64,000 nucleotides of DNA from Ignavibacterium sp. (GTDB lineage Bacteria; Bacteroidota; Ignavibacteria; Ignavibacteriales; Ignavibacteriaceae). Positions 1-64,000 of the stretch are shown one piece after another (position 1 is the stretch's first letter; every line of letters begins with the position of its first letter). Location of the stretch: positions 2,175,116 through 2,239,115 of the forward strand of contig JAVSMP010000001.1 of NCBI GenBank assembly GCA_032027145.1, in the 5' to 3' direction. The position numbers and the translations under genes were made by a program. The notes under the pieces were generated by a model. It did not search any database, was not told the origin of the DNA, and was given only the letters and a program-made list of their open reading frames with translations.

Positions 1-78
1 TCAATTACACTTTTTAACAGTGTCTTAAAACCAAAAGGCTCTGTTTATTATGAAATGAAAAAATACTTTTTAAAATAA
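1..78 (+). CDS. C-terminal end of a gene cut by the window edge; possibly RNA 2',3'-cyclic phosphodiesterase
   Basis: Frame 1 is open from the first base to a TAA at 76-78 and gives 25 residues ending in [10 protein letters not shown]. The stop lies 11 bases before recA, so the gene is probably the upstream member of the recA operon. The pattern [13 protein letters not shown] resembles the last strand of 2H phosphoesterases of the LigT/ThpR type, which often end in a motif like S-x-L-x-P-x-G-x-x-Y. That family commonly sits between cinA and recA. The fragment is too short to be sure of the product; the open frame itself is clear. Confidence 0.5.
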
Positions 79-89
79 TTGGAGATAAT

Positions 90-1148
90 ATGGCTTCTGA
101 CAGAGAACAAAAATTAAAAATTATAGATGACGCAATTGCCGGTATTGAAAAAACATACGGCAAAGGTGCAATTATGAAACTTGGCGATGGAGTTATCAGT
201 GATATTGAAGCAATCCCAACGGGTGCACTTTCGTTGGATATTGCATTAGGAATTGGCGGAATTCCCAGAGGAAGAATTATTGAGATATATGGTCCCGAAT
301 CAAGCGGAAAAACAACCCTTTGTTTGCATATCATTTCTGAAGCACAAAAAATGGGCGGACTTGCTGCTTTTATTGATGCCGAACATGCACTTGATGTTAA
401 CTATGCAAAAAAATTAGGCGTTGATACTGCTAATCTATTAATATCACAACCTGATTATGGTGAACAAGCTCTTGAAATTGCTGATACATTGGTAAGAAGT
501 AATGCACTTGATATTATTGTTATTGATTCTGTAGCGGCACTTGTACCGCGTTCTGAAATTGAGGGTGAAATGGGCGATGCTACTATGGCAGTTCAGGCAA
601 GATTAATGTCGCAGGCATTAAGAAAATTAACCGGCGCAATTTCAAAATCAAAAACTTCAGTCGTTTTTATCAATCAGCTTAGAAGTAAAATTGGTGTAAT
701 GTTTGGCAATCCCGAAACAACAACAGGAGGTAATGCATTAAAGTTTTATGCTTCTGTTAGAATTGATATTAGAAAGATTGCAGCAATTAAAGAAGGTGAT
801 GAAGTAATTGGCAACAGAACAAAAGTAAAAATTGTAAAAAGTAAAGTTGCACCGCCGTTTAAACAAACTGAAATAGATATCTTGTATAATGAGGGTATAA
901 GTAAAACAGGTGATGTTCTTGATCTTGCAACTGAATTAGGCATTATAAAAAAAGGCGGCGCCTGGTTTACTTATGGCGAAGAGAGAATTCAGGGAAGAGA
1001 ACAGTTCAGACAGAAATTAATTGAATTTCCTGATATGTACAAAAGTATTGAACGCGATATAAAACAAAAGCTTGGCATTCTTAAAGAACCAGCATCTGCT
1101 CAGACTGAAGAAAAAGCTGAGGATAAATCCAAAACAAAAAAGAAATAA
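90..1148 (+). CDS. recA: Recombinase RecA
   Basis: RecA polymerises on single-stranded DNA, drives ATP-dependent strand exchange, and activates the SOS response through LexA cleavage. The 352-residue length is normal. The Walker A motif GPESSGKT is at about residues 68-75, a Walker B-like strand [10 protein letters not shown] at about 140, and the conserved L2 stretch with [10 protein letters not shown] and GNPETTTGG follows. The tail is charged and lysine-rich, as usual. The ATG is preceded by GGAG at 81-84. recX follows 12 bases downstream, a standard recA-recX pairing in which RecX restrains RecA filament growth. No obvious LexA-type box is seen in the short upstream stretch, so the promoter probably lies outside the window. 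Confidence 0.98.
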
Positions 1149-1160
1149 TAATTTAGATGT

Positions 1161-1802
1161 ATGAGGATTATCAGCATAAGAAAAAAGGATGATGAAAACG
1201 TAGTAATTAAATTTGATGATTCACAACAGCTGATTATATCAGTTGATACTTTATTTAAAAGCGGTCTTAAAAAAGATGATGAAATTTCTGAAGACCGCTT
1301 TGCTTTTTTAATTGAGAGTAATATATCCTATTATATCAAAAAGAAAGCCTTATCATTTTTAGCCAGAAGAGCACACACTGAAAAGGAGTTATTTTTAAAA
1401 CTTAAAGCTAAATCCTATGACGAAGGTTTAATCAAATCGGTTATTAAAGAACTTCGCAATCTGTCATTTATTGATGATAGAGAATTTGCTGTTCAGTTTG
1501 TAAATGAAAAATCTTTCAGGAATAAATGGGGCAGATTAAAAATCAAATCTGCATTAATAAGCCGGGGGATTAACCACAAAATTATTGACCAAGTGTTATC
1601 TGCCTCCAGGTTGAAAGAACTGGAATCACAACAAATAAATGAATTAGCAGTAAAAAAGTATTCTATCTTAAAAAAAAGAGAAACTGATGAAAAAAAAATA
1701 TTCCAAAAACTTATTTCTTTTCTGTTGAGTAAAGGTTACGATTATGATTCGGCATCAAATACTGTTAAAAAAATTATTAAAGCAGATATTATTGATTCTT
1801 AG
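1161..1802 (+). CDS. recX: Regulatory protein RecX
   Basis: The 213-residue protein matches RecX, a small all-helical modulator that binds RecA filaments and blocks their extension. The segments SFLARRAHTEKELFLKL (near residue 65) and LSFIDDREFAVQFV (near 100) are typical of its three-helix repeats. An N-terminal domain of about 60 residues precedes the repeats, as in many members of this branch. It lies 12 bases after recA and is presumably co-transcribed. Its last 14 bases overlap the 3' end of the convergent NUDIX gene on the other strand. Confidence 0.93.
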   Translation: MRIISIRKKDDENVVIKFDDSQQLIISVDTLFKSGLKKDDEISEDRFAFLIESNISYYIKKKALSFLARRAHTEKELFLKLKAKSYDEGLIKSVIKELRNLSFIDDREFAVQFVNEKSFRNKWGRLKIKSALISRGINHKIIDQVLSASRLKELESQQINELAVKKYSILKKRETDEKKIFQKLISFLLSKGYDYDSASNTVKKIIKADIIDS

Positions 1803-2220
1803 TTAGTTGTTCAAAAAGATTTTTTACAAGTTGTTTGATTTTAACATTATCACTTGCTTCAATCACCTCATTTAATTTCATCCATTTTTTTCTCCTTAAA
1901 TTCTTTTCAGGAAAGTCATTTAATTCTTCAGCTACTTGCATTGAAAAAACTTTTACTAAACATTTTTCATCATTTTTAACTATAATAAATGAGCCAAGTT
2001 CTGAAGTTTCGTTTTCTCCGATAACTCCGGCTTCTTCGTATGCTTCTTTCTTTGCTGATTCAAATGCCGTTAGATTATATTCAATATATCCTTTCGGAAA
2101 AATCCATTTCTTCTTTTTAATGGAAGTGATCATTAAAAATTCAATCGTAGTATTGATGTATCTGTATGGAATTACACAAGATTGTATGGAATCAAATTGT
2201 AAATCTTTTTTTTCTATCAT
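1789..2220 (-). CDS. NUDIX hydrolase
   Basis: This 143-residue protein has the NUDIX fold signature GYIEYNLTAFESAKKEAYEEAGV at about residues 43-65. NUDIX enzymes hydrolyse a nucleoside diphosphate linked to another group, using the REUXEE core to hold divalent metal. Here the core reads KEAYEE, so Arg is replaced by Lys, and the upstream Glu of the GX5E motif is Leu; the metal-binding glutamates are kept. The WIFPKG lead-in resembles the diphosphoinositol-polyphosphate or diadenosine polyphosphatase branch. It faces recX and shares 14 bases with it. The substrate cannot be read from sequence. Confidence 0.85.
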   Translation of the reverse strand: MIEKKDLQFDSIQSCVIPYRYINTTIEFLMITSIKKKKWIFPKGYIEYNLTAFESAKKEAYEEAGVIGENETSELGSFIIVKNDEKCLVKVFSMQVAEELNDFPEKNLRRKKWMKLNEVIEASDNVKIKQLVKNLFEQLTKNQ

Positions 2221-2289
2221 TTATTAAACTAATTTCTGAAACAAAGATTGCTCAAATATCTAAATGATTTTATATTTTCAAATTGTTAA

Positions 2290-2345
2290 TAATCACAGTC
2301 AATATAGTGATTACTTGGATAAAGAATCCGATTTGGCTAATTTTT
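2290..2345 (+). promoter_or_regulatory. Promoter-like site and inverted repeat upstream of the peroxiredoxins
   Basis: A 7-bp perfect inverted repeat (TAATCAC at 2290-2296 and GTGATTA at 2307-2313, 10-base spacer) sits just before TTG at 2315-2317. A 20-base spacer and TAATTTTT at 2338-2345 follow. That is one mismatch from the Bacteroidota TTG-N~20-TAnnTTTG pattern. The repeat could be an operator for redox control, which is inference. Confidence 0.35.
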
Positions 2346-2405
2346 CAAAGTGATTTCTAATTAACCTAACTAATTATATCAAAATATATCTCAGAGGAGT
2401 GTAAA

Positions 2406-2876
2406 ATGGCTTTAAAAGTTGGAGACAAAGCACCAGAATTTAAATTACTTAATCAAGATGGCGAAACTGTTTCATTAAGCAATTATAAAGGTTCAAACGT
2501 TGTTGTATTATTTTTTCCTGCTGCTAATACCGGAGTATGTACCAAGGAAATGTGTACCTTCAGAGATGATCTGAAGATATTTGAAAAGCTGAATGCACAG
2601 GTTTTAGGAATTAGTGTTGATATGCACTATTCCTTAAAAATGTTTCATGAAAAAAATAATTATAATTTTCCCTTATTAAGTGATTTTAATAGAAAAACAA
2701 TAAACGATTATGATGTAGTATTAGATGTATTTGCACCTGGTAAATTTGATTATCAGAAAGTTGCAAAAAGAGCTGCATTTGTTGTAGATAAAGATGGAAT
2801 TCTAAAATATACTGAAGTGCTTTCAAGCCCAGGTGATGAACCGAATTACGAAGCAATAAAAAATGCACTTTCTTAA
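2406..2876 (+). CDS. Peroxiredoxin (AhpE/BCP-like thiol peroxidase)
   Basis: Peroxiredoxins reduce hydrogen peroxide and organic peroxides through a peroxidatic cysteine. The active-site pattern P-x3-T-x2-C is present as P38, T42 and C45, and a second cysteine (C50) lies five residues on, as in BCP-type enzymes. The length is 156 residues and there is no signal peptide, so it is cytoplasmic. GAGG at 2394-2397 precedes the ATG. A second peroxiredoxin starts at the last base of its stop codon. The two differ enough that they probably use different substrates or partners, and they look like an old tandem duplication. Confidence 0.92.
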   Translation: MALKVGDKAPEFKLLNQDGETVSLSNYKGSNVVVLFFPAANTGVCTKEMCTFRDDLKIFEKLNAQVLGISVDMHYSLKMFHEKNNYNFPLLSDFNRKTINDYDVVLDVFAPGKFDYQKVAKRAAFVVDKDGILKYTEVLSSPGDEPNYEAIKNALS

Positions 2877-3352
2877 TGGTCAGTAATTTCAAAATGTTAG
2901 AAGTTGGTGCTAAAGCTCCTGAGTTTTCTTTGTTAAATCAGGATGGAAAGAAAATATCATTAAAAGATTCTTTAGGAAAAAAAGTAGTGTTGTACTTTTA
3001 TCCCAAAGACAATACACCCGGGTGTACAAAAGAAGCATGTAGCTTTAGAGATAATTTCACAAGATTTAATAAAATTGATGCAGCTATTCTGGGTGTTAGT
3101 CCTGATCCCGTCAAATCCCATAAAAAGTTTGCTGAAAAATATAAATTGAATTTTGACCTGCTTGCAGATGATGAGAAAAAAGTTGTTCAGCTTTACGGAG
3201 TATGGAAAGAAAAAAGCATGTTTGGTAGAAAGTATATGGGAGTAGAAAGAACAACATTTATAATAGATGAAAATGGCAGAATCAAAAATATTTTTAAAAA
3301 AGTTAAAGTTATAGGGCATGCTAAAGAAGTAATTGAAGCTTTGAAAGATTGA
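2876..3352 (+). CDS. bcp: Thioredoxin-dependent peroxiredoxin, BCP type
   Basis: This 158-residue protein matches the bacterioferritin co-migratory protein family, which reduces peroxides with electrons from thioredoxin. The motif YPKDNTPGCTKEAC carries the peroxidatic Cys and the resolving Cys five residues later, as in E. coli BCP. Two starts are possible: the ATG at 2876, which overlaps the upstream TAA by one base, or the ATG at 2894, which gives the more family-like start MLEVGAKAPEF. Neither has a clear Shine-Dalgarno sequence. The PTPS gene follows after one base, so the peroxiredoxins and pterin genes may share a transcript. Confidence 0.92.
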   Translation: MVSNFKMLEVGAKAPEFSLLNQDGKKISLKDSLGKKVVLYFYPKDNTPGCTKEACSFRDNFTRFNKIDAAILGVSPDPVKSHKKFAEKYKLNFDLLADDEKKVVQLYGVWKEKSMFGRKYMGVERTTFIIDENGRIKNIFKKVKVIGHAKEVIEALKD

Positions 3353-3353
3353 A

Positions 3354-3761
3354 ATGATTTATATAACACGTAGAGAAACATTTGCCGCAGCACATAGATT
3401 ATTTAAAGATGGACTAAGTGATGAAGAGAACCTGAAGCTTTTTGGAAAATGCAGCAGCCCTAACTGGCATGGACATAATTATACTTTGGAAGTTGTTGTA
3501 GCAGGAAAAGTTAATCCTGCCACAGGATTTGTGCTCGACTTGAAAGAGCTAAAAGAGATTATTCAGAAACATGTAATTTCTAAAGTCGATCATAAAAATC
3601 TGAATATCGATACTGATTTTATGATTGGTTTAAATCCTACTTCTGAAAACATAGTTGTTGCAATTTGGAAACAACTTGAGGATAAAATCCCTTCAGGTAA
3701 ACTTTACTCTATAAAACTTTACGAAACAGAAAATAATTATTTTGAATATCGCGGTGAATGA
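3354..3761 (+). CDS. 6-pyruvoyl-tetrahydropterin synthase (PTPS-II type of the QueD/PTPS family)
   Basis: The family eliminates triphosphate from dihydroneopterin triphosphate at a zinc site. Zinc ligands are visible as H14 (FAAAHRL) and H39/H41 (WHGHNY), with the catalytic cysteine C33 and the D79-H80 pair (KVDHKNLN). Cys is separated from HGH by five residues (C-x5-HGH), the spacing of true PTPS enzymes; queuosine QueD proteins use C-x3-HGH. Together with folE and a short-chain dehydrogenase directly downstream, this points to tetrahydrobiopterin-type synthesis rather than queuosine. The length of 135 residues is normal. A QueD role is not excluded without phylogeny. Confidence 0.85.
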
Positions 3762-3762
3762 C

Positions 3763-4329
3763 ATGGATAAAACGAAAACGAAAAAACTTATAAACGATTT
3801 GCTTATTGAAATTGGTGAAAATCCGAAACGGGAAGGTTTATTAAATACACCTAAACGTGTTGCTGAAGCATACGAGTTTCTTACAAAGGGTTATCATCAG
3901 GATATTAAAGAAGTTTTGAATGGCGCAATCTTTCATGAAAAGTATAGTAATATGGTGATAGTTAAGAATATAGATTTTTATAGTCTGTGTGAGCATCATA
4001 TGCTTCCTTTTTATGGTAAAGTACATGTAGCTTATATTCCTGATGGTAAGATTGTTGGTCTCAGTAAAATTCCGAGAATAGTTGATGTCTTTGCTCGAAG
4101 ACTTCAAGTTCAGGAAAGAATGACTCAGGAAATAGCTGATACCTTAAAAGAGTTTATTCAGCCAAGTGGTGTTGCAGTAGTTTCAGAAGCTTTTCACATG
4201 TGTATGATGATGAGAGGAGTTGAAAAGCAAAACTCATCAGCAACTACAAGTGCAATGCATGGTGTTTTTAAGGAAGATGCCCGAACAAGGTCAGAATTTC
4301 TTAATTTAATTGCAACAAAAAATTTATGA
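3763..4329 (+). CDS. folE: GTP cyclohydrolase I
   Basis: FolE converts GTP to 7,8-dihydroneopterin triphosphate, the substrate of the PTPS encoded just upstream and the entry to folate and biopterin. The 188-residue product has the zinc and active-site motif [10 protein letters not shown] (C76, H79), [10 protein letters not shown], and the later HMCMMMRG stretch with the third zinc ligand. An in-frame TTG at 3742 would extend it by seven residues into the PTPS gene. I prefer the ATG at 3763, one base after the PTPS stop, because it gives the usual family N-terminus. Its stop overlaps the next start as ATGA. Confidence 0.96.
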
Positions 4330-5051
4330 GAAATGAAAAACCCGGTGTCTGGATTACTGGTGCAAGCTCAGGAATCGGAAGATCAACAGCAATAGAATTT
4401 GCAAAGACCGGTGCAAAAGTGTTTGTTTCAGCACGAAGAGTTTCTGAATTAGAAAGATTAAATAATGAGTTAGAAGCAGATAATCTATCAGTTGAAATAT
4501 ATCCTTGTAATGTTGCTTCGCATACTAATGTTGATCAGACAGCAAAAAAAATACTGCAGAATTACAAAATTGATTGTCTGATAAATAACGCAGGAATAAC
4601 TTCCTTTAAGTTAGCTGAAGATAATTCTGTAAATGAAATAAATGAAATTGTTACAACAAATCTCTTAGGTTCTATTTACACTATAAAAGCTGTTCTGCCA
4701 CATATGATTTCGAATAACAGCGGAACAATAATTAATATATTATCGGTTGTTACAAAGAAAACTTTTACAAAAAGCTCTGCTTATGCAGCTTCGAAATCTG
4801 GATTACTCGCTTATACAAATTCTCTTAGAGAAGAGTTAAGACAGCACAATATCAGGGTGATAAATATTATTCCCGGTGCTACAGAAACAGCAATGTGGTC
4901 GAAAGAGGTAAGAAGTAAATATTTAGATAGGATGATGAATACAGAGAATATTGCACGCGTATTGGTTTGGGCTTTTTTGCAAAAGGATAATCTTGTTACT
5001 GAAGAAATTTTATTAAAACCTATCAGTGGTGATTTGCAAAAGCCGGATTAA
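4326..5051 (+). CDS. Short-chain dehydrogenase/reductase, candidate sepiapterin-reductase-like step
   Basis: This 241-residue protein is a classical SDR. The NAD(P) motif TGASSGIG is near residue 11, NNAG near 89, and the catalytic Y-x3-K is in YAASK near 155. An arginine pair at the end of beta-2 (SARR) suggests NADPH preference. It overlaps folE by four bases (ATGA), so it is translationally coupled to the pterin genes. In that context a carbonyl reduction of 6-pyruvoyl-tetrahydropterin is a reasonable guess. Sequence alone places it only in the general YdfG-like SDR group, so the substrate is an inference from neighbours. Confidence 0.85.
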
Positions 5052-5060
5052 CCGGCTTTT
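5038..5060. terminator. Bidirectional terminator between the SDR and the Spy-like gene
   Basis: A perfect 9-bp stem (AAAAGCCGG / CCGGCTTTT) closes a 5-base loop at 5047-5051 and contains the SDR stop codon. It has A-tracts on one side and T-tracts on the other, so it can end transcription from both convergent genes. Confidence 0.85.
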
Positions 5061-5064
5061 AACT

Positions 5065-5529
5065 TTAATCTGTCATCATTCTTTGATGCATTAGTTTTCT
5101 ATTAACTTTGTTCTTCATAAATCCCGGATTTCTATCCATTTCAATCCAAATCTTTTTCTGATTTGCATCCAGAATATCATAAACATCCATTCTGTGGTTT
5201 GTTCTGGCTAATTCGATTTTTCCCTTTATCTCATTTATTTCTTTGGTTAGATTCAGAACATCATTTCTTGAAAATTTTTCAGCGGTTTTCAGTTTTTTCA
5301 TTTCCAGTTCTTTAAGTTCTAACTCTGCTCTTAACTTAACCATCTCTTCCTGGTTAGATAAGCGCATAGATTCAATTTTGGATTTTTGCTCTGTTGTTAA
5401 ATTTAGTTTCTCAAGATTGTTTTCTCTTTGATATTGTCTGCCCTTATATTGATCTCTTTGGGCAAATATATCCTTATTTAAACCAATAATTACCAATAAA
5501 GCAACAAGAGGGATTAAGAACTTTTTCAT
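5065..5529 (-). CDS. Spy/CpxP-like periplasmic protein
   Basis: The 154-residue protein starts with a signal peptide (hydrophobic core LIPLVALLVIIGL, likely cut after FAQ). A basic, Gln-rich segment follows, then long charged helices. LTTEQKSKI near residue 45 and LDANQKKIW near 127 are LTxxQ-type motifs of the Spy/CpxP fold, small chaperones of the periplasm that bind unfolded or metal-stressed proteins. It is transcribed away from the ECF sigma operon across a 127-base gap, and a related-looking protein is the third gene of that operon. Its role as stress sensor or chaperone is an inference. Confidence 0.7.
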   Translation of the reverse strand: MKKFLIPLVALLVIIGLNKDIFAQRDQYKGRQYQRENNLEKLNLTTEQKSKIESMRLSNQEEMVKLRAELELKELEMKKLKTAEKFSRNDVLNLTKEINEIKGKIELARTNHRMDVYDILDANQKKIWIEMDRNPGFMKNKVNRKLMHQRMMTD

Positions 5530-5560
5530 AACTATTCCTTTCGGTTTTTAATTTTTGATT

Positions 5561-5614
5561 TTGACCTTTTGACAAATCAGGTTTAGTTTTGGTTTAAATG
5601 TTAAAGATTAAACC
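5561..5614 (+). promoter_or_regulatory. Candidate promoter and overlapping inverted repeat of the sigma operon
   Basis: TTG at 5561-5563 is followed after 20 bases by TAGTTTTG at 5584-5591, an exact match to the Bacteroidota TAnnTTTG -7 element. A perfect 7-bp inverted repeat (GGTTTAA at 5591-5597, TTAAACC at 5608-5614) covers the expected start site. It is suitable as an operator or a 5' hairpin. The sigma factor ATG is at 5657. Confidence 0.5.
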
Positions 5615-5656
5615 TAAAGTTCTTAATGCTTGTCTAAAATCATAATATAAATACTT

Positions 5657-6202
5657 ATGCATAATACTGATGATGATTTTAAGCTGATTGAAAGTTTTAT
5701 TGATGGCAACGAATCTGCTTTTAATCGGTTAATCTATAAATATCAGGATAAGATTTACTGGCACGCCAGAAGAATGACCGGTAATCATCTTGATGCCGAT
5801 GAAATTGTTCAGGAAGTTTTGCTTGTGATATATAATAAAATTAAAACGTTTGAGTTTAAATCATCATTTTATACCTGGGTTTATACTATTACTAATACAA
5901 GAAGTATAAATTATCTTAAGAAAAGAGCTGTTAAAAAATATTTTAGTCTTGAAAAGGCTGAAAGTCTGGAAGACAGTAATAATATTATCTTAAACCTTGA
6001 GCAAAAACAACAGCTGCAGTTAATTGAAAAAGCTTTACAGAAACTTCCAGTTAAACAACGAGAAGTTTTTATTATGAGAAATTATAATGAAATGAGTTAT
6101 GAAGAGATTTCTGAAATTACCGGAAAGGCAACCGGAACACTAAAAGCAAATTATTTTCATGCAATAAATAAAATTAAGGAGCTGATTGGTAATGAAATAT
6201 AA
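5657..6202 (+). CDS. ECF RNA polymerase sigma factor
   Basis: This 181-residue protein has the two-domain ECF layout. Region 2 (residues about 20-85) includes DADEIVQEVLLVIYNK and FYTWVYTITNT, and binds core polymerase and the -10 element. Region 4 (about 125-175) includes KLPVKQREVFIMR and the helix-turn-helix MSYEEISEITGKATGTLK, and contacts -35 DNA. The following gene overlaps its end and encodes a one-pass membrane protein in the position of an anti-sigma factor. The third gene encodes a periplasmic Spy-like protein, so the set resembles an envelope-stress relay. A good promoter match lies upstream. Confidence 0.93.
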   Translation: MHNTDDDFKLIESFIDGNESAFNRLIYKYQDKIYWHARRMTGNHLDADEIVQEVLLVIYNKIKTFEFKSSFYTWVYTITNTRSINYLKKRAVKKYFSLEKAESLEDSNNIILNLEQKQQLQLIEKALQKLPVKQREVFIMRNYNEMSYEEISEITGKATGTLKANYFHAINKIKELIGNEI

Positions 6203-6803
6203 TGATGGAGATTTTGAAAATTATCTGATGGGTAAAATGTCTGAAAACGAAAGAAATGAATTTGAAAACTCGTTAATAAGTTCGTCTGAGCTGAAGACTA
6301 ATTTTGATAAATATAAAAAGCTTACAGAATTAATAACTAATACACGGTCAATTAAATTAAGCGAAGAATATTCATCCAGAATTCTTTTAAGATTCAGAAA
6401 TAATCTTCAGGTGGATAAGAAAAACAAATCATATTATAATCTTGGAGCAATAACAGCTGCCTTTGCATCAATTATACTCGGATTTGTATTGACAGTAAAT
6501 CTGTTTATTAAAACCGATGTTGATAAAACTTCTGAACTGGTTACCATTATTGAAAACGATAGAGACTCAATAGTAAATTCTTTCGATATTTCTGATAAAC
6601 TTATATCCAGAGCAGATTCGGAAAGTCTTAATAGAATTGATTCTGTTTATAATGATTTATTAAGTCAGAATATAGATTTTGAATCTGAGCCTGATAATTT
6701 TAATGCTTTTACTTATGATATAGAAAATGTTGATTTTGAACAATTTATCAGTGAAGAAAAAATTGATCAGATTTATGCTCAACTGATGGAAAAAAAATTT
6801 TAA
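6192..6803 (+). CDS. Putative membrane-bound anti-sigma factor
   Basis: The 203-residue product has a cytoplasmic acidic N-terminal region of about 75 residues (FENYLMGKMSENERNEFENSL). One membrane helix follows at about 76-100 (LGAITAAFASIILGFVLTV), then a periplasmic tail rich in Asp and Ser. This is the layout of anti-sigma factors, and the start of the N-terminal part resembles their sigma-binding helices. The HxxxCxxC zinc motif of ZAS anti-sigma proteins is absent. I chose the ATG at 6192; an in-frame TTG at 6186 adds two residues. The gene overlaps the sigma gene by 11 bases, which suggests coupled translation at matched levels. Confidence 0.7.
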   Translation: MKYNDGDFENYLMGKMSENERNEFENSLISSSELKTNFDKYKKLTELITNTRSIKLSEEYSSRILLRFRNNLQVDKKNKSYYNLGAITAAFASIILGFVLTVNLFIKTDVDKTSELVTIIENDRDSIVNSFDISDKLISRADSESLNRIDSVYNDLLSQNIDFESEPDNFNAFTYDIENVDFEQFISEEKIDQIYAQLMEKKF

Positions 6804-6815
6804 TGAGAGGTTAAA

Positions 6816-7295
6816 ATGAAAAAAATACTATTAACACTTTTTTTAGTCGGGATTATTTCTTTTGTTGGAATTCCACAAAGAATGCACGATAAACCAAATA
6901 AACACAAAAATAAACTGGCACAATTAGAAAAGGCAAAACTGATTGATGCCCTTGAACTTGATGAAGAAACAGCAATACGATTCTTTGCACGGAGAAATCA
7001 ATCAAAGAAAGATATTGATGAACTCGAAAAAAAATCCGATGAAATAATAGCTCAACTTGAAAATACTATGAAAGATAAGGATTCACATAAAGAAGAAAAT
7101 CAAAAGCGACTTATTACAGATTTGTTAAAGACAAAACAGCAAATTGAATCTGAAAAACAAAAATTTATTAATTCACTTTCTGATATCTTATCAACTGAAC
7201 AAATCGCAAGGTTTGTAGTTTTTGAAAAACGGTTCAGGGAAGAGATTCGTAATGTACTGTTTGACAGGAGGACACCAATTAAAACACAAAAATAA
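6816..7295 (+). CDS. Spy/CpxP-like periplasmic helical protein
   Basis: This 159-residue protein has an N-terminal signal segment (ILLTLFLVGIISFVGIPQ) and then long, highly charged helices with a Glu/Lys heptad-like pattern. Near the end, LSTEQIARFVVFEKRFREEI is an LTxxQ-like motif followed by a helix of the Spy/CpxP kind. It follows the putative anti-sigma gene by 12 bases with a GAGG just before the start. It may be the periplasmic sensor or effector of the sigma/anti-sigma pair, mirrored by the divergent gene at 5065-5529. The family call is structural resemblance only. Confidence 0.6.
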   Translation: MKKILLTLFLVGIISFVGIPQRMHDKPNKHKNKLAQLEKAKLIDALELDEETAIRFFARRNQSKKDIDELEKKSDEIIAQLENTMKDKDSHKEENQKRLITDLLKTKQQIESEKQKFINSLSDILSTEQIARFVVFEKRFREEIRNVLFDRRTPIKTQK

Positions 7296-7362
7296 TTTAA
7301 TTTAGAACTGTTTAGTGTTGATTTTCATAGCTTATACATATAATTTGCCCACCAAAATTTAA

Positions 7363-7446
7363 GCGGAAGTGGTGAAATTGGTAGACACGCTATCTTGAGG
7401 GGGTAGTGCCTCGTTTGGCGTGCGGGTTCAAGTCCCGCCTTCCGCA
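7363..7446 (+). tRNA. tRNA-Leu (anticodon GAG)
   Basis: An 84-base cloverleaf is visible. The acceptor stem GCGGAAG pairs with CTTCCGC, the anticodon arm CTATC-TTGAGGG-GGTAG gives GAG, a class II variable arm is present, and the T-arm is GCGGG-TTCAAGT-CCCGC. The discriminator is A at 7446. The 3' CCA is not encoded. Confidence 0.95.
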
Positions 7447-7484
7447 CATAGCTCAAATATTTATAAAATAAAAGGAAGGATATT

Positions 7485-8246
7485 ATGAAGAGAAACAGCT
7501 TATTATCCATAGCTTTAATAATCTTTAGCTTTACGATAAATAGTATTGCGCAGGAAATGAAACCGGAAGCAGGAAAGCTTTATAATGAAGGTAATGCGTT
7601 ATTGAAAAGTGAGAATATTAATGGTGCAATTGATAAATATAATGCGGCATTACAGATTGAAAAAGATTATAGAATTTATTATCAAAAGGGTGTGGCACTT
7701 AAAAAAGCCAATAGATTGGAGGAGTCAAAAACTGCTTTTGAAGAAGCACTTAAACTAAACAGTAATTTTGAAGGTGGATTAAATGCACTTGGTGGTGTCT
7801 ATTTTTCTATGGGAAATTATTCAGCTGCAATTGATAATTTTGAAAAGATCCTAAATTCTAATGCAAGTAATGCTGTTAAACAAAAAGTTAAGAAAAATAT
7901 ATCACTTGCTTATGCAAAACTGGGTAATGATTATTTATCAAGTGGTGATGTTAATAAAGGAATTGAGTTTCTGAAAAAGGCTGTTGATAATGATAATTAT
8001 GATGCCGCATATCTTTCACTTGCAAAAGTTTATTCAGAATTAGGTAAATATGATGAATCAATTGAAGCTGCTTTAAACGCTCTTAAGTATCGATCAAAAA
8101 TTACAAAAGGTGGTCCATATTACTATTTAGGTATTTCCTATAAAGGTAAAGGCGATATGACCAAGGCAAAAGAAAACTTTAAACTTGCTTCTGCAGACCC
8201 AACCTATAAGAAAACTGCTGACTACGAACTTAGCAGTCTTAAGTAG
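7485..8246 (+). CDS. Exported TPR protein
   Basis: The 253-residue protein has a signal peptide (LLSIALIIFSFTINSIAQ) and is then almost entirely tetratricopeptide repeats. Units start near residues 30, 63, 97, 145 and 178 with patterns such as YNEGNALLKSENINGAIDKY and YLSLAKVYSELGKYDESIEA. TPR solenoids bind other proteins, so this is probably a periplasmic scaffold or adaptor; no catalytic domain is present. AAGGAAGGA at 7471-7479 precedes the ATG. It lies directly after tRNA-Leu and ends in a strong terminator at 8262-8286, so it may be a single-gene unit. Its partner cannot be named. Confidence 0.85.
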   Translation: MKRNSLLSIALIIFSFTINSIAQEMKPEAGKLYNEGNALLKSENINGAIDKYNAALQIEKDYRIYYQKGVALKKANRLEESKTAFEEALKLNSNFEGGLNALGGVYFSMGNYSAAIDNFEKILNSNASNAVKQKVKKNISLAYAKLGNDYLSSGDVNKGIEFLKKAVDNDNYDAAYLSLAKVYSELGKYDESIEAALNALKYRSKITKGGPYYYLGISYKGKGDMTKAKENFKLASADPTYKKTADYELSSLK

Positions 8247-8261
8247 TTAACCTGAAAATTT

Positions 8262-8286
8262 AAACCCTCCTCGCGAGGGTTTTTTG
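8262..8286 (+). terminator. Rho-independent terminator after the TPR gene
   Basis: An 8-bp stem AAACCCTC / GAGGGTTT with a 5-base loop runs into a T-run (TTTTTG). It lies 15 bases after the TPR stop codon and just before the next gene, so that gene needs its own promoter or read-through. Confidence 0.88.
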
Positions 8287-8298
8287 TTTTAAGGATCA

Positions 8299-8928
8299 AT
8301 GGAAAAAACAACACAGATAAAAGACCTAAGTGAAATTGAGTTATTAGCATTACTTTCCGCTTGTTCAGTTTTAAGAAAAAAGAGTTATTTCAGAATTATT
8401 CTTGAACAATTAATAAAGAATAATACTCAATCAAAAAAGATTTATGAAGCATTGCTGCAAACATATTTATTTGCCGGTTTTCCTTCTGCACTTGTTTCAC
8501 TTAAAATTTTTCATAAAACAGTAAGTAAACAAAAAAAATATAATGGCTTTGACCTGAAGAAATACTTTAGTCGCGGTAAAAGAAATTGTAAACTTATTTA
8601 TGCTGATAAATATGATAATCTTCTTAAGAATATCAGATCATTTTCACCTGAAATGGCTGAGTGGCTGATTATTGAAGGCTATGGAAAAGTTTTAGGACGA
8701 AAAGGTCTCTCTTTGAAAGAAAGAGAAATATGTATTGTATCTATATTATCTGCAATGAAATTTGAAGACCAGCTTTATTCACATATAATTGGTGCTATCA
8801 ATGTTGAGGTTGATAAAAAAGTAATACTGAAATCAATTAAAAATTTGTCTTTAATAAATGCAAAATTATCAGCAAAATTTGGTGAATCAGTTTTTAATCT
8901 TTATAACACACGTCAAAATAAAAGATAA
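8299..8928 (+). CDS. Carboxymuconolactone decarboxylase-like protein (two CMD-type repeats)
   Basis: No signal peptide is present in this 209-residue protein. Residues about 12-65 and 135-185 each look like a CMD/AhpD helical unit. EALLQTYLFAGFPSAL matches the family pattern LLQ-x4-Y-x-G-x-P-x-A, and LKEREICIVSILSAMKFEDQLYSHIIGAIN matches the R-x9-LAALGREDELxxH element. The CxxC redox pair of AhpD is absent, so peroxidase-type activity is unlikely and the function is unknown. GGATC upstream may be a weak ribosome site. It follows the terminator at 8262-8286. Confidence 0.6.
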   Translation: MEKTTQIKDLSEIELLALLSACSVLRKKSYFRIILEQLIKNNTQSKKIYEALLQTYLFAGFPSALVSLKIFHKTVSKQKKYNGFDLKKYFSRGKRNCKLIYADKYDNLLKNIRSFSPEMAEWLIIEGYGKVLGRKGLSLKEREICIVSILSAMKFEDQLYSHIIGAINVEVDKKVILKSIKNLSLINAKLSAKFGESVFNLYNTRQNKR

Positions 8929-8991
8929 TAATCCTGAAAATAATTAATAAGCTTCTTAAAACTTTCTAAGACTTTTCTTTAGAAGATTCCC

Positions 8992-9041
8992 ATATTTCAT
9001 TTAGTGGCTTGCTTTTATGAAATATTGAGGTTTATATTTGC
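8992..9041 (+). promoter_or_regulatory. Candidate promoter with inverted repeat before the envelope operon
   Basis: TTG at 9010-9012 is followed after 21 bases by TATATTTG at 9034-9041, an exact TAnnTTTG match. A perfect 9-bp inverted repeat (ATATTTCAT at 8992-9000, ATGAAATAT at 9018-9026) spans the promoter spacer and could be an operator. The operon's first ATG is at 9133, leaving a leader of about 85 bases. Confidence 0.45.
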
Positions 9042-9132
9042 CCTGAGTTTTAATAATATTTCCCTGAAAACTTAAATCTTTTTAGATTAGTCTAAAACTC
9101 AGTTATACAAAATTTCAAGGCAAGGATTAAGT

Positions 9133-12099
9133 ATGCAGAAATTCCTGTTAATTACTCTCATTTCCGCTTTTTTTCAGATATATCCACAAATATCAGAAAA
9201 GTTTGATATAGCAATGCATGCCTATCATAATCAGCAATATGCACAGGCTAACAGACTTTTTGAGGATTTTTTCAATGATTACAAAATTGTTGATGAATTT
9301 TTTGCAACAGCAAAATATTATTCAGCAGAATCTTTATTAAAACTTGGCAGAAAAAATGAAGCGGCAATAGGTTTTGAATACGTTGTAAACACATTTCATT
9401 GGTCAAATTACCGGGACAAAGCTTTATACAATTTGGGTTTGATTTACTTTAGTACAGAAAAATATGAATTATGCAGATTAAGACTGAAGAAACTTATTAA
9501 CGAATATCCTGAAAGCGATTATTATGGCAACGGATTATATTGGATTGGTGAATCTTATTCAGTTGAAAATAAAACACAAGAAGCTATTCAATTTCTTGAA
9601 GAAGCAGTTGCAGATAAACGAAACAAAAAATATGCTGATTATTCTTTGTATGCTTTAGCTAATGCCTATGAACAAACAGGTGATTATAATAATGCTGTTA
9701 AGTATTATGATCAACTTTTAACATATCATAAAAATTCTTCTTTAGCTACCTCTGCACAAATAAGGATTGGGATTTGTTATTTTAAATTGAAAGATTATCA
9801 AAGCTCTATTGTTGAACTAAAAAGTCCAAGACTCACAAATCTATCTGATGAAATGTATTCTGAGAGCATTTATTTATTAGCAACTGCTCATTACAGAGTT
9901 AATGAATATTCGAATGCTGAAGAAAGTTATCAGGAAGTGATGGAAAAATTTCCGGAATCTGAATATTACAGACCTTCAAAGTATGGACTTGCCTGGTCTT
10001 TCTTCCAGCAAAAAAGATATGATGATGCTTACAATCAGTTTAATGAATTATCCACAGAACCAGATTCTATCGGCATTAAATCTTATTTCTGGAAAGGAGA
10101 GTGTAAACGATATTTAGGTAACTACACAGAAGCGAATAATATCTATAAAGCATTTCTGGAAAACTTTCCTGATGATAAGCTTGCTGAAGAAGCTAAGTAT
10201 CAGCTAGGTGTTGTTTACTTTAATACCAACAATACCGATATGGCTACTCGCTACCTGATTTCTGCTAATACTTCCGACAATGATTTAATCAAAGCAAAAT
10301 CTTTTGCAATGCTTGGTGAAATCGAATTAAGTAAAAGAGATTATAAGTCTGCAAAAAATTATTTTCAGTTGGTCCTGGATAATCAGAAAACCGAAAAACC
10401 AGTTATCAATAGGGCATTGCTTGGGATTGGTATAACAGAATATCACCTGAATGATTATAAAAACTCATTAAAGCATTTAAATCAATTAGATAATTCTGAT
10501 CCATCTTTTGAAGCACAAAAACTTAACTTCTTTATTGCTGAAAATCATTTTGCTTTGAATAATTATAGTGAAGCATTAAATCGTTATAATTTTGCGATAG
10601 GAAACGATCCTGAAATTAACTTACAATCTGTGTACGGCAAAGCCTATTGTTATTTTAATAGCGGTGATTATGAAAATTCAGCAATTCAGTTTTTAGACTT
10701 TGTAAAAAAATATAAAGATGATAAAAGATTTTCTGATGCAAAACTTAGACTTGCTGACAGCTACTTCGGAAGCAAGAATTATACTGCCGCAAGTAAAATT
10801 TATGAAGAATTATTTACTGCTGATACAAGATTAAGCATAAATCCTTATGCCAGATATCAATATGCTCAGGCTTTATATAAATCCGGTAAAACTGCCGAGG
10901 CAATAAATGAGTTTATCAATATTCAGGAAAAATTTCCTGTTTCTGAATATGCTGAAGTTTCATTATTTACAATTGGCTGGATTTATTTTCAGCAAAGAAA
11001 TTATCCTCAATCGATTGCCCAGTACAATAATGTTATTCTAAAATATCCCGGGACAAAACTTAAACCGGTTATTTATTACTCAGTTGGAGATGCGCAGTTT
11101 AATCAAGGTAAATATGATTCTGCAATTGTTAATTATGAAAAAGTATTATCTCAATTCCCATCATCTCAATATGTGTTCGATGCTGTAAATGGTATTCAAT
11201 ATAGTTATGTTGCAAAAGGAAATCCGGAAAGAGCCATATCATTTCTTGGCGAGTTTGTTTCTAAAAATCCAGGTTTGCCATACTCAGATCAGTTGTTGTT
11301 TAAGAAAGGTGAGATTTACTATGGATTACAACAATATGATAAAGCTAAATCAGAATACATTCATTTTTCTTCTGCATATCCAAACAGCAGTCTTATTCCG
11401 GATGCATATTATTGGATTGGAAAAAGCGCACAGAATTTAGGACTGAGTGAAGAAGCGATTTTTAACTTTGATATAGTTGCAAATAATTTCCAATCATCGG
11501 AATTAGCTTCTGCTTCCATTCTTGAGATTGGAAATATTTATCGTGCAGCTAAAAATTATCAATCAGCAATAAATATTTATGATAAGGGTATCAATCAACT
11601 TAAGAAATCAAATAAGGTTCCGGAATTCCAGTATAATAAAGGAATGACATATTTGGAGATGTCTAAATTTCAGGAAGCTTACTCGGTTTTTGAGGAAGTG
11701 GTAATGTATTACCCTGAAACTGTCTTTGGAGATAAATCAAAATTTGAACTTGCATTAATTGATATTGCCGGTGGAAGATTTTCTAACGCTGATGGACTTC
11801 TTATAACACTGGCTGAAAACAGGACAGATGAATTAGGTGCTAAATCCCAATACTATCTTGGTCAGTCACTTTACGATCAGAAAAAATATAATGATGCTCT
11901 TACAGCTTTGGTAAGAGTTAGAACTGTGTTTTCCAGATATGAGGAATGGTTGATGCGTTCGTATATGTTAAGCGGTGACTGTTATGTAAAGCTTAATGAT
12001 AAACGAAACGCTGCTGAAATGTACAGAACGGTTTTGGCAAAATACCGCGGCACTCCGATAGGTAATGAAGCAGCACAAAAATTAAGGAAGGTACAATGA
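9133..12099 (+). CDS. Giant TPR protein, first gene of the ExbBD-TonB envelope operon
   Basis: The 988-residue product has a signal peptide (FLLITLISAFFQIYPQ) and then TPR units along its whole length. Typical units read YADYSLYALANAYEQTGDYNNAVKYY and VIYYSVGDAQFNQGKYDSAIVNYEKVL. The many units of the form A-x-x-x-F-x-x-FP-x-S resemble the periplasmic TPR protein CpoB/YbgF of the Tol-Pal system, but it is several times longer. It overlaps the next gene by four bases (ATGA), and ExbB, ExbD and TonB homologues follow in the same operon. A scaffold role linking the energised inner-membrane complex to the cell wall or outer membrane is inferred from this context. Confidence 0.85.
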   Translation: MQKFLLITLISAFFQIYPQISEKFDIAMHAYHNQQYAQANRLFEDFFNDYKIVDEFFATAKYYSAESLLKLGRKNEAAIGFEYVVNTFHWSNYRDKALYNLGLIYFSTEKYELCRLRLKKLINEYPESDYYGNGLYWIGESYSVENKTQEAIQFLEEAVADKRNKKYADYSLYALANAYEQTGDYNNAVKYYDQLLTYHKNSSLATSAQIRIGICYFKLKDYQSSIVELKSPRLTNLSDEMYSESIYLLATAHYRVNEYSNAEESYQEVMEKFPESEYYRPSKYGLAWSFFQQKRYDDAYNQFNELSTEPDSIGIKSYFWKGECKRYLGNYTEANNIYKAFLENFPDDKLAEEAKYQLGVVYFNTNNTDMATRYLISANTSDNDLIKAKSFAMLGEIELSKRDYKSAKNYFQLVLDNQKTEKPVINRALLGIGITEYHLNDYKNSLKHLNQLDNSDPSFEAQKLNFFIAENHFALNNYSEALNRYNFAIGNDPEINLQSVYGKAYCYFNSGDYENSAIQFLDFVKKYKDDKRFSDAKLRLADSYFGSKNYTAASKIYEELFTADTRLSINPYARYQYAQALYKSGKTAEAINEFINIQEKFPVSEYAEVSLFTIGWIYFQQRNYPQSIAQYNNVILKYPGTKLKPVIYYSVGDAQFNQGKYDSAIVNYEKVLSQFPSSQYVFDAVNGIQYSYVAKGNPERAISFLGEFVSKNPGLPYSDQLLFKKGEIYYGLQQYDKAKSEYIHFSSAYPNSSLIPDAYYWIGKSAQNLGLSEEAIFNFDIVANNFQSSELASASILEIGNIYRAAKNYQSAINIYDKGINQLKKSNKVPEFQYNKGMTYLEMSKFQEAYSVFEEVVMYYPETVFGDKSKFELALIDIAGGRFSNADGLLITLAENRTDELGAKSQYYLGQSLYDQKKYNDALTALVRVRTVFSRYEEWLMRSYMLSGDCYVKLNDKRNAAEMYRTVLAKYRGTPIGNEAAQKLRKVQ

Positions 12100-13691
12100 A
12101 ACTGTTAATTTCTCTGATAATATCTTTTACAGTATTTGTTTCATTTGCACAGGATGATAAAACTAAAAATCCTGAAGTAGAACTTCCTGATTTTGTAATT
12201 ACCGGCAGAAGTCAGCTTAACATTAAAAAGGTGGATAAGATTAAACCGGATTTTGTTTCTTCAATTAATGAGGAATTTATAAAACCTGCCTATTCACCTG
12301 AAGAATTAGAGATAGGCAGTTTTTCAAATCCGCTAAAAAGTGATATGAGTTTTTTGGATGATGTTTCTTTCTATAAAGGAAATCTTTCTGTTGGCGTAGG
12401 TGTTTACACAATTCCAACAGTTTCCGGTAATTACGCATATCCTTTTGAAAATGGAATAATAGAAGGGATGTTTAACGGTAACTATATTAGAGCATACGAA
12501 GATAACAGCGACAGATATAAAACAAGATTTGGTTTTAATCTGACTTATTGGTCTGATATTAATGGTGAGATTTTCCCAGGTACTCAGTTATCACTTAACG
12601 GAAACTATGGAACTACAAGCTTTAAGTTTTTCGCCTCAGATAATCCCAGAGAAAGAAGAACTTTGAATTATGGTAAAATTGAAGCAGCAATCAAAAATGA
12701 TTTTGGTAAGTATTTTTTATTTGGTATTAAGTTCAATGATAATATTACCAATATTTCTCAGGAAATTTTTAGTGAACAGAATATAAGATTAAAAGCCGAA
12801 GCATTAGCTAAATTTTCTTCATTTAATCTTGAAACAGTAATTGACTATCAAAACCATATAATTAAAAATAATTTAAGCAATAACTCAGGAAACAGTTCTT
12901 TCCTGATCAGACCAGCTGCTGGTTTAAGTTTTACTAAACTAATCAAAGGCAGTATTGGCTGGACTTTTTCAACAACAGCTGGCAGTGTTTATAATGCAGT
13001 TTATGCTTCGGTAGCGATGAAATTAAACAAGAATATTACACTGTTTGGTGAATATGCTCCTTCTGTTCAGTTTGAAAGTCCGGGTAATTTTTTAAGAAAA
13101 AATCATTACTTCAGAGTTGATAGTATTGGCAGTATTTACTGGAAAAAAAGTAATGCGTTAACAGCTTCTGTTAAATATGAATATGACAAGTATTTTCAGA
13201 TAGATGGCGGATTAAAATATTTTACTTCAGAAAATTTTCCGTATTTTATTCCTTCAACTGATTCAGGCAAATTTGATTTGAAATATGCTGATATGAAAAG
13301 TATTAGTCCGTTTGCAGACTTTTTGTTTTATCTTGGACCTTATGGAGAATTCTATAGCTCATTTGAGTTATCAGATATCAGAGACGTAGATGGAAATCAG
13401 ATACCTTATCAGTCTGTATTGAAACTAAATGCAATTTACACTTATAAATTTTCTAATGGATTAAGTTCAAGTATTAAACTGGATTATCAGTCTAAAAGAT
13501 ATTCGGACTTAAAAAATGAAATATCACTTGGTGATTATTTCGATTTAGGTTTATCTTTTATTTATTCTTTTCAGCCAAATCTTGATTTAACTTTAGATAT
13601 TAATAATCTTTTAAATCAGAAAAACTATTTTTGGAATGGTTACCGCGAAATTCCGTTAAATATTATTTTTGGCATAAATTATCGGCTATAA
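12096..13691 (+). CDS. Plugless TonB-dependent-receptor-like outer-membrane barrel
   Basis: After a signal peptide (LLISLIISFTVFVSFAQ) the mature N-terminus reads VELPDFVITGRSQ, which resembles the TonB-box region of TonB-dependent receptors. The rest is alternating hydrophobic beta-strands with aromatic ends, finishing in IIFGINYRL, a typical outer-membrane barrel terminus. DLTLDINNLLNQKNYFWNGY is the penultimate-strand pattern of TonB-dependent receptors. At 531 residues it is too short to contain the roughly 130-residue plug plus a 22-strand barrel, and I see no plug motif. It lies within an operon that ends in ExbB, ExbD and TonB. The ligand is unknown. Confidence 0.75.
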   Translation: MKLLISLIISFTVFVSFAQDDKTKNPEVELPDFVITGRSQLNIKKVDKIKPDFVSSINEEFIKPAYSPEELEIGSFSNPLKSDMSFLDDVSFYKGNLSVGVGVYTIPTVSGNYAYPFENGIIEGMFNGNYIRAYEDNSDRYKTRFGFNLTYWSDINGEIFPGTQLSLNGNYGTTSFKFFASDNPRERRTLNYGKIEAAIKNDFGKYFLFGIKFNDNITNISQEIFSEQNIRLKAEALAKFSSFNLETVIDYQNHIIKNNLSNNSGNSSFLIRPAAGLSFTKLIKGSIGWTFSTTAGSVYNAVYASVAMKLNKNITLFGEYAPSVQFESPGNFLRKNHYFRVDSIGSIYWKKSNALTASVKYEYDKYFQIDGGLKYFTSENFPYFIPSTDSGKFDLKYADMKSISPFADFLFYLGPYGEFYSSFELSDIRDVDGNQIPYQSVLKLNAIYTYKFSNGLSSSIKLDYQSKRYSDLKNEISLGDYFDLGLSFIYSFQPNLDLTLDINNLLNQKNYFWNGYREIPLNIIFGINYRL

Positions 13692-13701
13692 AAAACTGAT
13701 T

Positions 13702-15792
13702 ATGACTAAAGCAGAATTAATAAGAAAACTTGCGAAAAATTCGGGTATCCCTGATCAGGATGCGAAGATATTTTTTGAACTTCTGTTAAAAAGAATCTCT
13801 TCGGATACGAAAATCGGACAATCATTATTTCTGAGTGGTTTCGGATATTTCCACTTGATTAAAGGAAGTATCAAAAAACCGGCATTTAGTTATAGAGATA
13901 ACGAAGTATCAGAAGAAGAAATTGATCTTATCTTGTTTTCTGAAGACAGTGATCTAAAAAATTCAAATACTAAAGGATTAGTATTTAGTATTCCTTTTAC
14001 CGATGACGACAATTTCCACCCGATTGACACTGCTTTCAGCCTAAGTATTGGTAAACCTTTAATACCATTAAGAGGTGTTCCTTTTGATGATATTTATATT
14101 CCAACTTCGGGATATGAATACAGAAGACTGATTGAGTCCAAAGTAGATAAGGTTGTTACAAGCGCTGTAGTAGCTGAATTAGCAGAAAATTTTCCAATTC
14201 TTGTTATTGATGCAAGGTCTTATAATTCTAATCAGATTCAGTTAAAATGGAATGACTATACTGATACTGAAATATCTGATGAGAAACTGCCTGATGAACA
14301 AACTGTTCAGAAATCTGAATTAAGTGAATATGAAAAACAAACCCAGGAACTTAAAAACATCGCATGGGATTTTGGTGAAGATTTATCTAAGCAGATTGAA
14401 GTGGAATCCATACTTGACATCGCTGATGAAAAGATTAGTTTCGACTTAAATCAAAAAAAGGAAGAACTCATTCAAGATGAGATAAAGCAAAAAGAATTTA
14501 ATGAAGAGAAAACTGAAACTTTAATTGAAGATTCTTTTATTGAAATTGGTGATGCAGAATTGACAAAACCTGTTGAGGTTTCTTTATCAGAGAATGTTGA
14601 TAATGATTCATCACAAAAGTTGGATGAATTGTTGAGCTTTGATGAAAATACAGATGAAGTAAAAAGTGAACTAACGGAGATTATTTCATCTGAATCTGCA
14701 GAACCGGTTTTAAGTCAATCAGATATTTCTGAAAATAATAGCGATTTACTGATTGATGAATTAAATATTGATGAAATGCAAATTGATGAAGTTACCGGGC
14801 AGAATATAGAAATAATTGAAACACCTGATACTGCTGAAGATAAACAGTTCTGGGAGAATACATCAAAGTATTTTGAAACATATACACCCGATAAAACACA
14901 AGCAGAAAAAGAAAATGACGAAGCTGTTATCTCATCTGATACTGAACAAGTGATAGAAAATCCTGATTACTCAGAAAAACCTGAGGAAGATATTATAACT
15001 GAACTTGCTGAAACTTATGATGAGAATATTAAAGAAGCACAAGCAGAAACTAATAGAATAGAATTATCTGTTGATGAATCAGAAGACGAGGATAAAGAAG
15101 ATGTTAAGGAACAAACTGAACAAAAAGCTGAATATTATGAACCTGTAGAAAGAAAAAATTATCTTCCATTTATCATTTTCCCTTTGATTGTAATTGTACT
15201 TTCTCTGGCTCTTTATTGGTATCTGGAATTTTATCAGAAGAAGGGAAATCCGGTTAGAAATATTAACATAAGTCTTAATACAGCCAATACAACTGTTATT
15301 AAAAGAGATTATGATATTCCAGTGTCAATTCCTTATCCAGTTCAAACTGAAGAAACTACTTTAGAACAAAACACCATTGCTTCAGAAGAAATTGAAAAGG
15401 AAGAAGTAAAAAAAGAAGAACCTGTGATAAATGAAAAGACTGAGAAACAACCCGAGACAAAAATTGAAAAGAAAGAAGTTAAACCGGAAGTACCTGTTAA
15501 GATTCCCGAATCAAAACCATTAACAACGACTTCAACTATAACAAACAATAAAGCATTAAATGTTGGAAACAACATATTTAAATATGGAGACCATTTTGTT
15601 GTTCAGGTTGCATCTTTTAGGGTTAGTTCAATCTCAGAAAATGAAGCAGGGAAATACAGGAACAAAGGTTACAATGCTTTTGTAGAAACAGCTGAAATTC
15701 GGGGACGTGGTATCTGGTACAGAGTAAGAGTTGGGAATTTTTCTACAAAAGAAGAAGCTCAGAATTTTATTAACAAAAATATAAGACCATAA
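13702..15792 (+). CDS. HU-like DNA-binding, single transmembrane, SPOR-domain protein
   Basis: Three parts are visible in 696 residues. Residues 1-60 (MTKAELIRKLAKNSGI, LSGFGYFHLIKG) look like an HU/IHF-type fold, and residues 60-180 form a further globular region. A very acidic linker (about 190-480) leads to one membrane helix near 487-508 (FIIFPLIVIVLSLALYWYL). A Lys/Glu/Pro periplasmic linker then ends in a SPOR domain (about 628-696, FVVQVASFRVSS, WYRVRVGNFSTKEEA). SPOR domains bind denuded septal peptidoglycan. With the HU part inside and SPOR outside, the protein could tie nucleoid or a cytosolic partner to the wall. HU-SPOR architectures are annotated in Bacteroidota, but not usually discussed beside ExbBD-TonB. 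Confidence 0.8.
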   Translation: MTKAELIRKLAKNSGIPDQDAKIFFELLLKRISSDTKIGQSLFLSGFGYFHLIKGSIKKPAFSYRDNEVSEEEIDLILFSEDSDLKNSNTKGLVFSIPFTDDDNFHPIDTAFSLSIGKPLIPLRGVPFDDIYIPTSGYEYRRLIESKVDKVVTSAVVAELAENFPILVIDARSYNSNQIQLKWNDYTDTEISDEKLPDEQTVQKSELSEYEKQTQELKNIAWDFGEDLSKQIEVESILDIADEKISFDLNQKKEELIQDEIKQKEFNEEKTETLIEDSFIEIGDAELTKPVEVSLSENVDNDSSQKLDELLSFDENTDEVKSELTEIISSESAEPVLSQSDISENNSDLLIDELNIDEMQIDEVTGQNIEIIETPDTAEDKQFWENTSKYFETYTPDKTQAEKENDEAVISSDTEQVIENPDYSEKPEEDIITELAETYDENIKEAQAETNRIELSVDESEDEDKEDVKEQTEQKAEYYEPVERKNYLPFIIFPLIVIVLSLALYWYLEFYQKKGNPVRNINISLNTANTTVIKRDYDIPVSIPYPVQTEETTLEQNTIASEEIEKEEVKKEEPVINEKTEKQPETKIEKKEVKPEVPVKIPESKPLTTTSTITNNKALNVGNNIFKYGDHFVVQVASFRVSSISENEAGKYRNKGYNAFVETAEIRGRGIWYRVRVGNFSTKEEAQNFINKNIRP

Positions 15793-15810
15793 ATTTATTG
15801 AAGGAATAAT

Positions 15811-16467
15811 ATGAACCTATTTGATATTTTTCTAAAAGGCGGACTAATAATGTGGCCAATTCTTCTTAGCTCTATCATCGGTCTGGCTGTTTCTATTGAT
15901 CGTTTTTTGATGTTAAGAAAAGCTAAAATTAATGTACCGGCTTTTATGGTAAGGATTCGCGGATTTATTAAGAAGAAAGATATTTCAGGCGCAATTAGTT
16001 ATTGCATTGAGGAAAAATCTCCGGTTGCAAATATTGTACGGAAAGGATTAAACAAATACAGGTACGGACACGATAGAGTAAAAGATGCAATTGAAAACGC
16101 CGGCAGTCAGGAAGTCAGTAAACTGGAAAAAGGACTTTCGGTGCTTGCTTCGGTTGCTGGTATTGCTCCTTTGCTTGGTTTCTTAGGAACTGTTACCGGT
16201 ATGATACAAGCTTTTATGACAATTGAAGAACTGGCTGGAGCAGCAAATCCAAGTGATTTAGCCGGAGGAATATGGGAGGCATTAATCACAACTGCTTTTG
16301 GATTGATTATTGGAATACCAGCTCTTGCACTTTACAATTATTTTTTAGGAGCTGTAAAAAAACTTGTCGGTGAGATGGAAACAGTTGCTAATGATGTGAT
16401 TGATGTTATACAGGATGAAGGTAAAGGTGATTCTGAGAGTGATGATGAAGTAGAAATGGAATTATAG
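15811..16467 (+). CDS. exbB: ExbB/TolQ/MotA-family proton channel subunit
   Basis: This 218-residue inner-membrane protein has the ExbB/TolQ layout. One helix near the N-terminus (IMWPILLSSIIGLAVSI) precedes a cytoplasmic stretch, and two more helices follow at about 110-135 (PLLGFLGTVTGMIQAF) and 148-175 (ALITTAFGLIIGIPALAL). The family forms a pentameric channel with ExbD/TolR and converts proton motive force to movement of TonB/TolA. ExbD follows by 8 bases and TonB by 2 more, so a complete energiser is present. ExbB and TolQ cannot be separated by eye; the downstream TonB-type C-terminus favours ExbB. Confidence 0.93.
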   Translation: MNLFDIFLKGGLIMWPILLSSIIGLAVSIDRFLMLRKAKINVPAFMVRIRGFIKKKDISGAISYCIEEKSPVANIVRKGLNKYRYGHDRVKDAIENAGSQEVSKLEKGLSVLASVAGIAPLLGFLGTVTGMIQAFMTIEELAGAANPSDLAGGIWEALITTAFGLIIGIPALALYNYFLGAVKKLVGEMETVANDVIDVIQDEGKGDSESDDEVEMEL

Positions 16468-16475
16468 GTAATCAA

Positions 16476-16880
16476 ATGAAATTTAAATTATCTAAAGAGC
16501 CGTTAAGCATTTTTGCTTATTCATCTTTAACCGATATTGTGATGCTGTTGTTAATATTCTTTTTATTAACATCTCATTTTGTAATACAAACCGGAGTTAA
16601 AGTTAAATTGCCCGGTTCAAAGATGAACGAAAGATCTCAGCCATCGCAGATGATTGTTACACTAACTGCTGCAGGTGCAGTTTTTGCGGGAGAGGAAGAA
16701 GTAAATATTGATCTGTTATCGGCAAAATTGAATGAATTAAAGACAAAAACAAATGAAGATAATCTGATAATCCGTGCTGATAAAACTGTTTCAATCGATC
16801 TTGTTATTAAAGTTATTGATGCTGCTAAGATTTCTAATATAGAAAAGTTTACAATTGAAACTGAAAAAGAGAATCTATAA
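16476..16880 (+). CDS. exbD: ExbD/TolR-family biopolymer transport protein
   Basis: The 134-residue protein has a single N-terminal membrane helix carrying the proton-path aspartate (LTDIVMLLLIFFLLTSHF). A periplasmic domain of about 95 residues follows, with the family stretch NLIIRADKTVSIDLVIKVID. ExbD sits inside the ExbB pentamer, where its Asp is protonated during the power stroke. The gene lies 8 bases after exbB and its stop is two bases before tonB. TolR-like peptidoglycan binding is possible, given the SPOR and TPR neighbours. Confidence 0.94.
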   Translation: MKFKLSKEPLSIFAYSSLTDIVMLLLIFFLLTSHFVIQTGVKVKLPGSKMNERSQPSQMIVTLTAAGAVFAGEEEVNIDLLSAKLNELKTKTNEDNLIIRADKTVSIDLVIKVIDAAKISNIEKFTIETEKENL

Positions 16881-16882
16881 AA

Positions 16883-17584
16883 ATGCAAATATCAATTCAA
16901 AATATTAACAGGTTTTCTTATTCTGCTTCAATAGGATTTCACTTAATTCTATTACTTATCTTATTGATTGTTAACATCTCATTTGAATATCAGCCAAAAG
17001 ATTATGTTGAGTTATCCTTTGGTACTACCGGTGGAACCGGATCATCTGGAACTGAAGGTGTTGCATTTGATGAAAGACTTGAGAAAGCAGAATTACAACA
17101 ACAGGAAACTACCAAAGAAAAAAATCTTGAAGTGAAGGAAGTTGAACTGCCTAAGGCAAAGAATACTGATGTTGCTGATGTTAATCCTGCAAAAAAAGAT
17201 AAAGAAGTTAAAAAGGAAACTACCAGTCAAACAGAAGAAAGAGTAAGCAATAATCCGCCTGGTGATAAAAAAGGAAATTTAAATCAGGGTAGTGGTGATT
17301 TTGGTTTCCATTTTGAAGGCGGCGGACTGGGAACGCGGAAAATTTACAGTTATGTTATTCCAACTTATCCCGAAGGTGTTAATAAAGAAATTGATATCAG
17401 ATTGAAGTTTACAATTAAACCTGACGGAACGGTAGGCTCGATATTTTTGTTGACAAAAGCTGATACCAGACTTGAGAATGCTGCAATTAATTCATTATGG
17501 CAATGGAGATTTGAACCATTAACAATAAATCAGGCTCAAACTGATCAGACCGCAATTATTGTTTTTCCTTACCGCTTACAGTAG
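16883..17584 (+). CDS. tonB: TonB-family energy transducer
   Basis: At 233 residues the product has an N-terminal membrane helix (ASIGFHLILLLILLIVNISF), a flexible Lys/Glu/Gly-rich middle, and a TonB C-terminal domain from about residue 150. That domain carries the signature LKFTIKPDGTVGSIFL and ENAAINSLWQWRFEPL. TonB spans the periplasm and pulls on TonB-box segments of outer-membrane proteins. A TonB-box-like barrel is encoded in the same operon. The last 29 bases overlap the 3' end of a convergent minus-strand gene. It is short on proline compared with enterobacterial TonB, which is common in this phylum. Confidence 0.9.
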   Translation: MQISIQNINRFSYSASIGFHLILLLILLIVNISFEYQPKDYVELSFGTTGGTGSSGTEGVAFDERLEKAELQQQETTKEKNLEVKEVELPKAKNTDVADVNPAKKDKEVKKETTSQTEERVSNNPPGDKKGNLNQGSGDFGFHFEGGGLGTRKIYSYVIPTYPEGVNKEIDIRLKFTIKPDGTVGSIFLLTKADTRLENAAINSLWQWRFEPLTINQAQTDQTAIIVFPYRLQ

Positions 17585-17855
17585 GTTCTTCTTTGTAATA
17601 AAATTTATAAAAGAAAAACTCAATTAATGTAAGTAAAGCAAGTGAAAAGGTATCTCTGTCGAAATGGAGACCCAATCCTTCCTGTTCCATAATTAGTTTT
17701 GCTATCATTCCTGTTATTGACCAGCCAACCGCAAAGAAAATTCCAATAAATGCTAAATTTTGAAAACCAGAAGCAAGGTTATCATCCTGCCATTTTTTAG
17801 TAAAGATTACAAGTGCAAAAATAAGATGACAAAAGAAAATTAATGCAGTTACCAT
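17556..17855 (-). CDS. Small membrane protein, unknown function
   Basis: The 99-residue product has about three hydrophobic segments (LIFFCHLIFALVIF, AFIGIFFAVGWSITGMIA, LALLTLIEFFFYKFYY) and no enzymatic motif I recognise. It is the last gene of a minus-strand run and its 3' end overlaps tonB by 29 bases. The two genes upstream in the run are also membrane proteins, so the three may form one unit. I do not recognise the family. Confidence 0.65.
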   Translation of the reverse strand: MVTALIFFCHLIFALVIFTKKWQDDNLASGFQNLAFIGIFFAVGWSITGMIAKLIMEQEGLGLHFDRDTFSLALLTLIEFFFYKFYYKEEPTVSGKEKQ

Positions 17856-17860
17856 TTAAG

Positions 17861-18370
17861 TTATTTTTCCTCTCTTAATTTTCTGTTAGCCAGACTCATA
17901 CCGAAAGCACCGCCAATTATTCCAAAAACTGTATTGATAATAAAATGACTTGATAAGAACATCAGTAAATAACTTAATGAAAATCCGGTCTTTTCAATTT
18001 TGTGTGCAGCATTTCTCATCATTTCTAAAGAATCACCGAACAAAGAATCCAGATCCCATTGCTGGATTATAATCTCTGACTGAGGTAAAGTTTGAATAAA
18101 GTCGTTAGTTCTGGTTATATAAGTTATTAGCATCTCAAAAATAGTTATAAAAACTGTTGCTGTAAGACCAGTGAGAAAACCAAAACCAAGGGACTTGTTA
18201 AGTAAAACCATCTCGTTTGAATTACTAATTTTTTTATCCAGTAAAATACTGAATGCTGCTGCTGCCGGTATAAGTAAACAACAACTAAAATTTTTTATTC
18301 CCGGAACTGTTGAAAGAACTGCTGCACCAAATCCGGAGACAATTACCGGTAGATATTTTTTAAAATTCAT
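17861..18370 (-). CDS. Conserved membrane protein, unknown function
   Basis: This 169-residue protein has about four membrane segments: VIVSGFGAAVLSTVP, LLIPAAAAFSILL, GFLTGLTATVFITIFEMLI and the terminal INTVFGIIGGAFGMSLA. A Cys-Cys pair (NFSCCLLIPAA, near residue 30) precedes the second helix. A soluble segment between the third and last helix contains QWDLDSLFGDSLEMMRN. No catalytic signature is visible. Its start overlaps the DUF2085 gene by four bases, so the pair is probably co-translated. The gene family is unknown to me. Confidence 0.7.
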   Translation of the reverse strand: MNFKKYLPVIVSGFGAAVLSTVPGIKNFSCCLLIPAAAAFSILLDKKISNSNEMVLLNKSLGFGFLTGLTATVFITIFEMLITYITRTNDFIQTLPQSEIIIQQWDLDSLFGDSLEMMRNAAHKIEKTGFSLSYLLMFLSSHFIINTVFGIIGGAFGMSLANRKLREEK

Positions 18371-18837
18371 GGATTCTTTTTCTGTAAAAGTAAATTTTCA
18401 ATTGCACTTAAAATATATAGAAATACGATTGAACCGAAAAATAAACCGGTAGCTGCTGAGATTATTTTATTATAATTATAAACTTTAAGTGTTGTAAACA
18501 ATACATCAGCTAATAACGGTAAAGAAAAGAAAACAAGAAGTTTTGTTTTAATCTTAAAAGATCCGTTTATTAAAATAACAGCTAATGCAGTTAAAGCTGA
18601 ACCCAAATATATTCCACTGCATCTTGCACAAACCAAAAAGTAAATATTGCTGCAAGTAAATGACTTATTAATATCCTGATGACAAACTACTGCATAGAAT
18701 TGCTTTTGAAATGGATAAACAGTTTTGAATAAGTTGATATCAAAACAGGGAGAAATAATACCTGTTAGCCAAATAACAGATAAGACAAATAAAAACAATC
18801 TAAATAATATCAGTTTTCTCTGAACAGGTAATTCCAA
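18367..18837 (-). CDS. DUF2085 membrane protein
   Basis: The 156-residue protein carries the DUF2085 signature: FYAVVCHQDINKSF followed by LVCARCSGIYLG, with conserved Cys and His that could bind metal or heme. Four or so hydrophobic segments surround it (LFLFVLSVIWLTGII, LTALAVILINGSF, LLVFFSLPLLADVLF, GLFFGSIVFLYILSAI). The function of the family is not established. It is followed, with a four-base overlap, by another membrane protein and preceded by an NHL-propeller gene 7 bases away, so the four minus-strand genes look like one operon. Confidence 0.85.
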   Translation of the reverse strand: MELPVQRKLILFRLFLFVLSVIWLTGIISPCFDINLFKTVYPFQKQFYAVVCHQDINKSFTCSNIYFLVCARCSGIYLGSALTALAVILINGSFKIKTKLLVFFSLPLLADVLFTTLKVYNYNKIISAATGLFFGSIVFLYILSAIENLLLQKKNP

Positions 18838-18843
18838 TAAACA

Positions 18844-19716
18844 TCAATCAATTTTGGAGAAGACTAAAATATTTTTATCAGTAAGAATATAAAGTTTACT
18901 GTTTAGAATAATAGCCGAACTGATGTTTGTATTCTCAAAGGAATAATTTAAATCCAGCCTGGTTACATTGCCGGTGCTGGATTTAAGATTAGAAAAGAAA
19001 ACATTGTTGTTTACATCAGTTATGATCAGATTATTAAACAATATCCTTATAGATTGAAGTGTATTTTCAAATTGAAGTTTGGTAATACCATTGCCAAAGT
19101 TATCAAAGATAAAAATATCTCTATTATCAATTACATAGATGTTGTTAGCAGATGAAATTGCAAGTTGTGAAGGATTTTTAAGCTGAAATTTGCCTGCATC
19201 AATACCGCCGAAGTTCTGAAAAAAATTTCCGTAGATATCAAATTTAATTACTCTTCTGTTATCAGAATCAATCAGGTAAAGGTCTCCCTGATTTGAAACC
19301 GCAACACTTAACGGAAAGCCAAATTGTTCTTCTGAACTGCTGTTTTCATTTCTATTAAATGAAGAAACGAAATTTAAATTCTTATCAAATCTTTTAATTG
19401 AGTTATTATTCTTATCAGAAACATAAACTGATAAAGGATCGGCAAAGATATCAGCAGGGTCATCAAATGAATCGTTTGTCCAGCCATATCCGCCAAATGT
19501 TTTTAAAACATTTCCTAAAGTATCAAGTAAGATAATTTCATCATCGCCTTTGTCACAAACATAAATTAATCCATTTGCAGTTATGTAAAATGAAACTGCA
19601 TTATTAAAATCACCATAAGAATCATTAATCTCAAATTTTTGAGCCGGAGTAATAACACTTAAAAAAACTATTAATACAAATATTCTGTACATATAAACAA
19701 TTTTATTGATTAACAT
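18844..19716 (-). CDS. Exported NHL-repeat (six-bladed propeller) protein
   Basis: About 290 residues. After an N-terminal hydrophobic signal (IFVLIVFLSVITPAQ) come repeated units with the NHL pattern: LIYVCDKGDDEIILLDTLGN, SVYVSDKNNNSIKRFDKN, DLYLIDSDNRRVIKFDIYGN and NIYVIDNRDIFIFDNFGN. Such propellers bind ligands or proteins on one face. I took the ATG at 19716; a TTG at 19722 and an ATG at 19692 (giving MYRIF, a shorter signal peptide) are alternatives. No type IX sorting tail is present, so it is likely periplasmic. It is the first gene of the minus-strand membrane-protein run. The ligand is unknown. Confidence 0.8.
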   Translation of the reverse strand: MLINKIVYMYRIFVLIVFLSVITPAQKFEINDSYGDFNNAVSFYITANGLIYVCDKGDDEIILLDTLGNVLKTFGGYGWTNDSFDDPADIFADPLSVYVSDKNNNSIKRFDKNLNFVSSFNRNENSSSEEQFGFPLSVAVSNQGDLYLIDSDNRRVIKFDIYGNFFQNFGGIDAGKFQLKNPSQLAISSANNIYVIDNRDIFIFDNFGNGITKLQFENTLQSIRILFNNLIITDVNNNVFFSNLKSSTGNVTRLDLNYSFENTNISSAIILNSKLYILTDKNILVFSKID

Positions 19717-19831
19717 CTGCAAATTAAAACAACATTCTTCTTAATCTCAAGGGATAATTGCTTATCGTTAAATTGCATTTATAGGCTTCAATAGATATAT
19801 TTGTTCCCACAAAAACAGAGAAAAATCTCAT

Positions 19832-19904
19832 TGTCCCGTGGTGTAATTGGCAACACGTCTGACTCTGGATCAGAAGAGTTCAGGTTCGACCCCTGACGGG
19901 ACAA
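19832..19904 (+). tRNA. tRNA-Gln (anticodon CTG)
   Basis: The acceptor stem TGTCCCG pairs with CGGGACA without mismatch, the anticodon arm TCTGA-CTCTGGA-TCAGA gives CTG, and the T-arm is TCAGG-TTCGACC-CCTGA. The discriminator A is at 19904 and CCA is not encoded. Confidence 0.94.
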
Positions 19905-20107
19905 CTTGAAAATCTGCATTGAATAATAAAAGAGGTTTCTGAAAAAATCCGGTTTATCATATTTGAATAAACAAAAATCTTTTTATTATTTGTAAGATGC
20001 CCGCTTTAGTGTGGATGACGATTACTTCATAATTTTTTTTTCAGAGGTTCTTAATAATTAACAGGTAGCAGATTCAATCGTTATTTTTTTATTTTTTACT
20101 TACTCCC
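19905..20107. other. Intergenic stretch between two tRNAs
   Basis: This is 203 bases of AT-rich sequence with several T-runs. I see no open frame of useful length, no exact TAnnTTTG element and no strong hairpin. It presumably carries the promoter of tRNA-Glu. Confidence 0.6.
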
Positions 20108-20181
20108 GGCGCGTTCGTCTAGTGGCTTAGGACACCGCCCTCTCAAGGCGGGGATCACGGGTTCGAATCCCGTACGCGCTA
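20108..20181 (+). tRNA. tRNA-Glu (anticodon CTC)
   Basis: The acceptor GGCGCGT pairs with ACGCGCT, with the first pair a G-T wobble. The D-arm reads TCGTCTAGTGG-CTTAGGA, as usual in tRNA-Glu. The anticodon arm CCGCC-CTCTCAA-GGCGG gives CTC and the T-arm is ACGGG-TTCGAAT-CCCGT. Discriminator A is at 20181; CCA is not encoded. Confidence 0.93.
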
Positions 20182-20208
20182 CAAATTATTTATAAGCAAT
20201 TATTATTT

Positions 20209-20230
20209 AAGCGGAGCCTTCCGCTTTCTT
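20209..20230 (+). terminator. Terminator after tRNA-Glu
   Basis: A 7-bp perfect stem AAGCGGA / TCCGCTT with a 4-base loop is followed by TTCTTT. It lies 27 bases after tRNA-Glu and 5 bases before the next ATG, so it could also act as a small leader hairpin for that gene. Confidence 0.65.
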
Positions 20231-20234
20231 TATC

Positions 20235-20582
20235 ATGAAACGATTTGAAAAACATATTTTTGTGTGTGAAAATTCAAGACCTGCTGATCATCCGCGCGGT
20301 TGCTGCTCTCAAAAAGGAAGTCAGGTAATAAGGGAATTGCTTAAATCAAGATTGAAAGAATTAGGACTGGGCTCAACAATTAGAGCAAATAGCAGCGGCT
20401 GTCTGGATGCTTGTGAATTTGGTCCTTCGATTGTTGTTTATCCAGAACAAGTTTGGTATGGCGGAGTTAAGAAGGAAGATGTTGAAGAAATCATTCAATC
20501 ACATTTGATTAACAATGTTCCGGTAAAAAGGTTGTTTATCAATCATCCTCTTTATTTCAGAGATAATGAAACAGACAAATAA
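20235..20582 (+). CDS. Thioredoxin-like [2Fe-2S] ferredoxin protein
   Basis: The 115-residue protein matches the thioredoxin-fold [2Fe-2S] ferredoxins related to the NuoE C-terminal domain. Cysteine ligands are visible as CENSRPADHPRGCC near residues 11-24 and SSGCLDACEFGP near 55-64, and the ending VVYPEQVWYGGVKKEDVEEII is typical. It carries one electron at low potential; the partner is not evident. The gene starts just after a hairpin that may terminate tRNA-Glu transcription. Its last 17 bases overlap nth, so the two are translated together. Confidence 0.9.
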   Translation: MKRFEKHIFVCENSRPADHPRGCCSQKGSQVIRELLKSRLKELGLGSTIRANSSGCLDACEFGPSIVVYPEQVWYGGVKKEDVEEIIQSHLINNVPVKRLFINHPLYFRDNETDK

Positions 20583-21222
20583 AAATCTTACTGTAAAAAT
20601 TTTTGATATTTTAAAAAAAGAATATCCAAGAGTTAAACCAGCTTTAGAGTTTTCTAATCCTTTTGAGTTGTTAATCGCGACTATTCTTTCAGCACAATGT
20701 ACTGATGAAAGAGTTAATGTTGTTACAAAACCTTTATTTAAAAAATATAAAACCCCGGATGATTTTATTAAGTTGACCAATGAGCAATTGGAGAAAGAGA
20801 TTTATTCAACCGGATTTTATAAACAAAAAGCCAAAAGCATTCTGGCTTGCTGTAATACATTAATCGAAAATCATAAAGGTAAGGTGCCGGCAGATTTTGA
20901 TGAGCTTGTGAAATTACCGGGTGTCGGAAGAAAAACAGCTTCAGTTATTGCAGGAAATGCTTTTGGCATCCCAGCTATTGCCGTTGATACACATGTTAAA
21001 AGATTGTCCAATCTGCTTGGTTTTGTGAATACACAGAATCCTGATAAAATAGAAATTGAGCTAAAAGAGTTATTGCCTAAATCATATTGGATTGTTTCTT
21101 CTCATTTACTTGCTGTACACGGCAGAAGAATTTGTATTGCCAACAGACCAAAATGTGATCACTGTGTAATTTCTGATTTGTGTCCAAGCTATAAACCTGA
21201 AAAAATAATTAAGAAGAAATAA
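20566..21222 (+). CDS. nth: Endonuclease III
   Basis: A 218-residue DNA glycosylase/AP lyase that removes oxidised pyrimidines. The helix-hairpin-helix LPGVGRKTASVIAG carries the catalytic lysine, and AVDTHVKRL carries the catalytic aspartate. The [4Fe-4S] cluster motif C-x6-C-x2-C-x5-C is complete near the C-terminus (CIANRPKC, DHC, VISDLC). ATG at 20566 lies inside the end of the ferredoxin gene. The next gene starts on the last base of its stop codon. Confidence 0.97.
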   Translation: MKQTNKNLTVKIFDILKKEYPRVKPALEFSNPFELLIATILSAQCTDERVNVVTKPLFKKYKTPDDFIKLTNEQLEKEIYSTGFYKQKAKSILACCNTLIENHKGKVPADFDELVKLPGVGRKTASVIAGNAFGIPAIAVDTHVKRLSNLLGFVNTQNPDKIEIELKELLPKSYWIVSSHLLAVHGRRICIANRPKCDHCVISDLCPSYKPEKIIKKK

Positions 21223-21785
21223 TGGATATTCATACAAACAGGGATTATTGTCTTAGTCTTCTTAAAGAATTTACAAAAGGTGAAAGCTTGCTTAAACATG
21301 CATTTGCAGTAGAAACCTGCGTAAAAGCTTATGCGGAAAAATTTGGTGAAGATGTAAACTATTGGGGTAATGTTGCTTTGCTGCATGATTTTGATTATGA
21401 AAAATATCCTGCACTAACTGAGCATCCTTTTAAAGGTGCTGAAATACTAAAAGAAAAAGGGTTTGAAGATAATTTTATAAAATCAATTCTATCTCATGCC
21501 GACTATAGCGGTGAATTAAGAGATACTTTGTTAAAAAAAGTGCTTTATGCCTGTGATGAATTAGCCGGATTTATTACAGCAGTTACTTATGTGCGACCTT
21601 CCAAATCTATTGATGAGGTTGAAGTATCTTCGGTTAGAAAAAAAATGAAGGATAAAGCGTTTGCAAAAGCAGTAAATCGTGAAGATATTATTAAAGGTGC
21701 TGAAATCCTGAATATTCCTTTGGAAGAGCATATTTTGTTCTGTATTGAGGCGATGAAGAAAAACAAAGTAGCATTAGGTTTATAG
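21222..21785 (+). CDS. HD-domain hydrolase
   Basis: The 187-residue protein has the HD-superfamily metal site: a histidine in LLKHAFAVE, the HD pair in ALLHDFDYEKY, a further His in LTEHPFKGAEIL, and ILSHADYSG. HD proteins are phosphohydrolases acting on nucleotides or similar metabolites. This small single-domain form with HPFKGAEIL resembles the widespread HDIG-type putative hydrolases of unknown substrate. It overlaps nth by one base and ends the short operon. There is no signal peptide. Confidence 0.85.
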   Translation: MDIHTNRDYCLSLLKEFTKGESLLKHAFAVETCVKAYAEKFGEDVNYWGNVALLHDFDYEKYPALTEHPFKGAEILKEKGFEDNFIKSILSHADYSGELRDTLLKKVLYACDELAGFITAVTYVRPSKSIDEVEVSSVRKKMKDKAFAKAVNREDIIKGAEILNIPLEEHILFCIEAMKKNKVALGL

Positions 21786-22024
21786 TTACTTTTCTGAAAT
21801 AGATGAAAAATTATGGAATATGTTCAGTGCTTTACTATTGTCAGATTATTTTAGAATATGTTAATTATTAACCGGAATTTACAAAACACAACTAATTTAA
21901 AGACTTGACTATTTGATAATTAGATACCATTTTTGCTCAAAAATTCGGAGAAACTTTAGAGATTTTTGCTACAATACTGATAAAACCATATTAGATTTAT
22001 TCTTATTATAAAAATTCTATGTAA
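21786..22024. other. Intergenic region before the PorU operon
   Basis: 239 bases, AT-rich, with no coding potential that I can support. It presumably holds the promoter of the PorU operon, but I see no exact TTG-N~20-TAnnTTTG match and no strong terminator. Confidence 0.5.
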
Positions 22025-25000
22025 ATGAAAAGCAAGATCTCGATAATTCTGTTTCTCATCACCACATCTTTTATATATCCTCAGAGTGATGTTAGAATAC
22101 TTAGTTCAGATTTTAATTCTGTAATTATTGAGTATTCTCCATTTTACATTGATACTTCGATAGTTTCAGTTGAAGGGCAGCAATACAGAAAGACAGAATT
22201 TCTTTTTGCTTCGATTAAAAATAATGATCACTGGGGTTCACCGATGATTTTGGAACGTAGGCTAAGTGTCGGCGTTCCATCAGAATTTGGGAATACAATT
22301 GAAATTATTTCTTTTGCATATAAAGAATTAGCCGGAAGTCTAATTCCTGTTCCTACTCCGGTTTTTGATACTCTTTCGATTTCATATCAGTATAAACAAA
22401 GCTCAGATTATTTGACTTTCAGATCTCCCGAAGAGATTGTTGAATTTGGTGAATTTGGAATGGTAAGGGAAATTGCTTCACAAACAATTAAAATTAATCC
22501 GGTAAGATTCGAACCATTGGATAGAAAGATAAGACTTTATACTAAAATTCTTTTCAGAATAAATTTTTCAAAGAATGCGGTCATCTCTTCGATACCTGCA
22601 GGGGATTTTCTGGATGGTGTGATTCTTAATTATGATGTTGCAAAGTACTGGAATCATAGCGTAACAGATAAACACCTTAATAAAAAGGTAACAGCAAATT
22701 CGGTTTTATCTACTGGTAAATGGATAAGATTTGAAACAGAAACCGAAGGAATCTATAAAATAGGTAAGTCAGAGTTATCTTTATATGGAATTGATGTCAA
22801 TACTGTTGATCCGCGTACTATAAAAATCTATAACAACTCCGGGAAAGCACTACCTGAATTAAATTCAGCTCTGAGACCAGATGATTTAAATGAAAATGCA
22901 ATTCTTGTTGTTGGTGAAGAAGATGGAAGGTTTGATGACAACGATTATATCCTGTTCTATGGAAGAGGAAATAGTTTTTGGGATATTGATTCAGATAATA
23001 TTTCAGTTAAGAGATTTTTCAATCCATATTCCGCAAAAAATTATTTCTGGATAACATCAGGCGGACAAAATGGAAAACGTATGCAGATCAAAACAGGTTT
23101 GATTGGAACTGCAAACTACACTCAGACAAATACTGTTGCTTTTGCTGATTGGGAAATTGATAGAATAAATATAGGAAAGACCGGGCGTCAGTCTTTAGGT
23201 GATAATTTTTCTGCTTCAATTGTATCCCGTTCTTACACAAACAATCTTAATGGAAGAATTGATACCACTCAGATAAAATACAATTTCAGATTTGTTGTTG
23301 CTGCTCCTTCAGCTATGAATGTTAATATTACTGAAAACGGGACTTCTATATTTCAACAGAATCTTGCCGGCTACAGCGGAGATTACAGAGTTGGTAATCA
23401 GCATTTAATTAATGCAGTCTTCAACAATCCGCTGTCTCAGAACAGAAGTGTTTTAACCATAACTGCTAATCCGTCAACAGTATCAACAATATTATATCTG
23501 GATTATTTTACTATTGAATACCAAAAAGAATTACAAGCATTCTCAGACAAACTGTTATTTTTTTCCAAATTAAATACCGGAATAACCGAGTATAAACTGA
23601 ATGGATTCACATCTTCCAACATAAAAGTATTTGATATAACTGATTATGCAAATGTTAAACTGGTAAATAACTATTCAATGTTAAGCGGCGGAGAGTGCTG
23701 GTTTCAATTTGAAGAATCAGCATCAGCAAGAACAAAATATTTTGCTTTGGGTAATGATAACTTTAATGCTCCGATTAATCCTATTGAAATTCAGAACTCT
23801 AATCTTCGCGGCGAAGAAATTGGTGCAAAGTTTATAATTATTACACACAAAGATTTCAAAGAGGCAGCTAACATACTAAAGAACTATCGTGAAACTAAGG
23901 CGCAAGTGCCAATATCAACTTATGTTGCTGATATAGAACAAATATATAACGAGTTTTCCGGAGGATTACTTGATCCGACAGCCCTCAGGGATTATCTGAA
24001 GTTTGCTTATGAAAATTGGCAGATTAAACCAGAATATGTTCTGCTTTTTGGAAAAGGGACTTATGATTACAAGAACCTTGAAGGTTATTCCGACAACTTC
24101 GTTCCAACCTGGCAGACGGTTGAATCGAATATCTATATAAATGGCGGTAATTCATTTACCACTGATGATTATTTTGTCCGGATAGTAGGTATTGATGACA
24201 AAGTTGATTTAGCATTAGGAAGAATAACTTGTGCCACTCCTGCAGAAGCTAATATTTTTGTAAATAAAATAATTAACTACGAACAAAATAGTGAAAAAGG
24301 TCTTTGGCGAAATTTAATTACTTTAGTAGCCGATGATGGATTAAAATCTGATGGAACTTACGAAGGGTCTGAACATACCGATCCTTGCGAAAAACTGGCA
24401 AACATCTACTTTCCAGGCTCATTTAACTTTAACAAAATTTACAGTGCTGCTTATCCTGATGTTATTACCGGGCAGGGCAGAAGAAAACCCGAAGTTAACA
24501 AAGCAATAATAGATGCAATAAATAATGGAACATTATTTCTTAATTATATCGGACATGGAAGTCCTGAACTTTGGGCTCACGAGGTTATTTTTGAAAAGAG
24601 TGTTGTCTTACCTCAGCTTAACAATGATAAATATTTCTTTTTAAGTGCAGCCACTTGCGATTTTGGATATTTTGATATTCCAAATTATAAAAGTTCAGCA
24701 GAAGCATTGTTATTCTTGCCTAACTCAGGCGCAATCGCTACATATACTGCAAACAGAGTTGTCTTTTCTACCCCAAATCACAATTTGAACTTTCTATTTG
24801 TTCAGTATTTGTTCAAATCACAAAGGGATACATTAAACCTTTCTATTCCAATTGGTAAAGCCTCACTAAAATATAAAGAGGATCATTTTACTATAAATGA
24901 TATGAAGTATAATATTTTTGGAGATCCAACTTTAAGATTACACATACCTCAGTATTTTTCATCAATTGATTCAGTCAATGGGCAAAATCTTGCAGTTGAC

Positions 25001-26014
25001 GTGCAGATACAAGCCTTAAGCAAAGCAGTAATAAAAGGGACGATATTAAAACCAGATAACACTCCCTGGTCAGATTTTAATGGTGAAGGAACCTTAACTG
25101 TTTTCGACTCAGAAAGGCGCGCATTACTTTCTCAAATAGGAAATTATCCGGTTAACATTCCCGGGGGAGTAATCTTTAATGGCAGAGTTTCGGTAATTAA
25201 TGGGAAGTTTTCAGCGGAGTTTGTTGTTCCAAAAGATATTTCTTATGAGAATAAAAACGGCAAGGTAATTTTCTATTTTCTCAATAATGAATCAGATGGA
25301 TTGGGTTATACAAATAAAGTAATTATAGGCGGTACTGATTCGTCTGTTGTTAATGATGGGAAAGGACCAAATATTGATATTTACTTCGATGATATCTCTG
25401 CTAATAATGGATATTTAGTAAACCAAAATCCTAAACTAATTGTTAATCTTAGTGATGAGACCGGATTAAATACTACCGGCACCGGTGTTGGGCATAAGTT
25501 AGAAGGAATTTTGAACAATGATAACACAAATCCAATTGATTTTACTAATTATTTTACAGGGGATTTAGATGCTGGAGGAAAATCAGGTACGATAAATTAC
25601 AGATTTTCTTCAATAATGAACGGTGATTACCAATTGCTTGTTAAAGCCTGGGATGTATTTAATAATCTATCAGAGGAAGAAGCCTACTTTTCAGTAGTTG
25701 ACGGAAATGATCTGATTGTTAGGGATGTTTATAACTATCCAAATCCGTTCAGCGATAGAACGCAGTTTACATTTCAGCAGAATCTTTTACAGCCAATTGA
25801 TGTTAAGATCAAAGTATATTCAATAGCAGGAAGACTTATTAGTGAAATTGAAAAAAATAGTATAAATGACAGGTTTGTTGTTATTGATTGGGATGGCAGG
25901 GATGCCGATGGTGATAAACTTGGCAATGGTACTTATTTTTACAAAATAATAATTAAATCAACTGACGGTTCATTTACAAAAAGTGTGCTTGGTAAGCTAT
26001 CGGTTGTTAAATAG
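22025..26014 (+). CDS. porU: Type IX secretion system sortase PorU (C25 family)
   Basis: PorU is the outer-membrane cysteine protease that cuts C-terminal signals off type IX cargo and joins the cargo to A-LPS. The 1329-residue protein has a signal peptide (ISIILFLITTSFIYPQ), an N-terminal beta region, and a C25 gingipain-like domain. The catalytic His is in NYIGHGSP (H844) and the catalytic Cys in SAATCDFG (C878). Ig-like domains follow, and the end is of the FlgD/sorting type (YNYPNPFSDRTQF to LSVVK). It is somewhat longer than Porphyromonas PorU. PorV, its shuttle partner, is encoded 102 bases downstream. Confidence 0.9.
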   Translation: MKSKISIILFLITTSFIYPQSDVRILSSDFNSVIIEYSPFYIDTSIVSVEGQQYRKTEFLFASIKNNDHWGSPMILERRLSVGVPSEFGNTIEIISFAYKELAGSLIPVPTPVFDTLSISYQYKQSSDYLTFRSPEEIVEFGEFGMVREIASQTIKINPVRFEPLDRKIRLYTKILFRINFSKNAVISSIPAGDFLDGVILNYDVAKYWNHSVTDKHLNKKVTANSVLSTGKWIRFETETEGIYKIGKSELSLYGIDVNTVDPRTIKIYNNSGKALPELNSALRPDDLNENAILVVGEEDGRFDDNDYILFYGRGNSFWDIDSDNISVKRFFNPYSAKNYFWITSGGQNGKRMQIKTGLIGTANYTQTNTVAFADWEIDRINIGKTGRQSLGDNFSASIVSRSYTNNLNGRIDTTQIKYNFRFVVAAPSAMNVNITENGTSIFQQNLAGYSGDYRVGNQHLINAVFNNPLSQNRSVLTITANPSTVSTILYLDYFTIEYQKELQAFSDKLLFFSKLNTGITEYKLNGFTSSNIKVFDITDYANVKLVNNYSMLSGGECWFQFEESASARTKYFALGNDNFNAPINPIEIQNSNLRGEEIGAKFIIITHKDFKEAANILKNYRETKAQVPISTYVADIEQIYNEFSGGLLDPTALRDYLKFAYENWQIKPEYVLLFGKGTYDYKNLEGYSDNFVPTWQTVESNIYINGGNSFTTDDYFVRIVGIDDKVDLALGRITCATPAEANIFVNKIINYEQNSEKGLWRNLITLVADDGLKSDGTYEGSEHTDPCEKLANIYFPGSFNFNKIYSAAYPDVITGQGRRKPEVNKAIIDAINNGTLFLNYIGHGSPELWAHEVIFEKSVVLPQLNNDKYFFLSAATCDFGYFDIPNYKSSAEALLFLPNSGAIATYTANRVVFSTPNHNLNFLFVQYLFKSQRDTLNLSIPIGKASLKYKEDHFTINDMKYNIFGDPTLRLHIPQYFSSIDSVNGQNLAVDVQIQALSKAVIKGTILKPDNTPWSDFNGEGTLTVFDSERRALLSQIGNYPVNIPGGVIFNGRVSVINGKFSAEFVVPKDISYENKNGKVIFYFLNNESDGLGYTNKVIIGGTDSSVVNDGKGPNIDIYFDDISANNGYLVNQNPKLIVNLSDETGLNTTGTGVGHKLEGILNNDNTNPIDFTNYFTGDLDAGGKSGTINYRFSSIMNGDYQLLVKAWDVFNNLSEEEAYFSVVDGNDLIVRDVYNYPNPFSDRTQFTFQQNLLQPIDVKIKVYSIAGRLISEIEKNSINDRFVVIDWDGRDADGDKLGNGTYFYKIIIKSTDGSFTKSVLGKLSVVK

Positions 26015-26116
26015 CAGAACATAATTTTTTGTGTTTCGTTAGACAATAAATAACTATATTTATAAACTAAAATAAATTGTAAATAATATATACTCAATTA
26101 TTTCGGAGGATAACTA

Positions 26117-27316
26117 ATGAAAATAATTCTCAGACTTACGATGATCAGCTTGTTGATGTTAAACTTTGTCAAGGTTTCGTATGCACAAGGTGAAGCTGCT
26201 GTTCCGTTTTTATTACTTGCTCCTGATTCCCGTGCCGGCGGTATCGGAGAATCCGGCGGAGGTCTGGCAGATAACTCATCCGCTATTTTCTGGAATCCTG
26301 CAGGAATTGCATTTCTTACCGGAACAGAAGTTAGTATTACACATAGTAACTGGCTGCCTCAGTTTAAACTTGATCTTTTTTACGATTATTTAACTTACAG
26401 ACAATATTTTGAAGAGCTTGATGGAAGTGTTACTGCAAGCATTACATATATGAATTTTGGAGAATTTGTCAGAACTGGTGAAGTTGATCCTACACCGATT
26501 GGCACATTTAGATCTTTTGATGCAGCATTGACTCTTGGATATGCTACTAAACTCTCTCCTGATTGGGGAATTGGTATTAATGCAAGATTAATCCATAGCA
26601 GACTTTCTGATAAGCCAACCGCAGAAGAAAAGGGCAAGGGTGTTGCAACATCTGTTAGTTTTGATATAGCTGCAATGTGGCGCCCTGCAGAACTTTTTAT
26701 TCCTTTTACTGATGAGGATATTGGTGGCAAATTGAGTATTGGATTAAATCTAAGTAACCTTGGTCCGAAAATTTATTACATTGATAAAGCACAAGCTGAT
26801 CCGATACCAACTAATTTCAGGTTAGGATTTGCCTATCAGATTATTTCAGATGAATTTAACAGTTTGATCTATACCCTGGATTTTAGCAAACTGCTAGTGA
26901 GAAGAATTACAAAACAGGTACCTATTGAAGGAACTGATTCTACTACTACTGTTTCAACTTCTGATGAATGGTATAAAGCAATATTTACTTCCTGGGCTGA
27001 TAAACCAATCAGTGAAGAGCTGAGAGATATTGTTACATCAATGGGACTTGAATACTGGTATGGTGAACCCGGTGATTTTCTGTTTGCTCTTCGAACTGGA
27101 TTTTTCTATGAAGATCCATCATACGGCAACAGAAAGTTTTTAACCTTTGGTGCCGGGATCAGATACGATATTTATGGATTTGATTTTAGTTACATAACTA
27201 CTTCAGTCTTTAAGAATGGTGAAAATCATCCATTGTCGGATACTTTGAGATTTACTGTCTTAATTGGATGGGGTGCTGTTCCTGAATCAACAAGAGGTTT
27301 ACCAAGGGGAATCTAA
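26117..27316 (+). CDS. porV: PorV/PorQ-family type IX outer-membrane protein
   Basis: PorV is a FadL-like 14-strand barrel that receives cargo from the SprA translocon and delivers it to PorU. The 399-residue protein has a signal peptide (LTMISLLMLNFVKVSYAQ). The family N-terminus PFLLLAPDSRAGGIGESGGGLADNSSAIFWNPAG follows, then barrel strands. The porU-porV order is the one expected for the attachment complex, and the length is typical for PorV; PorQ is usually shorter. CGGAGG precedes the ATG. The next gene starts 6 bases after its stop, so it is in one operon with the M6-fold protein, which carries a type IX tail. Confidence 0.9.
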   Translation: MKIILRLTMISLLMLNFVKVSYAQGEAAVPFLLLAPDSRAGGIGESGGGLADNSSAIFWNPAGIAFLTGTEVSITHSNWLPQFKLDLFYDYLTYRQYFEELDGSVTASITYMNFGEFVRTGEVDPTPIGTFRSFDAALTLGYATKLSPDWGIGINARLIHSRLSDKPTAEEKGKGVATSVSFDIAAMWRPAELFIPFTDEDIGGKLSIGLNLSNLGPKIYYIDKAQADPIPTNFRLGFAYQIISDEFNSLIYTLDFSKLLVRRITKQVPIEGTDSTTTVSTSDEWYKAIFTSWADKPISEELRDIVTSMGLEYWYGEPGDFLFALRTGFFYEDPSYGNRKFLTFGAGIRYDIYGFDFSYITTSVFKNGENHPLSDTLRFTVLIGWGAVPESTRGLPRGI

Positions 27317-27322
27317 AATCTT

Positions 27323-30300
27323 ATGTTAAAAAAAGTTCTAACCCTGATAATTTCAGTTTTTACTTTGGGCAGTTTATCTGCCCAAAGTTTTATTGGAAGT
27401 CTTAATCCACATCCTGTTCAAAAAAAAGTTATTGATGCTGTTGATACTGTTAAGATATTGGCAGTAATGGTAAATTTTCAGGAAGATAAAGATGGAACAA
27501 CTTTTGGAAATGGAAAATTTGGCTCTATCTATTCTCAGAATTATGGCTCAAATATCCTTGATCCTTTACCACACGATAAAGATTATTTTGAATCGCATCT
27601 GACTTTTGTTAAGAACTATTTTCAAAAAGTTTCCAACGGAAAAGTTCTAATACAGTTTACTATACTGCCTGATACTTTTTCAGTCTCAAAAACTATGCGT
27701 AATTATGCACCTGCTCCTGGTTCGAATGACTTAACACCAATTGGAAATTTTGCACAGGAAGTCTGGAATAAAACTGATCAGTTAAATCCAACTTTCAATT
27801 TTTCAGATTTTGATTTGTTTCTAATATTTCATGCTGGAGTTGGACGAGATATTTCATTACCCGGCAGTCTTGGCAACGAAAGAGATTTGCCTTCAGTTTA
27901 TTTGAGTGAAACTACTTTAAAAAATATTTATGGAAACAGTTTTACCGGTTTTCCTGTTCTGAATGGATCGTTCGCTATTACAAATAGTATGATCATTCCT
28001 GAAACTGAAAGCAGGGAACTTGAAACACTAACCGGAAAATTTTTATTTGAAATAAGTATTAACGGACTTCTTGTTGCAAGTGTTGCAAGTCATCTTGGAT
28101 TACCAGACCTTTTTGATACTGAAACAGGCTATAGCGCAATTGGCAGATTTGGATTGATGGATGGACAGTCAATTTTTGCTTACAATGGGTGTTTTCCGCC
28201 TGAGCCATCAGCCTGGGAAAAAATATATTTGGGCTGGGCAGAAGCAGAAGTAATAAATCCCGGAGATCATTTTATAACTTTAGCAGCTAAACTAGCTTCT
28301 TCAGTTTCGGATACTGTTATTCTTAAAGTGCCGCTTAATTCGTCTGAGTATTTTTTAATTGAAAACAGACAAAGAGATGTTAATAATGACGGGGCAAATC
28401 TTGTTTATAAATCAAATGGTAATATTATAAACAGAAAATTTACTAAGGATACAACAGGATTTTACAGCTATGATACTGATTCTTTAGCAGGAGTTGTGCT
28501 TGATGTAGATGAATTTGATTGGGCTTTACCGGGTAACGGAATTGTTATCTGGCACATTGATGATAATGTTATAAATGAAAAGTTAACTGAAAATAAAATC
28601 AATACAAATAAAAACAGACGCGGTGTTGACGTTGAAGAAGCAGATGGCATTCAGGATATTGGAGAAAAATTTGTAACGATTTTTGGTGATCAGGTCATTG
28701 GTGAAGGAACTTATGAAGATTTTTGGTATGCAGGTAATAAAGCGTTACTGTATAAAAATGTTTTTTCAAAGACTACCCGACCTGACAGCAGAACTAATAC
28801 TGGTGCAAACAGTTTAATTACTATTAAAAATTTTTCTGCTGTTTCAAATAAAATGTCCTTCAAGGTTGAGTATGGTGACTCAATAATTAAACCATTGTTT
28901 TCATTTGGTATAACAGGTTTACAAGATATTACAAGCTTAACGGGTTTTGGGATTGATAATAAATTCTTTGCAGTCAATTCGAATACTTCTTTGCAAGTTT
29001 TTAACAATGATTCTCTTTTATTTACTGCCTTTAACTTTTCCGACTTTAAACCTGCATCATTCAATATCGGGAATACAAGTTATTTGGTTGGCATTAAACA
29101 AATTGATACTGTGCAGCAGTATCCATCAAGAATTAATATCATCGGCTTTGATGGAAACCAATTCAATTCATACTCAGTTGATGCTGGTTATTTTTTAACA
29201 ACTACACCGGTTGTAAGAAAAACAATTACTGAATCTTATCAGGTTTTAGCCGGTACCAACAACGGAAAAATTTTAATATTTAATTTTAATGACCTGTTAA
29301 GCGGAAGTGCTGCTGCAACTGAACAACCAATTGAAGACGGCACAGAAATAACACAAATAGCATCTGTTGATTTTAAAATATTTGCTATCGGAAGTAAAAA
29401 TGGAGCTGATTCAAATTATGATTTTATTTATTCCGATGGGAAGTTAATTAAGTTTGATGATGAAAAACTTTTTAAGCTTGCTGTTGCAAAAGATAATAAA
29501 GGAAATGATTTGGCGATTGTAACTTCAGAAAAGAGCGGTAATTATTTTGCTAATGTTCTATTGTCTGAACAGATTATCAATAAATTTGAATTACCTTCAT
29601 TACAATCAGCAGTTAACTATTCTCTCGCTGATATTAAAAATGACAGGAATATCTATCTTGTTACTGCATCAGATACAAAACTATATGCTTATTCATTAAA
29701 TGGCTCAATGGCGGATAACTTTCCATTTATCTCAAAATCATCTGAGACTTTTGAAGGGATAGCTCTTGCAGCAGATATTGAAGGAGATAGCAAATCTGAA
29801 ATTATCTTTTATACAGATACAGGCAAACTTTATTCAATTGATGGAGGAACGGGAAAAATTGTAAACAGTTTCCCGATTTCATTCGGATATGAATTAAGTA
29901 CTTCTCCAATTTTATTTTTAGCTGACAATAAAATAAATATTGCCGGAGTTGATACTACTCAATCTTTTAAAGGATGGTCAATTTCAGGCACAGAAGGAAG
30001 ATTAGATTGGACTGACCAATTTGCCAATCAAATGAATCAATCATTTATAACCAATGCACTTGCAAATAATTCTGTAAATGAATTTTTTCCAGAGCGTAAA
30101 GCATATAATTATCCTAATCCTGTTTACGGAAATCAGACTGCAATAAGATATTATGTTAGTGAAGATTCCAAAATAAATATTAAAATATTTGACCTGGCAG
30201 GAGATTATGTTGCTGAGATAAATGATAATGCTCAGGGAGGGATGGATAATGAAACTTTGTGGAGTGTAAATGATATTCAAAGCGGTGTTTATCTTGCCAG

Positions 30301-30367
30301 AATTGAAGCTGCAGGTTCAAGCGGTAAAACAGAATCAGTTGTAATTAAAATAGCTGTGGTAAAGTAA
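27323..30367 (+). CDS. M6-fold pseudopeptidase with type IX sorting domain
   Basis: The 1014-residue protein has a signal peptide, then an M6 (immune-inhibitor-A-like) domain. Its family landmarks are GLPDLFD, IGRFGLMDGQ, and SAWEKIYLGWAEA at about 260-310. Where active M6 enzymes read HExxHxxGLPDLYD, this one reads A252-S253-V-A-S256-H-L-GLPD, so both zinc histidines and the catalytic Glu are missing. A propeller-like middle region follows, then a C-terminal type A sorting domain (AYNYPNPVYGNQTAIRYY to IKIAVVK). It is thus probably a secreted, cell-surface protein that binds rather than cuts. It lies 6 bases after porV. Confidence 0.85.
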   Translation: MLKKVLTLIISVFTLGSLSAQSFIGSLNPHPVQKKVIDAVDTVKILAVMVNFQEDKDGTTFGNGKFGSIYSQNYGSNILDPLPHDKDYFESHLTFVKNYFQKVSNGKVLIQFTILPDTFSVSKTMRNYAPAPGSNDLTPIGNFAQEVWNKTDQLNPTFNFSDFDLFLIFHAGVGRDISLPGSLGNERDLPSVYLSETTLKNIYGNSFTGFPVLNGSFAITNSMIIPETESRELETLTGKFLFEISINGLLVASVASHLGLPDLFDTETGYSAIGRFGLMDGQSIFAYNGCFPPEPSAWEKIYLGWAEAEVINPGDHFITLAAKLASSVSDTVILKVPLNSSEYFLIENRQRDVNNDGANLVYKSNGNIINRKFTKDTTGFYSYDTDSLAGVVLDVDEFDWALPGNGIVIWHIDDNVINEKLTENKINTNKNRRGVDVEEADGIQDIGEKFVTIFGDQVIGEGTYEDFWYAGNKALLYKNVFSKTTRPDSRTNTGANSLITIKNFSAVSNKMSFKVEYGDSIIKPLFSFGITGLQDITSLTGFGIDNKFFAVNSNTSLQVFNNDSLLFTAFNFSDFKPASFNIGNTSYLVGIKQIDTVQQYPSRINIIGFDGNQFNSYSVDAGYFLTTTPVVRKTITESYQVLAGTNNGKILIFNFNDLLSGSAAATEQPIEDGTEITQIASVDFKIFAIGSKNGADSNYDFIYSDGKLIKFDDEKLFKLAVAKDNKGNDLAIVTSEKSGNYFANVLLSEQIINKFELPSLQSAVNYSLADIKNDRNIYLVTASDTKLYAYSLNGSMADNFPFISKSSETFEGIALAADIEGDSKSEIIFYTDTGKLYSIDGGTGKIVNSFPISFGYELSTSPILFLADNKINIAGVDTTQSFKGWSISGTEGRLDWTDQFANQMNQSFITNALANNSVNEFFPERKAYNYPNPVYGNQTAIRYYVSEDSKINIKIFDLAGDYVAEINDNAQGGMDNETLWSVNDIQSGVYLARIEAAGSSGKTESVVIKIAVVK

Positions 30368-30395
30368 TTTCTTTTTCCAACTAAATAATATCTTT

Positions 30396-33300
30396 ATGAA
30401 ACTCTTATTCTCATCTTTAATTATTGTTTTAAACATAAATATTTTTGCACAGTTCACTGAGTTTCATCCCGAGCTTGATTGGTACACAATTAAAGGTAAA
30501 TATGTCGAAGTTCACTTCCATGATGGCGCTGAAAGAACTGCACAGGTAGTACTTAAAATTGCTGATGAAGTATGGGAGCCTATTTGTTCATTATACGGAT
30601 ATCAGCCGGATAAAGTGCATTATATTATTAAAGATATTGATGATTATTCTAACGGTGCTACCTATTTTTTTGATAACAAAATTGAGATATGGACAAGTGC
30701 ACTTGATTTTGACCTACGCGGTACACACAACTGGTTAAGAAATGTTATATCACACGAATTTACTCACATGGTTCAGATACAATCAGCAATGAAAACTACC
30801 AGAAGTATTCCTGCTGTTTTTTTGCAGGTGTTATCGTACGAAGACAAAAGACGTCCGGATATTCTTTATGGTTTCCCTAATTTTGTCTTATCATATCCGT
30901 TGGCTACTGTAAATGTACCCGCCTGGTTTGCTGAAGGTACAGCACAGTATATGCGGACTGAATTTAATTATGATAATTGGGATTCACATCGTGATATGAT
31001 TTTAAGGTCTTATGCACTTGAAGGTAAAATGCTAACCTGGAATGAAATGGGCGTATTTGGTAAGACAAGTCTTGGTAATGAATCAGTTTACAATTCCGGT
31101 TTTGCATTAACCAGATATATAGCTCAAAAGTACGGAGAAGATAAGTTAGGTGATATTACAAAGTTACTTGGCAGCTTTGGTAATTTTACAATTGATGCTG
31201 CAATGAAAAAAATAATAGGTGTAGATGGTGATGAGCTATATGATGAATGGAGTAAATTCCTGAAAGAAGATTATCGCAGACGAAGTGAAAAGGTTTTATC
31301 TGATTTAATAACCGGTGAAGAAATTGGCAAAGAAGGATTTGGAAATTTTTATCCTGTTTTTTCAAATAACGGAAAGAAAATTTATTACATCTCAAACAAA
31401 TCATCAGATTATTTTGCTCCGGCGGGAATTTATGAATATGATATACAGACTAAAGAAGAAAAAAATATTACAGTAAATGTAAGATCAACATTTTCTTTCA
31501 TACCAAATCAAAATAAAATTCTTTATGCAAAGATAACCGATGACAATAAAAACTGGTACAATGTTCATGATCTTTTTATCTATGATCTTGACACTAAAAA
31601 AGAAAAAAGACTTACTTACAACTTAAGAGCTAATAATCCTGCAGTGTCAAATGATGGAAAATCAATTGTGTTTATTTATCAGAAAGACGGTACAACAAAT
31701 CTTGGCTCTGTTAATATTGATGGCTCAAACTTTAAGCGGTTAACTTTTTATGAGAATGGAGAGCAGGTCTATAATCCAAAGTTCTCACCGGATGATTCGT
31801 TTATTATTTTTGATTATTCTTATGGTAATACAAGAGATATTGCTAAAGTAGCTGAGTCAGGCGGAAATGTTGAGTTCTTAATCGCTACAGATAAAGATGA
31901 AAGAAATCCTGTCTTTGATAAAGACGGAAACATGATTTATGCTTCAGATAAAACTGGAATATTTAATCTTTACAGATACAGCTTTTCAGACGGTTTATCA
32001 GAGCAGTTAACAAATGTAATTGGCGGCGCATTTATGCCTGCGATCAATAATTCCAATGATATTGTTTATGCAGGTTATACTTCATCCGGTTATAAGATTT
32101 TTAGAATAACTTCGGATGAGCAAAAGAAAGTAAATGAAAATAACAATTACTTTCAGACATCAAATCCTCCTTTAAATACTAATAAATCATTCGGGGATAT
32201 TAACAACTTTAACATAACTTCGTTGATTAATTATGAGGATAAAAATATTGACTGGAAAGAAAAAGAAACATACCGCGGTGCCTTTTCCAGAATGACTTTT
32301 TTCCCATTCCTGCGTTTTGATAATTACAATACCGGAAATACATTCATGGAAAAAATTAAACCCGGTGTATTTGTAACTACCGATGATATGCTAAACCGGT
32401 ATTCGCTCTTTGCAGGCGGTTCTATTAATTCAAGAATGGAAAGAGATCTTTTTCTTGTTTTTGATTTTAAAAATAAATTGCCATTAGTAAGTTTGTTGGG
32501 TTTACGACCAGAGCTTTCTCTTGAATTATACAGCATCAGCAGAAAAACTAATGTGGATGTTATGTTTGGTGCTGATACAATCGGCAATGTTGTTAACTAT
32601 GATTTTATTATTCCTACTGATGTTACTTATAATTTGTTTGAAATTGATTTTATAATTAACCACCGATTATTTTCCAGAAATCAAAATCTGCAGCTTAAGT
32701 ATGTTTATAGTAGTTATACAGCAACTTTGGGCAGCTTCTTTTTACCTGATGCTGATAATACTTTATATCCCACAACAAAGGATAATTATTTTAACGGACA
32801 CAATCTGGAAACAAAATTCACCTGGCGGGAAATTCTTCCAACTAAGGATGATGAAATAAATCCGGTTGGAATGGATATCAATTTTACATATAACTATGAG
32901 TTTAATGACTTTAATGATAAAGGTGAATATACTGTTGAAGATGGGATATTGAAACCTTTATATTCAAATTTTAACTTTCATAGGGTTGAATTAAAAACCG
33001 GATTTTTTCTGCCGGTTTATGATTCGCATACATTAAATACAACATTAAGATTGGGTTCAATATTAGGACCGGAAAAGCCAGACTTTTTTGATTTCTATCT
33101 TGGTGGATTGGTAGGAATGAAAGCTTATCCTTTTTATGCAATCAGTGGTAATGAAATAGCATGGTTAAACATTACCTATCGCTTTCCGCTGTTCAGAAAT
33201 ATTGATACAAAAATCGGACATCTTTATCTCGATAAGATATTCTTTTCAATTGGAGCTGATATTGGAAATGCCTGGAACGGTGATATTCCTGGACTTGATC

Positions 33301-33518
33301 AATTTAAGAAAGGTATCGGAGCAGAATTAAGAATTCAGCTTAACTCTTATTATCTTTTTCCAACAAGCATTTTCTTTAATGCATCCTATGGTTTTGATGA
33401 GTTTACAAGAGTAGTTAATAATGAATCAATTAAGTATGGCAAAGAATGGAATTTTTATGGCGGAGTTTTATTCGGGTTTGAAATATTAAATTTTAATCAA
33501 TCACAGCATAGAAGATAA
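30396..33518 (+). CDS. Zinc metallopeptidase / TolB-like propeller / beta-barrel fusion
   Basis: After a signal peptide (FSSLIIVLNINIFAQ) comes a gluzincin-type peptidase domain with H120-E-F-T-H124 and, 56 residues further, E180 in WFAEGTAQY as the third zinc ligand. Residues about 310-580 hold PD40/TolB-like propeller units (NPAVSNDGKSIVF, NPKFSPDDSFIIF, NPVFDKDGNMIYA). The last 400 residues look like an Omp85/D15-type barrel end (FYLGGLVGMKAYPFYAI, ITYRFPL, FFSIGADIGNAWNG). Total length is 1040. The catalytic residues are intact, unlike the M6 neighbour. A surface or periplasm-facing protease anchored in the outer membrane is inferred. Confidence 0.82.
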   Translation: MKLLFSSLIIVLNINIFAQFTEFHPELDWYTIKGKYVEVHFHDGAERTAQVVLKIADEVWEPICSLYGYQPDKVHYIIKDIDDYSNGATYFFDNKIEIWTSALDFDLRGTHNWLRNVISHEFTHMVQIQSAMKTTRSIPAVFLQVLSYEDKRRPDILYGFPNFVLSYPLATVNVPAWFAEGTAQYMRTEFNYDNWDSHRDMILRSYALEGKMLTWNEMGVFGKTSLGNESVYNSGFALTRYIAQKYGEDKLGDITKLLGSFGNFTIDAAMKKIIGVDGDELYDEWSKFLKEDYRRRSEKVLSDLITGEEIGKEGFGNFYPVFSNNGKKIYYISNKSSDYFAPAGIYEYDIQTKEEKNITVNVRSTFSFIPNQNKILYAKITDDNKNWYNVHDLFIYDLDTKKEKRLTYNLRANNPAVSNDGKSIVFIYQKDGTTNLGSVNIDGSNFKRLTFYENGEQVYNPKFSPDDSFIIFDYSYGNTRDIAKVAESGGNVEFLIATDKDERNPVFDKDGNMIYASDKTGIFNLYRYSFSDGLSEQLTNVIGGAFMPAINNSNDIVYAGYTSSGYKIFRITSDEQKKVNENNNYFQTSNPPLNTNKSFGDINNFNITSLINYEDKNIDWKEKETYRGAFSRMTFFPFLRFDNYNTGNTFMEKIKPGVFVTTDDMLNRYSLFAGGSINSRMERDLFLVFDFKNKLPLVSLLGLRPELSLELYSISRKTNVDVMFGADTIGNVVNYDFIIPTDVTYNLFEIDFIINHRLFSRNQNLQLKYVYSSYTATLGSFFLPDADNTLYPTTKDNYFNGHNLETKFTWREILPTKDDEINPVGMDINFTYNYEFNDFNDKGEYTVEDGILKPLYSNFNFHRVELKTGFFLPVYDSHTLNTTLRLGSILGPEKPDFFDFYLGGLVGMKAYPFYAISGNEIAWLNITYRFPLFRNIDTKIGHLYLDKIFFSIGADIGNAWNGDIPGLDQFKKGIGAELRIQLNSYYLFPTSIFFNASYGFDEFTRVVNNESIKYGKEWNFYGGVLFGFEILNFNQSQHRR

Positions 33519-33531
33519 TAACGGTGGAAGT

Positions 33532-34404
33532 ATGAAAATGTTTTTGTTTATGTTTTTAATTCTTTTAATAAATTCTGATTTATTTGGACAGGAAAATATT
33601 TCTTTTATTCAAACCGGGAACCTTAGTTCAGATGCAAAGCAAATACTGCAATCATACAAAGACTCCAACTTACCTAAAATGGTTTTACAAAGTGAAAATA
33701 AAAAATCACCATTTCTTGCCGGTGTTCTTTCTTTGGTCGTTCCTGGAGCTGGTGAAATTTACTCTGAGGAATATTTAAAGGCAGGAATATTTCTTGCTAT
33801 TGAAGCGGCTGTTATTACTACTGCTGTTGTATATGATAAAAAAGGAGATGATAAAACAACGGAATTCCAGAATTATGCTGATGCATATAATAATCCTGAA
33901 CATAATTGGAGCGTTGTTAGATATGCACAATGGTTGGTTGAGTATGAGCATAATAACGATCCGGATTTATTGAGCAAGATTATAACAAGCAGTGATGAAT
34001 CTTTACCCCCATGGCAGAGAGTTAACTGGGCTGAATTAAATGCTGCAGAAAAAGGCTCGCATAAATTACCCAAACACGGCGAACAGCAGTACTATGAATT
34101 GATAGGGAAGTATCATCAATACTCATCGGGGTGGAATGATTATACCGGAGGTGTGAATAATGATCAGATATCACCTAACTTTTTATTTTATTCTTCTATG
34201 CGCGGCGATGCAAACGATTTATATTCGATTGCTTCAACTGCAGTAATAGGAATTTATGTAAATCACTTTTTGAGTGCGCTGGATGCTGTTTGGTCTGCGG
34301 TAAGCTTTAATAAAAATTTAGTTGTTCAGCTCAGAATGGAAAATATTCAGCTAACTGATAGAGCAGTATTTTATCCAAAAGTTAATTTGAGTTTCAACTT
34401 TTAA
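33532..34404 (+). CDS. DUF5683-like exported protein
   Basis: The 290-residue protein has a signal peptide (FLFMFLILLINSDLFGQ). The segment KSPFLAGVLSLVVPGAGEIYSEEYLKAGIFLAIEAA matches the DUF5683 pattern (SPxxAxxxSxxxPGxGQxYxxxxxxGxxF), two hairpin-like hydrophobic stretches of unknown role common in Bacteroidota. A polar middle rich in Tyr, Trp and Asn follows, then a short C-terminal part ending FYPKVNLSFNF, which looks like a terminal outer-membrane strand. It is the last gene of the PorU operon, 13 bases after the peptidase fusion. Confidence 0.7.
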   Translation: MKMFLFMFLILLINSDLFGQENISFIQTGNLSSDAKQILQSYKDSNLPKMVLQSENKKSPFLAGVLSLVVPGAGEIYSEEYLKAGIFLAIEAAVITTAVVYDKKGDDKTTEFQNYADAYNNPEHNWSVVRYAQWLVEYEHNNDPDLLSKIITSSDESLPPWQRVNWAELNAAEKGSHKLPKHGEQQYYELIGKYHQYSSGWNDYTGGVNNDQISPNFLFYSSMRGDANDLYSIASTAVIGIYVNHFLSALDAVWSAVSFNKNLVVQLRMENIQLTDRAVFYPKVNLSFNF

Positions 34405-34506
34405 TAGTATTTTAAATTTTGGTATAGATTAATTGTAAGTATTAGTGCTTTAATTCAGTTTCTTTACTCCTTTCATTACAAAGTCTTATTTGCTTATTTT
34501 TCCAAT

Positions 34507-35817
34507 ATGAAATTACCAATTGTTGCAATCGTAGGACGCCCTAATGTTGGCAAATCAACACTTTTTAATCGCCTTATTGGTAAACGCGAGGCAATTGTAG
34601 ATGATCAGAGTGGTGTAACGCGTGATAGAAATTATGGCGATTGTGAATGGAATGGAAAAATCTTCCACATTATTGATACAGGCGGATATGTACCTGAATC
34701 ATCCGATCTTTTTGAAACTGCAATTCGTGAACAGATTGAAGTAGCTATTCAAGAATCTGATTCAATTATCTTTTTAGTTGATGTTAAAGATGGAGTTAAT
34801 CCGGTTGATAAAATTATAATAGATATTCTTCGTCAGTCAGGCAAGGTTTTCTTTCTTGTAGTCAATAAAGTTGATGCTGAAATGCATGCGATAGCAGCAG
34901 CGGAATTTTACTCCTTAGGTATTGAAAAAATATATGATATTTCTGCATTGAGCGGAAGAAAAACCGGTGATCTTTTAGATGATATTACAAAAGATTTTCC
35001 GACTTATGATTTAATAGAAGAAGATAAAAGGTTAAAGATTGCGGTTGTAGGAAGACCAAATGTAGGAAAGTCATCTCTTACTAATGCACTGCTTGGAATT
35101 GAAAGAAGTATTGTTACAGATATTCCGGGAACAACACGTGACAGCCTTGATTCGGTTTTAAAATATTACGGAGAAGAAATTGTCTTAATTGATACTGCAG
35201 GGTTAAGAAAGAAAAAGAAAGTTGAAGAGAATATTGAATTCTTTTCCAACATCAGAACTTTTAAGGCAATAAGTGAATGTGACGTAACAGTACTGATGCT
35301 TGATGCACAAACCGGATTTGAAAAACAAGATCAGAAAATAATTGATGAGGTTGTGCGCTGGAGAAAAGGGCTGATAATTGCAGTTAATAAATGGGACCTT
35401 ATTGAAAAAGAAACAAATACTGCCAGAAAATTTGAAGTAGCTATTAAAGATAAACTCGGCACGGTTGATTTTGCTCCTTTAATTTTTGTTTCTGCACTTA
35501 CCAAACAAAGAATTTTTAAGATTATTGAACTTTGCAAAAAAGTGCAGAGTGAAAGAAGCAAAAAAATTCCGACATCCGAATTAAATGATGCTGTTTTACC
35601 TGAGATTGAAAAAAATCCGCCGCCGGCATCTCCAAGCGGTAAAGAAATAAAAATAAAATTTGTTAATCAGGTTGGTGAATACTATCCGATATTTTTATTT
35701 TTTACCAATTATCCAAAACATATTCCAGATCATTACAGAAGATTTCTTGAAAGAACATTAAGAAGAATTTATGGGTTTGAAGGAGTACCCATAACGGTTA
35801 GTTTTAGACAAAAATAA
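34507..35817 (+). CDS. der: Ribosome-assembly GTPase Der (EngA)
   Basis: Der acts in late 50S subunit assembly. The 436-residue protein has two GTPase domains in tandem. The first has GRPNVGKST at residue 10, DTGG and NKVD; the second has GRPNVGKSS near 182, DTAG and NKWD. A C-terminal KH-like domain of about 85 residues follows. The length is standard. Upstream, 102 bases separate it from the DUF5683-like gene, and no Shine-Dalgarno is evident before the ATG. upp follows by 9 bases. Confidence 0.98.
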
Positions 35818-35826
35818 TTTACTAAT

Positions 35827-36456
35827 ATGAAAGAAAATTTATTCATTGTCGAACATCCTATTATCAAAAGAGATGTTACAATACTTAGAGATAAAAATAC
35901 CGAGTCAGAAACATTTCGTGCTGTATTGCAACGGGTTTCAAACTTACTTGCCGCTGAGGTTTCAAAAAAATTTTCTTTAACCGATATTATAATTGAAACT
36001 CCGCTTGAAACCGCAAAGGGAAGCAAGCTTACCAATGAAGTGATACTTGTGCCTGTTTTACGCGCCGGACTTGGAATGGTTAATGGTTTTTTACAAATAA
36101 TTCCTGAAGCAAAGGTAGGGCATATTGGTTTACAGCGGGATGAAGAAACTTTGCAGCCTATTGATTATTATTATAAAATCCCTAAAAATCTTGCAACAGC
36201 AGAAGTAGTAATGCTTGATCCGATGCTTGCTACAGGCGGCAGTGCATCAGAAGCTATCTCTTATCTTAAAAAACACGGAGCTAAAAATCCCGTATTTGTC
36301 TGCATTGTTGCTGCTCCGGAAGGCGTAAAAAAACTTCAATCAAAACATCCTGATATAAAAATATTTGCTGCTGCTCTTGATAGAGAACTTAATTCCAAAG
36401 GTTACATTTTACCGGGTCTCGGCGATGCAGGTGACAGAACATTTGGCACGCTATAG
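35827..36456 (+). CDS. upp: Uracil phosphoribosyltransferase
   Basis: Upp salvages uracil with PRPP to make UMP. The 209-residue protein has the PRPP loop DPMLATGGSASEAI near 130 and the C-terminal uracil-binding stretch LPGLGDAGDRTFGTL. The length is normal and the protein is cytoplasmic. It sits 9 bases after der and its last 32 bases overlap the start of an exported TPR gene in another frame, so the downstream gene is probably translated by coupling. Confidence 0.97.
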   Translation: MKENLFIVEHPIIKRDVTILRDKNTESETFRAVLQRVSNLLAAEVSKKFSLTDIIIETPLETAKGSKLTNEVILVPVLRAGLGMVNGFLQIIPEAKVGHIGLQRDEETLQPIDYYYKIPKNLATAEVVMLDPMLATGGSASEAISYLKKHGAKNPVFVCIVAAPEGVKKLQSKHPDIKIFAAALDRELNSKGYILPGLGDAGDRTFGTL

Positions 36457-37471
36457 ATTTATTTTGTTTTTGTTTTTTCTGCTGTGTGTTTTACCGCAGT
36501 CAATCCTTCCTCAAACTTATCCGGATAAGTCTGTAAATCTATTTATTAAAAACGGAATTGATCTTATCATCAAACAGGAATATGATCAGGCAGAGAAAGT
36601 TTTTTTACAGTTAGAAAAAACACATAAAGAAATACCGCTCGGTAAAATTTATCTTGCAGCTGTTTTAATAGCAAGATCGTATGATTATCAAACGGAGTAT
36701 GATCACGATAGAATTACTTCAAATCTGGAAGATGCAAAAAAAATCTCTGAAGGGTTATTAAAAAAAGATCCTGGTAATATCTGGAATAAATATTTTTATG
36801 CTTTAAGTGAAGGGTATTCAGCTTATTACGATGCACTACGTGAAAGGTGGTTAAGTGCTTTTTCAACAGGTGTAAATTCAGTTTCGGCATTTGAAGACTG
36901 CCTGTTCTCTGAACCGGATTTTTATGAAGCAATGATAGCTTTGGGCAGTTACAAATTCTGGAAAAGCAAAAAAACTGAATTCCTTAGCTGGCTTCCTTTT
37001 ATTGATGATGAAAAAGAAATTGGGATTTCTTATTTGCAAAGTGCAGTTAAACATTCCGGATATAATTCTCATCTTGCGGTTTATTCGCTTATTTGGATTT
37101 ACATTGAGCAGGATCAGTTTAGTAAAGCAATTTTGCTTGCTGAAAATGCTCTGAAAAATTATCCTGAATCAAGAATGTTTAAATGGGGTTTGGCAAGAGC
37201 ATTGGAGGATAGTAATCCTGAAAAATCAATATCTGTTTATTATGATATCTTAAATTCTTATCCCGTTTTTTTAAAAACAAATAAGATAAATTTTGTAACA
37301 TTGAAGCACATCATTGCTCAGCAATTGGTAAAACTAAAACGCTATGATGAAGCACTGGAAATTTGCAATGAAATCCTAAATTTGAAAGGATTTACTGATT
37401 TTGAATATGGTAAACTTGAAGACAGAATCGAACGGGTTAAAGACCTTAAAAAATCGCTCGACAGTAAATAA
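36425..37471 (+). CDS. Exported TPR-like protein
   Basis: About 348 residues with a signal peptide (FILFLFFLLCVLPQSILPQ) and repeats of TPR character: LIIKQEYDQAEKVFLQLEK, YIEQDQFSKAILLAENALKN and KLKRYDEALEICNEILN. Start candidates are the ATG at 36425, GTG at 36431 and TTG at 36443. All lie within upp, and an upstream in-frame ATG at 36365 would place a long non-signal stretch before the hydrophobic core. The middle region (residues about 90-200, with YYDALRERWLSAFSTG and LSWLPFIDDEKEIGISYLQSA) is not a clear TPR and may be specific. The function is unknown. Confidence 0.8.
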   Translation: MQVTEHLARYRFILFLFFLLCVLPQSILPQTYPDKSVNLFIKNGIDLIIKQEYDQAEKVFLQLEKTHKEIPLGKIYLAAVLIARSYDYQTEYDHDRITSNLEDAKKISEGLLKKDPGNIWNKYFYALSEGYSAYYDALRERWLSAFSTGVNSVSAFEDCLFSEPDFYEAMIALGSYKFWKSKKTEFLSWLPFIDDEKEIGISYLQSAVKHSGYNSHLAVYSLIWIYIEQDQFSKAILLAENALKNYPESRMFKWGLARALEDSNPEKSISVYYDILNSYPVFLKTNKINFVTLKHIIAQQLVKLKRYDEALEICNEILNLKGFTDFEYGKLEDRIERVKDLKKSLDSK

Positions 37472-37564
37472 TCTATGAATCAGGGTATTTCCTGTCACTT
37501 TAACAAGTCATCAAAAAAAATTAAATTAGTTACAAATTTAAAACTTGTCCTTTAAACAAGAATC

Positions 37565-39736
37565 ATGGCTATAGAAAATCCAAAATATCAGAAGATGCTT
37601 GATAACCTGATTAAGGTTAGTAAAAGAAATCTGTCTTCAGTTAATGAATCTTTACTAACTAAAGCATTTGAGCTGAGCCTTGAAGCCCATAAACATGATT
37701 TGCGTGCATCGGGTGAGCCTTATTTTACACATCCTTATGAAGTTGCAATGGTCGTTGCTGAAGAATTCCCGCTTGATGATGTTACAATTGTAAGTGCTTT
37801 GCTGCATGATGTTGTTGAAGATACCGAATATACTTCTGATTTTTTAAGAAGAGAATTTGGACAGGAAGTATTTGAAATTGTTGATGGCGTTACCAAGATA
37901 AGCGGAATTTTCAGAGGGCACGAAATAACCAAAGCAGAAAACTACCGTAAACTTTTACTTTCGATGGTTAAGGATGTCAGGGTTATTCTTGTAAAGTTTG
38001 CTGATAGACTTCATAATATGAGAACTCTTGAATTTGTTAATCCGGATAAACAAAGGAGAATTGCTCAGGAAACATTAGAGATATATGCTCCGTTTGCTCA
38101 TAGATTTGGTCTTGGAAAAGTTAAGTGGGAACTAGAAGATCTTGCATTCAAATATCTGAACAAAGAAGCTTATGAAGAACTTGCCCGAAAATTAAAATCC
38201 AAAAGAAAAGACCGTGAATCGTATATTAAAAAATTTGCTGAACCAATTAAGCAAAAACTAAATGAAGCAAATCTTAAATATGAATTAAGCGGAAGACCAA
38301 AGCACCTTTACAGCATCTACCGGAAAATGGTCAGAAGAAATAAACCATTTGAAGAAATCTATGACCTTTTTGCAATTAGAATAATTCTTGATACGAAGAA
38401 TAAGAATGATTGTTACACAACACTTGGTATTGTAAATTTGGTTTATCTTCCCGTTCCAGACCGGTTTAAAGATTATATTTCAATTCCAAAGACAAACAAC
38501 TATCAATCAATTCATACTACCGTTGTAGGACCTGTAGGCAGGTTAGTAGAAGTTCAGATAAGGACACAGGAAATGCATGAAGTTGCAGAAAAAGGAGTTG
38601 CAGCGCATTGGAGATACAAAGAAAATAAAACTGCTACTGATAATGAGCTTGAAACCTGGGTTAACTGGATACGAGACATTTTTGAAAATACCTCCAGAGA
38701 TGACCAGAGAAAAGAATTGATGGAAAGTTTCAAGTTAAATCTTTATCAGGATGAAATTTATGTTTTTACTCCAAAAGGTGATTTAAGAAGATTACCTGTC
38801 GGTTCAACTCCGGTAGATTTTGCATTTGATATTCACAGCAAGGTAGGATTTCATTGTATCGGTGCTAAAATTGATGGTAAAATAGTTCCACTTGATACAC
38901 AATTGCAGAGTGGTGATCAGGTTGAAATAATCAGTTCAAAAAATCAGCATCCGAATAAAAACTGGATTAAATTTGTAAAAACTCATAAAGCTAAAAATGA
39001 AATAAGAAAATGGTTAAATAAAGAGGAGCAGCTAATTGTTGATAAAGGAAGTGAAATCTGGGAAAAGAAATTAAAAAAGTTAAAGCTTACTTTTACACCC
39101 GATGATGTTCTTAAATTAGCTCACTCAAATAAATTTGATAATACGCGCCAGTTCTTTAAAGCGATTTCGCAGGGAACAATAAATATTGATGAAGTTCTAA
39201 CTGCAAGCTCACAAAAAGAAGAGAAAGAATTTGAGAAAGAAATTGAGTTTAAGAAATTAGCAAATACTTCACGAAGTGATATTGGCGGAATTTTAGTTGA
39301 TGGTAAAAAATCCGGGATTATGTACACTTATGCCAAATGCTGTAATCCAATTCCAGGTGATCCTGTAATCGGATACATTACCGTTGGAGAAGGAATAAAA
39401 ATCCATCGTAAGAATTGTGTAAACCTTATCAATCTTTCATCAACCGATGCGGATAAACTGGTTAATGTTCAGTGGCCAGAAGTCGAAGGGTCATTATTTG
39501 TTGCGGGTATTACGCTAAAGGGTAAGGATAGACCCGGAATCCTGAATGATATTTCACATTCTATCGTTACATTTCAAAATACAAATATCAAATCGCTAAA
39601 CATTAACACAAATGATTCTCTGTTTGAAGGAAGTGTTACTCTTTATGTAAGTAATCTGGATCATTTAAACAGAATAATGGAGAGATTAAAAAAAGTAACA
39701 GGTATTTATTCTATTGAAAGATTTGAATCTGCATGA
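37565..39736 (+). CDS. rel: Bifunctional (p)ppGpp synthetase/hydrolase
   Basis: This 723-residue RelA/SpoT homologue makes and degrades (p)ppGpp, the stringent-response signal. The HD hydrolase domain is intact (SALLHDVVEDTEY near 75). The synthetase domain has YDLFAIRI and NYQSIHTTV, and contains RFKD, the RxKD form typical of bifunctional enzymes (RelA-only enzymes have ExDD). TGS (IYVFTPKGDLRRLPVG), a zinc-finger-like region (YAKCCNPIPGD) and a C-terminal ACT domain follow. It overlaps ruvX by four bases (ATGA). The next genes in the run encode two BMC-domain proteins. Confidence 0.97.
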   Translation: MAIENPKYQKMLDNLIKVSKRNLSSVNESLLTKAFELSLEAHKHDLRASGEPYFTHPYEVAMVVAEEFPLDDVTIVSALLHDVVEDTEYTSDFLRREFGQEVFEIVDGVTKISGIFRGHEITKAENYRKLLLSMVKDVRVILVKFADRLHNMRTLEFVNPDKQRRIAQETLEIYAPFAHRFGLGKVKWELEDLAFKYLNKEAYEELARKLKSKRKDRESYIKKFAEPIKQKLNEANLKYELSGRPKHLYSIYRKMVRRNKPFEEIYDLFAIRIILDTKNKNDCYTTLGIVNLVYLPVPDRFKDYISIPKTNNYQSIHTTVVGPVGRLVEVQIRTQEMHEVAEKGVAAHWRYKENKTATDNELETWVNWIRDIFENTSRDDQRKELMESFKLNLYQDEIYVFTPKGDLRRLPVGSTPVDFAFDIHSKVGFHCIGAKIDGKIVPLDTQLQSGDQVEIISSKNQHPNKNWIKFVKTHKAKNEIRKWLNKEEQLIVDKGSEIWEKKLKKLKLTFTPDDVLKLAHSNKFDNTRQFFKAISQGTINIDEVLTASSQKEEKEFEKEIEFKKLANTSRSDIGGILVDGKKSGIMYTYAKCCNPIPGDPVIGYITVGEGIKIHRKNCVNLINLSSTDADKLVNVQWPEVEGSLFVAGITLKGKDRPGILNDISHSIVTFQNTNIKSLNINTNDSLFEGSVTLYVSNLDHLNRIMERLKKVTGIYSIERFESA

Positions 39737-40170
39737 GTTCTGTAATTACTGAGTCAAGAATTATGGCTGTTGATTTTGGTATTAAAAGAATCGGTATTGC
39801 ATTGTCCGATTCGTTAAAACTGTTTGCTTATCCACATGTTACTTTGGCAAATGATTCAAATTTTTTTAATGAGTTAAAAAAAATTGTAGAAGAAAAACAG
39901 GTTGAGGAAGTTGTTCTGGGCATTCCTGCAGAAAACAATGTATCAAAAACATCTGTGGTTAAAAATATTGAAAAGTTTAAAGAAGAGCTGAAGAACAAAA
40001 TTAAAGTAAAAATTATTTTATGGGATGAATCTTTTACTTCTTCAATTGCCCAGCAGAAAATACTGGAATCAGTTACTAAAAAGAAAAAAAGACAGAATAA
40101 AGGATTGATCGATATGTATGCTGCAGCAGTAATCCTGCAGGAATATCTGGATTCGATCAAAACCGTTTGA
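39733..40170 (+). CDS. ruvX: Putative Holliday junction resolvase RuvX/YqgF
   Basis: The 145-residue protein matches YqgF, an RNase-H-fold nuclease involved in 16S rRNA maturation and possibly junction resolution. The first catalytic Asp lies in AVDFGIKRIGIALSD, the glutamate region in VVLGIPAENN, and the DES motif in LWDESFTS, followed by the late Asp in GLIDMYAAAVILQ. It overlaps rel by four bases. The ATG at 39733 gives about 10 residues before the first strand. A weak terminator-like hairpin covers its stop codon. Confidence 0.93.
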   Translation: MSSVITESRIMAVDFGIKRIGIALSDSLKLFAYPHVTLANDSNFFNELKKIVEEKQVEEVVLGIPAENNVSKTSVVKNIEKFKEELKNKIKVKIILWDESFTSSIAQQKILESVTKKKKRQNKGLIDMYAAAVILQEYLDSIKTV

Positions 40171-40197
40171 CTTTGCATTCTTTACGGTTTATTTTTT
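40160..40197 (+). terminator. Weak terminator-like hairpin after ruvX
   Basis: A 7-bp stem AAACCGT / ACGGTTT with a 17-base loop is followed by ATTTTTTCC. The long loop makes it a poor terminator, so read-through into the BMC genes is likely. Confidence 0.4.
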
Positions 40198-40216
40198 CCT
40201 ATCAAAAAATATATCT

Positions 40217-40230
40217 GGAGCAAACAATTG
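40217..40230 (+). promoter_or_regulatory. Ribosome site supporting a TTG start
   Basis: GGAG at 40217-40220 lies 7 bases before TTG at 40228-40230. No ATG in the frame gives a complete BMC domain, so this site decides the start of the first BMC gene. Confidence 0.6.
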
Positions 40231-40506
40231 ATTGAAAAATCTCTCGGCATATTTGAAACTAATAGTATATCTGCATCAATAAAAGCCTTATCAGTTATTG
40301 TTAAGGAGAATTCTTTAGATATTATCAATAAGCAGGTTTTAGGTGATGGTATCGTAGCATTAGTTTTTACAGGTAATTTAGGAGCAATGAAGAAAGCTTT
40401 TAAAATCAGTGCGGAGCATTTAAGTGCTTCAAGTGAATTCAGGGCTTTTCACATTATTCCAATGCCGCATAAAAATTTACTTACTTTATTTGGTATCAGA
40501 GGTTAA
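40228..40506 (+). CDS. Bacterial microcompartment (BMC) shell-domain protein, single domain
   Basis: The 92-residue product is one BMC domain, the fold that builds hexameric shell tiles. SLGIFETNSISASIKALSV aligns with the family start GMIETKGLVAAIEAAD, VLGDGIVALVFTGNLGAMKKA with the pore loop and following helix, and FHIIPMPHKNLL with the closing VHVIPRPHxxL. The lysine at the hexamer edge (IVKEN) is kept, but the edge arginine of PRPH is Met here. The start is TTG with GGAG 7 bases upstream. A second BMC-domain gene follows 4 bases later. No microcompartment enzymes are encoded nearby. Confidence 0.85.
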   Translation: MIEKSLGIFETNSISASIKALSVIVKENSLDIINKQVLGDGIVALVFTGNLGAMKKAFKISAEHLSASSEFRAFHIIPMPHKNLLTLFGIRG

Positions 40507-40510
40507 AATT

Positions 40511-41380
40511 ATGTCCAATTCTTTCGGCTTAATTGAATCAAAAGGACTGGTTGCTTTAGTTGAAGCAGCAGATGTAATACTCAAAAACTCACCCGTTGAA
40601 ATTCTGGGTGTGCATAAATTAAATAACGGCTTAACTGCCTTAGCGGTAAGCGGTGATCAGGATTATGTTAATGCTGCTGTTGAATCTGCCGTTGAAGCCG
40701 GTAAAAGAGTTGGTGAAATAAATGCTTTTACAGTTATTGATCAGCCTCCCAAACAAGTAGTGAAAATATTTGGTGATCTGTTTTTAGTTTCTATGGAAAA
40801 TAATGATCTGATTTCTGATAGTAATGATGAATTAAACCTTAAAGCTAATAGAGTTTCCGCTCCTGAATTTGAAAAAGCTAAAATCGGGAATAATAAAGTA
40901 CAGGTTATTAAAAGAAGAGAAATTTCAAAAATATCCGTTAAAGCAGCTCATTCTGATAAAAAAGCTAAAAAAATATCTTCTGGAAAAATTATTCAGGAAA
41001 AGCCTGAAGTAAAAGATAATTTACAATCTTCAGAAAATATTTTTTTGCATAATGAATCTGAAAGCAATGGACATAAAAATGATTTGAATCTTTCTACAAT
41101 TGAACGCTTGAGAAAAGAAGCTTTAGGTGTTGCTGCAAAAAAAGTTTTTAATGAAAATACTACTACACTTGCTCCTGTTAAAAAGATAAAAGTAAAGAAT
41201 GATTCATTAAGATTGGAAAATCAAATAGTAGATTTTGAACTAATTGATACATTGAATGTACATAAACTTAGAAATTATGCTAGAAGATTTCCTGAATTTC
41301 CAATTAAAGGAAGGGAAATATCCAGAGCTAACAGAGATGAGCTTATGGAATATTTTAATAAAATAGATACTCTGCGATAA
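40511..41380 (+). CDS. BMC shell-domain protein with basic linker and Rho-N-like C-terminus
   Basis: Residues 1-90 of this 289-residue protein form a BMC domain. SFGLIESKGLVALVEAADVI and LNNGLTALAVSGDQDYVNAA are close to canonical shell proteins, and the edge lysine (ILKNS) is kept. The usual VIPRPH closes as VIDQPPKQ. Residues about 95-245 are a Lys/Ser/Glu-rich linker without predicted fold. Residues about 246-286 (HKLRNYARRFPEF, ISRANRDELMEYF) resemble the Rho N-terminal/SAP-like helical domain that binds nucleic acid. EutK, a BMC protein with a helix-turn-helix tail, is the nearest known parallel. The next gene starts at the base after its stop. Confidence 0.82.
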   Translation: MSNSFGLIESKGLVALVEAADVILKNSPVEILGVHKLNNGLTALAVSGDQDYVNAAVESAVEAGKRVGEINAFTVIDQPPKQVVKIFGDLFLVSMENNDLISDSNDELNLKANRVSAPEFEKAKIGNNKVQVIKRREISKISVKAAHSDKKAKKISSGKIIQEKPEVKDNLQSSENIFLHNESESNGHKNDLNLSTIERLRKEALGVAAKKVFNENTTTLAPVKKIKVKNDSLRLENQIVDFELIDTLNVHKLRNYARRFPEFPIKGREISRANRDELMEYFNKIDTLR

Positions 41381-42295
41381 GTGAAAAATAAAATTATCAT
41401 AATAATTGCTTCTGTACTGTTTTCGATTTCGATCTGGATATCAATAACATTATCCGAGCAGTTCTTTTCTTCAATTGATATGAATGTCAAAGTTGTAAAC
41501 CAGCCTAATGGTTACTCTTGCGGATATGTTAACCCTGAAACTGTTTCATTAAAGATTAAAGCAAAAGGATGGCAGTTACTTTCATTAAAGCTTAGCAGAG
41601 AAAATTATTTTTTAATTTCTGCTGATAATGACAGCGGATTAAGAAAAAAAGATCCGTTCAGCCAGATCAATGAAAACTCGTGGGTTAGTTCCGGCATAAA
41701 TATCATCGAGATATCTCCAAGAAATATAACCTACAATGTAGAGAAAGTTAAAGTTAAGAAAGTTAAGATTCAGCCTAATGTTAATATTACCTTTAGTGAA
41801 GGCTTTGGATTAGCTACCCCGATAAAAGTATATCCTGATTCAGTTTATGTAGCCGGACCTGGGAGTATTGTGGATACACTTACAGCTATTGAAACTGATC
41901 TGTTAGAATTAACTTCACTTGATAATCCTGCTAAAGTAATTGCTGATATTAAAGAGATCAGAGGCTTTCAGTTTGAAAGGAAAAATGTAGAACTGAATCT
42001 GGATGTGCAAAGGATTGTTGAAAAAGTATTCAGTGATATAAAAGTTGTAATCAATGATGTACCAAAAGATGGTCATATCCTGCTTATTCCAAATACAGTT
42101 GAATGCAGTTTAAGAGGCGGGATAAGTATCTTAGGAAAAATTAATAGTGATCAGATAATTGCATCTGTGTTTTACAGCCAGATTGTTTATGATACAACAG
42201 GAACTATCAAACCAAGAATTATAATTCCTGACAATACACAGCTTGTGTTTACAAAACCTGCCAGACTTAATTACATAATCAAGAAGTTTGAATAG
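41381..42295 (+). CDS. YbbR-like domain membrane protein
   Basis: The 304-residue protein starts with a membrane anchor (IIIIIASVLFSISIWISITL) and then has YbbR-type beta domains, with strand patterns such as PETVSLKIKAKGWQLLSL, PIKVYPDSVYVAGPGSIVDTL and LIPNTVECSLRGG. In firmicutes, YbbR (CdaR) regulates the diadenylate cyclase CdaA; no cyclase gene is visible here, so the role is open. The start is a GTG directly after the TAA of the BMC gene, with no gap. tmk follows after 37 bases. Confidence 0.85.
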   Translation: MKNKIIIIIASVLFSISIWISITLSEQFFSSIDMNVKVVNQPNGYSCGYVNPETVSLKIKAKGWQLLSLKLSRENYFLISADNDSGLRKKDPFSQINENSWVSSGINIIEISPRNITYNVEKVKVKKVKIQPNVNITFSEGFGLATPIKVYPDSVYVAGPGSIVDTLTAIETDLLELTSLDNPAKVIADIKEIRGFQFERKNVELNLDVQRIVEKVFSDIKVVINDVPKDGHILLIPNTVECSLRGGISILGKINSDQIIASVFYSQIVYDTTGTIKPRIIIPDNTQLVFTKPARLNYIIKKFE

Positions 42296-42332
42296 CGGTA
42301 ACTGAATACAATTAAATCAAAGGCAACTAATT

Positions 42333-42956
42333 ATGTTTATCAGCTTTGAAGGGATAGATTTTAGCGGAAAATCAACACAGGTAAAATTATTAGAAAGCTA
42401 CCTTAAAAGCCAAAATAAAAAAGTTAAACTAATCCGCGAACCAGGCGGTACAGTAATATCTGAGAAAATAAGAAAAATTTTACTCGACAAAGAAAATAAT
42501 TCTATGGTTATAGAAACAGAAATTTTTCTCTTTTCTGCAAGCAGGGCACAATTAGTAAGAGAAATTATCAGACCTTGTCTTGAAGATGGGTATTATGTTA
42601 TCACAGATAGATTTCATGATTCTTCAACTGCCTATCAGGGATATGGAAGAGGTTTATCAGTTGAATCAATTGTTAAAATTAATAATCTTGCGATTGGCAA
42701 TACTGTTCCAGATATAACTTTTTTTATTGATATCCCAATCGAAGCAGCTGCTGAGCGAAAAGCCAAAATGTCAATGGCAGATCTTGACAGAATTGAAGTT
42801 TCTGAAGAGAAATTTTTTGAGCGAGTAAGAAATGGTTATCTTGAAATTGCTGAATCTGAAAAAAGATTCAGAGTTATTGATGGCACAAAGAGTATCAATG
42901 AAATTAATGAACTGATAATAAATGAAATAAATATTTTTGAAGGTGTTAATAAATGA
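42333..42956 (+). CDS. tmk: Thymidylate kinase
   Basis: Tmk phosphorylates dTMP to dTDP. The 207-residue protein has the P-loop FEGIDFSGKST at residues 4-14, the DRFHDSSTAYQGYGRG motif near 90 that binds dTMP, REPGGT near 36, and a lid region with AERKAKM. ATG at 42333 gives the standard N-terminus. Its stop codon overlaps the next start as ATGA, so it is coupled to the S41 protease gene. Confidence 0.96.
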   Translation: MFISFEGIDFSGKSTQVKLLESYLKSQNKKVKLIREPGGTVISEKIRKILLDKENNSMVIETEIFLFSASRAQLVREIIRPCLEDGYYVITDRFHDSSTAYQGYGRGLSVESIVKINNLAIGNTVPDITFFIDIPIEAAAERKAKMSMADLDRIEVSEEKFFERVRNGYLEIAESEKRFRVIDGTKSINEINELIINEINIFEGVNK

Positions 42957-44608
42957 AGATTAGTAAATATGTTTGGTTCTCACTGTTAATTGCAGCAGCA
43001 TTAAGTACATTTGGTTTTATCTATTCAAACAAAGATATCTATTTTGAAATAACTAAAAATCTTGAACTGTTTGGAAAAGTTTATAAAGAAATTTCCTTTA
43101 ACTATGTTGATGAAATTGATCCACAGGAATTTATGAGAGCGGGTATAAAAGGGATGCTTAGTAAACTAGACCCTTACACTGTTTTTATTGATGAAAAAAA
43201 TCAGGATGATATTGACCTTTTGACAAATGGCAAATACGGCGGAGTGGGTCTTTCAATTGGAATTAGAAATGATAAGGTTACAATTCTTGAAATCCTTGAT
43301 GGATATTCTGCCCAGAAACAAGGGTTAAGGGTTGGCGACGTTATTACTTCAGTTGGTGATAAATCTGTTTCAACAGAAAAAATTGACGAGATCTCTTCAT
43401 TTGTTAAAGGAGAACCTGGTACATCTGTTCAGATTAAAGTTCTAAGGTCAAATGAAAGTGATACTTTGATATTTAATTTGATAAGAGAAGAAGTAATTAT
43501 TAAGAATATTGCATTTGCTGATTTCTATCCGGAAAATTCAGCGAATGTGTATATAAAACTAACTAATTTCAGCCGCTCCGCAGGTGATGAGTTAAGAAGT
43601 GCTTTGCGAGGATTAAAAAACAAAAAAGAAATCAGTTCAATTGTTCTTGACTTACGCGGTAATCCTGGTGGGCTGTTAGATGTTGCTGTTGATGTTTGTG
43701 ACAAATTTCTTAATAAAGGTGTTTTGATTGTTTCCACAAGAGGAAAAGATATCAACAGTGAAAAAAAATATTTTGCAGATGAAGAACCTTTAGCTGGTAC
43801 CGAAAAACTCATAGTCTTGATTAATGGAAATAGTGCTTCAGCATCTGAAATTGTAGCTGGTGCAATTCAGGATCATGATAGGGGAGTGATTTTAGGTACT
43901 CAATCATTTGGCAAAGGATTAGTCCAAACTATAACTCCGCTTAGCTTTAATACTTCTTTAAAGATTACAACTGCTAAATATTATACTCCAAGCGGACGAT
44001 GCATTCAAAAAGTTGATTACTCAATGGATAACAAAGTAATTCCTGAACACGACTCGCTTAAAAAAGATATGTTTTCTACTGATAATAAAAGGATAGTTTA
44101 CAGTGCAGGCGGAATAACACCTGATACTGTTGTGGAATACACCATAAAAAGTGATTTGCTGAAAGATCTGTTAGCGAAAGGAAAGATTTTTGATTTTGCT
44201 GATCAGTATTATTATAAAAATGAGAAATCAGATTTTAAGAAAATTGATGAGAAGAAATTGATTGCAGAGTTTAAACAATACCTTAAAGATTCTGATTATA
44301 AGTACGAATCGGAAACAGAAAAGAAATTCAATGAGCTGATCAAAACAATTAATGAAAAGAATAAGACAAGTAACATTGAAAGCACATTACAAAAGGTTAG
44401 AACAGATTTAAATAAAATCTTTGAGAATGAATTCAATGATTTTACAAAAGAGATTGTTTCTGAGCTTAAAATTGAAATTGCTTCGCGATATTTCGGTACA
44501 AACGGTGCTATCAAAGAGCGCTTATTGTATGATGAACAGTTTAATGCAGCTCTTAAAATCTTTTCCGATAAGAACATTTATCCGCGACTGCTTAATAGTA
44601 AAATGTAA
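42953..44608 (+). CDS. S41-family C-terminal processing peptidase
   Basis: The 551-residue protein has an N-terminal membrane anchor (YVWFSLLIAAALSTFGFIY), a PDZ domain (about 95-180, VGLSIGIRN and GLRVGDVITSVG) and the S41 catalytic core. The Ser-Lys dyad is visible: S296 in SASASEIVAGA and K321 in GTQSFGKGLVQT, 25 residues apart as in Tsp. It trims C-termini of periplasmic or membrane proteins. A C-terminal extension of about 180 residues, mostly charged helices, goes beyond the minimal family. It overlaps tmk by four bases. Confidence 0.93.
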   Translation: MKISKYVWFSLLIAAALSTFGFIYSNKDIYFEITKNLELFGKVYKEISFNYVDEIDPQEFMRAGIKGMLSKLDPYTVFIDEKNQDDIDLLTNGKYGGVGLSIGIRNDKVTILEILDGYSAQKQGLRVGDVITSVGDKSVSTEKIDEISSFVKGEPGTSVQIKVLRSNESDTLIFNLIREEVIIKNIAFADFYPENSANVYIKLTNFSRSAGDELRSALRGLKNKKEISSIVLDLRGNPGGLLDVAVDVCDKFLNKGVLIVSTRGKDINSEKKYFADEEPLAGTEKLIVLINGNSASASEIVAGAIQDHDRGVILGTQSFGKGLVQTITPLSFNTSLKITTAKYYTPSGRCIQKVDYSMDNKVIPEHDSLKKDMFSTDNKRIVYSAGGITPDTVVEYTIKSDLLKDLLAKGKIFDFADQYYYKNEKSDFKKIDEKKLIAEFKQYLKDSDYKYESETEKKFNELIKTINEKNKTSNIESTLQKVRTDLNKIFENEFNDFTKEIVSELKIEIASRYFGTNGAIKERLLYDEQFNAALKIFSDKNIYPRLLNSKM

Positions 44609-44613
44609 AGATT

Positions 44614-44913
44614 ATGACTAATTCTTTATTTAGAAGAACTAAAGTAATTTACAGGGTAAATCCAACTTATAATAGCTGTCCATCCTGCAAAGCATCCGGC
44701 ACATTAGGCAGATCTCATAACAGAAATCTAAAGGAAAAGCTGATAAGTAAATTTTCAATTCACAAATATTACAGATGTAAGCAATGTGGATGGCGCGGTG
44801 CACTCAGAGTAATTAGATTTACCCAGGCTTCAGTTACTGTCCTGTTATTATATCTGCTGCTTATTTTTGCAATCGGTTTTATTACCCAGCAGATTTTAAA
44901 AAGACTGTTATAA
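44614..44913 (+). CDS. Small zinc-ribbon membrane protein
   Basis: The 99-residue protein has two CxxC pairs, CPSC near residue 22 and CKQC near 55, likely a zinc ribbon. A C-terminal membrane helix follows (VTVLLLYLLLIFAIGFIT). The basic stretch between (RSHNRNLKEKLISKF) and the small size suggest a tail-anchored protein with a cytosolic ribbon. It starts 5 bases after the S41 gene and is followed by a 253-base gap. I do not recognise a named family. Confidence 0.7.
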   Translation: MTNSLFRRTKVIYRVNPTYNSCPSCKASGTLGRSHNRNLKEKLISKFSIHKYYRCKQCGWRGALRVIRFTQASVTVLLLYLLLIFAIGFITQQILKRLL

Positions 44914-44924
44914 GCAATTATTAT

Positions 44925-45127
44925 TTGAGATAATATTTTTAAAAATAATTTTGAATTTATTAAACAAGGTTTTCGTTTGTTTTAAAAACATAAATTTATA
45001 ACTTAGAATGTTTGAAATATAAATAATTGGTATTTAACAAACAGGGAAAACCTTCCATTATTTCCCTGTGAAATCCGCACTTTAATCTAAATAATTAATA
45101 ATATAGTTCCAGGATAACCCTGTGAAA
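44925..45127 (+). promoter_or_regulatory. Upstream control region of the respiratory operon
   Basis: TTG at 44925-44927, an 18-base spacer and TAATTTTG at 44946-44953 match the TAnnTTTG promoter form, though far from the ATG. ACAGGGAAA at 45041-45049 and TTTCCCTGT at 45061-45069 form a perfect 9-bp inverted repeat. CCCTGTGAAA occurs twice, at 45064-45073 and 45118-45127. The repeats could bind a regulator of the Act/Cox genes, which is inference. Confidence 0.4.
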
Positions 45128-45166
45128 GAATTTTTACAATTTTGCCTATAAGGTAAAGGAATACTG

Positions 45167-45739
45167 ATGAAGAAATCTTTTCTGGATTACATTTTTAGAA
45201 ACAGATTACCTGTTGTGATTTTTGTTGTAATTGCTTCATTTACATTAACATATTTTGTTTCTAGTGCTGAGCGTGATGGTATAGGATATTCACCGGATCA
45301 GCCAATTGCATATTCTCATAAATTACATGCCGGAGATATGAAGATCGATTGTCAATATTGCCATGTTGGTGTAGAAAAATCCCGGCACGCAATGGTTCCT
45401 GCTGTAGCTACCTGCATGAACTGTCATACTGTAGCAAGAAAAGATACTCCCGAAATAAAAAAGCTTTCTGAGTATTATATTAATGGAATACCGCTGCAAT
45501 GGAAACGGATTCACAAGATTCCAGACTATGCATATTTTAACCATTCGGTTCACGTAAATAAAGGGATAGATTGCACTGCTTGTCATGGTGAAATAACTAC
45601 AATGGAAAAAGTCGGTCAGATGAATTCTTTTACTATGGGAAGCTGCTTAAATTGTCATAGGCACGCACACGAAAAACTCCCTGAATTAAGAGATAAAATA
45701 AAACCTGGTCCTGAATACTGTTCAGCTTGTCACAGGTAA
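45167..45739 (+). CDS. actA: Alternative complex III subunit ActA, pentaheme cytochrome c
   Basis: ActA feeds electrons from the Fe-S/quinol part of alternative complex III to later cytochromes. The 190-residue protein has an N-terminal anchor (LPVVIFVVIASFTLTYFVS) and five CxxCH heme sites: CQYCH, CMNCH, CTACH, CLNCH and CSACH, the last at the very C-terminus. The heme count fits ActA of Rhodothermus and Flavobacterium, although some relatives carry longer N-terminal parts. It is the first gene of the operon, 164 bases after the start of the conserved repeats. A small gene starts on the last base of its stop. Confidence 0.93.
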   Translation: MKKSFLDYIFRNRLPVVIFVVIASFTLTYFVSSAERDGIGYSPDQPIAYSHKLHAGDMKIDCQYCHVGVEKSRHAMVPAVATCMNCHTVARKDTPEIKKLSEYYINGIPLQWKRIHKIPDYAYFNHSVHVNKGIDCTACHGEITTMEKVGQMNSFTMGSCLNCHRHAHEKLPELRDKIKPGPEYCSACHR

Positions 45740-45942
45740 TGGATAACCAAAAATCAGAAGTTAACATGAACAGAAAAAAATTTTTTACATCATTAACGAT
45801 TGGCACATTGGGATTTGCTCTTTTTAATTCATATCCATTTAAATTTTTTAAAGATAAATCTAAAACACTAAATTCAAATGTAAAGTTGAAGATCAATCCT
45901 ATGACTGTTAGTAGAAAAAATAAAGGTGGTAAGAATGTCTGA
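45739..45942 (+). CDS. Small leader-like protein between ActA and ActB
   Basis: The 67-residue product starts at the last base of the actA stop and overlaps actB by 8 bases, so it is tightly placed within the operon. It has a hydrophobic segment (FFTSLTIGTLGFALF) after NMNRKK and a basic tail ([13 protein letters not shown]). An ATG at 45766 would give a shorter form. The layout resembles the small twin-arginine-leader-like proteins encoded beside some formate dehydrogenases, but the RR pair is RK here. I know no named function. Conservation in other Act operons would decide whether it is real. Confidence 0.5.
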   Translation: MDNQKSEVNMNRKKFFTSLTIGTLGFALFNSYPFKFFKDKSKTLNSNVKLKINPMTVSRKNKGGKNV

Positions 45943-48900
45943 ACAGAATAATGGTTTAAATGCAGCTAACGAAGATAATACTCCTCATCCAAACTATTGG
46001 AGGAGTTTTGAATCATTATATAATGACCAAACAGTAATTGAAGCAAAGGCTCATGAATTTAAAGCAGGAGTAACAGATGATTTTTCTCCTTCTGGTTTAT
46101 CAAGTATTTCCAGAAGAAAATTTATTGCATTGTTAGGTGCGTCTGCAGCTTTAGCTGGTACATCTTGTACGGATTATCGTGATAAAGGTGAGATTGTTCC
46201 TTATAATGTAAAACCTGAAGAGATTACAGTTGGAAAACCAAATTATTATGCTTCTACCTGTACGGCTTGCCAAAATGCATGCGGAATTTTAATTAAAACC
46301 CGTGAAGGTCGTCCAATTAAGATTGACGGCAATCCGGATCATCCAATTAATAAAGGAAAAATTTGTGCAAAGGGACAGGCAAATATTTTAAATTTATATG
46401 ATCCTGAAAGAATTAAAACACCACAAAAAAATACAAACTCATCTTTTAATGAAGTTAGCTGGAAAGATGCAGATAATGAAATAATAACGGCGCTTGGATT
46501 AGCAGACAAAGGTGAAATAGCACTCATTTCTCATACCATCGTTTCGCCTACAATGCTTAAAGTTATTGAAGATTTTAAAGCTAAATATCCTTCAGCTAAA
46601 CTTTACAGTTACGAATTATTTAATGACTCGATCAAGAATTCAGCATGGAGAAAAATATACGGTTCAGGAAATTTTCCGTTATTAAAATGGGATGAAGCTA
46701 AAATAATTCTTTCGCTTGAATCGGATTTTTTAGGCACTGAAGGAAACAAAGTTGAAAACTCCAGAATGTATTCGCAAAACAGAGATGTTGATAATAAAAA
46801 ATTTACCAGGCTTTATTGTGTTGATAGCGGTTTAACGATTACCGGGATTAATTCTGACTATAGATTACGCATTGATCCGGCAGCACAGCTGGAATTTGTA
46901 TTAAGTTTAACTAATGAAATAGTTAAAAAGGGGAGCATTACTTCAGTAATTAATATTTCAGATTATGATCTTAGTAGTTTTGCAAAAAAATATAATCTTG
47001 ATTCAAAGATTTTAGATCACCTTGTTTCAGATCTTATTGCTAATAAAGGTAAATCAATTATTACCGCAGGTAATTCACTGCCGGAAAATGTTCATATAGC
47101 TGTTAATCTTTTAAATGATGCTTTAGGTAATAAAAGTTTATACAGAACAGATACATCATCAGTGTCTATTGTTGAACATTCAACCGTAGAAGAGTTTGAA
47201 ACATTAGTTCAAAAAATGAATTCAGGTTCGGTGGCAGTAGTCATAAATATTGACTGCAATCCGGTTTACCATTTTGCAGATGATCTTGGCTTTGAGAAAG
47301 CTCTTTCTAAGGTGCCTTTAAGTATATCTCTTGCAGAAAGATTTAATGAAACATCATCGGTTACAAATTTTACACTTCCGCTTAATCATAACTTTGAAAG
47401 CTGGGGAGATGCACAAGTAAGGACCAATGTTATTTCATTACAACAGCCGGTTATTTCACCAATTCATAAAACAAGACAAAAAGAATCAATATTTTTAACA
47501 TGGATATCAGGTAAGTCAGATAGTTTTACAGAGTATTTATATCTTAGTTATCTGAAGAATAACTGGGAAAAAAATATTTATCCAACTCTTAACTCTAAAA
47601 TAAATTTTGAAAAATTCTGGCTTGGTGCTTTGCACGATGGAATTGTTAAAACAAATTCTACAGCAATAGAGCCTGGTGCAACTAATTCAGTAACTCTTGA
47701 CTTACCACAAAAAGGACAAAAAAAATCTGAAAGTCTGACACTTGTTATTAAAGAAAATTATTCGCTTGGTGATGGCAGATATGCTCATAATGGATGGCTC
47801 CAGGAGTTACCTCATCCGGTTTCAAAGACAACTTGGGATAATTATGCAGCACTATCAGAAAAGACCTGTAAAGATTTTGGATTAGTAGATAATGATTTGA
47901 TAGAAGTAAATATTGAAAATAGAAAACTGGTATTACCTGTTTTTATGCAAGCTGGAACAGCAGATAATGTGATTGTTGTAGAAAGCGGATACGGCAGAAT
48001 AAATTCGGGTATTGTTGCTACCGGTGTTGGCTTCAATGTAAATTCACTTCTTTCGGTTAAATCTGATTTATCACCATGGATTTATAGTAATGCTAAAATT
48101 ACTAAAACAGGTGATAAGTATTTACTGGCAACTACACAGGAACATCACGCTTTTGATGATCCTTTAGTTCAGGATTTACATATAATCAGAAAAATAATTC
48201 AGGAAGGCACTGTATCTCAGTATTTAAAGAATCCTTCATTTATAAAAGAAAATAATGCAGAACATTTGCCAAGTGTTTCAAATCCATATCCATATAATGG
48301 CGTAAAATGGGGTATGGCAATCGATTTAAATAAATGCACTGGCTGTGGAGATTGTGTCGTAGCTTGCGATGTTGAAAATAACATTCCGGTTGTTGGTAAA
48401 GATCAAGTGTTGAAAAGCAGGGAAATGCAATGGTTAAGGATTGATCGATATTACTCAGGCAGTCCTGATAATCCCAAAGTAAGCGTACAACCAATGTTAT
48501 GTCAGCATTGTGATCAGGCACCTTGTGAAAATGTCTGTCCTGTTGTCGCAACAACCCACAGTCCTGATGGATTAAATCAAATGACTTACAACAGATGTGT
48601 TGGTACCCGGTATTGTTCGAACAACTGTCCCTATAAAGTTAGAAGATTTAACTTCTATAATTTCAGAGATCACTTCAGAGATAGTTATCAGGAGAATCCG
48701 ATTTTAGCATTGATGCATAATCCTGAAGTTACAGTCAGGTCACGCGGTGTAATGGAGAAGTGTACTTTCTGTGTTCAAAGAATATCAGAAGCAAAGGCTG
48801 ATGCTACATATCAGAAAAGAAATCTTAAAGGTTCAGATGTAACAACTGCCTGTCAGGATTCCTGCGGTTCAAACGCAATTTATTTTGGCGATATAAACGA

Positions 48901-49027
48901 TAAAGAATCAGAATTTAATAAATATAGAAATCACGAGCTTGGATATTATGTTCTTGAAGAGCTTAACGTCAAGCCGAATGTAACTTACATTGCAAAACTT
49001 AGAAATATTCATTCGGAGGAAGTTTAG
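45935..49027 (+). CDS. actB: Alternative complex III subunit ActB (molybdopterin-like plus Fe-S fusion)
   Basis: ActB is the large periplasmic electron-transfer subunit, built from a molybdopterin-oxidoreductase-like part and a ferredoxin-like part. The product has about 1030 residues. A twin-arginine signal lies about 60 residues in ([20 protein letters not shown]), as in the TAT-variant group. A cysteine set CTACQNACG plus ICAKG follows. The C-terminal part from about residue 790 has ferredoxin motifs: [38 protein letters not shown] and CTFC with CQDSC. In studied complexes this subunit lacks molybdenum. ATG 45935 follows AAAGGTGG; a GTG at 45926 is less likely. Confidence 0.95.
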
Positions 49028-50403
49028 TGAATATTGATTACTCTCAGGAAGCGCCTCTAATTGCCGGTAGGTTAAAATTAGCTCAGATAGAAGAGCTGAT
49101 TGCAAAACCTATGGATACAAAACCCGACCGTAAATATTATATTGCGCTTTCAATAGCTGTTACTGCTCTGCTTATCGGAGCTGTTTCTCTCGGTCTTACT
49201 TTCTATTATGGAACCGGGCTGTGGGGAAATAACCAGCCAGTTGGCTGGGCTTTTGAAATTGTTAATTTCGTTTTTTGGGTTGGTATAGGTCATGCAGGAA
49301 CTTTAATCTCCGCAATACTATTCCTATTAAGACAGAAATGGCGTACCGGTATCGCCAGATTTGCTGAAGCGATGACGATTTTTGCTGTAATGTGTGCAGG
49401 CATTTTCCCTGCAATACACACAGGCAGACCCTGGCTGGATGGCTATTTACTGCCTTATCCAAATCAGCATGGTCTTTGGGTTAATTTTACTTCACCATTG
49501 CTGTGGGATGTCTTTGCTGTTACAACATATTTTACTGTATCACTTGTTTTCTGGTATGTAGGTCTTATTCCGGATTTTGGAAGTATGAGAGATAGAACAA
49601 CCTCAAAACTCAAAAAAAATATTTACTCAATCTTTTCACTTGGCTGGAGACATTCAAACAGACACTGGTCTCATTACGAAAAAGCTTATATGCTTTTAGC
49701 CGGATTTGCAACACCACTTGTATTATCAGTCCACACCATCGTTAGTTTTGACTTTGCAGTCTCAATAATTCCCGGCTGGCATACTACAATTTTTCCTCCT
49801 TACTTTGTGGCTGGTGCTATTTTTTCCGGATTTGCAATGGTGGTTACAGTGCTGATTTTTGTTAGAAAGATTTTTGATCTGCAAAATATCATAACAATTG
49901 ATCACCTGGAAAAAATGAATAAAGTAATTTTACTAACCGGTATGATGGTTGGGTATGCTTATTCAATGGAGTTCTTTATTGCCTGGTACAGCGGAGTTCA
50001 GGCAGAATCATTCCTTTTTCTTACCAGGGCACTTGGACCGTATGCATGGGCATATTGGATTATGATTAGTTGCAACGTTTTAATTCCGCAGCTTTTCTGG
50101 TTCAGAAAAATCAGACGGTCAGTTCCGCTAATGCTGATTATTGTAATTTTTGTAAATGTTGGTATGTGGTTCGAAAGATTTGTAATCACAGTAACATCAT
50201 TAAACCGGGATTTCCTGCCTTCAAGCTGGGCTTACTTTACACCTACAATGTATGATTTCGGATTGTTGATCGGCAGTTTTGGTTTGTTCTTTACTCTTGT
50301 AATTTTATTTACTAAAGCATTGCCGGTAGTTTCGATTTCGGAAGTAAAAGCTGTTGCTGAAGGTGCTCAGCCTACTCACCACGGAGGTGATCATCATGAA
50401 TAA
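49027..50403 (+). CDS. actC: Alternative complex III subunit ActC (NrfD-like, quinol-binding)
   Basis: The 458-residue integral membrane protein belongs to the NrfD/PsrC family, with about ten helices, e.g. [40 protein letters not shown] and [20 protein letters not shown]. ActC is the main quinol-oxidising subunit; the region [11 protein letters not shown] and the conserved HTGRPW loop lie near the expected quinol site. It starts with GTG at 49027, overlapping the ActB stop by one base, with GGAGGA 8 bases upstream. The C-terminus is His-rich (THHGGDHHE), and the ribosome site of the next gene lies in that same stretch. Confidence 0.95.
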
Positions 50404-51562
50404 TGATAAGAATTTATATTGTATTGCTGCAACATTTAATACTCCTGATGAAATTATAAATGCAGCTAAAAAAGTTTCAGGTGCAGGTTATACACATTTT
50501 GATGTAAACACTCCATATCCTGTACACGGAATGGATGATGCTATGAAGTTAAAACCATCTAAACTTGGTTTTGTTACCTTGGTTATGGGATTAGCCGGCG
50601 CATCCATTGCATTACTTTTTATGTATTGGAGTTTATCTGTTGATTATCCGTTAGTGATTGGCGGTAAACCATATTTTGCTTTGCCAGCTTTTATTCCGGT
50701 TACATTTGAAATGACAGTATTGTTAGCTACTGTTGCAACTGTAGTTGCTATGATTATGCTTTTCTTTCAGTTGCCAGATAATAAACATCCTTTGCATGAT
50801 ACTCAGTATATGAAAAGTGTATCAAACGATAAGTATGGAATTACTATTGAAGCAAATGATGATAGGTTTAATGAAACAGAAGTTGAAAACTTTCTTAAAA
50901 AACTAAACCCGCTGAATATTGAATTTATATTTTATCCACCCGTAGAAACTTACCCGATATTTCAGCCTAAGTTTCTTTTATTATTAGCCTGTATAGCATT
51001 GGTAGTTTCAGGTGGAACATACTTTTCATTAAATAAGTTGATGTTTATGACTCCATTTACCTTTATGATGGATCAGGATAAGCTTATTCCGCAAAAGGGC
51101 AGCGAGTTATTTGCTGACGGTTTTGGAATGAGAAAACCTGTTGCCGGAACTGTAGCAAGAGGTTTTATTCCTTATCCTTACAAAGGACAGGTTAATCCAA
51201 CAGAAGTATTGTCAAATCCATTTTTACCTACAAAAGAAAACATTGCTTTAGGAAAAGAAAAGTATGATATCTATTGTTCGCCTTGCCATGGCTATTTTGC
51301 TGATGGAGATAGCCGGTTAAATGGTCAATTTCCAAATCCGCCTACACTGCATTCGCAAAGGGCAAGAGATTTTAGTGATGGTATGTTTTATCATATAATA
51401 ACAAATGGTCAAAATATAATGCCCTCTTATGAATCTCAAATAACAAGAGATGAAAGATGGGCTATAGTTAATTATATAAGAGTATTACAGCGTGCAAAAA
51501 ATGCAAGCGATGCTGATTTAACAGAAATGAATAAGGAGGCTGGTAACAATGTCGCAAACTGA
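50396..51562 (+). CDS. actDE: Fused ActD-ActE: DUF3341 membrane subunit joined to monoheme cytochrome c
   Basis: The 388-residue product combines two alternative complex III subunits that are separate genes in Rhodothermus and Flavobacterium. Residues 1-170 are ActD/DUF3341 ([21 protein letters not shown], then two helices around [19 protein letters not shown] and [20 protein letters not shown]). A third helix near 205-225 ([20 protein letters not shown]) leads into an ActE-like cytochrome c with [16 protein letters not shown] and the axial Met region [18 protein letters not shown] at 50383-50390 fixes the ATG at 50396. There is no stop or frameshift between the parts. It overlaps actC by 8 bases and actF by 14. 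Confidence 0.9.
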
Positions 51563-52739
51563 TTTTCATTACCAGAAAAAAGAACTGCCTGCAAGTCTTA
51601 CAAAGTTTGGTCTTATTCTGCTAACTATCGGAGTTATTCTTTCTTTAATTGCGTTTTTTGTCGATAGAGAAAGAGCATTGTTTGGCTATTTAGTTACTTA
51701 TATGATGATAGTCAGCTTAGCAATTGGATCATTATTTCTTGTTGCACTTGAGTATGTTGCCGGTGCAGATTGGAGTACTCCAATAAGAAGAATTCCTGAA
51801 TTCTTTTCCAAACTTTCACCCTTTTTATTTATTCTGGTAATTCCGCTTCTTGTATTTAATCATGATCTGTTTCATTGGGCGCACATAGAAGCAGTTGCAG
51901 AAGACAAAATACTACAAGGCAAAGCGCCCTATTTAAATATTACTTTCTTTGTGATAAGGACATTTGTATTTATTGGTCTTTGGACGTTATTCTATTGGGT
52001 GATGATAAAAAATTCACGTAAACAGGATACAACAAAAGATCAGAATCTTACAACAAAGAATATCAGACTGTCTGCAATATTTATTCCCGTATTTGCAATC
52101 AGTATTACTTTTACTGCAATTGATTTTATGATGAGTCTTGAACCGCATTGGTTCTCTACAATTTATGGAGTGTACTTCTTTTCAGGAATAGTAGTAACTG
52201 CATTAGCTGCGATAACACTTGTTGTAATATTGCTGAAAGAGAGAGGCTATTTTAGTCCCTGGATGAATGATGATCATCTATTTAGTCTTGGTGCAATGAT
52301 ATTTGCATTTATAAATTTCTGGGCTTACATAGCTTTTTCACAGTATCTGCTTATCTGGTATGCAGATCTTCCTGAGGAATCTTTTTGGTATTTAACCAGA
52401 TGGAATGGCAGCTGGGCTTACATTTCAATTCTTTTAATTTTCGTTCAGTTTTTAGTTCCATATTTTGCTTTGTTAACCCAGCCGTCAAAGAAGAATCCAA
52501 AGAGATTAAAGTTTATTTCAATATGGCTTTTGTTTGCACACTTTGTGGATTTGTTTTGGTTAATAATGCCGAATATGAATTCGATGAAAGATGGATATAC
52601 TTTTAGCTGGATTGATTTGGTATTTCCTATAGCTGGTGTCGGGTTTATTATTTTGATATTTATAATGAGTTATAAAAAAGATAATCTATTACCAATTGGT
52701 GATCCAAAATTAAAAAGAGGAATGGATTTTCATCTCTAA
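51549..52739 (+). CDS. actF: Alternative complex III subunit ActF
   Basis: The 396-residue integral membrane protein matches ActF, the second NrfD-like subunit that pairs with ActC in the membrane. About ten helices are visible, including FGLILLTIGVILSLIAFFV, YLVTYMMIVSLAIGSLFLVAL and FAFINFWAYIAFSQYLLIWYADLPEE; the last carries the Trp/Asp-rich stretch typical of ActF. It starts at 51549 within the end of actDE, with AAGGAGG 9 bases upstream. The cytochrome c gene follows by 25 bases. Confidence 0.94.
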   Translation: MSQTDFHYQKKELPASLTKFGLILLTIGVILSLIAFFVDRERALFGYLVTYMMIVSLAIGSLFLVALEYVAGADWSTPIRRIPEFFSKLSPFLFILVIPLLVFNHDLFHWAHIEAVAEDKILQGKAPYLNITFFVIRTFVFIGLWTLFYWVMIKNSRKQDTTKDQNLTTKNIRLSAIFIPVFAISITFTAIDFMMSLEPHWFSTIYGVYFFSGIVVTALAAITLVVILLKERGYFSPWMNDDHLFSLGAMIFAFINFWAYIAFSQYLLIWYADLPEESFWYLTRWNGSWAYISILLIFVQFLVPYFALLTQPSKKNPKRLKFISIWLLFAHFVDLFWLIMPNMNSMKDGYTFSWIDLVFPIAGVGFIILIFIMSYKKDNLLPIGDPKLKRGMDFHL

Positions 52740-52764
52740 TAATCATTGAGATAAAAGGTTTTAT

Positions 52765-53697
52765 ATGAAAGAAGTTGTAAAAGAAATGACAAAAAGAACT
52801 GAGCAGGCATTTGTTAATCCTGGTGCCCGTTTTGGTTTACTTTATATTTATGTTTTGATAATCGGGGTAATAATAGGTTTGTATTATGTAAGTAATCTTG
52901 AAAATATATCAAGGCAATCTGTTCCTCCGGTTTTGCCTGATACAACACTTGCAGTAACTGATCTAACGGTAAAAAAAGCCGTTAGCGTTCCACCTGTTAT
53001 TCTAAGCGAAATATCTAAACCATCGCCGAATCTCTTATCTGAAGGTGAAAAGATTTATAAAACAAATTGTGCATCTTGTCATGGCGATAAAGGTGCAGGA
53101 GATGGACCGGCAGCTACAGGATTGAATCCGCCTCCGAGAGATTTTCTTTCTAAAGAAAAATGGGTTAACGGTACTAAACTTTCAGAGATATATAAAACTT
53201 TGCAGGAAGGTTTATTGCCTAGTGCTATGATTGCTTATGACTTCCTTTTACCTGAGCAAAAGTTTGCAGTTGCCCATTACATCAGACAGACTTTTGTACC
53301 TGATGCTGAAACAGATTCTGAAGATGATTTAGTAGCGCTTGATGCAACTTATAATTTATCTGCTGGAGTCCAATTAGCAGCACAGATTCCAGTAAATAGC
53401 GCAAGAATTATTATAGAAAATGAAAACCAAACAAAGATTGAGAATATTAAGAAGTTAACAGAAAAGATAAATTCATTAAGCGGTGATGCCGGATATAATA
53501 TTTTTAATGAAGTAGTCAAGAATGAAAATACGGTTTTAATGTTTCTGACTATAAATAATGAATGGAAAAAAAGCGAAGACTCATTTATAAATCTGTTAGT
53601 CAACAATGTTAATCAGAATGGTTTTAACGGAACTATATATAACTTGAGTGCGAATGAATGGAATGTGTTGTTTGATTTTATGAATAAGCTGATTTAA
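52765..53697 (+). CDS. Membrane-anchored monoheme cytochrome c
   Basis: The 310-residue protein has one membrane helix near residues 24-42 (LLYIYVLIIGVIIGLYYVS), a proline-rich spacer, and a cytochrome c domain with CASCH at 102-106 (NCASCHGDKGAGDGPAA) and a likely axial Met in LPSAMIAYDFLL. After the heme domain, about 120 further residues with mixed helix and strand character end the protein, without a second CxxCH. Its place between ActF and SCO suggests it carries electrons from alternative complex III to the oxidase, or is an extra subunit of the supercomplex. Neither is proven. Confidence 0.88.
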   Translation: MKEVVKEMTKRTEQAFVNPGARFGLLYIYVLIIGVIIGLYYVSNLENISRQSVPPVLPDTTLAVTDLTVKKAVSVPPVILSEISKPSPNLLSEGEKIYKTNCASCHGDKGAGDGPAATGLNPPPRDFLSKEKWVNGTKLSEIYKTLQEGLLPSAMIAYDFLLPEQKFAVAHYIRQTFVPDAETDSEDDLVALDATYNLSAGVQLAAQIPVNSARIIIENENQTKIENIKKLTEKINSLSGDAGYNIFNEVVKNENTVLMFLTINNEWKKSEDSFINLLVNNVNQNGFNGTIYNLSANEWNVLFDFMNKLI

Positions 53698-53707
53698 TCT
53701 TTGCAAA

Positions 53708-54502
53708 ATGAAACTGTTTCTAAAAATATTCCTTATCATATTAATTGTGTCGGCATCTGTTTTTTCAAACAAAAAAAATAGTGAAATAGGAATAGATGAA
53801 AAATTAGGTAAGTATATTCCATTAGATAAAACATTTATTGATGAAAATGGAAAACAGGTTATTCTTAAAGACCTTTTTACTAAACCTACCATTCTTTCAT
53901 TTGTTTATTATAATTGTCCTGGAATTTGTAGTCCGTTATTGATGGAGCTATCAGATATTATTGGTAAATCTGATCTTGTTGCAGGAGTTGATTATAATGT
54001 TGTATCAATAAGTATGGATCAGTTTGAAACCCCAAAAGATGCCGCTGAAAGAAAAGCAACATTCTACAAGGCAGTTAATAAAAATATTCCGCCTGAAAGC
54101 TGGAAGTTCTTAACCGGAGATAGTTTAACAATTAAAGAGGTTACTGATGCTGCCGGTTTTTATTTTAAAAGGCAGGGAAAAGAATTTCTTCATACAGGTG
54201 CATTTATTTTTGTTGATAATAAAGGAAAAATATGCCGTTATTTATTCCCGAGTTTTTCTGAAAGAAGCGGCTTCGGAATATTACCTTTTGATTTTAAAAT
54301 GGCAGTAACAGAAACAGCCGAAGGTAATGTTACTCCGACAATTGCAAAAGTTTTACAGTTCTGTTTTAGTTATAGTCCTGAAGGGCAGACTTATGTGCTT
54401 AATTTTACAAGAATATTTGGTGCCGGGATTTTATTATTAGTTGGAGTTTTTATAATATTTTTAAAATTTAAACCAAAAAAAGATGATACTAAAACGAGGT
54501 AG
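53708..54502 (+). CDS. SCO1/SenC-family copper chaperone
   Basis: SCO proteins load copper into the CuA centre of cytochrome oxidase subunit II, which is encoded four genes downstream. The 264-residue protein has a signal peptide (LKIFLIILIVSASVFS), the copper-binding CxxxC in YNCPGICSPLL, and the partner histidine in FLHTGAFIFVD, all on a thioredoxin fold. Unlike many SCO proteins, it has an additional C-terminal membrane helix (IFGAGILLLVGVFIIFLKF), so it may be tail-anchored after signal cleavage. The gene starts 10 bases after the cytochrome c gene and ends 8 bases before coxA. Confidence 0.92.
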   Translation: MKLFLKIFLIILIVSASVFSNKKNSEIGIDEKLGKYIPLDKTFIDENGKQVILKDLFTKPTILSFVYYNCPGICSPLLMELSDIIGKSDLVAGVDYNVVSISMDQFETPKDAAERKATFYKAVNKNIPPESWKFLTGDSLTIKEVTDAAGFYFKRQGKEFLHTGAFIFVDNKGKICRYLFPSFSERSGFGILPFDFKMAVTETAEGNVTPTIAKVLQFCFSYSPEGQTYVLNFTRIFGAGILLLVGVFIIFLKFKPKKDDTKTR

Positions 54503-54510
54503 TTATTTAG

Positions 54511-56172
54511 ATGAATGAAACTATAACAGTTCCGACAAACGGAAAGCATCCAAGCTATTTGGATTATCAGGGAAAGTATAAAGGTTTTCTCGGCTGGATA
54601 CTTTCTACTGACCATAAAAGAATTGGAATACTATATTTAATTTCTATACTTTCTTTTTTCCTTGTCGGGGTTACATTTGGATTTTTAATAAGATTGGAAT
54701 TGATTGCTCCTGGAAGAACAATAGTAGATCCACAGACTTACAATGCATTCTTTACTCTGCATGGAGTAATAATGGTGTTTTTGTTTTTGATTCCTGCCGT
54801 GCCTGCAATTTTTGGTAACTTCTTTCTTCCAATACTTATTGGTGCGAGAGATGTTTCTTTTCCAAGACTTAATTTGTTGTCGTGGTACCTTTATATTATC
54901 GGCGGATTGCTTGCTATACTTTCTATAGTTGCTCCTGGCGGCGCTGCAGATACAGGCTGGACTTTTTATATCCCTTACAGTGTCAGAACCGGAACTAATG
55001 TCATCTATGCATTGTTCGCAGCTTTTGTACTGGGTTTCTCTTCAATATTAACCGGAATCAATTTCGTTACCACAGTACATCGTTTAAAAGCACCGGGAAT
55101 GACCTGGTTTAAAACACCATTATCTGTCTGGTCTATTTATTCAACAGCGTGGGTACAGGTGCTGGTTACTCCAATTATTGGAATTACTTTGCTTTTAGTT
55201 ATTATCGAAAGAACATTTAGTGTCGGATTATTTGATCCCGCACTTGGCGGTGATCCTGTTTTATTTCAACATTTGTTTTGGATTTACTCGCATCCTGCTG
55301 TTTATATTATGATCTTGCCGGCTATGGGTATTGTATCAGAAATAATTCCTGTGTTTGCGAGAAGAACAATTTTTGGATATAAATTTATTGCCTTATCAAG
55401 TGTAGCTATTGCATTTTTTGGTTCTTTAGTCTGGGCACATCATATGTTTACAGCTGGAATGAGCAATACAGGGCAGTTTGTCTTTTCACTTTTAACAATG
55501 ATTGTTTCTATCCCAAGTGCAATAAAAGTTTTTAACTGGACTGCAACTTTGTATAAGGGTTCAATTGAAGTAGCTCCGCCGCTGCTTTATGTCCTTGCAT
55601 TTATATTTCAGTTTTCTATCGGCGGACTAACAGGAGTAATGCTCGGTGTTCTATCTATTGATATTATGGTACATGATACTTCGTTTGTAGTTGCTCATTT
55701 TCATTATGTTATGTTTGGCGGAGCAGGTTTTGGGATTTTTGCAGCATTGCACTACTGGCTGCCTAAAATGTTCGGTAAAATGTATAATGTTAAAGTTGCT
55801 AAGAATACATTCTGGCTAGTATTTATCGGATTTAATCTGCTTTACTTCCCGATGTTTATTATGGGATGGTTAGGTATGCCAAGAAGATATTATGACTATT
55901 TACCGGAATTCCATATTTATCACTTACTCTCAACAATTGGATCCTGGATATTGATTTTAGGAATACTAATAATGTTTACTAATTTTATTGTTGCGCTGAA
56001 ACGCGGTAAAAAAGTAACTGAAAAAAATATCTGGGGCGGAGAAACATTAGAGTGGACTATTGAAACCCCGCCAATTCATGAAAACTTTTTAGAAATTCCT
56101 ACAGTGCACGAGGCACCTTATGAATACAAACAAAACGAAACTGATATAACACAATTTCAGGAGGTTAAGTGA
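54511..56172 (+). CDS. coxA: Heme-copper oxidase subunit I, A2 type
   Basis: The catalytic subunit reduces oxygen to water and pumps protons. The 553-residue protein has a low-spin heme ligand region (FFTLHGVIMVF), CuB ligands H261 and WAHHMF, and the heme helix HDTSFVVAHFHYVMFG. The key stretch reads Y259-S-H-P-A-V-Y265. A1-type oxidases have Glu in the place of A263, while the YSHPxV form defines the A2 subfamily, where the Tyr-Ser pair replaces that Glu. About 12 or more helices are present. coxC overlaps it by four bases (GTGA). Confidence 0.96.
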   Translation: MNETITVPTNGKHPSYLDYQGKYKGFLGWILSTDHKRIGILYLISILSFFLVGVTFGFLIRLELIAPGRTIVDPQTYNAFFTLHGVIMVFLFLIPAVPAIFGNFFLPILIGARDVSFPRLNLLSWYLYIIGGLLAILSIVAPGGAADTGWTFYIPYSVRTGTNVIYALFAAFVLGFSSILTGINFVTTVHRLKAPGMTWFKTPLSVWSIYSTAWVQVLVTPIIGITLLLVIIERTFSVGLFDPALGGDPVLFQHLFWIYSHPAVYIMILPAMGIVSEIIPVFARRTIFGYKFIALSSVAIAFFGSLVWAHHMFTAGMSNTGQFVFSLLTMIVSIPSAIKVFNWTATLYKGSIEVAPPLLYVLAFIFQFSIGGLTGVMLGVLSIDIMVHDTSFVVAHFHYVMFGGAGFGIFAALHYWLPKMFGKMYNVKVAKNTFWLVFIGFNLLYFPMFIMGWLGMPRRYYDYLPEFHIYHLLSTIGSWILILGILIMFTNFIVALKRGKKVTEKNIWGGETLEWTIETPPIHENFLEIPTVHEAPYEYKQNETDITQFQEVK

Positions 56173-56789
56173 GTCTTCAAGAACATACTGTAACTTATAT
56201 CCATCGTGATGATGTTGGTGCACGAATGGGAATGTGGCTGTTCCTCTTTACAGAGCTGTTGCTTTTTGGAGGAATGTTTATTCTTTATTCTATTTACAGA
56301 TTTACTTATCCGGATGAATTTCATCTTGCGGCAAAAGAGCTTAATACGATAATAGGAACTTTTAATACCGCAATTTTACTTACTAGCTCACTTACTATGG
56401 CATTGTCAATTGCTGCAATCCAGAGAAATAAGAAATCACTTTCTGTTTTTTTGCAGTTTATTACTATTGTGCTTGCTCTTGGATTTATGGTAAATAAATA
56501 TTTTGAATGGGGTGCAAAGTTTAGTCATGGTATTTATCCGGGATCAGATATATTGTTAGCAAAACCTGCCGGTGAAATTATATTTTTTGGGTTGTATTAT
56601 GTAATGACAGGTCTGCATGGGTTGCACGTTATTATAGGAATTGTCTTAATTGCTATTATGATGAGGTTTACTTCTAAAGGAATAATTAAGTCAGACAGCT
56701 ATGTTAAATTGGAAACTATCGGGTTATACTGGCATCTGGTAGATATAATCTGGATTTTCTTATTCCCGTTATTTTATCTGATAACATAA
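56169..56789 (+). CDS. coxC: Cytochrome c oxidase subunit III
   Basis: The 206-residue protein is the five-helix form of subunit III, which stabilises proton uptake. Helices include MGMWLFLFTELLLFGGMFILY, LTMALSIAAIQ and FGLYYVMTGLHGLHVIIGIVL, the last holding the conserved TGLHGLHV motif, and WHLVDIIWIFLFPLFYL closes the protein. The start is GTG at 56169, overlapping the coxA stop, with AGGAGGT at 56159-56165. Confidence 0.95.
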   Translation: MSLQEHTVTYIHRDDVGARMGMWLFLFTELLLFGGMFILYSIYRFTYPDEFHLAAKELNTIIGTFNTAILLTSSLTMALSIAAIQRNKKSLSVFLQFITIVLALGFMVNKYFEWGAKFSHGIYPGSDILLAKPAGEIIFFGLYYVMTGLHGLHVIIGIVLIAIMMRFTSKGIIKSDSYVKLETIGLYWHLVDIIWIFLFPLFYLIT

Positions 56790-56807
56790 GATTGAAAAAG
56801 GATTGAT

Positions 56808-57113
56808 ATGGAAAAAAAACAAGAAAAATATTCGGATAATTCACACAGCTATGGCAATTATATTCTTGTATGGCTCGCTTTGATGGCTCTTACTGCCGTA
56901 ACAGTAGCGGTAGCAGGTATTAATCTTGGCGGATTAACAGTAGCAACTGCTTTGATTATTGCATCTGTTAAAGCTTATTTGGTATTAACAATATTTATGC
57001 ATTTAAAAAGCGAAAGCAAAATATTCAGAGTGTTTGTTGGTGTTGCTCTGATTTTTCTTATAGTTTCATTCATTTTATTATTTGCTGATTATTCTTTTAT
57101 TGTAAGGAATTAA
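56808..57113 (+). CDS. coxD: Cytochrome c oxidase subunit IV (prokaryotic)
   Basis: A 101-residue, three-helix protein in the position of prokaryotic subunit IV. The helices are YILVWLALMALTAVTVAVAGI, ALIIASVKAYLVLTIFMHLK and FVGVALIFLIVSFILLF. The segment KAYLVLTIFMHLKSESKIF matches the family signature. AAAGGATTG precedes the ATG. coxB follows after 2 bases. Confidence 0.93.
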   Translation: MEKKQEKYSDNSHSYGNYILVWLALMALTAVTVAVAGINLGGLTVATALIIASVKAYLVLTIFMHLKSESKIFRVFVGVALIFLIVSFILLFADYSFIVRN

Positions 57114-57115
57114 AT

Positions 57116-57739
57116 ATGTTTAATGGTGCATCCAATTTTGCGCATGATGTAGATTCACTTTTTCTGTTTACACTTATTGTTTCAGTGTTCTTTCTGGTCC
57201 TGATAACAGGATTGATGATTTATTTTGTTATAAAATACAATCGAAAGAGAAACCCTAAAGCAACTAATTATCATGGAAGTACTAAACTTGAAATAACCTG
57301 GACTTTAATACCAACTATACTTGTGCTTATTATGTTTTGGTGGGGCTGGACTGGTTATTCAGCAATGTCTGATATTCCGGAAAATGCTATGACTGTTGAT
57401 GTAACTGCACAAATGTGGAGATGGAGTTTTAAATATGCTAATGGAAAAATTGCTGATTCGTTATACGTTCCGGTTGATAAACCAATTGTATTGAATTTGC
57501 AATCTATGGATGTTGTTCATGCCTTTTATATCCCGGCGTTTAGAATTAAGAAAGATGTCTTTCCTAAACAAAACAGAGTTGTTTGGTTTGAAGCTACCGA
57601 AATTGGTGATTATGATATTGCCTGTGCAGAATATTGCGGATTAAATCATTCTTATATGTACAACAAAATTAAAGTTGTATCTGAAGATGATTTTAGCGAT
57701 TGGTTATACGGAAGTTTTGATACTGAGCCGAAAAAATAA
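57116..57739 (+). CDS. coxB: Cytochrome c oxidase subunit II (CuA)
   Basis: Subunit II accepts electrons from cytochrome c at its CuA centre. The 207-residue protein has two N-terminal helices (FLFTLIVSVFFLVLITGLMIY, LEITWTLIPTILVLIMFWWGW) and a cupredoxin domain. Copper ligands appear in VVHAFYIPAF (His) and CAEYCGLNHSYM (two Cys, one His, one Met). The aromatic patch QMWRWSFKYANG is present. It is short, and the fused cytochrome c domain of caa3 enzymes is missing; separate cytochromes c are encoded at 52765 and 58639. The gene order I-III-IV-II is unusual, with subunit II last. Confidence 0.95.
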   Translation: MFNGASNFAHDVDSLFLFTLIVSVFFLVLITGLMIYFVIKYNRKRNPKATNYHGSTKLEITWTLIPTILVLIMFWWGWTGYSAMSDIPENAMTVDVTAQMWRWSFKYANGKIADSLYVPVDKPIVLNLQSMDVVHAFYIPAFRIKKDVFPKQNRVVWFEATEIGDYDIACAEYCGLNHSYMYNKIKVVSEDDFSDWLYGSFDTEPKK

Positions 57740-57757
57740 AACTGTCTCAAACATAAA

Positions 57758-58621
57758 TTGTTAAGTCAAATTAAAATAATAACAGAGCTTACAAAGCTAA
57801 GCATCACTGTTTTCGTTACTGTTACAACTGCTTTCGGTTATATTGCTTATTCAGGTGTTATCAATTCTAAGATGATCCTGCCTACAATTGGTATCCTGTT
57901 TTTAGCTTGTGGATCGGCAGCAATAAATCATTATCAGGAACGGAATACAGACCAGCTGATGGAAAGAACAAAGAAGAGACCTATTCCTTCCGGAAAGATA
58001 AAAGCATCAACAGTGCTTTTCATGGCTGTGTTTCTTGCCGTCAGCGGTTCTGTTATGTTATTTTACGGCGGTAATCTGTTAGCCTTGTTACTTGGAATAC
58101 TTAATCTGATTTGGTACAACGCAATCTATACACCACTGAAGAAAAAAACTCCGTTTGCAATAATCCCCGGATCAATTGTAGGTGCATTGCCTCCGATGGT
58201 TGGATGGGTATCAGCTGGAGGGGATATTTTTAATCCACAGATTTTATTAATAGCTATATTTTTCTTTATATGGCAAATACCGCATTTCTGGCTGCTTCTT
58301 TTACTGCTTGATAAAGATTATCAGAAAGCCGGCTTTCCAACTTTAACACAGATTTTCAATCAACAGCAGTTAGGAAGAATTACATTTATCTGGATAATTG
58401 CAACTGCAGTAACCGGTTTACTTTTACCATTATTTCAGATATCTCAGAATGGTTACATAAATTTAAGCCTGTTACTTGCTGCAATCTGGCTTGGTTATAA
58501 ATCTATCAGTCTTATCAGAAGTACTGTTGAGAGAACATCTTATAAATTTGCCTTTAAGGGCATTAACTATTTTGCATTATTTGTTGTGCTGATGGTTTCA
58601 ATTGATAAACTTCTATCTTAA
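57758..58621 (+). CDS. ctaB: Heme O synthase (protoheme IX farnesyltransferase)
   Basis: CtaB adds a farnesyl group to heme b, making heme O for the oxidase. The 287-residue integral membrane protein has the prenyl-diphosphate motif NHYQERNTDQLMERTKKRPIP near residues 49-69 and the second Asp-rich loop LDKDYQKAGFPTL near 183. About nine helices are visible. No ATG lies between the upstream in-frame stop and the conserved N-terminus, so TTG at 57758 is the most likely start; no Shine-Dalgarno is evident. It sits 18 bases after coxB. Confidence 0.93.
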   Translation: MLSQIKIITELTKLSITVFVTVTTAFGYIAYSGVINSKMILPTIGILFLACGSAAINHYQERNTDQLMERTKKRPIPSGKIKASTVLFMAVFLAVSGSVMLFYGGNLLALLLGILNLIWYNAIYTPLKKKTPFAIIPGSIVGALPPMVGWVSAGGDIFNPQILLIAIFFFIWQIPHFWLLLLLLDKDYQKAGFPTLTQIFNQQQLGRITFIWIIATAVTGLLLPLFQISQNGYINLSLLLAAIWLGYKSISLIRSTVERTSYKFAFKGINYFALFVVLMVSIDKLLS

Positions 58622-58638
58622 TTAAAAAATAAATACGT

Positions 58639-59961
58639 ATGGAAATTTTAGATAAATTAGTTTTACCGCAATCTGCTGAACATATTGGACTTCTTCATTA
58701 TATACTTACACTTGTTCTTGCTCTTTTTGTACCATTTATAAGTGTTGTGTTTGGAGGAACATTTACCTCTATCTACTTCCTTAATAGATTTAAAAAAACA
58801 AAACTTCCTTTTTATAAAAAATATTCTATTGAGTTAATTGAATATCTGACGATTAATCCTTTCGCTGGTATAATACTTGGGTTAGTTCCATTGTTAACTG
58901 CAATTATAATAGTTGCTCAATTGCTTCATACCGCAAGGATACAAACTGTTAGCTACCTTGCTCTCTCATTTATTTTTGTTTTAACTGCATTAATTTTGAT
59001 TTATGCTTATAGACATTGGTTGGTCTCAATCAAGATAACTGATTTTGATAATACAAAAGAAGAAAACAGTAGATTTGAATCAAGTTCTTTTTATCTAAGA
59101 TCCAATTATGGTAAAATCGGTTTAATATTTTTGTTTATAGGTATATGGTTTTATACAGCTGCAATAACATCAGCAACAAACTTTTTAACCTGGAGCTTTC
59201 CAGGGATTATCACCTCAATTGCTGCACCTGGAGTTTTATTAAACTTATTGATCTTCCTGACTTTTGCTTTAGCTTTAAGTAACGCTGCTTTTTTATTTAT
59301 CCATTTATATTGGAAAAGAGAGAAAGAAACAGTCCATTCCGATTATACAAAATTCGTAAAGGATATTTGTTCAAAAGCCGGATTAAGGGCTTCTATTCCA
59401 CTACCAGTTTTAATTGCAATTAACTTATTTTCCTTTTCAGAAACAGCATTATCTGGTTCAATATTTATCTATTCAGTTATCAGTATTGTTTTAATATTTC
59501 TTGCTTATCATTTATTCTATTTGATCTCAAGTAAGAACGAATACAAATTTGGATCAGTTATATTTATCGTTTTAATTTTTGGTTTAGCAGCTTTAATCAT
59601 CAAAGATCAAAAAGCAATGACTAATGCAACTGTAGGTCATTCATTAGTTCTTAGTACAGAATACAATCGAGTGTTCTCCGAATTAAAAGGAGAGGGGAAA
59701 ATTGCTGAGTTGAATGGTAAAGAAATTTATGATGTAAGATGTGCAAGCTGCCATAAGTTTGATCAAAAGTTTGTTGGACCGGCTCATTTTGATGTGCTTC
59801 CAAAATATGATGGTAAAAAAGCTCAGCTAATTGCATTTATCAAAAATCCTGTAAAAATAGATCCTGCTTACCCGCCAATGCCTAATCCAGGGTTAACTCC
59901 TAAGGAAGTAGATGCAGTAGTTAAATATTTATTGGACGAATATCACAGACAAAAAAAGTAG
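58639..59961 (+). CDS. Polytopic membrane protein fused to C-terminal cytochrome c
   Basis: The 440-residue protein has about eight or nine hydrophobic segments in its first 320 residues, e.g. ILTLVLALFVPFISVVFGG, IILGLVPLLTAIIIVAQLL, LIFLFIGIWFYTAAIT and IFIVLIFGLAALII. A class I-like cytochrome c domain follows, with CASCH at 368-372 and the axial Met in PPMPNPGLT. The membrane part has scattered His (HIGLLHYIL, AQLLHTARI, AYRHWL, FIHLYW) that could ligate heme b, but no family I can name. It ends the respiratory operon, after ctaB. It could be a further quinol- or cytochrome-linked subunit; that is inference. Confidence 0.8.
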   Translation: MEILDKLVLPQSAEHIGLLHYILTLVLALFVPFISVVFGGTFTSIYFLNRFKKTKLPFYKKYSIELIEYLTINPFAGIILGLVPLLTAIIIVAQLLHTARIQTVSYLALSFIFVLTALILIYAYRHWLVSIKITDFDNTKEENSRFESSSFYLRSNYGKIGLIFLFIGIWFYTAAITSATNFLTWSFPGIITSIAAPGVLLNLLIFLTFALALSNAAFLFIHLYWKREKETVHSDYTKFVKDICSKAGLRASIPLPVLIAINLFSFSETALSGSIFIYSVISIVLIFLAYHLFYLISSKNEYKFGSVIFIVLIFGLAALIIKDQKAMTNATVGHSLVLSTEYNRVFSELKGEGKIAELNGKEIYDVRCASCHKFDQKFVGPAHFDVLPKYDGKKAQLIAFIKNPVKIDPAYPPMPNPGLTPKEVDAVVKYLLDEYHRQKK

Positions 59962-60006
59962 CCGGTAGTATTAAAGCAAGATGATGATTATTTCACCTTT
60001 TACTTT

Positions 60007-61521
60007 TTAATATAAATCTGAATCCTCATCGTTAATTTGATCTTCATACTTATCAGTCTTATTGATTGTAAACATACTGTTTAACATATCTTTAAACTGA
60101 AGACCTGACTGAATTCCGAATTTACTAAGCATAGAGTATTCAGCTAAACCGTGAAGAATAAATTCCATGAAAAGTAACGAAAGCTTTTCATCAGCATCTG
60201 CCTGATACTTGTTTAATACAGATTTAAGTCCAGGAATTTTCATTAGAATTGATTTATATTCTTCATTAGTTGCATTAAAAAGTATATCTATCTGATTATT
60301 TTTCGAGAACCAATTAACAATTTCGGAGTAAGGATCTTTGCCCTGTTTCTTCTTTAATATTTCGGGATTTGGAAAATACTTTTCGAAAATTGTTTTAATT
60401 GCTTTATTGATCAGAATATTCGCTACTTTAACGGGACCTTCCTGTTCACCTTCGTAAACAAGTTCTACTTTACCTGTAATAGTTGGAATCACTCCAGCCA
60501 GATCAGATATTCTGGCATAAACAACTTTTTCTGAATTAATGATTCTTCTTCTTTCAGCATAACTGATTAAATTTTCATAAGCAGAAATTGTTAATCTTGC
60601 TGATACACCGCTTTTTTCATCCACGTATTCACTTTTTCTTGCTTCAACAGCTATCTGTTCAATTAGTTCTTTTAAGAGCGGATAAACGATAACATGATCA
60701 CTTTGCTCTTCTGCTAAATTTGCTTCTTGTTCAGTTATATTTTGTGATATTGAAATTGATTTTGGATAATGAGTAATTATCTGGCTGTCAATCCTGTCTT
60801 TGAGCGGAGTAACAATAGCTCCTCGGTTTGTATAGTCCTCCGGATTTGCAGTGAATATAAATTCAATATCAAGTGGAAGTCGTAATTTGAATCCTCTGAT
60901 CTGAATATCGTTTTCCTGAAGTATATTAAATAATGAAACCTGTATCCTTGCCTGTAAATCAGGTAATTCATTTATAACAAATATTGAACGATGTGATCTT
61001 GGAATTAATCCAAAATGTATAACTCTTTCATCCGAATAAGGTAATTTCAAATTTGCTGCTTTAATCGGATCAACATCACCAATTAAATCAGACACAGTAA
61101 CATCAGGTGTTGCAAGCTTTTCTGTATATCTGAAAGACTTGTGAAGCCAGGTAATCGGAAGATCATCACCCATTTCTTTCACTTTTAATTTTGATTGATA
61201 AGTTATTGGATTTAATGGATCTTCATTTAAATCACTTCCTTCGATAATCGGAATGTATTCATCAAGAAGATTAACTAATAATCTTGCAATTCTTGTCTTA
61301 GCCTGTCCTCTTAATCCAAGCAAAAGAATATTATGTCTTGAAAGAATTGCAGTTTGCAGTTCAGGCAGAACAGTTTCATCATAGCCGAATATCCCTTCAA
61401 ATGGATTTGAATTATTCTTGAGTGATGCTATCATATTTTTACGCATCTCATCCTTGATTGAAAGCGGCTTATAACCACTTTTTTTCAGTTCAGCTAAATT
61501 TTTAATCTGGTTAACATTCAT
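60007..61521 (-). CDS. MoxR/BchI-like AAA+ ATPase
   Basis: The 504-residue protein resembles the ATPase subunit I of magnesium chelatase. The P-loop GLRGQAKTR is near residue 69. The Walker B-like stretch IFVINELPDLQARIQVSLFN has Asn where the first Asp is expected, a form I associate with this family branch. The sensor and insert region ANPEDYTNRGAIVTPLKDRI is present. It is paired with the VWA gene 4 bases upstream in the same direction, as in MoxR-VWA chaperone systems that insert metals or assemble complexes. No chlorophyll genes are nearby, so a chelatase role in bacteriochlorophyll is unlikely. AAGGTGA precedes the ATG. Confidence 0.87.
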   Translation of the reverse strand: MNVNQIKNLAELKKSGYKPLSIKDEMRKNMIASLKNNSNPFEGIFGYDETVLPELQTAILSRHNILLLGLRGQAKTRIARLLVNLLDEYIPIIEGSDLNEDPLNPITYQSKLKVKEMGDDLPITWLHKSFRYTEKLATPDVTVSDLIGDVDPIKAANLKLPYSDERVIHFGLIPRSHRSIFVINELPDLQARIQVSLFNILQENDIQIRGFKLRLPLDIEFIFTANPEDYTNRGAIVTPLKDRIDSQIITHYPKSISISQNITEQEANLAEEQSDHVIVYPLLKELIEQIAVEARKSEYVDEKSGVSARLTISAYENLISYAERRRIINSEKVVYARISDLAGVIPTITGKVELVYEGEQEGPVKVANILINKAIKTIFEKYFPNPEILKKKQGKDPYSEIVNWFSKNNQIDILFNATNEEYKSILMKIPGLKSVLNKYQADADEKLSLLFMEFILHGLAEYSMLSKFGIQSGLQFKDMLNSMFTINKTDKYEDQINDEDSDLY

Positions 61522-61525
61522 ACAA

Positions 61526-62626
61526 TCACCTTACTCTCTTTTTTCTGTTTCTTATGTAATCTTCAAAAATAAAATCTCCTAATCCTGATAAGCTGCTGTA
61601 AAAAGCACGCCCATTGTTTGTCTTTGTAAATTCTCTTACAAATTGCTGCAAATAAGGATCGCGTGCAATCATAAAGGTAGTAATAGCTATTCCAGCTCTT
61701 CTGAATTTTGCTGCCTGATCTAAAGTCCGGTTCAAAATTTTTCTATCAAGACCAAAACTATTTTTGTAATATCTGATTCCTTCTTTTAAGCAAGTTGGCT
61801 TACCATCTGTAATCATAAATATTTGTTTGTTGTTGGTTTTTCTTCGCCTTAATATATCGCCTGCTAATTCAAGCCCTGCAACAGTATTGGTGTGATAAGG
61901 TCCAACTTCAAGATAGGGCAGATCTCTTATTGAAATTTCCCAGGCATCATTTCCGAATACAATTATATCAAGAGTATCTTTAGGATATTTTGTAGTTATT
62001 AATTCAGATAAAGCCATTGCAACTTTTTTGGCAGGTGTAATGCGATCTTCGCCATATAGTATCATTGAATGAGAAATATCTATCATCAGAACGGTTGAAG
62101 TTAAGGTTTTATAATCTCTTTCTTCAACTTCAAGATCATCTTCTGTTAAACTGAATTCTTCAATACCATGATTTATTTGAGCTTTTCTTATAGAATCAGT
62201 TATATCAATCTGCTCAGGCAGATCACCAAACATATATTGTCTTTTCTCAGATGTTTGTTCATCACCCTGACCGGCTAAAAAGGTTTTGTGGTTACCTGTT
62301 AAATTCTTTTTTAATTTTCCAAAAATCTCTTCCAGAGATCGCTTTCTGATAGTTCTTTCTGATTTATTTGTGGGAATAAACTCTAATGTTTTATCATCTT
62401 GTTTAATGAAGTTTTGATTTTTAAGATCTTCAATAAAATCAGCCATTCCATAATTATTGTCAGTTATCTGATATCTTCTGTCTATATCATTCATCCAGTT
62501 AAGTGCTTCATCTACATCACCCGATGAAATAGTAAGTAATTGAAGAAAAATATTTAGAAGATTATCAAAAGTTGATTTAACTTTTTCTTTTGAAGGATCA
62601 AATTTTGTAAATCTGTAGCCGAGCAT
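61526..62626 (-). CDS. VWA-domain protein, partner of the AAA+ ATPase
   Basis: In this 366-residue protein, residues about 175-350 form a von Willebrand A domain with the metal site MIDAS: D-I-S-H-S near 183, a Thr in HTNTVAGLELAG, and Asp in MITDGKP. The N-terminal half is charged and helical (FDPSKEKVKSTFDNLLNIFLQLL, RKRSLEEIFGKLKK). MIDAS proteins bind substrates through a divalent metal and work with MoxR/BchI-type ATPases. It lies 4 bases upstream of the ATPase gene, so the two form an operon. There is no signal peptide or membrane helix, so the pair is cytosolic. The client is unknown. Confidence 0.87.
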   Translation of the reverse strand: MLGYRFTKFDPSKEKVKSTFDNLLNIFLQLLTISSGDVDEALNWMNDIDRRYQITDNNYGMADFIEDLKNQNFIKQDDKTLEFIPTNKSERTIRKRSLEEIFGKLKKNLTGNHKTFLAGQGDEQTSEKRQYMFGDLPEQIDITDSIRKAQINHGIEEFSLTEDDLEVEERDYKTLTSTVLMIDISHSMILYGEDRITPAKKVAMALSELITTKYPKDTLDIIVFGNDAWEISIRDLPYLEVGPYHTNTVAGLELAGDILRRRKTNNKQIFMITDGKPTCLKEGIRYYKNSFGLDRKILNRTLDQAAKFRRAGIAITTFMIARDPYLQQFVREFTKTNNGRAFYSSLSGLGDFIFEDYIRNRKKRVR

Positions 62627-62715
62627 AAGCGTACCTAATCACCTATAATCAAATAATTGAGTATTCTTAATAATTAAGTTCTAAATAACAATATTTTATA
62701 AAATAGGAAAGGGAA

Positions 62716-64000
62716 TTATTTCTTGCTTAGTTTTTTTATCAGGTCGTTGATTCTTTTGTCGGAGTTATTTAATTGTGAGGCATTTCTGTAATATCGAAGT
62801 GCCATACCTTCATTTTTGTCAATCAGATATGCATCTCCTAAGATACTCATAACTTTAAATGATTTGGGAAACAGTTTTACAAGTTCCTTAAGATAAATAA
62901 TCGCATCAGATGATTTATTTAATTCTAACAAATTCTTAGAAAAAACAGTTAACCCATCTTCGTCAAAATTAAATAGTTCTTTTTGATATTTATAAATAAA
63001 AGATAGCTTTGAAATCGTTGAGTCAATCCCGCCTGTTTTATATATTTTCATTAATTCTTGTGAAATTGTTTGAGTAATTACAGGTTGAATTCCGGTTGAA
63101 TAAAAACTCAGAATATCCTTTGCCGGCTCTCCTAAATTTATATCTCTGATATTAGTTAAATATACTGCTGCAATTTTTTTACTCGGAGAAATAATCATTG
63201 AACCGCTGAATCCTGTTCCAGCACCTGCATGACCAAAATATTTCAAAGTATCATTCTCAACATCAAGAGAAAATCCAAGTCCATAGTCAATATAAGTTCC
63301 GTTTTTTAATCGTGTTCTTTTAGTCATTACCCTTAAAGTATTTTCATCAACTAATTTATTTTCGAGTAAAGCCTTTGCAAAGAGCAACAGATCTTTTGAG
63401 TTGGATAAAAATCCACCACCAGCAACCTTTATACTTAAATCAGCCAGCGGAGCATTAATAAAATTGTAATCAACATTTTTCTCATATCCCCGCGCTCTAA
63501 ACGGAATTATTTCTCGCTGTTTATCAGCTCTGGTTATTGACATTCCGGATGTTTTAAGAACTGTTTCAGTAACGTAATTATCAAACGGTTTTTTAGTTAC
63601 CTCTTCAATAATTGCAGCAAGAATATTATAGCCTAATGATGTGTATAAATATTTTGTTCCAGGTTCAAACATTAATGAGTCGTACTCAAAAACCTTTAAT
63701 GCATCTTTTGTTGTCAGATAAAGTTTTTTACTATCAAATTCACCCTCTTTATAATTTCGTATTCCGGCAGTATGATTTAATAATTGTCTGATAGTAAACT
63801 TATATTTTTTTTCAGGAAAGTAAGGAATGTATTTTCTGATATCTATATCAAGATTAAGAATACCTTTTTCCCATAGCTGCATAATAGCAATAGCGGTAAT
63901 TGGTTTTGATATCGAAGCAATCCTGAATAATGATTTATCTGATACAGCAACATTATTTTCGATGTCAGAATAACCGATGCTGTTAACCCATTTAATTTCA
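62716..64000 (-). CDS. Serine hydrolase of the beta-lactamase/LACTB type with TPR-like tail, N-terminus beyond the window
   Basis: The frame is open to the window edge, so the start lies beyond 64000; about 427 residues are visible. The catalytic S-x-x-K is in FRIASISKPITA near the edge, and the second motif position reads YTSLGYN, where class C enzymes have YSN and LACTB proteins YST. The third motif is HAG in FGHAGAGTGFSG. The RQLLNHTAGI stretch is typical of the S12 family. The last 100 residues (YLKELVKLFPKSFKVMSILGDAYL) look like TPR units. S12 enzymes include DD-peptidases and esterases; the substrate here is open. It is transcribed toward the VWA gene across an 89-base gap. Confidence 0.88.
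   Translation of the reverse strand, partial: EIKWVNSIGYSDIENNVAVSDKSLFRIASISKPITAIAIMQLWEKGILNLDIDIRKYIPYFPEKKYKFTIRQLLNHTAGIRNYKEGEFDSKKLYLTTKDALKVFEYDSLMFEPGTKYLYTSLGYNILAAIIEEVTKKPFDNYVTETVLKTSGMSITRADKQREIIPFRARGYEKNVDYNFINAPLADLSIKVAGGGFLSNSKDLLLFAKALLENKLVDENTLRVMTKRTRLKNGTYIDYGLGFSLDVENDTLKYFGHAGAGTGFSGSMIISPSKKIAAVYLTNIRDINLGEPAKDILSFYSTGIQPVITQTISQELMKIYKTGGIDSTISKLSFIYKYQKELFNFDEDGLTVFSKNLLELNKSSDAIIYLKELVKLFPKSFKVMSILGDAYLIDKNEGMALRYYRNASQLNNSDKRINDLIKKLSKK

Follow-up and report, generated by a model that had tools for sequence, protein, structure and literature searches.

Making shells is the assumed purpose of microcompartment (BMC) tiles. In PduA, Lys26 and Arg79 dominate the contact between hexamers and Arg79 buries the most surface, and the R79A variant still forms sheets in E. 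coli (PMC4139245); the title of PDB entry 4p2s calls an Asn-Arg-Lys triad essential for shell assembly. EutK is a BMC-H protein with a C-terminal helix-turn-helix, for which a 2018 review gives no identified role in the passages on it (PMC5821096). In FRAG microcompartments, found in Ignavibacteriae among others, the shell genes lie at up to six places and include a BMC-P triplet (Sutter et al., 2021, PMC8217296). Papers given by PMC number are cited for excerpts of their text.

Here we describe two BMC genes, bmcA and bmcB, in the window, by which we mean the whole 64,000-nucleotide stretch of DNA analyzed. The first-pass annotation had left two interpretations, either satellite tiles of a locus elsewhere or a pair with a role other than enclosing enzymes, and this alternative was partly supported by our analysis. 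We favor the explanation that the pair is retained for a role, as scaffold or adaptor, that does not depend on a shell and is centered on the C-terminal domain of BmcB; we consider this likely.

The bmcA–bmcB locus and its gene products

Both reading frames are intact and lie on the + strand between ruvX (39733..40170, Pfam RuvX) and ybbR (41381..42295, Pfam YbbR), with rel (RelA/SpoT, 37565..39736) further upstream and tmk (42333..42956) downstream, the last two assigned by Pfam and synteny. bmcA runs from a TTG start at 40228 to its stop at 40506, as first annotated, encodes 92 amino acids and is preceded by a sequence read as Shine-Dalgarno-like, GGAG, at 40217..40220. bmcB (40511..41380, 289 amino acids) was taken to start at the ATG at 40511, a longer GTG open reading frame being set aside; the predicted ybbR start is the base right after the bmcB stop codon. 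The call of two BMC-domain products was borne out: BmcA scored 40.1 and BmcB 61.6 bits with Pfam BMC (PF00936, curated cut-off 24.5 bits), and each covers positions 1–75 of the 75 in the model. Pfam likewise confirmed the neighbors as RelA/SpoT, RuvX, YbbR, thymidylate kinase and S41 peptidase. Searching the 64 kb by tblastn with 14 shell proteins and enzymes (AldDH, EutB, EutC, PTA, alcohol dehydrogenase, BMC-P, BMC-T and BMC-H; E 1e-2) returned nothing but bmcA and bmcB themselves, so that the earlier statement that aldehyde dehydrogenase, lyase, BMC-P and BMC-T genes are missing holds, for these 64 kb only, as an eut operon lies elsewhere on the chromosome.

BmcA and BmcB each have one full, single BMC domain and, with their same-place orthologues, are BMC-H-like tiles by sequence. 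For BmcB the BMC-H fold was also modeled: its BMC domain (approximately residues 1–86, 40511..40768; Pfam match 4–79) reached an AlphaFold2 pLDDT of 89–97 per block of ten over residues 1–80, and matched BMC-H chains in Foldseek. A long linker follows, with pLDDT below 62 except in a predicted helix (residues 196–205, 41096..41125) over the motif TIERLRKEALG, which is recurrent, not universal, in the alignment of BmcB orthologues. The protein ends in a predicted helical domain (approximately residues 242–289, 41234..41377), delimited by an alignment of 39 genomes (A1), the model and a profile; its blocks had a pLDDT of 88–97 in the full-length model, and modeled alone it formed a helix-loop-helix with a mean pLDDT of 93.3.

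Comparison of the C-terminal domain with Pfam, PDB sequences and Foldseek gave no convincing match, the best Foldseek hit of its model having a non-significant E of 5.7. By eye it resembles the helix-extension-helix of Rho/SAP, a candidate we rejected for Rho_N: Pfam Rho_N matched 2 of 39 members (best E 0.031), hhalign against Rho_N of relatives gave a probability of 0.2%, and Foldseek lent no support. SAP was covered by just the Pfam scan and the PDB profile search, with a SIZ1 chain at E 0.7. Other weak Pfam matches were MerR_1 (1/39, E 0.0035) and SAM_KIDINS220 (3/39, E 0.011). We also rejected the best result of the PDB profile search (E 0.16, short fumarase stretches), took a single VIA-align row against 10 chains (Z 2.2) as noise, and found no relation to the EutK-like C-terminus of the same genome (hhalign probability 0.4%).

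The surroundings of the pair are widely shared. We sampled 80 genomes of the family, named at this level from the record titles of relatives, and detected a BMC domain in 70, BMC-P in 58 and the C-terminal domain of BmcB in 62; most are drafts, in which an absence weighs less than in the window's genome (G000) or in G047. We read 40 stretches from 39 of them, 39 of which hold the locus, together with rel (35), ruvX (35), ybbR (36), tmk (33), S41 (33), upp (30) and a TPR gene (30), bearing out a conserved rel-ruvX-pair-ybbR-tmk context in most family stretches. ruvX was missing from four, one of which begins at a contig end; in G009, G073 and G075 both rel and ruvX are absent though the stretch extends upstream. 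ybbR was missing from three, two of which stop at a contig end; in the third, from G031, the gene is absent though the stretch extends downstream. G069 has an extra gene between ruvX and the pair.

ybbR is the most widely conserved neighbor of bmcB: of 53 stretches with at least 400 bases downstream, 50, from nine families, have it within 300 bases 3′ of bmcB and on the bmcB strand (exceptions G031, G081 and G192), and the adjacency stays while the outer genes differ. This may be plain slow rearrangement. The profile of the C-terminal domain matched once per genome in 61 of the 62 genomes and twice in G027. A single-motif scan of named genome contigs found 113 relatives, of which 80 were kept; their titles name Ignavibacteria, Melioribacter, Stygiobacter or unspecified genomes of Bacteroidetes or of bacteria, and Stygiobacter electus (L099) has the domain. 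The tile and the C-terminal domain of BmcB lie on different contigs in G042 (L086 1–660; G042:C262:3526–4029), where unrelated sequence follows the tile at the end of its contig, owing to either a linker insertion or an assembly break.

Pentamer genes and the eut operon

In shell-bearing relatives the remaining shell genes are scattered. A BMC-P pair lies beside rpoD and a deoB-like gene in 4/4 genomes read (L217, L220, L222 and L225), a single BMC-P beside a dprA-like gene in 3/3 read at that site (L218, L221 and L223), and a two-domain BMC-T elsewhere, adjoining a PduS-like gene, in 2/2; the stretches L226, L227, L229, L230 and L231 were left out. From this pattern, rather than from the published typing, we infer the FRAG type for these relatives. 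BmcA is nearly invariant among them, the protein of G060 being 90–98% identical to that of 9/9 genomes read from other families. Agreement in both sequence and place establishes bmcA and bmcB as orthologues of the hexamer-tile genes of this scattered, FRAG-like microcompartment, which is widespread in the class, and the titles of the nearest relatives point to Ignavibacteria. The pentamer genes have housekeeping surroundings, namely a sigma-70 factor and a phosphopentomutase DeoB-like metalloenzyme at one site and a DprA-like gene at the other (DeoB and DprA assigned by eye); having DeoB as a neighbor might point to a nucleoside or sugar-phosphate cargo of the FRAG-like microcompartment.

The pair of the window's genome thus matches the one in shell-bearing relatives in both orthology and synteny, and the BMC-P triplet that goes with scattered BMC-H genes is missing there: both FRAG-like BMC-P sites are empty, with the site neighbors present. 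Overall, 13 of the 62 family genomes with the C-terminal domain have no BMC-P. In 12 genomes without FRAG-like pentamers, the rpoD and deoB neighbors that flank BMC-P1 and BMC-P2 elsewhere were together on one stretch in 10, as were, again in 10, the transmembrane protein and dprA genes that flank BMC-P3; no intact BMC-P lay between the neighbors at either site in these stretches. The control genome G032 has all three BMC-P genes at both sites.

On a Rel tree of 43 genomes (a single protein, with f12 left out and G063 and G067 set aside as uncertain), absence of the FRAG-like pentamers takes seven changes, at least four of them forced by strongly supported branches, and the window's genus forms one pentamer-less clade with g11 and g19. 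The tree and the kept site neighbors together indicate that the pentamers were lost, not repeatedly gained. Loss of the pentamer genes is also the simplest reading for the window's genome, and a FRAG-like origin of the pair followed by loss of its pentamers seems to us very nearly certain. The same state, with pentamers gone and the pair kept, recurs in other lineages.

Several genomes keep the pair with no other shell gene above cut-off. G047, from a sister genus, is closed on one contig and 99% complete (completeness as computed by the tool), has no BMC-P, and its pair gives the only BMC matches above cut-off. Within the window's genus, G041 (99%) and G044 (84%) likewise keep the pair with no BMC-P and no other BMC match above cut-off. 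The pair is dispensable in the sister genera g11 and g19, where G046, G048 and G062 lack it altogether, and bmcA is missing from six pentamer-less genomes with one BMC gene each above cut-off (G010, G011, G078, G079, G285 and G336).

Among 391 sampled genomes of the class, at least 167 have the C-terminal domain and at least 165 have BMC-P; comparing the matches listed by hand, 153 genomes have both, 14 the domain without BMC-P and 12 BMC-P without the domain. The domain therefore normally accompanies a shell, with clear exceptions. One of the 14, G198 (f22, 70% complete), was set aside as probably a chance match (E 1.6e-4), as it has neither a neighbor from the window's genes nor the motif of the domain. 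Among the matches listed, five genomes of family f12 carry the domain and all five lack BMC-P; ybbR follows the bmcB-like gene in 3/3 with enough sequence. In three f12 genomes, G099, G159 and G186 (L197, L199 and L201 with L228), a bmcB-like gene with a clear C-terminal domain adjoins ybbR; that of G186 is split between two contigs, with one stretch of the protein present at the ends of both. The N-terminal part of the f12 proteins is probably a very degenerate BMC domain: it reached 21.3 bits with Pfam BMC in G186 (cut-off 24.5) and less in the others, and with our own profiles, scored with G159 left out, that of G099 was marginal, at 16.2 bits with the all-lineage profile where the best among 400 shuffles had 10.3, the shell-bearing profile giving nothing above shuffles.

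Three further observations concern other genomes. G069 is pentamer-less and its BmcA is still fairly canonical, maybe reflecting a recent shell loss; between its rpoD and deoB genes, 29 amino acids (L233 2795–2881; 45% identity, E 1e-2) might be a decayed pentamer remnant, a weak candidate that we did not retain, since three-frame translation gave no clear gene. Genus g6 (G012, G018, G021 and G024) has a second BMC type, in which several BMC-P genes and BMC-H genes lie in one cluster (e.g. G018:C12:283530–286768). The BMC-H genes of G045 (L059, C426), a 430-contig draft with no BMC-P, have alanine-rich products unlike the others; they look foreign by eye, possibly from a foreign contig, and were not counted as the shell of G045.

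The whole-genome search that the first-pass annotation had proposed did find a full BMC operon, but one that does not lack these tiles. The window's genome is one contig of 3.67 Mb, and at approximately 3.212–3.232 Mb, 1 Mb from bmcA and bmcB, it carries a complete eut operon with, by Pfam, EutA, EutB, EutC, EutQ, EutP, EutH and EutN as well as aldehyde dehydrogenase, phosphotransacetylase, cobalamin adenosyltransferase and Fe-alcohol dehydrogenase. Its BMC proteins are EutM-like (two), EutL-, EutS-, EutK- and PduT-like, subtypes named from size and order as Pfam assigns BMC only. The single BMC-P of the genome lies inside this operon. In G000, G040, G042 and G043, four of the six genomes of the genus and also among the 62 with the C-terminal domain, one BMC-P lies beside two BMC-H genes as in an eut operon, a context proven to be one in the window's genome. 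Within the operon, a ParA-family ATPase gene (L012 6351–7669; G000 C1 3.222–3.224 Mb) directly follows a BMC-H gene whose product has, by eye, a helix-turn-helix-like C-terminus; the two might act together in positioning the eut compartment.

The operon, complete with shell and enzymes, raises the question whether bmcA and bmcB are satellite tiles recruited into the eut microcompartment, tuning its shell, satellite loci being a known pattern (PMC8217296, PMC4207490). By Nei–Gojobori counts, with dS high, dN/dS in the eut-bearing part of the genus was 0.03–0.04 for the BmcB tile and 0.10–0.11 for bmcA, compared with 0.17 and 0.38 between G041 and G044, which are without BMC-P; the lower ratios leave room for co-option by the eut shell. 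Against this, hexamers, trimers and a pentamer are already encoded in the operon itself, the pair occupies the FRAG-like tile locus, and identity of the window tiles to the eut tiles (25–33%) does not exceed that to the FRAG-like ones (28–37%). Nor did we find the dependence on a main BMC locus expected of eut satellites, as G041, G044 and G047 keep the pair with no BMC-P or other BMC match above cut-off. We therefore regard recruitment by the eut shell as improbable. The earlier suggestion of satellite tiles serving a locus elsewhere thus fared poorly, and a role other than enclosing enzymes became the better supported one, with the correction that the pair is no lone oddity but orthologous to a FRAG-like hexamer pair.

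Divergence and constraint of the tiles

We compared sequence identity with 22 shell-bearing relatives as the reference (G009, G063 and G067 set aside). For BmcA, mean identity was 0.93 among the shell-bearing genomes, 0.39 for 12 pentamer-less ones (range 0.29–0.75) and 0.29 for the window; for the BmcB tile it was 0.71, 0.36 (14 pentamer-less genomes) and 0.38, respectively. The C-terminal domain of the same protein stayed close to its reference, at 0.63 among shell-bearing genomes, 0.59 for the 14 pentamer-less ones and 0.58 for the window. The divergence is uneven, BmcA of G069 and G023 still being 0.75 and 0.54 identical to those of shell-bearing genomes.

Residues at the hexamer edge changed as well. 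The window's tiles keep the edge Lys (K26 in BmcA, the Lys aligned with it in BmcB) and have lost the Arg of the PRPH motif (Met79 in BmcA, Gln at the aligned position of BmcB), just as first annotated. As a signal, the Arg loss is informative for BmcA only; the Gln of BmcB is common in shell-bearing relatives and marks nothing. In the BmcA alignment, whose columns follow PduA numbering at both Lys26 and Arg79, the Arg is absent from all 12 pentamer-less rows, where M, L, V, D, N or S replaces it, and present in all 25 others (A3, with G009, G063 and G067 placed among the shell-bearing rows). Arg79 is also kept in 9/9 further shell-bearing members of the class and in the pentamer-less G413, hence in 1 of 13 pentamer-less BmcA proteins overall. 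Lys26 is kept in 8 of the 12 pentamer-less rows.

These residues bear on the idea that the pair builds an open or pentamer-free assembly, such as a sheet, a tube or a leaky shell, around a cargo. Shells may not strictly need pentamers, and Lys26 is mostly retained. Sheets and tubes can arise from BMC-H proteins alone, PduA being an example, and the sheets of PduA R79A mean that loss of the Arg is no proof of lost tiling (PMC4139245); moreover, the majority of FRAG shell genes lie far from known enzymes (PMC8217296). However, Arg79 is lost from 12 of 13 pentamer-less BmcA proteins, G041 and G047 have no BMC-T or other tile above cut-off, and bmcA itself is missing in several lineages, all of which makes such an assembly hardly likely.

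By the same codon counts, dN/dS between pentamer-less genomes was 0.06–0.38 for bmcA (nine pairs), 0.03–0.18 for the BmcB tile (six of seven pairs, one being undefined by saturation), 0.04–0.21 for the C-terminal domain and 0.24–0.66 for the linker (seven pairs each); in seven shell-bearing control pairs, one with the uncertain G067, bmcA gave 0.007–0.05. The codons of bmcA and bmcB are, by these ratios, under purifying selection. Together with the identities, the ratios indicate that both genes look functional and that the tile lost a constraint that the C-terminal domain kept. That the pair consists of decaying relics of a lost organelle on the way to pseudogenes is thus very unlikely, in spite of the strong tile divergence after shell loss, the disappearance of bmcA or the whole pair from some relatives and the possible pentamer remnant of G069 (29 amino acids, E 1e-2), because the frames are open, dN/dS is below 1 in every defined pentamer-less comparison, conservation of the C-terminal domain is roughly at the level seen among shell-bearing genomes, and the pair is retained in three genera of one clade and the domain in f12.

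A proposed shell-independent role and comparison with known systems

A function retained outside a closed FRAG-like shell is, in our judgment, quite probable. The tile pair stayed at its locus after loss of the FRAG-like pentamers, and we propose that BmcB, with BmcA where present, would still form hexameric rings of the BMC type, without these closing a shell. Such a ring could serve as a multivalent scaffold showing up to six C-terminal helical domains to a partner; whether the retained function is that of a hexameric scaffold or adaptor we hold to be an even question. The leading candidate for the partner would be the genetically linked membrane protein YbbR, an assignment that we consider doubtful. 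Tentatively, and with somewhat less than even expectation, the tile fold may be a shell-free hexameric machine part tied to YbbR that had this function beside its shell role already in the ancestor. An ancestral second role would explain how a number of lineages came to lose the organelle while retaining bmcB.

The case for the shell-independent role is made by the repeated absence of pentamers with retained tiles, the empty sites, and the unequal constraint on the tile and tail parts of a single gene. Tiles kept under selection without pentamers suggest a job of their own, and a BMC match alone does not show that an organelle is formed. The role of extra C-terminal domains on BMC-H proteins also becomes testable where no shell confuses the result. 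A search among open-licence PMC papers brought up no recognized shell-free BMC pair and no follow-up on FRAG.

Among the closest described systems are the FRAG microcompartments, with BMC-H genes distant from the other shell genes, scattered loci and, in shell-bearing relatives, often three BMC-P genes (PMC8217296); the window's genome differs in having no FRAG-like BMC-P, its sites being empty, and in its diverged tiles. Satellite loci such as CcmK3/CcmK4 of beta-carboxysomes likewise place tile genes away from the main locus (PMC8217296), but satellites serve a main shell, whereas here relatives without a main shell keep the pair. EutK resembles BmcB in joining a BMC-H tile to a small helical C-terminal domain (PMC5821096); however, it belongs to a complete eut shell, and no relation was detected between the C-terminal domain of BmcB and the EutK-like protein encoded in the window's genome. 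Hexamers of the PduA, EutM and CmcC type share the fold of the BmcB tile, which matched BMC-H chains with Foldseek E values as low as 5.2e-9. In contrast to these, the tiling Arg is absent from both window tiles, the pore segment of BmcA is changed to Gly-Asp-Gly, and BmcB carries a long linker and an extra domain.
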